Origin: Candidatus Pelethocola excrementipullorum
GTDB lineage: Bacteria > Bacillota > Clostridia > Lachnospirales > Lachnospiraceae
Assembly: GCA_018714325.1 (NCBI GenBank)
Contig: DVNN01000164.1
Coordinates: forward strand, 1 to 36,066
Direction: 5' to 3'
Length of the DNA: 36,066 bases
The translations under genes were made by a program, and so were the position numbers. Shown piece by piece: positions 1 through 36,066 of the stretch; position 1 is the stretch's first letter, and each line of letters begins with the position of its first letter. Below the pieces are notes generated by a model. The model was not told the origin of the DNA. It saw only the letters and a program-made list of their open reading frames with translations, and did not search any database.

Positions 1-416
1 GAAGTGAACTTAGGCGTGATGCTGTAACGAAGGATGCAGATCAGATGCTTCCCCTGAATAATTCTAAATGTGGGATTATCCAACCCGGATGGGTGGGTAT
101 TATAGTTCAGATATCCCAATGCCTCCTCCAACGATGAGGCTTTCATATTACCATCGTCCACTATTTGGTGGTTGTCATTATCGAATAAGGCGTACTCCAA
201 CGGGAATGGAATCATATCGGAGGTGATTTCCTCAGCCGCTTCCAGTACAGGTGCAACTTGTTCCACCAAGCTTTGTTCATAGTTCGCAGGCCTGATCACT
301 TCTGTCATAAATCCCACACTTAACAGGATCCAAAATGCAATTAGAATACCGACTGGGATTAGGATAACCTTAATCGTATATATGATAAAAAATTTAGACA
401 GTGATGTTTTTCTCAT
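1..416 (-). CDS. Sensor histidine kinase, N-terminal part only (3' end runs off the left edge)
   Basis: Reverse strand from ATG at 416 is open to the window edge (MRKTSLSKFFIIYTIKVILIPVGILIAFWILL...), a membrane-anchored N-terminus. ATGA overlap with the stop of the upstream OmpR-type regulator. Confidence 0.75.
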   Translation of the reverse strand, partial: MRKTSLSKFFIIYTIKVILIPVGILIAFWILLSVGFMTEVIRPANYEQSLVEQVAPVLEAAEEITSDMIPFPLEYALFDNDNHQIVDDGNMKASSLEEALGYLNYNTHPSGLDNPTFRIIQGKHLICILRYSITPKFT

Positions 417-1075
417 TTCCACATATACCCCACTCCCCATACCGTCTCTATCGGCTCGCAGCCCATTTCTTTTAATTTTTTCCGGGCAACGCGAATATGC
501 TCTGTAACAGTACTGATTAATGAATCGCTGTCAATGGAATATACCTCTTCGTATATTTGCTCCTTGGTAAAGACTTTCCCGCTGTTTCTGGCCAGAAATT
601 CACAGATATTATATTGGCTTTTGGTCAACTCTACTATTTGACCCTCCACTTGTATCTGCCTCTTATCCATATCAACTATAATGGAACCGTACCTTAATTG
701 CTTCGTTTTCTCTTTACGGGATTCGCGGCGCAGGTGAGCCTCGACTCTGGCATTTAACTCCTTTACACCAAAAGGCTTATTGATATAATCATCCGCTCCC
801 TGCATTAAGCCCCGCACCAGATTGTCTTCCCCTGTTTTAGCTGTTAAAAAAAGAATCGGGCACGATTGACTATCTCTGATCTTTTCCAACAAATCAAAGC
901 CATTGATATCAGGCATCATGACATCGAGAAGGATCAAATCATAGCCGGAGAAAGCCGATATCGGTAAAGAACCGGGGGTGTCTATCAATGTCACCTCGTG
1001 TCCATTAAGTTTCAGGGCATTTTTAATCAACCGTAATATTCTTATCTCATCATCTACTGCTAAAATTTTAGCCAT
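413..1075 (-). CDS. OmpR/PhoB-family response regulator
   Basis: Receiver domain (ILAVDDE, DLILLDVMMPDINGF, PILFLTAK, INKPF) plus C-terminal winged helix (LTKSQYNICEFLARNSGKVFTKEQI...VWGVGYMWK). Confidence 0.95.
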   Translation of the reverse strand: MAKILAVDDEIRILRLIKNALKLNGHEVTLIDTPGSLPISAFSGYDLILLDVMMPDINGFDLLEKIRDSQSCPILFLTAKTGEDNLVRGLMQGADDYINKPFGVKELNARVEAHLRRESRKEKTKQLRYGSIIVDMDKRQIQVEGQIVELTKSQYNICEFLARNSGKVFTKEQIYEEVYSIDSDSLISTVTEHIRVARKKLKEMGCEPIETVWGVGYMWK

Positions 1076-1144
1076 ACCGAATTTCCTCTATCCTATATTT
1101 TATCTTATATTTCGATTTATTTTACCATATAAATCTTTTAAAGA

Positions 1145-1909
1145 CTACTCCTGGGTATTTCTTCCCTGCCATCTGCTGCCCCAGAGAAAAAATACTACCA
1201 GGCATATAAGTGTCATAATCACCACAACCGGAAACACTGCCTTATATTCCTGCAACACCCAATTGTCCATCTTATTGTCATGTAAGGATACAAAAAATAG
1301 TTTCATCAGGCGAAGCCCCCAGCAGGGAGGCATATAATACCATATTTTATCGCCCAGAGATGTAATTCCCATCGCCGAAATAATGGTTCCCATCATTCCT
1401 AAAACCGCACTGATGCCAAACCCATACATGGTTCCGATTAATAAGTGAATGGTGTACAGTGCAATCATGCTGGCCCAGAGGATGAAACCGGCTATACATA
1501 AGGATGAAAACTGCAATACAGGCTTATGGAATATGAATTTTGTAATACCTGTAAGTCCTGCCATGCCAATGATAATAGCACCTAATCCAATGGTTAGCAG
1601 CATCAATAGCTGTGCTCCAAACGCCTTAACCGGTGATGCTCCCTTTCTCATGTTCTGAAACTGACTGGTATCTTCCTCTCTCTTTACGACAATGCCGCTG
1701 ACTATGGCCACTATGAAAGGAAATGCCAGCGCCATTACCTCAAAAAACGCCATCCCTATGTAGACTTCACTGATCTGGCTTCTTCTCCCATAGAACAGTA
1801 GTCCAAAGGCAATACATAATAAGATTGGAAGAATCAGATGCAGAGGCATTAATATACTGTTTCTCGACTTATAAAATTCTGCCCGATAATATCTAAATAA
1901 TGTTTTCAT
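1145..1909 (-). CDS. Lantibiotic-immunity/peptide-resistance ABC transporter permease (LanG/MutG/CprC-like)
   Basis: About six hydrophobic segments. Start taken at MKTLFRYYRAEFYKSRNS, which overlaps the stop of the preceding permease. Second permease of an ATPase-permease-permease-RR-HK operon. Confidence 0.75.
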   Translation of the reverse strand: MKTLFRYYRAEFYKSRNSILMPLHLILPILLCIAFGLLFYGRRSQISEVYIGMAFFEVMALAFPFIVAIVSGIVVKREEDTSQFQNMRKGASPVKAFGAQLLMLLTIGLGAIIIGMAGLTGITKFIFHKPVLQFSSLCIAGFILWASMIALYTIHLLIGTMYGFGISAVLGMMGTIISAMGITSLGDKIWYYMPPCWGLRLMKLFFVSLHDNKMDNWVLQEYKAVFPVVVIMTLICLVVFFLWGSRWQGRNTQE

Positions 1910-2666
1910 CGAATGACCTCTTTCTATTAAATATCCATGTAGTGATGTACATAGAGAGTACGAATAAGACAATGCTTCCTGCTATGACAACGGGAAATCC
2001 CGCATAAGATAAAAACCAGTCGCCCTCCTGCAGCGGTACTCCATTAGGATGTAATCCATTGAACGGGCTTTGTACTCTAAGCACCCAGGTAAATGGAACT
2101 GCCCACCAAAACGATTTCACAACCATATCAGGAGCTATCGTTAAAGCGATTCCAACGCTGATCATTAATAAAAGAAATTGTGGAATTTTTCTGGCAATTA
2201 TATAATATACTGGAATCTGCCATAAGATAGCAACAAGGCTAAGCATCAGTGCCAGTAAATTTTTAATTGTTCCACCGACTGTAAAGTTGCCTAATAAAGC
2301 TATCTGAATCCCAATAAGCATGACCCAAAATATCAACGTAGCCAGAACAAGATACCACATAACAACAATACACTTCGCAATCCAAACCTTTCTCAAATCG
2401 ATAAAGGTACCATAGATCATCTTATAATCGGTAGATTTTTTCTCATGCGCCTGTAACACTCCGATAATTAATGCCGCCACCGCCGGCAGCCATAGAAGCC
2501 CCCAATGATTGATGGCCGTTACTCCTCCTAACAGAAATGTTTGTTCATCACCCATAAAGCAAAATCCAACTGCTGTAATGATGCAAAGGAAAGGAACCAG
2601 TATAATAATTTTCTGAACCATGGTGCTTTTTGTCTTTAATAATTCCGCTTTTAAATATGTTTGCAT
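1893..2666 (-). CDS. Lantibiotic-immunity/peptide-resistance ABC transporter permease (LanE/MutE/CprB-like)
   Basis: MQTYLKAELLKTKSTMVQKIIILVPFLCI, typical LanE-type permease start; multiple TM segments. Confidence 0.8.
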   Translation of the reverse strand: MQTYLKAELLKTKSTMVQKIIILVPFLCIITAVGFCFMGDEQTFLLGGVTAINHWGLLWLPAVAALIIGVLQAHEKKSTDYKMIYGTFIDLRKVWIAKCIVVMWYLVLATLIFWVMLIGIQIALLGNFTVGGTIKNLLALMLSLVAILWQIPVYYIIARKIPQFLLLMISVGIALTIAPDMVVKSFWWAVPFTWVLRVQSPFNGLHPNGVPLQEGDWFLSYAGFPVVIAGSIVLFVLSMYITTWIFNRKRSFDENII

Positions 2667-2683
2667 AGTCTCTCCTCTCCCTT

Positions 2684-3433
2684 CTAATCTCTGCCTGTTT
2701 TCGCACGATTATCCATTACTACTTGGGTAAATAATGTTTCCAAATTATCTATTTCATCCATGGAGCTTTCATATCCCAATATTCCATGGCTCATAATTCC
2801 TATGTCATCCACAATCTGTTCTATCTCAGAGAGGATATGGCTGGATAAGATAACCGTCATCCCTCTGGCTGGAAAAGAACAAATCAATTCCCTTAACTCC
2901 TGAATGCCGATTGGGTCCAGGCCATTGGTCGGCTCATCTAAGATCAGCAGTTTTGGATTGTTCAGAATTGCGATGGCGATTCCTAACCGCTGTTTCATCC
3001 CCATGGAAAACTTTCCCGCTTTCTTTTTCCCGGTTCCCACCAAATCCACGATTTCCAGAACTTCAGTAATTCGCTTATCCGGAAGTCCCAATATTGTTGT
3101 GTGTACCTTTAAATTCTCTCTGGCTGTAAGATTCCCATAGATTGGTGCATTTTCAATCAAAAAGCCAATCTCCGATAAATCACTTCGCCTGATTGGTCTG
3201 CCCTCAAACATAATCTCGCCTTCAGTCTGACGGGCCAGCCCGGTTATCATCTTAAGCGTAGTGGATTTACCGGCGCCGTTTGGCCCTAACAATCCGTAAA
3301 TTGTGTTTTTGCGAATTTTTAAATTCAAGTGATTTACGGTAACTTCTTTTTTATATTGTTTAGTCAGCCCTTTCGTCTCTAATAAAATTGTTTGGACTTT
3401 GCTTTTATTAACGTTCATCTCATTATTTTTCAT
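2684..3433 (-). CDS. Peptide-resistance ABC transporter ATP-binding protein (LanF/MutF/CprA-like)
   Basis: Walker A GPNGAGKST, signature FSMGMKQRLGIA, Walker B LLILDEPTNGLDP, H-loop SSHILSE. Confidence 0.95.
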   Translation of the reverse strand: MKNNEMNVNKSKVQTILLETKGLTKQYKKEVTVNHLNLKIRKNTIYGLLGPNGAGKSTTLKMITGLARQTEGEIMFEGRPIRRSDLSEIGFLIENAPIYGNLTARENLKVHTTILGLPDKRITEVLEIVDLVGTGKKKAGKFSMGMKQRLGIAIAILNNPKLLILDEPTNGLDPIGIQELRELICSFPARGMTVILSSHILSEIEQIVDDIGIMSHGILGYESSMDEIDNLETLFTQVVMDNRAKTGRD

Positions 3434-3500
3434 ATTAATACAAACCTTTCTCCACTTGGATACTTATTTTTTCTGTTGTCTAACTTAGGTTTATCTTATA

Positions 3501-3522
3501 GGATAAATATCAAGATTTATCC
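3501..3522. promoter_or_regulatory. Perfect dyad GGATAAAT-N6-ATTTATCC upstream of the ABC/TCS operon; candidate regulator site
   Basis: 8-bp perfect inverted arms, about 70 bp upstream of the ATPase start, lying across a plausible minus-strand -35/-10 spacer. Confidence 0.35.
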
Positions 3523-3747
3523 AAGAAATTTCAAAAAAATAATATTGAATTAAAGTTAATATTGGCTTGAAGTAATAAATATCACAGTTTCATACATGGG
3601 AATTTTAAAAATAAAAAGAAAAAACTGAGCAGAAAGTGGCTTAAGTGTAAAAACACTTCAAAACAGAGAAGCCTTTTTTCTTGTGCCGAAAACTAGAAAG
3701 CGTATAGAAATAATTATATAAAAAGCAGCCCCGGATGAAAATCAAAA

Positions 3748-3806
3748 TGCAGTGAACTGCCCCTGGGGTTAGACCAAAATCTAACGCCAGAGAGCAGTTC
3801 ACTGCA
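3748..3806 (-). terminator. Long hairpin downstream of the YesM-type kinase, likely terminator
   Basis: 13-bp perfect outer arms TGCAGTGAACTGC/GCAGTTCACTGCA with a further imperfect inner stem; on the minus strand it is followed by TTTTGATTTT. Confidence 0.65.
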
Positions 3807-3844
3807 AAGCATGATTTCTTTCAGGGTTGCTGTGATATTGTAGC

Positions 3845-5641
3845 CTATATTTCTTCCTCCGGGGTTTGTTGGAGGAGGGTTAGTGTGCTTACGGTGTAAC
3901 CTTCGGTGTCGTTGTGGATTGTCAGACCACAGGGGGCGCCGTAGATGATTTTTAGTCTTTGATCCACGTTGCGGATTCCCAGGTTAAGTGAGTGTTCCCC
4001 TTGTTCGACTTCGCCGCCCAGCAGGTGTTTGATTTTTTCTTGGTCCTTGGGGGAGAGGATTCCGTGGTTTTTGATTTCGATCAGAAGGTTGTTTTCATCT
4101 TGTCTTTTTATGGTTATATAGATGATGATTCGGTTTTGGTCGTCTAACCCATGTTCTACTGCATTTTCCACAATGGGTTGGATGATTAGGCGTGGGACTT
4201 TGACGGATAGCAGAGTATCGTCGATGTCTTTGTGGATTTCCAGTTTGTCTTCGAAGCGACGGGCTACGATGTAGAGATATGCCTCCATGTAGCTGAGTTC
4301 TTCGGCCAGGGAAATATAGGCGTTTTTCTTTCGGTTCAGGGTGGCTTCGAGCATGGTGGACAGAGCCTCGATCATTCCACTGACTTTGTAGTTTCCCTTT
4401 ATTCGGGCTTCCCAGTTGATGATTTCCAGGGTGTTGTTGAGGAAATGGGGATTGATCTGGGACTGGAGAGCCTTGATTTTGGCGTCTCTTAAGGCCAGTT
4501 CCTCGGAGTATATGGTGTCAAACTGGTGTTTTAGTTCGGCGGACATCTGGTTGAATGCTTCGCCCAGGTAGGTCAGTTCCTGGCTGTTTCCAATCTGAGG
4601 CATGGCATATCCCAGGTTTCCTCCTTCGATTTCTTTGGCTGCATCCACCAGTTTGGTAACAGGTTTGGTGACTTCTTTATGGAAGAACCAGAGCACCAGA
4701 AGAATCAATGGAATCATGGATGCCAGGAATATTCCTATGACGTAAGTGAAACTTTGTTCGCTCATAATAGATTTGGATTCCAGGGAAATCAGGAATTCCA
4801 TATCGTGGCCTTCAAAGCGGATTTTGTCATAGACATAGCTATTATCCTTGCCGAAGTTATAGATCCGGCTGCCCCCTGTGTTCTCCTGGTTGTAGAGGGC
4901 ACGGATGCTTCCGGGCTCAGATATGTTTGTATCGGCGATCGGGAGGCCGTCTATATAGATTTCATAGCCCTGATAGCCGATGATACCTTCCAGACTTTTG
5001 AACACTGCTGACTTATCCAGTTCCATGGTGAGGACAGCGAATGGCTTAAATCCAGAGGTCATCATATTACGTACCATATAGAGATTCCCGCCCACATTCA
5101 GAAAGAGAATATCTGTGTCCAGGTCTTTAGCCCCTTCTTCAACTTGATTCAAAGCTGCTGTTTCAAAATATCGTACCCTGTCAAAGGTTCCGCTCTTGAT
5201 ATTGCTGTAGGTATAGTAGATAGTATCCGGATCCGAAGTGAAATACAACATCGTGGTCAGGAACGAAGTGTTGTAACGGTATTGATCATTTAAGAAATTA
5301 GTGACCGTGTTGTAAAGCTGTCGTTTTTTCTGCCCTTGATTATCCGAACCATCCTGATAAGAATAATAGCCTTTACGAATTACATTCAGATAGGAGGCAT
5401 TCCTCGATGCTCCCACCGCGTCGGAGAAATTCATCTCACAGATCTCCACAGCCTTTTCAGCCGAGATCGTAATGTTCTCTTCCAGGTGGGCTTTTAATTT
5501 GTCGGAACCAAAAAAGAACATGACAGAGGAAGCCAGTGCCAGAGGCAGAAGCCATACGAGCACCAACATACCAATCATGTTCCATTTTAAGGGACGTTTC
5601 ACCCCTGTTTTTTTATTTTTTGTTTTTTGAATCATACCCAT
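3845..5641 (-). CDS. YesM/LytS-type sensor histidine kinase (TM, extracellular sensor, HAMP, His_kinase, HATPase)
   Basis: HAMP region KEVTKPVTKLVDAAKEIEGGNLGY, His-kinase motif LQSQINPHFLNNTLEIINWEARIKG, N-box PRLIIQPIVENAVEHGLD. Confidence 0.93.
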   Translation of the reverse strand: MGMIQKTKNKKTGVKRPLKWNMIGMLVLVWLLPLALASSVMFFFGSDKLKAHLEENITISAEKAVEICEMNFSDAVGASRNASYLNVIRKGYYSYQDGSDNQGQKKRQLYNTVTNFLNDQYRYNTSFLTTMLYFTSDPDTIYYTYSNIKSGTFDRVRYFETAALNQVEEGAKDLDTDILFLNVGGNLYMVRNMMTSGFKPFAVLTMELDKSAVFKSLEGIIGYQGYEIYIDGLPIADTNISEPGSIRALYNQENTGGSRIYNFGKDNSYVYDKIRFEGHDMEFLISLESKSIMSEQSFTYVIGIFLASMIPLILLVLWFFHKEVTKPVTKLVDAAKEIEGGNLGYAMPQIGNSQELTYLGEAFNQMSAELKHQFDTIYSEELALRDAKIKALQSQINPHFLNNTLEIINWEARIKGNYKVSGMIEALSTMLEATLNRKKNAYISLAEELSYMEAYLYIVARRFEDKLEIHKDIDDTLLSVKVPRLIIQPIVENAVEHGLDDQNRIIIYITIKRQDENNLLIEIKNHGILSPKDQEKIKHLLGGEVEQGEHSLNLGIRNVDQRLKIIYGAPCGLTIHNDTEGYTVSTLTLLQQTPEEEI

Positions 5642-5724
5642 AATTATCCCTGCTTTTGCATCGTATCATGCTTGTTTTTGGCAGTGTATTTAGCCCCGCC
5701 AGGCTTTATAAGTCCATAGATTAT

Positions 5725-5755
5725 GGATTGGGAGACTTGCGTCGTCTCCCAATCC
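5725..5755 (-). terminator. Hairpin downstream of the phosphohexomutase gene
   Basis: GGATTGGGAGAC/GTCTCCCAATCC perfect 12-bp arms; weak T-tract. Confidence 0.5.
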
Positions 5756-5806
5756 ACAAATGCAGGTTTTGATTTCTCTCTTAATTATAGTTGCTTTACT
5801 CAGATC

Positions 5807-7219
5807 TTACAAGTGTAAAAAACTCTCAAAAACCTGGCACACTCTCTTCGCATCCTCTAACCGATCCATCTCACAGAAGATACGCATCAAGGGCTCTGTA
5901 CCAGAGAATCGGGCACTGAGCCATCCGCCGTTTTGAAAGTAGACCTTACATCCGTCCAGATAGGATACGTGGTCTATGGCATATGGTAGTTCGGGCAAAT
6001 CCTTGTCTTCCAGAAGAATCTTATGGATATAATCCTTCTTTTCAGCGCTGAATTTATAGGAACGTTCTTCCATATGGATTTCTCCAAATTCCTTTTCCAC
6101 ATCCCGATAGATTTCAGAAAGTTTCTTTCCGGTGATGGATATCATCTCCACCAATAAAATGGCTGCATAGATTCCGTCCTTGCCGTGGATATGTCCGCGC
6201 ACTGTCAGTCCGCCGGAGGACTCCCCGCCGATAACGGCATCGGTAGCCTGCATCTTGGCCGAGATATGCTTGAATCCTACAGGAACCTCATAACATTCTT
6301 CGCCGAATGCTTTGGCTTCCCGATCCAGCATATGAGTAGTACAGATATTCCGGACCACAGGGCCCTTCCAACCTTTGTATCTCACCAGATAGAAGTAAAG
6401 AAGTACCATGATATCATTGGGATGCAGGAATCTTCCCTCATCGTCGATAACACCGATTCTGTCCGCATCCCCATCCGTTGCCAGACCGATATCGCAGTGA
6501 TGTTCCTGTACATAGAGCTGCAGGCTCCGCAAGGTATCGGCATTGGGTGCCGGAAGTTTTCCGCCGAACAGGGTATCGTGGCGTCCATTGATTGTGGCCA
6601 CATCACATCTGGCCGTCATCAGTATGGTCTTCAGGGATGTCTCACTGACTCCATACATGGGATCCAGGGCAATTCGAAGATTCCGTTCCCTGATTGCCTC
6701 CATATCCACTGCGGAAATGATGTTGTCCAGATACTCATTCAATGGATAAATTTCCTCAATCAGCCCCGCTGCTTTGGCCTTTTCATACTCCATCTCTTCC
6801 ACGGGGATATCCGTCACATCACCAATATAAGTCTCAATCTCCATCGTCTGCTGCTCATCCGCGTCCCGGCCGCCGTAAGTGAATATCTTAATTCCATTGT
6901 AGATGGCAGGATTATGGCTGGCCGTAATCATCATCCCGTAATGAAGTTTATGCTTCATCACATAAAACATCACCAGAGGTGTGGGAGCTGATTTATTGAT
7001 TAATGTGGCCTTGATGCCCTGAGCCGCAAATACCTGCCCGGCCCACTGCATGGCTTCCTTGGACAGGAAGCGTCTGTCATATCCCAAGACAATTCCTTCC
7101 TCCTGAACCCCCTCTACCTTCATCTTATCAGAGAGAGCCCTTGCCAGAATCTGTATATTCTCCTTCGTAAACCCATCTCCGATTACCGCGCGCCAACCGC
7201 CAGTTCCAAATTTAATCAT
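5807..7219 (-). CDS. Phosphoglucomutase/phosphomannomutase family (alpha-D-phosphohexomutase)
   Basis: FGTGGWRAVIGDGFT N-terminus, catalytic loop MITASHNPAIYNGIK, metal loop DGDADRIG, GGESSGGL, RFSGTEPLMRIF. Confidence 0.95.
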   Translation of the reverse strand: MIKFGTGGWRAVIGDGFTKENIQILARALSDKMKVEGVQEEGIVLGYDRRFLSKEAMQWAGQVFAAQGIKATLINKSAPTPLVMFYVMKHKLHYGMMITASHNPAIYNGIKIFTYGGRDADEQQTMEIETYIGDVTDIPVEEMEYEKAKAAGLIEEIYPLNEYLDNIISAVDMEAIRERNLRIALDPMYGVSETSLKTILMTARCDVATINGRHDTLFGGKLPAPNADTLRSLQLYVQEHHCDIGLATDGDADRIGVIDDEGRFLHPNDIMVLLYFYLVRYKGWKGPVVRNICTTHMLDREAKAFGEECYEVPVGFKHISAKMQATDAVIGGESSGGLTVRGHIHGKDGIYAAILLVEMISITGKKLSEIYRDVEKEFGEIHMEERSYKFSAEKKDYIHKILLEDKDLPELPYAIDHVSYLDGCKVYFQNGGWLSARFSGTEPLMRIFCEMDRLEDAKRVCQVFESFLHL

Positions 7220-7267
7220 TATAATTCCTCCCTATCACACATCAGGTACATATGCTGTTATCTTTTT

Positions 7268-9670
7268 CTAGTTTCCCATGCGGACAATTACCTGATGAAT
7301 CGTACCTGGTTCCATGGGTGGTATCTTAGTTACGCTTTCCCCATTCAGAAGTATGGAGTCCACACCTTTCATCACTCCCTTGGGATTCTCCACCCGGATC
7401 TGGTATTCTGCACCTCTCCATCGGCGGTTAACCGTAAACTCCTTCCACTCTCCCGGAATACATGGGTTGATCACCAGTTGATCCATATCCGGCCGGATGC
7501 CCAGTATATAGCGGGTAGCGGCAAAATATGCCCAACCTCCGCTTCCGGTCATAAATGGGTGACGTGCCCTTCCAAAGGAACCGTGATCTGGTCCCATGAT
7601 AAACTGACAGTAAGAATATGGCTCCGCTTCCCGGATCTCTATCTTGTCATTCTGGTAATAAGGGCAGAGCGCATCGTAGAACTTCACCGCCTTATCCCCT
7701 CGTCCCAGCACACATTCAGCCGCCCAGGCCCATGGATTGGGATGGCTGAAAACCGAAGCATTCTCCTTAAGTCCGGGGCATACACGGGTAACAAATCCGA
7801 TGTCGTCATTTCGCTTCGTATATGCAGGCGCATTCAACTGTAACCCATAGGGGGTGTACAGCCATTTTTCCACGCTGTCCATGGCTTTCATGCCCTTTTC
7901 AACATCGGCCGCTCCTGACAATACGGCCCAGGCATTGGACTCCAGATGCACCTTGCCCTCCTCATCCTCCATCGTGCCAATAGGCTTGCCATTCTTCGTG
8001 ATTCCGCGGATATACCATTCCTTGTCCCAGAGCTGACCGCTGGCCTTTTTCACCTGAGCACCCATATTGGTATAGGTTTCCACATCCTCTTTAATCTCTT
8101 CACCTTTCTCCTCCAGATATCTGGCCAGTTCCAGGAAATTGGATATGGCCCAATAGTGCAGGAAGGTAACCAGAGCACTTTCACCGCCGCCAAGGTTCAG
8201 GCAGTCATTCCAGTCGGCCCTCAGTCCTTTACAGATGCCGCTTTGCCCCACCTGCTCAAAGGAGAAGTTCAGAATCCGTTTCATATGCTCATAGACAGAG
8301 TCCTCTCCACCATCCGCATAAGTCACCTTCGTCTTCAGGAAATCGGTATCGCCCGTTTCTTTCACGTATTCCACAATGGCGGGAACCAGCCACAGTGCAT
8401 CGTCTGAGCAGGCATGATCGATTCCATGTACCCGATCCTTTTCAGCTGTGGGAACAACCGTTGGGGAATCTGCATACTCCGGCTTAGCATCGGGGTCAAA
8501 CCATTCCGGCTCGAAAAGATGCAGTCCATATCCTTCCTTGGTCAGTGCGCGGAGCAGCTGTAAAATCCGCTCCCTGCATTTGTCCGGATTGGAATGAGGC
8601 ACTGACATGGCATCCTGAGCCGTATCTCTATATCCAAGTCCTGTTCTTCCTCCCACCTCAATGAAGGAGGCAAATCTGGAGAACATCACGTTGATCTCTG
8701 CCTGGTACAAGGTCCAGGTATTGATCAGGACGTTCATTCCCTGATCCGGCGTCTGGATCTGCAGGCAGTTCAACTTCTCATCCCAGTAAGCTTTCAACTC
8801 ATCATAGGCCTGATCCACCTGATCCAGATTCGTATATTTTTCCCGGATTCTTATGCCTTCCTGACGATTTCCAACCCCCAGCATGAATATCATGCGGATG
8901 CTTTCTCCCGCCTTTAACTCCAGATCTTTTTGCAGGCTTCCACAGTGGTTATTTCCTTCTTCCACCGAACCGGTACAGGAACCATCAATCACTGCCTTCG
9001 GATTCTGTTCCGTATGATAAAGTCCTAAAAAACCATCCCGAAGGGTATCATACCCATCTGGTTGGAAAGAGGATGTAAAAAACTGCTCCTTCCCTGGCTC
9101 ATAAAACAATCGCTGCTCAATCACGCCATCCTTGTAATCTGCCCCGGCACAGTACATGCTCATCTGAAAGTTCTGATTATCACTTGCGATAGCATGAAAA
9201 GAAAATTCACAAAATGAGAACACCTGCAGTTTCCTGTCCCGTGTACCCGTGTTTTTAACGGATACATCCCACAGCATCACATCCTCGCCCAGAGGAATGG
9301 ACAATCTCATCTTAGTCTCTATCTCCGAATAACTGCTGAAGTATTTACTATAAGAAAGTCCATGGCGGCAACTATAATCCGCTTCATCCAAGGGCTTCCC
9401 CACAGGCTGCCAGGTGGCACTCCAATAATCACCGGTTTCCCCATCCCTGAGATAGACATCAAATCCCGGGCGGTCCATGGGAACCGCATTGCCCCTGAAT
9501 CTGGTCATCCTGTGGTATTCCGGTGATTTATGAAACAGGTATCCCCCGGCCGTCTGATTTACTACGGCACAGGACTGCTCCACCCCCAGATAATTGGTCC
9601 AGGAAGTGGGAACATCCACCCGTTCAATGACATATTCTCTATTTTCTTCATCAAAAAATCCATACTGCAT
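7268..9670 (-). CDS. GH94 disaccharide phosphorylase, closest in motifs to N,N'-diacetylchitobiose phosphorylase (cellobiose phosphorylase possible)
   Basis: MQYGFFDEENREYVI..PTSWTNYLG start; catalytic region GICKGLRADWNDCLNLGGGES; GGRTGLGYRDTAQDAMSVPHSNP; FSHPNPWAWAAE. Start at 9670 preferred over the ORF start at 9718. Confidence 0.92.
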   Translation of the reverse strand: MQYGFFDEENREYVIERVDVPTSWTNYLGVEQSCAVVNQTAGGYLFHKSPEYHRMTRFRGNAVPMDRPGFDVYLRDGETGDYWSATWQPVGKPLDEADYSCRHGLSYSKYFSSYSEIETKMRLSIPLGEDVMLWDVSVKNTGTRDRKLQVFSFCEFSFHAIASDNQNFQMSMYCAGADYKDGVIEQRLFYEPGKEQFFTSSFQPDGYDTLRDGFLGLYHTEQNPKAVIDGSCTGSVEEGNNHCGSLQKDLELKAGESIRMIFMLGVGNRQEGIRIREKYTNLDQVDQAYDELKAYWDEKLNCLQIQTPDQGMNVLINTWTLYQAEINVMFSRFASFIEVGGRTGLGYRDTAQDAMSVPHSNPDKCRERILQLLRALTKEGYGLHLFEPEWFDPDAKPEYADSPTVVPTAEKDRVHGIDHACSDDALWLVPAIVEYVKETGDTDFLKTKVTYADGGEDSVYEHMKRILNFSFEQVGQSGICKGLRADWNDCLNLGGGESALVTFLHYWAISNFLELARYLEEKGEEIKEDVETYTNMGAQVKKASGQLWDKEWYIRGITKNGKPIGTMEDEEGKVHLESNAWAVLSGAADVEKGMKAMDSVEKWLYTPYGLQLNAPAYTKRNDDIGFVTRVCPGLKENASVFSHPNPWAWAAECVLGRGDKAVKFYDALCPYYQNDKIEIREAEPYSYCQFIMGPDHGSFGRARHPFMTGSGGWAYFAATRYILGIRPDMDQLVINPCIPGEWKEFTVNRRWRGAEYQIRVENPKGVMKGVDSILLNGESVTKIPPMEPGTIHQVIVRMGN

Positions 9671-9894
9671 ACGTAAAAGCCTCCTCCCATACCTAACGGA
9701 ACATCTCAATTCCGTCATTTACCGTCTCCTAAAAATCACGGCACTTATTCTACCTTCATTATAGAGAATGACGGCCTGGTTTAAAATAGTTATTCCTGTG
9801 AATATTTGGATTTTATTGCGTAGTTCAGGATTGAAAATGCCTCCCTGAACATACAAAAAAATACTTAGCTCTACTATTAAAGTACATTAACTCT

Positions 9895-9923
9895 TGCCTA
9901 TGTATTATTCGCATGGTACAATA
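9895..9923 (+). promoter_or_regulatory. Sigma-A-like promoter for the DUF4190 gene
   Basis: TTGCCT-N17-TACAAT, followed by GGAGG ribosome-binding site and ATG at 9955. Confidence 0.6.
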
Positions 9924-9954
9924 ATGCCATGTTAATTTAACAGGAGGAAACGCT

Positions 9955-10569
9955 ATGAGTGATTATAGTTGGCAAGATAAGAATAATTCTGATAATCAAT
10001 CCGCAGACAATCATGATTCCACGAATCATGTTCAAGACGAAAACAACAGCACTGACTCTGGGCAGTACGAATACGGACAGTATGGTAACTCGCCCAATAG
10101 TAATATGCCCGGGCCATATGGAAACAATGGCTATCAACAGGATAACCCACAGAATAACCAGTACCATTATGATGGTAGTCCAAACAATTACAATTATAAC
10201 GGTTCCGACAGGCGTTATCAGGAACCAGGTTCCCCAGGCATGGCAACAGCCTCTCTGGTATTGGGAATCTGCTCCATCGTATTTGCTTGTTGTGGCCTTG
10301 GTTTTCCGCTGGCCGGTATCGGCCTGGTTCTCGCCATCCTATCAAGAGGCAAAGGTGAGATGAATAACTCCGCAAAGATAGGCCTGGGTCTTTCTGTAGG
10401 CGGAATCATCCTCGGAATCATAACCACAATTATGTCAATTCTTTATTTCAATCAGGTCTTGAGTCACATGGATTGGGACGCCTTATCTGATTATGGCTAT
10501 GATTATGGATATGAATACAATATTGACGATTATGATGAGCTGGAAGATTTTTTCAGAGAATTCTCATAA
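9955..10569 (+). CDS. DUF4190-type membrane protein with low-complexity N/D/Q/Y/S-rich N-terminus and acidic Tyr-rich tail
   Basis: SPGMATASLVLGICSIVFACCGLGFPLAGIGLVLAIL...KIGLGLSVGGIILGII two-TM signature; RBS aggaggaaacgct. Confidence 0.8.
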   Translation: MSDYSWQDKNNSDNQSADNHDSTNHVQDENNSTDSGQYEYGQYGNSPNSNMPGPYGNNGYQQDNPQNNQYHYDGSPNNYNYNGSDRRYQEPGSPGMATASLVLGICSIVFACCGLGFPLAGIGLVLAILSRGKGEMNNSAKIGLGLSVGGIILGIITTIMSILYFNQVLSHMDWDALSDYGYDYGYEYNIDDYDELEDFFREFS

Positions 10570-10596
10570 ACTACAAAAAAGATGGAGTAAACACAT

Positions 10597-11364
10597 ATGA
10601 AACGATCATCAAAAGAATTCAAGACAGAAGCCCGTGAGGCTTTGATTGGAAATTATGGTACGTATATTGGCTCTTATCTAATCTATACATTGATAAGTGT
10701 GGTAATCAATTTGTTTCTATACTGGTATCTATTGATTTCTAATTCCGAGTTAATAGCTATTACAGGACTTATCATCTCCTTTTTATTTGGCGTACTTACG
10801 AATTTAATAAAGGTCGGTCTAAGAAAAACCGCCCTGTCTATCAGCCGCCACCAGCCAATCAGAATCGGCGACCTGTTTTACGGCTTAACTCATCACCCAG
10901 ACCGTTTTCTGGTGGTGGAAATTATTATGGGACTTGTCTATGGACTATTCACCTACCTTCCTATTTTCTTTTACTCTAATTATAGGTTATCGAACTTGGT
11001 GACAGAATTTAATGTCTTTCGTCCGACACCAGAGGACATCGTTGCTTTTGCATTTAGCTATACAGCGGTTATCTTATTGATTGTAGCTGCTGGTGTCCTC
11101 ATAGCCTCTTTGCTGATGATGCCATTCGCCCTGTCCGTCTATCTTCTGATAGATAATCAGGAACTTTCATCCATAGCTGCCTTAAAAGAAAGTGCACGTA
11201 TGATGAGAGGGAATATGGGCCGCTACTTTTATCTGAGTTATCTGAGCTTTTTGGGATACTATTGCCTGGGATATTTAGGATCCTTTATTCCATTACTTTG
11301 GATTTATCCATATAAGGAAGTGGCATTATCCAATTTTTATCGGGAACTCAAACAGGAAATATAA
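10597..11364 (+). CDS. DUF975 family integral membrane protein
   Basis: MKRSSKEFKTEAREALIGNYGTYIGSYLI N-terminus and several TM segments; typical DUF975 start. Confidence 0.8.
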   Translation: MKRSSKEFKTEAREALIGNYGTYIGSYLIYTLISVVINLFLYWYLLISNSELIAITGLIISFLFGVLTNLIKVGLRKTALSISRHQPIRIGDLFYGLTHHPDRFLVVEIIMGLVYGLFTYLPIFFYSNYRLSNLVTEFNVFRPTPEDIVAFAFSYTAVILLIVAAGVLIASLLMMPFALSVYLLIDNQELSSIAALKESARMMRGNMGRYFYLSYLSFLGYYCLGYLGSFIPLLWIYPYKEVALSNFYRELKQEI

Positions 11365-11365
11365 A

Positions 11366-11408
11366 ACAAGAGAAACATCCATCTATTTGGATGTTTCTCT
11401 TGTTTTAT
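11366..11408 (+). terminator. Rho-independent terminator
   Basis: AACAAGAGAAACATCC-atctattt-GGATGTTTCTCTTGTT, T-rich flank. Confidence 0.85.
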
Positions 11409-11438
11409 ATTTGTATTAAATTTTCTAAAAAGTTACAA

Positions 11439-11467
11439 TTGTGTCGAAATATGATATATGCTATTAT
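11439..11467 (+). promoter_or_regulatory. Putative sigma-A promoter for trkA-trkH
   Basis: TTGTGT-N17-TATTAT upstream of trkA. Confidence 0.45.
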
Positions 11468-11526
11468 GAATAGAACCAAATTAACAACCACATATATGAT
11501 GAGAGGATTTTAATAGGTTACTATAC

Positions 11527-12894
11527 ATGAAAATCATAATTATCGGAGATGGAAAAGTCGGGCATAAATTAGCAAAACAATTGTCAGAGGAAGAACACGA
11601 TCTTGTTTTAATAGACCACAAAGCGGCAAAACTGAAGAACTCAACAGATGAACTGGATATCATCGGCATGGAAGGGGATGGAGCAAATCACGAAGTACTG
11701 TTAGATGCAGGAGTAGAAGAAGCTGATCTTGCCATTGCCTGTACCTCCTCTGACTCTATGAATATGATGTGCTGTCTTCTGGCGAAAAAACTTGGGGCGA
11801 AGAAGACCATCGCCAGAGTTAGAAATCCTGTTTATTATCAGCAGATGTACTTGATTAAAGATGATCTGAGATTAAGTATGGCTGTTAATCCAGAACTTGC
11901 TGTTGCAGAAGAAATATCGAGGGTGTTAATTTTCCCATCTGCGACGAAGATAGAAACCTTTGCAAAAGGCAAAGTAGAGCTGGTAGAATTTAAATTAACC
12001 GACCAAAGCCCTATTATTGGTTTGAGTCTTGAGGAATTATCACGAAAATACACCAGCTCTGTACTTATCTGTGCCGTCCAAAGGAATCAGGAAGTGATAA
12101 TCCCTGGCGGAAGTTTTGTGTTGCAGCAAGGGGATAAAATCAATATAGCATCCTCTCATAAGGGGATTGAGCAATTCTTCAAGGTAACAGGTAAATTAAA
12201 AAACAGAGTCAAAACTGTATTAATCTGCGGCGGTGGACGAGTCTCCTTTTATCTTGCGCAGAAACTAAGTAACTTACATATAGAAGTAAAAATTATCGAA
12301 CGTGATTACGACAGGTGTCTGGAGTTATGTGAGCTTCTTCCCCAAGTGACAGTGATTCATGGTGATGCAACAGACCATGAATTATTGGAAGAAGAGGGCA
12401 TCGACAGAGCAGATGCCTTTGTAGCCCTGACCGGAATCGATGAAGAGAATATTATCGTTTCTATGTATGCTAAGACAAAAAAGGTATCAAAGATTATTAC
12501 AAAGGTCAATAGTGAAGCCTTAACCAACATTGTAGATAATCTGGGACTTGACACAATCGTCTCTCCTAAGACCGTAACCGCAGATACCATTGTCGGCTAT
12601 GTAAGGGCGATGCAGAATTCCCTGGCAAGTGCAAACATCGAGACGGTATACCGTTTAATTAATAATCAGATAGAGGCAATTGAATTCATAATCAGAGAAA
12701 AGACCTTTTATACGGACATCTCAATTAAGGACATGGAGTTAAAAGAGAATTTGTTGATTGTTTGTATCGTCAGGAATAGAAAAATCATTATTCCTGATGG
12801 AGATGACATTTTAAAAGTCAATGATAGTGTAATCGTAGTTACAACTTGCCAACATGTTAATGACTTAAAAGATATTTTCAAAATACAGGGATAG
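11527..12894 (+). CDS. trkA: Trk system potassium transporter peripheral subunit TrkA (two RCK_N/RCK_C repeats)
   Basis: MKIIIIGDGKVGHKLAKQLSEEEHDLVLID and second Rossmann VLICGGGRVSFYLAQKL; duplicated TrkA_C regions. Confidence 0.95.
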   Translation: MKIIIIGDGKVGHKLAKQLSEEEHDLVLIDHKAAKLKNSTDELDIIGMEGDGANHEVLLDAGVEEADLAIACTSSDSMNMMCCLLAKKLGAKKTIARVRNPVYYQQMYLIKDDLRLSMAVNPELAVAEEISRVLIFPSATKIETFAKGKVELVEFKLTDQSPIIGLSLEELSRKYTSSVLICAVQRNQEVIIPGGSFVLQQGDKINIASSHKGIEQFFKVTGKLKNRVKTVLICGGGRVSFYLAQKLSNLHIEVKIIERDYDRCLELCELLPQVTVIHGDATDHELLEEEGIDRADAFVALTGIDEENIIVSMYAKTKKVSKIITKVNSEALTNIVDNLGLDTIVSPKTVTADTIVGYVRAMQNSLASANIETVYRLINNQIEAIEFIIREKTFYTDISIKDMELKENLLIVCIVRNRKIIIPDGDDILKVNDSVIVVTTCQHVNDLKDIFKIQG

Positions 12895-12903
12895 GAAAAC
12901 ATC

Positions 12904-14349
12904 ATGAACAAAAAGATGATACTATGTATATTGGGGAAAATGCTTGGAATTGAAGGGCTTTTATTATTGATTCCTGCACTTGTATCAATGATTTATGGTG
13001 AAAGAAGTGCAACGGCTTTTATTGCCACCTCAATGATATTATTTATAATTTACATATTAACCGGAAGAAAGAAAATAGAGGGTACAGGGCTATATGCAAA
13101 GGAAGGATTGGTTATCGTTGCATTTGCCTGGATTCTGTGGTCAGTATTTGGTGCCATCCCATTTGTATTAAGTGGAAGTATTCCTAATTATGTCGATGCT
13201 TTATTTGAGACTGCGTCTGGTTTTACCACCACAGGTTCTACACTCCTAAATAATATAGAAGATTTGCCCCAGGGGATCTTGTTCTGGAGGAGTTTTACCC
13301 ATTGGATTGGGGGAATGGGGGTTTTAGTTTTTGTTCTGGCCTTCATTCCATTGACGGATAAGCGTTCCATACATCTGATGAGAGCAGAGGTTCCGGGACC
13401 AAGTGTGGATAAACTGGTACCTAAGGTACGATCAACCGCAAAGATCTTATATGGCATGTATATTCTATTATCTGTTATATTGACAATTTTATTGATGTTT
13501 GGTGGCATGCCCCTGTTTGATAGTCTAATCCATATGTTCGGGACTGCAGGAACAGGAGGATTTTCCAATAAAAGTGCAAGTATCGCATATTATAACAGCG
13601 CGTATATTGAAGGCGTTATTACCGTATTTATGATCCTCTTTGGTATTAACTTCAATCTTTTTTATTTGCTTCTAATAAAAAAATTCACCGCTGCCTTTAA
13701 AAATGAGGAATTACGAGCCTATCTGGGGATCATAGCCTTTGCAACAGTAGCCATAACCCTTAATATATTAAGTATCTATCAGAGTCCGCTGAAGGCATTT
13801 CGAGCAGCCATCTTTCAGGTGGCCTCGCTTATCACTACAACTGGTTACGCAACTGCAGACTTTGATTTATGGCCCCAATTTTCTAAATGCATCCTGTTTG
13901 CCGTCATGTTTATAGGAGCCTGTGCCGGTTCAACAGGTGGAGGAATTAAAGTATCACGATTAACACTCTTGCTGAAAACAGTCACACTGGAGATTAAGCA
14001 CATTCTTCATCCACAGTCTGTAGGAATTGTACGCTTAGATAAGAAGAAAGTCGATCATGAAATCCTTCACGGTGTTTATGTATATTTTATTGCATATATT
14101 ATGATTTTCATCACCTCTATCTTACTGATATCTATAGAGAATTATGATTTTAGTACCACCTTCAGTTCTGTTCTCACCTGCCTCAACAACGTGGGGCCGG
14201 GAGTGGGGAAGGTGGGACCGACCAGCAGTTTTTCTGACTTCTCATTATTTTCGAAGCTGGTATTCTGTTTCGATATGCTTGCTGGCCGCTTGGAACTTTT
14301 TCCATTCTTAGTAATATTTTCACCTTCTATGTGGAAGCGAAAATTTTAA
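12904..14349 (+). CDS. trkH: TrkH family potassium uptake protein
   Basis: SGFTTTGSTLL, THWIGGMGVLVF, GTAGTGGFSNKS, CAGSTGGGIKVSR pore-loop motifs. Confidence 0.95.
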   Translation: MNKKMILCILGKMLGIEGLLLLIPALVSMIYGERSATAFIATSMILFIIYILTGRKKIEGTGLYAKEGLVIVAFAWILWSVFGAIPFVLSGSIPNYVDALFETASGFTTTGSTLLNNIEDLPQGILFWRSFTHWIGGMGVLVFVLAFIPLTDKRSIHLMRAEVPGPSVDKLVPKVRSTAKILYGMYILLSVILTILLMFGGMPLFDSLIHMFGTAGTGGFSNKSASIAYYNSAYIEGVITVFMILFGINFNLFYLLLIKKFTAAFKNEELRAYLGIIAFATVAITLNILSIYQSPLKAFRAAIFQVASLITTTGYATADFDLWPQFSKCILFAVMFIGACAGSTGGGIKVSRLTLLLKTVTLEIKHILHPQSVGIVRLDKKKVDHEILHGVYVYFIAYIMIFITSILLISIENYDFSTTFSSVLTCLNNVGPGVGKVGPTSSFSDFSLFSKLVFCFDMLAGRLELFPFLVIFSPSMWKRKF

Positions 14350-14371
14350 TATTGAAGTATTGTGACAACAA

Positions 14372-14406
14372 AAGACGGGTTATCGGCGGCAAGCTGCTAA
14401 CCCGTC
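14372..14406. terminator. Bidirectional hairpin between convergent trkH and DUF2752 genes
   Basis: AGACGGGTTA...TAACCCGTCT inverted repeat. Confidence 0.7.
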
Positions 14407-14410
14407 TAAA

Positions 14411-14845
14411 TCACCCTAACGGTACATGAAAGATAAGCAAAAAGACATTAATCCGTATCCAATGTATCATGATTATAGCCAGCGCTACATATAAATACCA
14501 ATTGTGAAAACGAATCCCAATCTTCATCCTGCCCTTAGACAGGTATTCTATGGAATTACTGGTCATATACCATAAAAAGAGAATCATGGTATAGGGCACC
14601 AGTGGGTGAAAATACAGAGAAATCAGTGGATGTCCCATCAGAAAGGCAAAAAATGCCCGGGTTCCCCCACAGCCAGGGCAGTATACGCCGGCAAAGCGAA
14701 ATAACACACACCCCGGTCCACCTAATCTTATGGGTACTACTTGCAGGAATACAACTCCTGCAAGCAAAAAGCACAGTACCACCCACCCAATCATATAAAA
14801 AGTTTTTCGTTCCACAGCTTTTCGATTTATCATTGCATTTTCCAT
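14411..14845 (-). CDS. DUF2752 domain-containing membrane protein
   Basis: CVLFRFAGVYCPGCGGTRAFFAFLMGHPLISLYFHPLVP: characteristic CPGCGGTRA motif. Confidence 0.9.
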   Translation of the reverse strand: MENAMINRKAVERKTFYMIGWVVLCFLLAGVVFLQVVPIRLGGPGCVLFRFAGVYCPGCGGTRAFFAFLMGHPLISLYFHPLVPYTMILFLWYMTSNSIEYLSKGRMKIGIRFHNWYLYVALAIIMIHWIRINVFLLIFHVPLG

Positions 14846-14859
14846 AACGTCATCTTTCT

Positions 14860-16062
14860 TTATCTCGAAAATAAATATCCCATCAATTCATGACCCTTAG
14901 CTACCACATTCCCACTCTTTTGGGCCTCTTCCTCATTATAATGCCAGCCATGTTCCTGAGGAGCACTGCTGTCATAAAGCAGATACGGAACAGGATCAGA
15001 TACATGGGTGCGCAAGCGAATGGGTGTGGGATGATCCGGAAGCACCAACAGACGATAGTCTTCCCCCGATTCATCCATCTGCTTCTTTAACATGTCTATA
15101 ATCCTGGTGTCCATCCTATGTATGGCCTCTACCTTACGCTCAACACTGCCCTGATGCCCCATCTCATCCGGAGCCTCAAGGTGGATATAGACAAAATCAT
15201 ATCCGTCTTTCAAAAGAGCATCCACAGCCGCCTGTGCCTTTCCTTCATAATTGGTATGAAGTCCGCCATTGGCGCCTTCCACCGTAATATTGTCCATTCC
15301 GGCACCCACTGCGATTCCCTTTAACAAGTCCACTGCCGAGATCATCGCTCCTTTTTTATGGTATTTCTCCTCAAAAGAAGAAAGAGCAGGCTTCGTACCG
15401 GCGCCCCAGAACCAGAAGCTGTTGGCCGGATTCAGTCCTTTGGCCTTCCGCTCTACATTGATCGGATGATCCTTTAAGATCTCATAACTGCGCTTCTGCA
15501 TCTGAAGCAGCATCTCATCCTCAGGCAGATATTCTCCGATGGTCTGCCCCAGTACATCGTGGGGAGGTGTCAGCGGAACCACCTGTCCCTTTGTCCAGAT
15601 CAGACAATGGCGGTAGCTGGTTCCCAGATAGAAGTGATAGGTCTCACTTTCCAGCTGGTCTGTAACTGCCTTCAACAGAACTTCCGCATCCTCCGTGCTA
15701 ATCTCCGAGGAACTGTGGTCTATAATGCTCTTCTCTTCATAAGGCAGATCATCATCGGACAGGGTTACGATGTTGCAGCGCAAAGCCACATCCTCAGCAT
15801 CCATATCCACACCGATGCTCAACGCCTCCAGCGGTGAACGTCCGGTGTAATATTCTTTGGGATCATATCCGATTACCGACAGATTGGCAGTATCGGAACC
15901 CGGAGACATGCCTTCCGGAATCGTATGCACCAAACCGATCTCTGACATCTTTGCCAATGCATCTAAAGTTGGAGTTTCGGCATATTCCAGCGGTGTCTTT
16001 CCGCCAAGGCTCTCAATAGGCTCATCTGACATACCGTCTCCCAGCATCACAATATATTTCAT
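14860..16062 (-). CDS. ApgM-type cofactor-independent phosphoglycerate mutase family protein; putative homoserine kinase
   Basis: MKYIVMLGDGMSDEPIESLGGKTPLEYAETPTLDALAKMSEIG..PEGMSPGSDTANLSVIGYDP alkaline-phosphatase-superfamily motifs; adjacent to hom and an ACT regulator. Start moved to 16062 behind RBS gaggaggaatt. Confidence 0.88.
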   Translation of the reverse strand: MKYIVMLGDGMSDEPIESLGGKTPLEYAETPTLDALAKMSEIGLVHTIPEGMSPGSDTANLSVIGYDPKEYYTGRSPLEALSIGVDMDAEDVALRCNIVTLSDDDLPYEEKSIIDHSSSEISTEDAEVLLKAVTDQLESETYHFYLGTSYRHCLIWTKGQVVPLTPPHDVLGQTIGEYLPEDEMLLQMQKRSYEILKDHPINVERKAKGLNPANSFWFWGAGTKPALSSFEEKYHKKGAMISAVDLLKGIAVGAGMDNITVEGANGGLHTNYEGKAQAAVDALLKDGYDFVYIHLEAPDEMGHQGSVERKVEAIHRMDTRIIDMLKKQMDESGEDYRLLVLPDHPTPIRLRTHVSDPVPYLLYDSSAPQEHGWHYNEEEAQKSGNVVAKGHELMGYLFSR

Positions 16063-16143
16063 ATATAATTCCTCCTCTGGCTTACAAGGCAAACACTCTG
16101 CATCTTTTGTCCATACAGATTGACTTACCCATCCATATGATAA

Positions 16144-16194
16144 ATGGCGCTACCCCTCACCAAGCCGGCGGCTTTGTGAAGGAATAGTCGCCAT
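16144..16194 (-). other. Long imperfect hairpin in the hom to putative homoserine kinase spacer
   Basis: ATGGCG..CTATTCCTTCAC-AAAGCC-GCC-GGCTTG-GTGAGGGGTAG-CGCCAT on the minus strand; no clear T-tract. Confidence 0.55.
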
Positions 16195-16222
16195 CTACAT
16201 GAAACTTATTCATCTATCCCGT

Positions 16223-16250
16223 GGATGCTCACACTGACACGATGAGCACC
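16223..16250 (-). other. Second hairpin in the same spacer, just after the hom stop
   Basis: GGTGCTCA-TCGTGTCAGTG-TGAGCATCC on the minus strand. Confidence 0.45.
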
Positions 16251-16260
16251 GACTGTGGTA

Positions 16261-17481
16261 TTAAAATCTCGCGCGGATCATGCCGATAATGCCTTCCAGC
16301 TTAGCGGCTTTTTCCTTATATTCTGCCTCGGTCATCTCGCTTGTGATAAATGCGAATTCTCCATCCATACTCGGGATCGTAACCGGATCCACCTCGCCAA
16401 ATGCACTTTCCACCGTGGGCAGGACACTCGCTGTACTTCCTTTAATACGTACGAAGAAGCGGCTGGACACTTCGTCCAGAGGCATCAATTCCAGTTTGCT
16501 GGAATCCCAGCCATCCCCCATCACCGTCTGATTCGGATTCTTAGCTGCTTCCACCACGTCAGCTACTACTGCACTGGCAGTGGGCAGCTTACCTGCTCCT
16601 CTTCCGTAGAACATGGCATCCCCCAGCATATTTCCATGAACGGAAACGGCATTGAACACACCATTGACGCTGTATAAGGAATTGGAGGAATCAATCATAA
16701 CCGGACTCACCATGGCATAAGTGCCTTTTTCCGTACGACGGCTGACTGCCAGAAGCTTTATGCTTGCACCAATAGCCTGAGCATACTTGATATCGGCAGC
16801 GGTGATTTTTGTAATTCCCTCGGTGTAAATGTCTTTATAATCCACGTAATTGCCAAATGCCAGCGAGGACAGGATAGCAATCTTACGGCAGGCATCGTAT
16901 CCTTCCACATCGGCTTCCGGATTCCGCTCCGCATATCCCTTATCCTGGGCTTTTTTCAGCACCTCTTCAAAGTCGGAACCATCACTTGCCATCTTGCTTA
17001 AGATGTAGTTGGTCGTTCCGTTCAAGATACCGGAAACTTCGTCGAGCTTATCTGCGGTCAGAGCCTGATACAAGGGGCGGATAATCGGAATACCACCGCC
17101 GCAGCTGGCCTCAAATAAGAAGTTCACCTGATGCTCTTTTGCGGTCTGCAGCAGGTCTGTACCATGCTGAGCTACCAACTCTTTATTGGATGTACATACA
17201 CTCTTGCCATTCTCCAGACAGCGCTTCACAAAGTTGAAAGAAGGATTCAATCCTCCCATAACCTCTACCACAATCTTCACTTCCGGATCATTTACAATAG
17301 TCTCAAAATCATGAACCAGAACCTTTTCCACAGGATCGCCTGGAAACTCTCTCAGATCCAGCACATATTTGATTTCTACTTCTTCACCTACATTTTTATT
17401 AAGGATATCCTGGTTCTCACGGAACACTTCCACAACGCCTGAACCTACGGTTCCATAACCTAACACTGCAACTTTTATCAT
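16261..17481 (-). CDS. hom: Homoserine dehydrogenase
   Basis: IKVAVLGYGTVGSGVVEVF, VVEVMGG, CTSNKELVA, FEASCGGGIPIIRPL, LNGTTNYIL, DVEGYDACRKIAILSSLAFG, C-terminal ACT. Confidence 0.97.
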   Translation of the reverse strand: MIKVAVLGYGTVGSGVVEVFRENQDILNKNVGEEVEIKYVLDLREFPGDPVEKVLVHDFETIVNDPEVKIVVEVMGGLNPSFNFVKRCLENGKSVCTSNKELVAQHGTDLLQTAKEHQVNFLFEASCGGGIPIIRPLYQALTADKLDEVSGILNGTTNYILSKMASDGSDFEEVLKKAQDKGYAERNPEADVEGYDACRKIAILSSLAFGNYVDYKDIYTEGITKITAADIKYAQAIGASIKLLAVSRRTEKGTYAMVSPVMIDSSNSLYSVNGVFNAVSVHGNMLGDAMFYGRGAGKLPTASAVVADVVEAAKNPNQTVMGDGWDSSKLELMPLDEVSSRFFVRIKGSTASVLPTVESAFGEVDPVTIPSMDGEFAFITSEMTEAEYKEKAAKLEGIIGMIRARF

Positions 17482-17488
17482 CCTGTTC

Positions 17489-17929
17489 TCACTCCCTGCC
17501 TAGTATTTTAAAATAATGAACACCATCTTTTCTCTCAATGCTGGCCATCATCGCCGCCGCATCTCCCACTTCCGGGGCGATATCCACGCTGATGGTCAGT
17601 GTGGCCACACCATTGAGGGGTATGGACTGATGGATGGTCAGAACATTACCGTGATATCTGGCAATGGTCTTCAAAACGCTGGACAACAGTCCCGGTTCAT
17701 CATCCATCTGTAGTATAAATGTGATTGTCTTTCCTTTTGCATTATCGTGAAAAGGGAAGATATCATCTTTATATTTATAAAAGGAGCTGCGGCTGATTCC
17801 CACCCGTTCGGTGGCCTCTTGTACCGTTAGCTCTTTCTTTTCCATCAGACGCTTTGCCGCCAAAACTTTCAGCAAAACTTCAGGAACAGCTTTTTCTTTT
17901 ACCACATAATACTTGCTTGTATCCGACAT
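17489..17929 (-). CDS. ACT domain-containing protein (UPF0735/PheB-like, N-terminal HTH)
   Basis: KYYVVKEKAVPEVLLKVLAAKRLMEKKELTVQEATERVGISRSSFYKYKDDIFPF + ACT (ITFILQMDDEPGLLSSVLKTIA). Confidence 0.92.
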   Translation of the reverse strand: MSDTSKYYVVKEKAVPEVLLKVLAAKRLMEKKELTVQEATERVGISRSSFYKYKDDIFPFHDNAKGKTITFILQMDDEPGLLSSVLKTIARYHGNVLTIHQSIPLNGVATLTISVDIAPEVGDAAAMMASIERKDGVHYFKILGRE

Positions 17930-18049
17930 GTTTCATCCTCTCCACACTGTTCGTCAACGAAAAACATTTGTACTCACAGTAAAGATACTACCATACTTTT
18001 TTTGTTTTCGCAAGGATTTTCCTTCCAGGAAAGACGTATTGTGCCAGAA

Positions 18050-18084
18050 ACAGGGCCAGATTTATATTCAAATCTGGCCCTGTT
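18050..18084 (-). terminator. Terminator downstream of prfB
   Basis: ACAGGGCCAGATTT...AAATCTGGCCCTGT perfect stem. Confidence 0.8.
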
Positions 18085-18112
18085 TCATCTTTAGATCACA
18101 GCTGTAAGCACA

Positions 18113-19223
18113 TTATTTCTTAAGTGCGATCCACTTTAGATATGCGTTTATAAATGGATCGATATCTCCATCCATCACAGCATCCACCTGACCACGTTCC
18201 TCATTGGTACGGTGATCCTTAACCATGGTATATGGCTGCATTACATAAGAACGGATTTGATTGCCCCAGCCGATATCTGTGACTTCGCCCCGGATGCCGG
18301 AAAGTTTTTCTTCCTGCTCCTGCTGTTTCAGCAAATACAGCTTCGCCTTCAACATCTGCATGGCCTTGTCCTTGTTCATATGCTGTGAACGCTCGTTTTG
18401 ACAGCTCACGACGGTTCCTGACGGGAAGTGGGTAATACGGATTGCCGATGAGGTTTTATTGATATGCTGACCACCCGCACCACTGGAACGGAAGGTATCG
18501 ATACGGATATCCTCATCTTTGACTTCAATATCAATATCCTCTTCGATATCCGGCATTACATCACAAGATACAAAGGAGGTCTGACGCTTTCCATTTGCAT
18601 TAAACGGAGAAATCCTGACCAATCGATGGACTCCTTTTTCGGATTTCAGATAGCCATAGGCATTCTCTCCATTAACCTGGAAGGTCACCGACTTGATTCC
18701 GGCTTCCTCGCCTTCCAGAAAGTCCAGTTCTTCCACAGAATATCCCTTGCGCTCCGCCCATCTGGTGTACATACGGTACAGCATGGAACACCAGTCCATG
18801 GCCTCAGTTCCACCGGCACCGGCATTTAACTTCACGATGGCGTTGGATTTATCATATTCACCGGATAACAGAGTCTTGATGCGGATATTGTCATAATCAT
18901 TCTTAAAGTTCTCCAGCATCTCCGCTATCTCCGGAATTACGGATGCATCATTCTCCTCATAGCCCATCTCGATCAATGTTTCCATATCTTCTTTGGCTGT
19001 GATGAGCTTTTTATAAGTGTCCCGGTCTTCCTTCAGGCTTCCCAGTTCTTTCATCATCTCCTGGGCCTTTTCCGGAACATCCCAGAAGTTGGGCTCTTCC
19101 ATCTTTCTTTCTAATTCTTCGATCCTCTGCTCTTTATTAGCGAGGTCAAAGTGAATCCCTCACTTCCACTAATGGTCCCTCGTAAGTACTCAGTTCCGTC
19201 TTGAACTGATCTAATTCAACCAT
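18113..19223 (-). CDS. prfB: Peptide chain release factor 2 with programmed +1 frameshift
   Basis: Main frame 18113-19102 and upstream contains GGQHINKTSSAIRITH. Short upstream frame from ATG 19223 (MVELDQFKTELSTYEGPLVEVRDSL) ends CTT TGA C; +1 shift gives DLANKEQRIEELERKMEEPNFWD. Confidence 0.96.
19145..19150 (-). promoter_or_regulatory. prfB programmed frameshift site CTT-TGA(C)
   Basis: In-frame UGA at codon 26 after CUU, followed by C, preceded by SD-like GAGGG; downstream +1 frame continues conserved RF2 sequence. Confidence 0.92.
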
Positions 19224-19402
19224 TGTTTCACCTGCTTTCTGTTTTTGATTTATGAATTCACAGACAAATCTATCGTCTGCAGTCCCATATCTTATCTATT
19301 ATACACTAGGAAAGAAGCCGATACAATAGAAAGTACGGGCTTTGACATATATATGAAAGAATAGGGAATATTAAAAATATCATCATAAGGAGAATAGAAA
19401 AC

Positions 19403-19999
19403 ATGGGAATTGAATTTAAGAACAGTGAAACAAAGGATAACCTGATGCGTGCCTTCGCAGGAGAAAGCCAGGCGAGAAATCGCTATACCTTTGGTGCCTC
19501 AGTGGCTAAGAAGAACAACTTATATGTGGTATCCGAGGTCTTTTTATTTACCGCTGGCCAAGAGAAGGAACATGCGGAAATCTTTTACAATTTTCTCTCA
19601 GAAATGGCGGGCGAGAACATCCATGTGGATGGAAGCTATCCCGTGGATTTATCCACTGACATCATAAACCTCTTAAGAGCGGCACAACATAATGAATATG
19701 AAGAGCACGACGACGCCTATAAAAAGTTTGGAGATGTGGCCAGGGAGGAAGGTTTTGATAAAATAGCCGGCGCCTTCCATATGATCGGAGAGATAGAAAA
19801 GACCCATGGGGATCGTTTCGGAATGTTTGCCGACATGATTGAGAGTAATGCGCTCTTTGTTTCAGATGTGGAAACCGGGTGGATGTGCTTAAATTGTGGG
19901 CATATCTATACGGGTAAAGAAGTACCGGAAAGATGTCCCGTATGTGACCATGACAGGGGATATTTTATCCGGTTAGAACTGTCACCCTATGCCAAATAA
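19403..19999 (+). CDS. Rubrerythrin (diiron ferritin-like domain plus C-terminal rubredoxin-like domain)
   Basis: AFAGESQARNRYTFGA, EKEHAE, GEIEKTHGDRF and C-terminal CLNCGHIYTG..CPVCDHDRGYF. Confidence 0.96.
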   Translation: MGIEFKNSETKDNLMRAFAGESQARNRYTFGASVAKKNNLYVVSEVFLFTAGQEKEHAEIFYNFLSEMAGENIHVDGSYPVDLSTDIINLLRAAQHNEYEEHDDAYKKFGDVAREEGFDKIAGAFHMIGEIEKTHGDRFGMFADMIESNALFVSDVETGWMCLNCGHIYTGKEVPERCPVCDHDRGYFIRLELSPYAK

Positions 20000-20017
20000 G
20001 ACAAAGGCCAATAGAAA

Positions 20018-20074
20018 AGGGGCAGTTGAACGAACAATATCGTATTTCATGACATTGTTCGTTCAACTGCCCCT
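20018..20074. terminator. Bidirectional terminator between convergent rubrerythrin and secA
   Basis: AGGGGCAGTTGAACGAACAAT / ATTGTTCGTTCAACTGCCCCT, about 21-bp near-perfect arms. Confidence 0.88.
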
Positions 20075-20091
20075 TCAAATCATCGCTATGA

Positions 20092-22662
20092 TTAAGCGCC
20101 TTTCCTGCCGCAGCACTGTTTGTATTTCTTACCGCTGCCGCAAGGACAAGGATCGTTAGGATATACTTTCTTATCTGAACGCTGATAGCTCTTCTTCGGA
20201 CCAGAATCATCCTTGTTGGTACCGGTTACCTTGGCTACCTGTTCTCTTTCGACCTTCTGCTCCACGCGGATATGGTAAAGCAGACGCAGTGTATCCTGCT
20301 GAATGGAAGAGATCATGTCATTGAACATCTCATAGGCACTCATCTTGTACTCAACCTTAGGATCACGCTGTCCGTAAGCCTGAAGACCGATACCCTGACG
20401 GAGCTGGTCCATATCGTCGATATGATCCATCCATTTTTGATCGATGACTTTCAAAAGGATGACACGCTCCAATTCACGAATCTGCTCTTCCTGAGGGAAT
20501 TCGGTTTCCTTCTCTTCATAGATCTTAACCGCCTTCTCCTTGAGTGACTGTTTCAGCTCGTCCTTCTTCATCCCCTTCACTTCATCATGAGTCAGGGGTG
20601 CAAATGGAATGACCGGAATCAGCAGGGTATTCATCTCATTGAGATCCCAGCTGGCTGCATCGGTATTCTCTCCGATACACATATCCAACGTGTTATCGAT
20701 GGTGTCATATACCATCTTGAAGATGGAATCCCGCATGTTTTCTCCATCCAGAACACGACGTCTCTCTTTGTAAATAATTTCTCTTTGTTCATTGTTAACC
20801 TGGTCGTAATCCAACAGGTTTTTACGGATTCCGTAGTTATTTGCCTCAATCTTCTTCTGAGCCTTCTCAATGGCTGAAGATAACATCTTATGCTCTATCT
20901 GCTCATTTTCCGAAACGCCCAGAGATTGGAAGATCCCCATCAGCTTCTCTGAACCGAACAGACGCATCAAGTCGTCTTCCAGAGAAATATAGAATCTGGA
21001 CTCACCAGGGTCGCCCTGACGTCCGGAACGTCCACGGAGCTGATTATCAATACGTCTTGATTCATGACGTTCTGTACCAATGATCTTCAATCCGCCTGCA
21101 TTTCTAGATCCATCGTCCAGTTTGATATCGGTACCACGGCCTGCCATGTTGGTCGCGATGGTTACGGTACCAGCCTCACCGGCATGTGCTACGATTTCAG
21201 CCTCCAGCTCATGGAACTTGGCATTCAATACCTGATGAGGGATTCCTTCTCTCTTCAGCATCTTGCTCAAAAGCTCGGAGGTCTCAATGGTGATGGTACC
21301 CACCAGAACCGGTTGATTCTTCGCATGTGATTCCTTTATCTCTTCAACAACAGCACGGAATTTCTCTTTCTTGGTCATGTACACCGCATCATCATAGTCA
21401 ATACGTTCTACAGGCATGTTGGTTGGAATCTCGATAACATCCATTCCATAGATATCACGGAACTCCTGTTCCTCGGTCAAAGCGGTACCAGTCATACCGG
21501 AACGCTTTTCGAATTTATTAAAGAAGTTCTGGAAGGTAATGGTAGCAAGTGTCTTACTTTCACGTCTTACCTTCACACGCTCTTTTGCCTCAATCGCCTG
21601 ATGAAGGCCGTCGGAATAACGACGTCCGGGCATCATACGTCCCGTAAACTCGTCTACAATCAGAACCTCATCATCTTTTACCACATAATCTTTGTCACGG
21701 AACATCAGGTTATGTGCCCGCAGTGCCAAAATGGTGTTATGCTGGATTTCCAGGTTTTCAGGATCAGAAAGGTTTTCTATATGGAAGAAGTTCTCAACCC
21801 TTTTCACACCCTCTTCGGTCAGGGTTACAACCTTGTCCTTTTCATTTACGATAAAGTCACCAGTCTCAATGATTTCCTCACCCATAATGGCTGCCATCTT
21901 AGTCATCTCACCACTGGCCTCACCGCGCTTTAACTGCTGTGCCAGGATATCACAGGTCTCATACAGTTTGGTGGATTTACCACTCTGACCGGAGATGATC
22001 AGAGGAGTTCTGGCCTCATCGATCAATACGGAGTCAACCTCATCGATGATTGCATAATACAATTCTCTTTGTACCAGCTGTTCTTTATAGATAACCATGT
22101 TATCACGAAGATAATCAAATCCAAGTTCATTGTTGGTAACATAAGTAATATCACAAGCATATGCGGCACGGCGCTCATCATTTTTCATGGAGTTCAATAC
22201 CACGCCTACGGTAAGCCCCAGGAATTCATGAACCTTTCCCATCCATTCCGCATCTCGATTTGCCAGATAGTCATTGACCGTAACGATCATGACACCACGG
22301 CCTGTCAAGGCGTTCAGATATGCCGGAAGGGTGGAAACCAATGTCTTACCTTCACCGGTACGCATCTCGGCAATACGGCCTTGATGTAAGATAACACCAC
22401 CGATGAGCTGTACCCTGTAGTGTTCCATCTTGAGAACACGGCTTGCAGCTTCACGGACAGTTGCATATGCCTCAACAAGGATGTCATCCAGGGTTTCTCC
22501 TTTGGACAGACGCTCCTTAAATTCCTTTGTTTTTGCACGTAATTCCTCGTCTGAAAGTTTCTGCATCTCCGGGCGGAGAGCTTCCATTTTATCTACTTGA
22601 GATACGATACGCTTGATTTCACGCTCGCTATGTGTTCCAAATAACTTCTCTGCTAATTTCAT
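20092..22662 (-). CDS. secA: Preprotein translocase ATPase SecA with C-terminal zinc-binding SEC-C motif
   Basis: [75 protein letters not shown]. Confidence 0.99.
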
Positions 22663-22770
22663 GAATTATTCACTCCTAATGTTCTATACATTATCATATA
22701 ACGCCTATTTTAACACTTTCCGTCATATTTAACAATGAATTTTTCGTTAACAATCTGTACACAGCTACAA

Positions 22771-22812
22771 ATAAGCAGGCGGTGAGCTATATTCAACTCA
22801 CCGCCTGCTTAA
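22771..22812 (-). terminator. Terminator downstream of hpf
   Basis: AAGCAGGCGGTGAG...CTCACCGCCTGCTT perfect stem. Confidence 0.85.
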
Positions 22813-22825
22813 ATTTATTCTTCAA

Positions 22826-23353
22826 TTAACAATCTGGTTCAATAAGACCGTAGGTGTCACCTTTTCGCTTATAAACTACGTTTACCTCATTGGATTCAGC
22901 ATTACGGAATACAAAGAAGTTGTGTCCCAAGAGTTCCATCTGCACACAGGCATCTTCTGGAAACATGGGTTTCATACCGAATTTCTTAGAACGAATGATT
23001 CTAATCTCTTCATCTTCCAGGTAATCATTCTCGATAAATGATTTCTGGAAATTAGTTACATCCTGCTTCTTATCGATAATCTTATTCTTATATTTACGAA
23101 GTTGTCTCTCTATCACTTCTTCAACCAAGTCAATGGATACATACATATCGTTGCTTACCTGTTCGGAACGAATCAGGCTTCCTTTAACTGGAATTGTAAC
23201 TTCAATCTTCTGCCTTTCTTTTTCTACGCTTAAAGTTACATGAACGTCTGTGTCAGGAGTAAAGTATTTTTCTAGCTTTCCCAGCTTCTCCGTAACAGCG
23301 GAACGGATTCCATCTGTCACATCAATATTCTTGCCGCTAATGATTATATTCAT
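22826..23353 (-). CDS. hpf: Long-form ribosome hibernation promoting factor
   Basis: MNIIISGKNIDVTDGIRSAVTEKLGKLEKYF N-domain and C-terminal IIRSKKFGMKPMFPEDACVQMELLGHNFFVFRNAESNEVNVVYKRKGDTYGLIEP. Confidence 0.97.
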   Translation of the reverse strand: MNIIISGKNIDVTDGIRSAVTEKLGKLEKYFTPDTDVHVTLSVEKERQKIEVTIPVKGSLIRSEQVSNDMYVSIDLVEEVIERQLRKYKNKIIDKKQDVTNFQKSFIENDYLEDEEIRIIRSKKFGMKPMFPEDACVQMELLGHNFFVFRNAESNEVNVVYKRKGDTYGLIEPDC

Positions 23354-23566
23354 GCTGTCAACCCCTTTGATCTATATTTTACAAATAGCTTGTACAAATG
23401 ATACTCTGCACTTTTATCTTAAATGTGTCTGCAGAAGCATCAGCTCTTTGTAAGTACCATTATTATATCAATCTCCAACAAATATTGCAAGAGAATTTAG
23501 ATAATTCACAGATTATTTATAATATTTACAGACACCTTAAAGTAATTTAATTTTACCAAATAAAGG

Positions 23567-24343
23567 CTATTGCCCGCAAATCTCCAAGACCTTTTCAAAC
23601 CTCATACTGCCTCCAAATAGATCCAGAGCGCTTCCGACGGTCACATCCAGCCTGCCCATGCCCTCCTTTCGTAGTTCCTCCAAATCCTCAAAGCTACCCA
23701 CACCTCCTGCATATGTGATAGGAAAATCTTCCATCTTTGCCAAAAGCCTCACCAGCTCCCTTTCGATACCCGATGCCTTTCCCTCCACATCCACGGCATG
23801 CACCAGGAATTCATCACAATACCCACGCAGCTTCTCCAGAACTTCAACCTCTATCCTTACGTCGGTGAACTTCTGCCAGCGGTCGGTCACGATATAATAA
23901 GACCCGTCCTTTTTCCTACAGCTCAGATCCAATACCAGCCTTTCTTTTCCCACGGCCCGAACCATCTGTTCCAGATTATTCCAGGCTATCTTCCCATCCT
24001 TAAACACATAGGAAGTGACGATAACATGGCTTGCTCCGGCTTTCAGAAATTCCTTTGCATTATCGGGATGTATCCCCCCGCCCACCATAAGGCCGCCCGG
24101 ATATGCTGATAGTGCTTCCATAGCCTGTGACAGGGTTTTCTGATAGTACTCTGAATCGGCAGGATTAAGCAGGATAATATGCCCTCCATGAATTCCATGT
24201 TTCCGGTATAGGCGGGCGTAGAATGTGGCATCTTGCTGTGAGACAAAATTCTCACTGGCCTGATTTCCCTCGTCCTTTAATGACCCTCCCACTATTTGTT
24301 TCACTTTTCCGTTATGAATATCGATACAAGGTCGAAATCTCAT
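23567..24343 (-). CDS. hisA: ProFAR isomerase HisA, eukaryotic (yeast HIS6-like) type
   Basis: RFRPCIDIHNGKVKQIVGGSL, NFVSQ, LMVGGGIHPDNAKEFLKAGASHVIVTSYVF, LVLDLSCRKKDGSYYIVTDRWQKFTD, CDEFLVHAVDVEGKASGIE, ITYAGGVGS, DVTVGSALDLFGG; these follow HIS6 rather than the usual bacterial HisA. Confidence 0.9.
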   Translation of the reverse strand: MRFRPCIDIHNGKVKQIVGGSLKDEGNQASENFVSQQDATFYARLYRKHGIHGGHIILLNPADSEYYQKTLSQAMEALSAYPGGLMVGGGIHPDNAKEFLKAGASHVIVTSYVFKDGKIAWNNLEQMVRAVGKERLVLDLSCRKKDGSYYIVTDRWQKFTDVRIEVEVLEKLRGYCDEFLVHAVDVEGKASGIERELVRLLAKMEDFPITYAGGVGSFEDLEELRKEGMGRLDVTVGSALDLFGGSMRFEKVLEICGQ

Positions 24344-24361
24344 GGTCCCCTCCTACTTTCC

Positions 24362-25390
24362 TCATCTGTCTGTATGCATATCTATCGTTATCTCATTTCC
24401 CTGTACTTCAACCGCCGCATAGCCACCGCTAATCAAAGGCATCATAGGTGGAAGGTGTCCCAGATCCACATCCATCACCACAGGTACATCAAAGCTCTTC
24501 AGCAAGTCATAGACCGCATGGTACTGGTCCAGTCCAAAGAGCTCCTGTCCAAACCAATAGGGTCTGCCGATCAGGAATCCTTTGGTATATTTAAACCAAC
24601 CGGCATGTATCATCTGCCAGATAGCTCTTCTTATACCTATCATATTCAGATCACAGGCTTCTAAAAACCAGATTACACCATCTTCCTTATATTTTTCGTT
24701 GAAAGACTCCACCCGATCATATTTGGTGCCCGTCAGATTCACCAGACAGTCGATACAGCCTCCCAAAAGTCTGCCTTCCATATGCACGGGCGCTCCATCC
24801 CCGAAGCATCTGAGAACCCTGGGTTCCGTCACATTGTAGGGCTGTAATGGATTGTCCTCATCCTTCAGAGATTCTTTCTCCCATCGCTCATACCCTTGCA
24901 TCGTCATTTTCTTTCCACTCATTAGATCAAGTGCATCCTGAACGGAGGGATGCCATGGCTCCATGCCAAATGTGGCGGCACAAGGTCCGTAGATGGCCGC
25001 TACATCACAGATTGTGGGAAGCAGGAAGGTCAGATTAGTGTTATCGGAATATCCCATGAACCACTTTGGTTTCGCTTTTGAGACACGATCAAAATCCACA
25101 TGATCCAAAATTTCACACATCAGCTCCCCGCCTCCACAGGAGATGAGCACATCGTTGGTTTCCGAGCAGTAATAATCGTTCCATTCCTTACCGCATAATT
25201 CTGGAGTATTGCTGATACCGATCCCTTGTCCTTCATAACAATTTGGCCCCAGTTCCAACTTATAACCGGTCTTTTCAAACTTCTTCTGGGCATTCTGGAA
25301 TGCGGTCTTATAAGGTTCTATATTGCATCCAAAAGATGGGGCAACAAAGCCAATCGTTCCCCCATCCTTTAGAAATTCGGGATATTTCAT
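24362..25390 (-). CDS. S66 family peptidase (LD-carboxypeptidase / MccF-like)
   Basis: IGFVAPSFG, VLISCGGGELMCEILDHVDF, KWFMGYSDNTNLTFLL, RLLGGCIDCLVNLTGT. Start at MKYPEF preferred. Confidence 0.85.
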   Translation of the reverse strand: MKYPEFLKDGGTIGFVAPSFGCNIEPYKTAFQNAQKKFEKTGYKLELGPNCYEGQGIGISNTPELCGKEWNDYYCSETNDVLISCGGGELMCEILDHVDFDRVSKAKPKWFMGYSDNTNLTFLLPTICDVAAIYGPCAATFGMEPWHPSVQDALDLMSGKKMTMQGYERWEKESLKDEDNPLQPYNVTEPRVLRCFGDGAPVHMEGRLLGGCIDCLVNLTGTKYDRVESFNEKYKEDGVIWFLEACDLNMIGIRRAIWQMIHAGWFKYTKGFLIGRPYWFGQELFGLDQYHAVYDLLKSFDVPVVMDVDLGHLPPMMPLISGGYAAVEVQGNEITIDMHTDR

Positions 25391-25477
25391 GTATGATTCC
25401 TCCATTGATTCTATGTATGAATTGTATTGATGTTCTTATTCTTGTTATATCATATTGTACAAGTCGTTTCAACATTA

Positions 25478-25522
25478 AATATGCTCCCCCGTAATAACCG
25501 ATTATTACAAGGGGAGCATATT
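25478..25522 (-). terminator. Hairpin downstream of the repeat lipoprotein
   Basis: ATATGCTCCCCC-gtaataaccgattattac-aaGGGGAGCATAT inverted repeat with a second inner stem GTAATAA/TTATTAC. Confidence 0.75.
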
Positions 25523-25598
25523 GATTTCAAGTTGATTTTCAATTTAAACTAGATCATGCGGAAAACAAAATGATTATGGTCAGCTAACAAAGCCGAAA

Positions 25599-26066
25599 TC
25601 AAGGATTTGTGTTGTTGGTAGTTCCATTTCCGTTGGTTGTGCCATTGTTGGTTGTGGTATTGTTATTTGTAGTACCATCGTTATTAACACCATCACCAAT
25701 GTCCTGGACTCCCTGGCCCAAATCTTCAATTCCCTCACCGACACCATCAACTACATCATTAACACCATTACCGAGATCATCTCCTACGGTATTGTTATCG
25801 TTATTCATGTTTGTGTTGCCATTATTATTGTTGTCTGTGCCATTGTTATTGGTGCCATTGTTATTGTTGTTGGTTCCATTGTTTTTGTTGTCTGTACCAT
25901 TGTTTTTGTTGTCTGTGCCATTATCATTGTTGATGCCATCGTCTGTTGTTGTATTGTTGTTTGTGCCATCAGTAGCATCATTGTTTAAGCTTCCACATGC
26001 AGTAAGGCCAGTCAGCATCATAACCATCAGACAGCCGAATAATATTTTTTTCATTTGCTTCATCAT
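25599..26066 (-). CDS. Secreted lipoprotein with Asn/Thr/Gly/Asp-rich imperfect repeats
   Basis: Signal peptide and lipobox LTAC (MKKILFGCLMVMMLTGLTACGS), then GTDNKNN-GTDNKNN-GTNNNNN repeats. Confidence 0.75.
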   Translation of the reverse strand: MMKQMKKILFGCLMVMMLTGLTACGSLNNDATDGTNNNTTTDDGINNDNGTDNKNNGTDNKNNGTNNNNNGTNNNGTDNNNNGNTNMNNDNNTVGDDLGNGVNDVVDGVGEGIEDLGQGVQDIGDGVNNDGTTNNNTTTNNGTTNGNGTTNNTNP

Positions 26067-26135
26067 AACTCTCCTTTGCTAAATCAGTTTTATAGGAGTA
26101 GTATGCAGCATTTTAAAATATTTATTCAGAAAAAT

Positions 26136-26891
26136 TTAGTTGATTAAATCACTCATATCATACATTCCTGCCGGCTTTCCAGCCAGGAACTTGGCCGCTT
26201 CCACCGCGCCTTTTCCAAACACACCCTTGGAGTAAGCCTGATGTGAGAACGTGATCACTTCATCCGGACCTGCGAAGATAACATCGTGTTCTCCAACGAT
26301 TGTACCTCCCCGTACAGCGGAAATTCCAATTTCTTTTGAATCACGCTGCTCATGACGCTGGCTTCTGTCATAACAGTAGTGGTATTGCTTGTCCATCGAT
26401 TCGTTCAGGCTGTCTGCAAGTGCGATTGCGGTGCCGCTGGGCGCATCACACTTTAATTTATGATGTTTTTCCACAATCTCCATATCAAATCCGGCTGTGG
26501 CCAGAACCTTAGCCGCATCCTGTATCAATTTTAATAAAACATTGATTCCCAGAGACATATTGGCAGAACGAAGAATCGCCGTCTCCTTGCTGGTTTCCTG
26601 AACCCGATCAAGCTGATCCTCTGTCAATCCTGTGGTGCATAGCACCAGGGGCAGCTTTCGCTGCCCGCAGTACGTAAGCACGGAGTCCGTGGCTTTAAAA
26701 GAAGAGAAATCAATCATAACATCCGCTTCTATATCGCAGTCAAAGATATTGGTAAATACAGGATATCCGTTGTCCTGTGTATCCTTCATATCTATTCCAG
26801 CCACGATTTCCACAATCTCATCCTCTTTAATCAGACCTGAAATCACCTGTCCCATATGGCCATTACAACCATGCATTATCACTTTTATCAT
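26136..26891 (-). CDS. dapB: 4-hydroxy-tetrahydrodipicolinate reductase
   Basis: [60 protein letters not shown]. Confidence 0.97.
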
Positions 26892-27772
26892 AAGATTCCC
26901 ATATCCTTCATCACACTCTTTAGTACTTCCTGGTTTTTTGGTTCCATCTCAGTGAGAGGTGCACGCAGTGGTCCAACCTCTTTGCCCTGCAGATTCATGC
27001 CTGCCTTTACCGGTATTGGATTCACCTCACAAAACAGTGCGTTGCAAAGCGGGATCACATCCAGCTGCATCTTGCTGCTGCCTTCCACGTCCCCATCCAG
27101 ATATTTCATAACCATGTCATGCATATATTGGGGGGCAACATTGGATACTACGGAGATTACGCCAATTCCTCCAAGAGACATCAGCGGAACAACCTGGTCA
27201 TCGTTACCGGAATACAAATCGATTTTACCTCCGGTCAGATGCATCAATTTTGCAATCTGGGAGATGTTTCCACTTGCTTCTTTAATTCCAACAATGTTAT
27301 CCACATGATTGACCAGTTCTGCAACTGTCTCAGGAGTCAGGTTGCATCCGGTTCTGCTGGGTACATTATAAAGAATGACTGGAATTGAGATGGCATTGGC
27401 GATTGCAGTATAGTGGGCAACCAATCCCTTCTGTGTTGCTTTGTTATAATATGGTGTGACCACAAGCACTCCATCAGCCCCGACATTTTCGGCCTCCTGT
27501 GATAAATAAGTGGCCGTTCTTGTACAGTTTGATCCAGTACCGGCAATAACTGGAACACGCTTTGCCACCTTCTCCACACAGTAGCGGATAGTCTCCAGAT
27601 GTTCCTCATGTGTGAGTGTTGAGGCCTCTCCGGTTGTTCCGCAGATTATAATCGCATCGGTCTGCCCTGCAATCTGATCCTCTATAATCTCTCCAAGCTT
27701 TTCAAAATTAACATCTCCATTGGCTTTCATTGGCGTTACAATAGCAACACCAGCTCCTCTAAACATAGGCAT
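26888..27772 (-). CDS. dapA: 4-hydroxy-tetrahydrodipicolinate synthase
   Basis: [75 protein letters not shown]; overlaps dapB start by 4 nt. Confidence 0.98.
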
Positions 27773-27873
27773 AATCTTTTCCTCCTTTTATGACAACTAT
27801 AATTAGGTAACCACGATTGAATGAATGTATCTTCAAATAATTTAATCGTAATCTTCATCTAACAAATAGAAAA

Positions 27874-27898
27874 GAGACGGTCCAATGTGCGCCGCCTC
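27874..27898 (-). terminator. Riboswitch expression-platform terminator upstream of dapA
   Basis: Minus strand GAGGCGG-CGCACATTGGA-CCGTCTC-TTTTCT. Confidence 0.75.
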
Positions 27899-27925
27899 TA
27901 GTATATACATATGCAATATACATAA

Positions 27926-28088
27926 GATAGCACCCCATCATACGATGACAGTCGTGCCATTCTTAATGCCACGCCCAAGAAATATAACTCCAGGTGTTAT
28001 ATCCTTTCGGCACTTTTCCCTTTCTGCTACCTTCTACTGCCCCTGGGGCATCCAGCATCATACTTTTGAAAAATGCAACCTCTATCCA
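27926..28088 (-). ncRNA. Lysine riboswitch (L box) aptamer
   Basis: Minus strand GGATAGAGGTTGCATTTTTCAAAAGTATGATG ... AAAGTGCCGAAAGG ... TTGGGCGTGGCATTAAGAATGGCACGACTGTCA ... GGGGTGCTATC: L-box conserved blocks in order, upstream of dapA-dapB. Confidence 0.92.
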
Positions 28089-28162
28089 CATATTCTATTT
28101 TAGTTAAATAATATCATTTACCCATATTATTGTCAAGGAGCTTCTCAACTATTACATATATT

Positions 28163-28795
28163 TCACCCTTGATCCACATATTCCAGTTTGCTGACCGAAA
28201 CTTCAAAAGCAACCCGCTTTTCCGATTCGGTATCACTGATACGCTTGATATATTCTCTGCTTTGGATCCGGCCCCAGACCAATACGTGTCCACCCACCGT
28301 AAATACGGAGGCATAACGGGCATTTCTCCCCCAACAGATACATGGTATATAATCGGATTTACCATAGGGGCGATTGACTGCAATTAACAAATCTGCAATT
28401 TCTCTGCCCAGCGGTGTCTTTCGGTATACGGGAGGCTTACATATGTAACCATCCAGAAAGATTTGGTTGGATTTGACGGAATCGTCTTCCTCTTCTACAA
28501 AACTAAGTTCCCGTGCAAAGACGGACAGTACCAGGCGGTTTTTCTTTTCTTCATGCCTGTTGTAGGAGCGGAACTGGCCTGATACCAGTATGTACTCGCC
28601 CTCATAGTCTTGTGTCACATCAATGAGACGTTCGGAAATCATCACCGGGATGACGTCCTCGGAATCACTTAGGCGCTTTACCAAAATGTCCACCAGATAG
28701 AAGCCCTCCCCAAAAACCTGGTGGCTAAATGTGAATGGTGACACAATTTCGCCCATAATTTGTACCTGATTGTTTTCAATAATCTTATCTGCCAT
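28163..28795 (-). CDS. Single-stranded DNA-binding-like protein with two OB-like halves
   Basis: N-half NNQVQIMGEIVSPFTFSHQVFGEGFYLVDILVKR...YILVSGQFRSYN; C-half NQIFLDGYICKPPVYRKTPLGREIADLLIAVNRPYGKSDYIPCICWGRNARYA...HVLVWGRIQSREY. Start at MADKII preferred. Confidence 0.8.
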   Translation of the reverse strand: MADKIIENNQVQIMGEIVSPFTFSHQVFGEGFYLVDILVKRLSDSEDVIPVMISERLIDVTQDYEGEYILVSGQFRSYNRHEEKKNRLVLSVFARELSFVEEEDDSVKSNQIFLDGYICKPPVYRKTPLGREIADLLIAVNRPYGKSDYIPCICWGRNARYASVFTVGGHVLVWGRIQSREYIKRISDTESEKRVAFEVSVSKLEYVDQG

Positions 28796-29037
28796 GAATG
28801 ATAGTTCCCCTTTCTCTCGTTGGTATCTTATATTAACCAAGTTTATTCAACACCATTACATCTTAGAACTATTATTTTTTTGTATTTTCTTCCCCTACCC
28901 AAAACTGACAAAATGTGCTATACTACATCAGTAATTTTAGTGTGAGACTCGGCTATTGAACTGCTGGCAATAAGATATGCGCCCAATCAAAGCCGGATTC
29001 CTGATCTGACAGATAGAATAAAAGCTGCGGCAGACCA

Positions 29038-29100
29038 GAGCGTGTTAAAAAATGAACATTGTAATATGGAATCACATAATGTTTGTTTTTTAACACACTC
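29038..29100. repeat. Inverted repeat with 23-nt arms upstream of typA
   Basis: GAGCGTGTTAAAAAATGAACATT / AATGTTTGTTTTTTAACACACTC, three mismatched positions, AT-rich loop. Confidence 0.7.
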
Positions 29101-29156
29101 TAAAAAGGTATACTGAGAATTTATATGAGTATGACCAGTTCTATCCAATGATGTTG

Positions 29157-29224
29157 GAGGCAAAAGGTATTTTGCCCCCATGATACCTACGAATTGCTAC
29201 GCACTTTGGACCCTGGTATCATCC
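29157..29224. repeat. Palindromic intergenic element upstream of typA
   Basis: GGCAAAAggtaTTTTGCC and ATGATACC...GGTATCAT nested dyads; its last 13 nt (CCCTGGTATCATC) recur inverted downstream of typA. Confidence 0.6.
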
Positions 29225-29273
29225 AATTTGAGTTTTGATAGTCTCTGTATGTTAATTTAGAAAAGAAGGATGA

Positions 29274-31100
29274 ATGGTTATGAAAACCCAGAGAAATGAT
29301 GTAAGAAATGTTGCAATTATCGCCCATGTTGACCATGGCAAAACCACTTTAGTGGATGAGCTTTTGAAACAAAGTGGTGTATTCCGTGCCAATCAAGAGG
29401 TACAGGAACGTGTAATGGACTCCAATGATATCGAACGCGAACGTGGAATCACCATTCTGGCCAAAAACACGGCCGTATATTACAAGGATACAAAGATTAA
29501 TATCATCGATACACCAGGACATGCGGATTTCGGTGGTGAGGTTGAGCGTGTTCTTAAGATGGTAAATGGTGTTATTCTGCTCGTGGATGCCTTTGAGGGT
29601 GCCATGCCCCAGACAAAGTTCGTACTTCAGAAAGCCCTGGATCTGGACTTGAAGGTGATTGTCTGCATCAATAAGGTCGACAGACCGGAAGCCCGGCCGG
29701 AAGAGGTAGAGGATGAAGTTCTGGAGCTTCTGATGGATCTGGATGCATCCGATGAGCAGCTGGACTGCCCGTTCCTATATGCCTCCGCAAAAGCAGGTTA
29801 TGCAATGGCTAATCTGAATGACGAGCAAAAGGATATGACTCCACTGTTCGAGACCATTATGGACTATATCCCCGCCCCAGAAGGAGATCCTGATCAGGGA
29901 ACCCAGATACTGATCAGTACCATAGATTACAACGAGTACGTGGGCCGTATCGGCGTAGGTAAGGTGGATAATGGTAAAATCTCGGTAAATCAGGAAGTAA
30001 TGCTGATGAACCACCATGAGACCGACAAAAAGAAAAAGGTGAAGATCAGCAAGCTCTACGAGTTCGACGGTCTGAATAAGGTTGAAGTTGCAGAGGCAGG
30101 TATTGGTTCTATCGTGGCTATTTCAGGAATTGCGGATATTCATATCGGAGATACCCTCTGCGATCTGACCAACCCTGAGACCATTCCGTTCCAGAAGATA
30201 TCTGAGCCCACCATCGCCATGAACTTCATGGTCAATGATTCCCCCATGGCCGGCCAGGAAGGTAAATTTATTACCTCCCGTCATCTGCGGGAACGCCTTT
30301 ACCGGGAATTAAATACAGACGTCAGCCTTCGGGTTGAGGATACCGATACGCCGGAACGTCTGAAGGTTTCCGGACGTGGTGAGCTTCATCTCTCCGTATT
30401 GATAGAAAATATGCGCCGTGAAGGTTATGAGTTTGCGGTCAGCAAGGCAGAGGTTCTCTATCATACCGATGAACGCGGACGGAAGTTGGAACCTATGGAA
30501 ATCGCCTATGTGGATGTTCCCGAGGAGTTCTCCGGATCGGTAATCCAGCGGCTGAGTGAACGTAAGGGTGAACTTCAGGGAATGAGCCCTACCAGCGATG
30601 GTAACACACGTCTGGAATTCGAAATTCCTGCCCGCGGACTGATTGGATTCCGTGGAGATTTTATGACGATGACAAAAGGACAAGGTATCTTAAATACCTC
30701 CTTTGATGATTATGCACCTTATAAGGGAGACATCCAGTTCCGTAAACAAGGATCTCTGATTGCCTTTGAGACCGGTGAGTCCGTGGCCTATGGATTGTTT
30801 TCCGCTCAGGATCGTGGTACTTTGTTCATCGGTGCCGGTGAAAAGGTATATTCCGGCATGGTTATCGGCCAGAATGGTAAGGCCGAGGATATTGAGATCA
30901 ATGTCTGCAAGACTAAGCATCTGACCAATACCCGTTCTTCCTCTGCAGACGAAGCGTTGAAGCTGACTCCTCCGAAAGTTCTTTCCCTGGAGCAGGCTTT
31001 GGAATTCATCGACAATGATGAATTGCTGGAAGTGACACCGACGTCTCTTCGAATCCGCAAACGTATTCTGGACTCAAAGATGCGGAAGCGTTCAAAGTAA
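29274..31100 (+). CDS. typA: Translational GTPase TypA/BipA
   Basis: [64 protein letters not shown]-terminal BipA domain. Start could be 29280. Confidence 0.99.
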
Positions 31101-31118
31101 GATAGCTGCCAGAAGGCA

Positions 31119-31167
31119 AAAGAAACTCCTCCCAGACTTCTACAGGATGTCCGGGAGGAGTTTCTTT
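31119..31167 (+). terminator. typA terminator
   Basis: AAGAAACTCCTCCC...GGGAGGAGTTTCTTT. Confidence 0.88.
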
Positions 31168-31185
31168 ATGGTTTTAAATGATGAT

Positions 31186-31332
31186 GATGATACCAGGGGC
31201 AAAAGATCATGCTTTTCATGCTTGCATGAAAAAGTATGAGTTTGGGGCCGCAAAACATGAGAAAGTAGCCCGAAAAGGGCGGATTTCAAATGTTTCTAGG
31301 GTGCTGAGTGCCAGTGGCACTCGTTTAGCACC
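31186..31332. repeat. Cluster of three consecutive hairpins (REP-like composite element)
   Basis: Hairpins 31208-31238 (CATGCTTTTCATG/CATGAAAAAGTATG), 31253-31295 (AAACAT..GCCCgaaaaGGGC..ATGTTT), 31300-31332 (GGTGCT-GAGTGCCAGTGGCACTC-AGCACC), preceded by GATGATACCAGGG shared with the element upstream of typA. Confidence 0.6.
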
Positions 31333-31852
31333 GACCGAAGCGGAGCGAAGATGTGGGAGCACTTTTGTGCCGCCCTTCTTGATTATGGTATTCCTGGCTC
31401 CAGTGACTGACCACTTTTATCAAAAGTTTCTGCAGGCTTTCTCTTTCCTCATTACTTAGCATGTCAAATAACTCCTCTTCACTCAACCTGCACTTATGCT
31501 CATGCTTGTTATGGTGGCCGTGATTGTAATTGATGCCATGATCTAAGTCGTGATCGTGCCCATGTCCATAATTTTGATGGTGCCCGTGATGATGCTTGCC
31601 TTTATGTCTATGAGGCCCATCCCCTCTACTCTTTCCGGTTTTTAGCTTCAAGATATAAGCGCATTTCATAAACAGATGCGCCAAATCAGGATTCTCTCCT
31701 TCCGGTCTGCCATGTCCTACACCGCCATTTTCCAGATGTTCTTCACCTGAAAAAAATCTTCTTCCTTTTCCACATTGTAATGCATCCCTTGCACATTCAT
31801 TCGGACACAGTGTACATACTTCTTTATTATTATTTGTATTATCATCTGCCAT
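31325..31852 (-). CDS. His-rich, Cys-motif protein; possible MarR-derived metal-binding protein lacking the winged helix
   Basis: CTLCPNECARDALQCGKGRRFF; His-rich PHRHKGKHHHGHHQNYGHGHDHDLDHGINYNHGHHNKHEHKC; C-terminal helix LSEEELFDMLSNEERESLQKLLIKVVSHW; RBS AAGGAGG before ATG. Confidence 0.75.
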   Translation of the reverse strand: MADDNTNNNKEVCTLCPNECARDALQCGKGRRFFSGEEHLENGGVGHGRPEGENPDLAHLFMKCAYILKLKTGKSRGDGPHRHKGKHHHGHHQNYGHGHDHDLDHGINYNHGHHNKHEHKCRLSEEELFDMLSNEERESLQKLLIKVVSHWSQEYHNQEGRHKSAPTSSLRFGRC

Positions 31853-31874
31853 ATTATGATCCTCCTTGTTTTTA

Positions 31875-31938
31875 ATAGTTAGGTACCTTAATTATTATAT
31901 TAATGCATCTTCGCCTTTTTGTCAAGGTACCTAACTAT
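31875..31938 (-). promoter_or_regulatory. Sigma-A promoter bracketed by paired operator-like inverted repeats
   Basis: ATAGTTAGGTACCTT (31875-31889) and AAGGTACCTAACTAT (31924-31938) are perfect 15-nt inverse copies; between them on the minus strand TTGACA-N17-TAATAT. Confidence 0.8.
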
Positions 31939-31994
31939 ATTTTTTATCATTTTTATAACAGATAACTTTCTTAAGCATTTTCCCATGAAATGCG

Positions 31995-32034
31995 AAAGGA
32001 GCTGACATACTAATTACTTAGTACATCAGCTCCT
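31995..32034 (-). terminator. Terminator downstream of the polysaccharide deacetylase
   Basis: AGGAGCTGA...TCAGCTCCT stem. Confidence 0.75.
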
Positions 32035-32053
32035 ATTTTATTAAAACTTATAT

Positions 32054-33175
32054 TTACCGATTCTTGTCTGTCACAGAATCCTTTTCCAGATTATCATCTG
32101 TAAAACCAAAATATGTAACACCGGGCTCGGCTTCATAACCTCTGGAAGCCGCCAGTTCCTTTACCGTCACCAGCTCAAATCCTCGGTTCTTTAACTCAGG
32201 GATTATAGTCTGGCAGGCAGTTACCGTGGCTTCATGTATATCATGCATCAAGATGATGTCACCACCTCCTGCATTGTCCAATACTGCCGATATGTTTGAA
32301 TTCACATCTTTTGTCTTCCAGTCCAAAGTATCCACATTCCAGAACCAGCAAGAACGCCCTGTGGCCGCCGCCAGCTCCTTGGTGTATTCGCCAAAGGGGA
32401 ATCGAATGACCTCGGCACCCACACCATTATTATATTGAGCAATTAACTGATCTGTCTGGTCAAACTGCTGCTGTGCTACCTCCTGGCCCTTGGCCTTCAG
32501 GTTAGGGTGATCATAAGAATGATTCCCCAACATATTACCCAGCTTCACCATCCTGGGTATTATATCTGCCCCATACCGCTCCACATTGATTCCCTGCATG
32601 AAGAAGGTGGCCTTACTGTCGTTTTGTTCCAGAATATCCAGCAAGGTATTCGTATACGGTCCCGGTCCATCATCAAAGGTCATGGCAATTACCTTGGATT
32701 TATCTCTGTCGGGATCATAGATGCCATTCTCATCAAAATAATGTCCCTCTCCGCCTATGGCAGTCCACCCCGTGTCCATATATCCATCGCTGCCGAAATG
32801 ATACTTCTGGTCTTCAACGGTCAGCCATCCATTGGTATAGTAGCTCTGACTATCCGCCGCGTACCACCAGCCTTTACTGTCCACCTGCCAGCCGGGTGCA
32901 TCACTGGTTATCTTCATGCCCTCGGCCAATGCGCTCTTTGCCACATCTCCGCTTCCGTCTTCCAGGTTGTTGGTTCCAGCCTGAACCTGCAACATGGTAA
33001 TCGGATCATTGTTGACTGGAACGCCGGTGCTCTTCACAAAGGGCTTTGCCGCCTTCCATCCCACTGTCACGATTAACAGCGCCACTACAACGCAAATTCC
33101 CACCTTAATACAATTCTGTATCAGCGTTACTCTGCGGTTGCGCTCTATGATTTTTCTCAGTTTTTCCTTATCCAT
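32054..33175 (-). CDS. Membrane-anchored NodB-type polysaccharide deacetylase with cell-wall/choline-binding-type repeats
   Basis: TM near N-terminus; GWWYAADSQSYYTNGWLTVEDQKYHFGSDGYMDTGWTAIGGEGHYFDENG repeats; NodB motifs MTFDDGPGPYT, GNHSYDHPNL, RFPFGEY, DIILMHDIH. Confidence 0.93.
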   Translation of the reverse strand: MDKEKLRKIIERNRRVTLIQNCIKVGICVVVALLIVTVGWKAAKPFVKSTGVPVNNDPITMLQVQAGTNNLEDGSGDVAKSALAEGMKITSDAPGWQVDSKGWWYAADSQSYYTNGWLTVEDQKYHFGSDGYMDTGWTAIGGEGHYFDENGIYDPDRDKSKVIAMTFDDGPGPYTNTLLDILEQNDSKATFFMQGINVERYGADIIPRMVKLGNMLGNHSYDHPNLKAKGQEVAQQQFDQTDQLIAQYNNGVGAEVIRFPFGEYTKELAAATGRSCWFWNVDTLDWKTKDVNSNISAVLDNAGGGDIILMHDIHEATVTACQTIIPELKNRGFELVTVKELAASRGYEAEPGVTYFGFTDDNLEKDSVTDKNR

Positions 33176-33436
33176 CTTACCACCAAATTCCATCTATGTA
33201 TCATGAGGTTAGAGGATGCTTAACGCTCCTGGCGAAACAATCTTTCAACCTCTCAAATAATCATTGTTACATTTCTATCATAACGTTTTCCATGACAATA
33301 TTCAATTACTTTTCTGTTAAATTTACATAATCCGACAAATTTATCATACCCATAAGGCAAATAAGACCCAGAAGAGATCAATCATTCTCTCCTGAGCCAT
33401 ATTTGACAATAAATAGATTTTCTCTGAATCAAAATA

Positions 33437-35002
33437 TTATTTCTCGATATATTCGAACCAATCGAAATCCCCATGGACTCCGTTGCCCTGCAGATCCTGG
33501 CAGCAAATGCCCACCATGGCACCTGCAAAACCATTTCCTTCCACTCTCTCGTCGGATAAGGTATGCATATCCAGCTCCTCTCCAGCCTTCACATACTCCG
33601 CCCCGTCCATGGAATAGTAAAACTGCAGTACGCCCCTTCTCACCTGGGCTTTCAGGTATACGGCACCTTCCTCCGGTATGCTGCAGCAGGGGCTGTCCTT
33701 TACCTCCTTATTCACCACAGAAGTTACCTGGATACAGCGGCCCAGTTCTTCATCCCTGGTAATCTTCACATAGTGGTAATTATCATAATTATAATAACAG
33801 GTCAGCCCTGCCATATGGTGATAATCTCCCGGGCAGAATTCCACCTTTGTAACAGCATCGTAATCAAATGCCTGCTGCCTTCTGGCCGCAAATGCCTGGC
33901 GATACTTGGATGACAGCGAATTGCCTCCACGAATCCTCAACCATCCCGGTCTGGAGGTAAGGTCCAATCCACAATTGCGGGCCGATTCTCTCAGGGTCAT
34001 GAACTCCCACGGAAGGCTTTCCCCCTCAAACTCCTCCCGAATCTTCTGCCGGGGCTCATCCGAAGGATCATCGGAGCAGTGATTTTCGAAGATTGTGAAT
34101 GGAAGACTTCCCCCTCCTGCCAGCTTAAACCATCCGTCTTCCGTCCATATGATATTCTGAATCGCGGTTTCCCGCCCCAGAATACTACACCCATCCACAG
34201 GTCTGGAACAGAGATGAGCCATAAACCAGCTGCCATCCGGGGCCTCTACCAGCTGCCCGTGACCAGCCCTCTGAATCGGGTAGTCCTCAGCTGCCTTTGA
34301 AGTGAGCATCGGATTTTGGGGATCCACCTCATAGGGGCCTGTTATGTTTTCTGATCTTGCTACGGTCACACAATGTCCGAATTCCGTACCGCCTTCCGCA
34401 CAGGTGAGATAATAGTAGCCATCCTTTTTCATCATATTAGGGCCTTCGGTGGTACCGATGGGACTCCCCTTAAAGATACGGTAAACCGGTCCCTTCAGTG
34501 CCTGTTGCGCCTCATCATATTCTTGAATATCCACGCCGCTGAACCGATTCTTATCCACTCTATGGTCTATGGTCATGTTCACAAGCCACTTTTTATCCCC
34601 ATCATGAAACAGGGACGGATCAAACCCGGAACAGTTCAGATACACCGGATCCGACCATGGCCCATCTATCTTCTCTGCTGTTACCAGAAAATTATGGGTA
34701 TCCTTGAATCTGGAGCGGTTGGTATAAACTATGGTATACAACAGATAAAAACGACCATTGTCATAGGTCAGGTTCGGAGCCCATATGCCGCAGGCCGTAT
34801 CGATCCCTTTCAGATCCAATTTACGGTCATCATTTAAGGCTGCCGCCACAAACTTCCAGTCCTTCAGATTCCTGGACTGGTAAATATTCACTCCGGGAAA
34901 CCATTCAAACGTTGATACTGCAATATAATAATCATCTCCTACCCTTACTATGGATGGATCTGGATTAAATCCCTTTAAAACAGGGTTCTGTATCTGGGCC
35001 AT
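33437..35002 (-). CDS. GH43 family glycoside hydrolase (beta-xylosidase/arabinofuranosidase-like)
   Basis: NPVLKGFNPDPSIVRVGDDYYIAVSTFEWFPGVNIYQSRNLKDWK, GIWAPNLTYDNGRFYLLYT, FDPSLFHDGDKKWLVNM, TEGPNMMKKDGYYYL; C-terminal beta-sandwich. Confidence 0.93.
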   Translation of the reverse strand: MAQIQNPVLKGFNPDPSIVRVGDDYYIAVSTFEWFPGVNIYQSRNLKDWKFVAAALNDDRKLDLKGIDTACGIWAPNLTYDNGRFYLLYTIVYTNRSRFKDTHNFLVTAEKIDGPWSDPVYLNCSGFDPSLFHDGDKKWLVNMTIDHRVDKNRFSGVDIQEYDEAQQALKGPVYRIFKGSPIGTTEGPNMMKKDGYYYLTCAEGGTEFGHCVTVARSENITGPYEVDPQNPMLTSKAAEDYPIQRAGHGQLVEAPDGSWFMAHLCSRPVDGCSILGRETAIQNIIWTEDGWFKLAGGGSLPFTIFENHCSDDPSDEPRQKIREEFEGESLPWEFMTLRESARNCGLDLTSRPGWLRIRGGNSLSSKYRQAFAARRQQAFDYDAVTKVEFCPGDYHHMAGLTCYYNYDNYHYVKITRDEELGRCIQVTSVVNKEVKDSPCCSIPEEGAVYLKAQVRRGVLQFYYSMDGAEYVKAGEELDMHTLSDERVEGNGFAGAMVGICCQDLQGNGVHGDFDWFEYIEK

Positions 35003-35018
35003 ATTACCTCTCCTTATC

Positions 35019-36066
35019 TCATGTTTTGTTCTTATTCCTATATTCTTTTGGCGTCATCTTATAATACTTTTTAAATAAGACACTGAAATATTGGGCGTTG
35101 GTGTATCCTATCTGTTCTGCTATCTCATAGGTCTTAAAGTTGGTATCGGCCAAAAGTCTGGCCGCATGCTCCATGCGCACCTTTATGATATAGTCGCTGA
35201 TATTCATGCCGGAATGCTTTTTAAACAATGTGCTTACATAATTAGCGGACAGATGAACCTGGGCTGCAATCTCTTCCAGCGACAGTTCCTCCCTGGCATA
35301 ACAGTCATCGATATAGCCTTTGACCTTAACAACCAGTTCCTCTATGGTCTCCTCCGCCGACATTTCAGGCCTGTAACCTAAGACAGGATACTCCTCTTTA
35401 GGGTATTCCTTGTCCAATATATCCCTCAAATGATTGACCTTCAGTGCTTCCATATAAGATTCATGTACGTGGTCGATGGTCTCATACCACCTTCCCATCC
35501 CTGCGTATAGATGAATATTTAATTCCGTTTGGAGCTTCAAAATCTCATGTTGCAGAAGATTGAGGATTTCCATCCCGTTGTCGCCCTGCTCATCCAGCAG
35601 AACCCCATTTAGATACTCTTTTCCCTGAAAGAAAGAGATTGCATATCCCGCCTCTTTACACCTTTTCCCAATCGTCTCCTCGATTGCCCGAAACCATTCT
35701 TTCGTCTGTACGAGAAATCGTATTTCATCCATGGACTTAAGGGACTCAATCTTAAATGAAACCGTGCCATACCGCCTGCAGTGGAGATCGATTCCCAAAT
35801 GCTCCGCCTGTTCTTCAATGGCCTTTCCCTCCAGCTTATTACAGCTGATCTCACGGAAAAAACTTCTTCTTTGCGCCTCAAGATTCTTTTCTTTCAGCCG
35901 TTCGCTTTCCGTCTCTGCCTCTATCTGTTTGACCGCACTTTGGACAGCTTCCAGCACCGCTTCATCACTTTCGTACTTTAGTACATACTGACAAACCCTG
36001 TATTCCAACGCCTTTTTCGCATATTCAAACTCCTCATAGGCGGTCAACAGGACAATCTTCACCTTC
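35019..36066 (-). CDS. YesN-type response regulator (receiver plus AraC HTH), 5' end beyond the right edge
   Basis: VLLTAYEEFEYAKKALEYRVCQYVLKY receiver C-half at the window edge; C-terminal AraC HTH (LSLEEIAAQVHLSANYVSTLFKKHSGMNISDYIIKVRMEHAARLL...IAEQIGYTNAQYFSVLFKKYYKMTPKEYRN). Confidence 0.93.
   Translation of the reverse strand, partial: KVKIVLLTAYEEFEYAKKALEYRVCQYVLKYESDEAVLEAVQSAVKQIEAETESERLKEKNLEAQRRSFFREISCNKLEGKAIEEQAEHLGIDLHCRRYGTVSFKIESLKSMDEIRFLVQTKEWFRAIEETIGKRCKEAGYAISFFQGKEYLNGVLLDEQGDNGMEILNLLQHEILKLQTELNIHLYAGMGRWYETIDHVHESYMEALKVNHLRDILDKEYPKEEYPVLGYRPEMSAEETIEELVVKVKGYIDDCYAREELSLEEIAAQVHLSANYVSTLFKKHSGMNISDYIIKVRMEHAARLLADTNFKTYEIAEQIGYTNAQYFSVLFKKYYKMTPKEYRNKNKT

Follow-up and report, generated by a model that had tools for sequence, protein, structure and literature searches.

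In the 36,066-nt stretch of Candidatus Pelethocola excrementipullorum DNA analysed here (the window), a promoter on the minus strand is bracketed by two inverted copies of one sequence, and the gene behind it encodes a histidine-rich protein. Which regulator reads the two sites, and what kind of gene do they control? An earlier note on this DNA took the His-rich gene to be a target of a MarR-type regulator. The main new finding, which that note missed, is that the gene itself is a relative of the MarR repressors that lacks their DNA-binding domain (a "headless" MarR relative), standing behind an intact MarR-type promoter.

The bracketed promoter and its conservation

The two operators are the exact inverse 15-mers ATAGTTAGGTACCTT (31875-31889) and AAGGTACCTAACTAT (31924-31938), 34 nt apart. 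On the minus strand, the promoter consists of a -35 box TTGACA (31920-31925), which is conserved in relatives, and a -10 box TAATAT (31897-31902) at a 17-bp spacing. These arms, coordinates, spacing and promoter boxes had all been described in the earlier note, and re-reading of the sequence found them exact. The upstream operator (relative to the minus-strand gene) has its GGTACC core at 31926-31931 and abuts the -35 box, with which its arm shares two bases. The core of the downstream operator (31882-31887) begins 9 nt past the -10 box, so that this operator covers the probable transcription start. The sites had also been called nearly palindromic, which holds around GGTACC and fails further out: the palindromy is confined to the core AGGTACCT, and the outer flanks are asymmetric. 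The sequence AGTTAGGTACCT occurs twice in the whole 3.9-Mb genome, both times at this promoter. A pattern search of the genome found no copy of the extended symmetric site AGTTAGNNNNCTAACT, and the fully symmetric site is therefore not used in this genome.

Inverted 15-mer pairs at distances of 10-100 bp appeared in none of 300 shuffles of the window, and in none of 5000 shuffles of the 201-nt intergenic region (73% AT). The window has other exact inverted 15-mer pairs, beginning at 11357, 18047, 20017, 22772 and 31119, which resemble terminator hairpins. Given those other pairs, statistical surprise alone is no proof of an operator; conservation is.

Conservation was assessed by searching 397 Lachnospiraceae genomes for the pattern GGTACCTTGACA-N16-40-GGTACC, with the reversed pattern as a control. 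The pattern gave 17 distinct sites in 17 of the genomes, the window included, and the reversed control gave no site in the same 397. Besides the window, one site is at the end of a contig, another precedes a gene that is cut short by a contig end (its start resembles a known relative), and 14 are readable. At all 14 of these, the first downstream gene encodes a MarR regulator whose winged helix is, by alignment, intact, and at nine an ABC-exporter-like gene comes next (a domain check covered one of the pattern-site loci and the two exporter genes of contig C44, discussed below). The same bracketed promoter also stands before a four-cysteine, His-rich MarR gene in a record of Fusobacterium mortiferum (L121), outside the Lachnospiraceae, which suggests either transfer or deep ancestry. 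With the same pair before marR in every readable case and in Fusobacterium, the proposal of the earlier note that dimeric MarR-type operators surround this promoter is supported. The arrangement GGTACC-TTGACA-N17-(-10)-GGTACC that typifies the four-cysteine MarR subfamily is found in the window, and the assignment of the window pair as an autoregulatory-type operator pair of this subfamily is well supported by the comparison.

How would a repressor act at such a promoter? In the relatives, the first GGTACC is always in contact with the -35 box, the -10 box lies 17 bp from the -35 in most cases, and the second GGTACC falls 3-16 bp past the -10. Core-to-core distances of 38, 40, 43, 44, 45, 46 and 51 bp follow no helical period. 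Looping or phased dimer-dimer contact, which the earlier note had raised, was set aside on the strength of these unphased distances and the mostly constant 17-bp spacer, since simple occlusion is enough. As judged from the layout, the promoter is one of autoregulation by occlusion, not looping: whichever GGTACC site a MarR dimer occupied, it would block RNA polymerase, one site lying at the -35 box and the other over the start.

Parts of this design are familiar. Autoregulated MarR efflux repressors (PF01047) likewise have operators that are palindromic and lie at or within the promoter, and, as with most relatives of the window gene, an exporter after marR. The window gene differs from them in having neither a winged helix-turn-helix nor an exporter after it; other contigs encode the exporter and the intact MarR. 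NadR, a MarR repressor of Neisseria meningitidis, also uses separated operators within one promoter, one of them overlapping the -10 box and the start (PMC2791445). The spaced NadR operators, however, lie on both sides of a repeat tract and IHF plays a part, whereas the sites in the window flank the core promoter and are unphased (PMC2791445). Searches of the literature found nothing on point for GGTACC-operator MarR proteins, Cys-rich MarR proteins or truncated MarR antirepressors. From the Lachnospiraceae into Fusobacterium, the GGTACC-bracketed promoter identifies a repressor family whose operator code can be read, so that its regulons should be predictable from sequence. On the genomes compared, a MarR repressor family with this switch before its own gene is widespread in gut bacteria.

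A headless relative of the MarR repressors

The gene behind the promoter (31325-31852, minus strand) encodes 175 aa and has an AAGGAGG ribosome-binding site just upstream. Pfam and NCBIfam searches gave nothing significant for its product, including no Pfam match at E<=1; a nickel/cobalt-transporter match was rejected as weak (E 0.2) and confined to the His-rich stretch. Tested on three full-length relatives, the Pfam MarR models match each of them (E 1e-13 to 1e-15), but they do not match the window protein, in which neither form of the family's winged helix-turn-helix (PF01047/PF12802) is found. The relationship emerges from other comparisons. In 149 other genomes of the family, the sole match at E<=0.001 is a full-length MarR whose gene carries the same promoter, and the two proteins align over a common four-cysteine N-terminus, the first helix and the C-terminal helices, the DNA-binding domain being absent from the window protein. 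A profile built from 18 relatives gives the window protein 35.0 bits and the best of 2000 shuffled copies 7.8. The profile match omits positions 72-133 (about 62 positions), which correspond to the winged helix-turn-helix, and the C-terminal dimerisation helices match with 33 bits.

The protein can thus be read part by part on the minus strand. At its N-terminus (31751-31819) is the motif C-x2-C-x3-C-x6-C followed by GKGRRFF; the four cysteines are invariant in eight aligned members, although the motif is missing from some members of the GGTACC-operator group. An equivalent of MarR helix alpha-1 follows (31640-31687), placed by both sequence alignment and a structure model, in a region with 9 of 24 residues identical to the MarR encoded on contig C367, a paralogue discussed below. 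In place of the winged helix-turn-helix of the relatives there is a stretch of 42 aa with 16 histidines (31496-31621), predicted to be disordered, and then an equivalent of helices alpha-5/alpha-6 (31400-31483), 13/28 identical to the C367 paralogue. Predicted helices occupy the positions of both the N- and C-terminal dimerisation helices of the MarR family. Confidence in the structure model is low overall (mean pLDDT 62, pTM 0.42) and good for the helices alone, helix 1 and the C-terminal helix being well predicted. The last ~15 codons and the stop are supplied by an interspersed repeat of ~198 nt (31173-31370). Copies of this repeat, 93-99% identical and some of them partial, are present on seven other contigs.

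On these alignments, the headless gene descends from such a marR; the four-cysteine N-terminus and the dimerisation helices remain, and the winged helix has been lost. Without it, the protein cannot bind the window operators as its relatives do, and it is probably no longer a repressor. The view of the His-rich gene in the earlier note is thereby revised: the MarR-type operators stand, while the gene is no unrelated target. No close relative of it was found in five genomes of the same genus, and plasmids gave no match. A search of genome contigs with the window protein found no relative, and one with a full-length relative found three loci only.

An intact paralogue and a candidate regulon

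If the headless protein cannot use the operators, what could? In this genome, the MarR on C367 is clearly the closest paralogue of the full-length protein of G124 (Faecalicatena contorta ET51), with E 2.5e-35 (next best, 5e-8). Its promoter, read from the sequence as TTGACA-N17-TATTAT, is followed by AAGGTACCTAAA, with GGTACC just past the -10 box, and the GGTACC site is conserved at the corresponding gene of a same-genus genome (L170). On C44, AAGGTACCTTGACA lies in the promoter that serves a pair of ABC exporter genes. A genome scan for the motif, which the earlier note had suggested as a check, thus places the GGTACC core at two other promoters, against the possibility raised there that the motif would be found near none. 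Each of the remaining nine WAGGTACCTT sites falls within an ORF, which is shorter than 90 codons for the one on C73 and has 90 codons or more for the other eight; the scan was by patterns only, so that weaker sites may be missed.

The simplest reading of the sites and the paralogy is that the C367 MarR, the C44 exporter and the headless gene would form a small regulon. What would have preserved the window operators is their use by another MarR, most likely the C367 paralogue, which has the same site at its own promoter. The C367 MarR is without the four-cysteine motif, and it and the headless protein may therefore sense different things.

Possible roles of the headless protein

Taken together, we give a probability of roughly 0.6 to the reading in which a C367-type MarR represses the headless gene, and the product works by dimerising, by binding metal or by both, possibly as an antirepressor. 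In such a scheme, a signal might release the C367 MarR, so that the headless protein is made. Considering that the dimerisation helices are kept and the DNA-binding domain is lost, the protein might then pair with C367 subunits through the common helices into inactive heterodimers, as reported for TrlR; its cysteine and histidine content suggests that it might also, or instead, bind metal. Derepression could in this way be amplified across the regulon, including the C44 exporter. The antirepressor step is one that we infer from these retained parts, and metal control of the promoter system is possible given the Cys and His motifs; in short, the headless product may interfere with an intact repressor encoded elsewhere in the genome.

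There are precedents for such interference. As described in an excerpt of PMC11655674, the LuxR homologues TrlR in Agrobacterium and CerN in Cereibacter, which are without the HTH, antagonise the full-length regulators TraR and CerM, TrlR by forming inactive heterodimers with TraR. The present genome has the same ingredients, a homologue without its DNA-binding domain and, on C367, an intact resident paralogue. The differences are that those proteins are LuxR-type and their antagonism is supported by experiment, whereas here the family is MarR and antagonism is inferred; the excerpt also describes neither a His-rich insert nor a bracketed promoter, both of which the window has (PMC11655674).

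ArmR offers a second comparison, with a different architecture. ArmR, a short peptide, is not known to be homologous to MarR proteins, and its gene is controlled by NalC, not by the repressor that ArmR blocks. According to an excerpt of PMC3290565, it is a small antirepressor of MexR, a MarR repressor that controls an efflux pump, and in this it resembles the headless protein as proposed. If the headless protein does act on the intact paralogue, it would be a MarR counterpart of TrlR/CerN, of which none was found in the literature searched.

Headless proteins similar to that of the window are, by their domain make-up, present in other genera. A profile of the N-terminal part found three further cases, G048, G319 and G348, and Pfam finds a winged helix-turn-helix in none of them. 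G048 (136 aa) has the four-cysteine motif and the C-terminal dimerisation helices, with an intervening stretch that may be helix 1, and is followed by an ABC-exporter-like gene. G319 is 79 aa long, has an internal in-frame deletion and is also followed by an exporter. In G348, the same parts are fused to a metallophosphoesterase domain. A bolder and distinctly tentative version of our reading is that a class of headless MarR proteins has arisen more than once in the Lachnospiraceae, the DNA-binding domain being deleted or replaced by a His-rich stretch, and that the window member is a metal-responsive antirepressor under C367 control, forming inactive heterodimers in a positive-feedback switch for the ABC exporter regulon.

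Could the gene instead be a marR in decay, recently broken and with its frame open by chance, its winged helix-turn-helix lost, its His stretch a neutral expansion and its promoter a functionless leftover of autoregulation? G319 looks like just such a case, since a similar in-frame loss is accompanied there by decay of the operator to GGCGCC; moreover, searches of five same-genus genomes did not find the window gene, and a repeat has come to occupy its 3' end. What sets the window gene apart from G319 is that both of its operators are still perfect despite the loss of the DNA-binding domain. An open frame of 175 codons with a ribosome-binding site, the conservation of the dimerisation parts and all four cysteines, and the retention of the same parts in G048, G319 and G348 likewise make decay the less likely reading, though a real alternative.

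It is also doubtful that the product is simply a metal-binding effector, that is, a Cys/His chelator or chaperone within a metal or stress regulon, placed under MarR control and outside regulation itself. Sixteen histidines in 42 residues and four conserved cysteines would suit that role, His-rich stretches occur in many relatives, and in L148 and L149 the four cysteines occur in short His-rich ORFs that contain no MarR part. A simple chelator would have no need of dimerisation helices, however, and no recognised metal gene was found in the regulon. The inverted pair is very unlikely to be no more than a hairpin or a chance repeat, for although the window has other perfect inverted 15-mers, probably terminators, this pair sits around a promoter with a 17-bp spacer, and its layout recurs in 16 other genomes with no match for the reversed pattern.

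Several minor observations accompany these results. The motif C-x2-C-x3-C-x6-C without MarR is found among L148, L149, L157, L158 and L159, which include short His-rich ORFs, a metallophosphoesterase fusion and membrane proteins; L158 has two copies in a membrane-protein context. At L138/L046 (G033), a MarR domain is preceded by an HGERGG-type repeat of roughly 200 residues. Within the window, a lipoprotein-like ORF (25599-26066) consists nearly entirely of Asn/Gly/Thr/Asp repeats.
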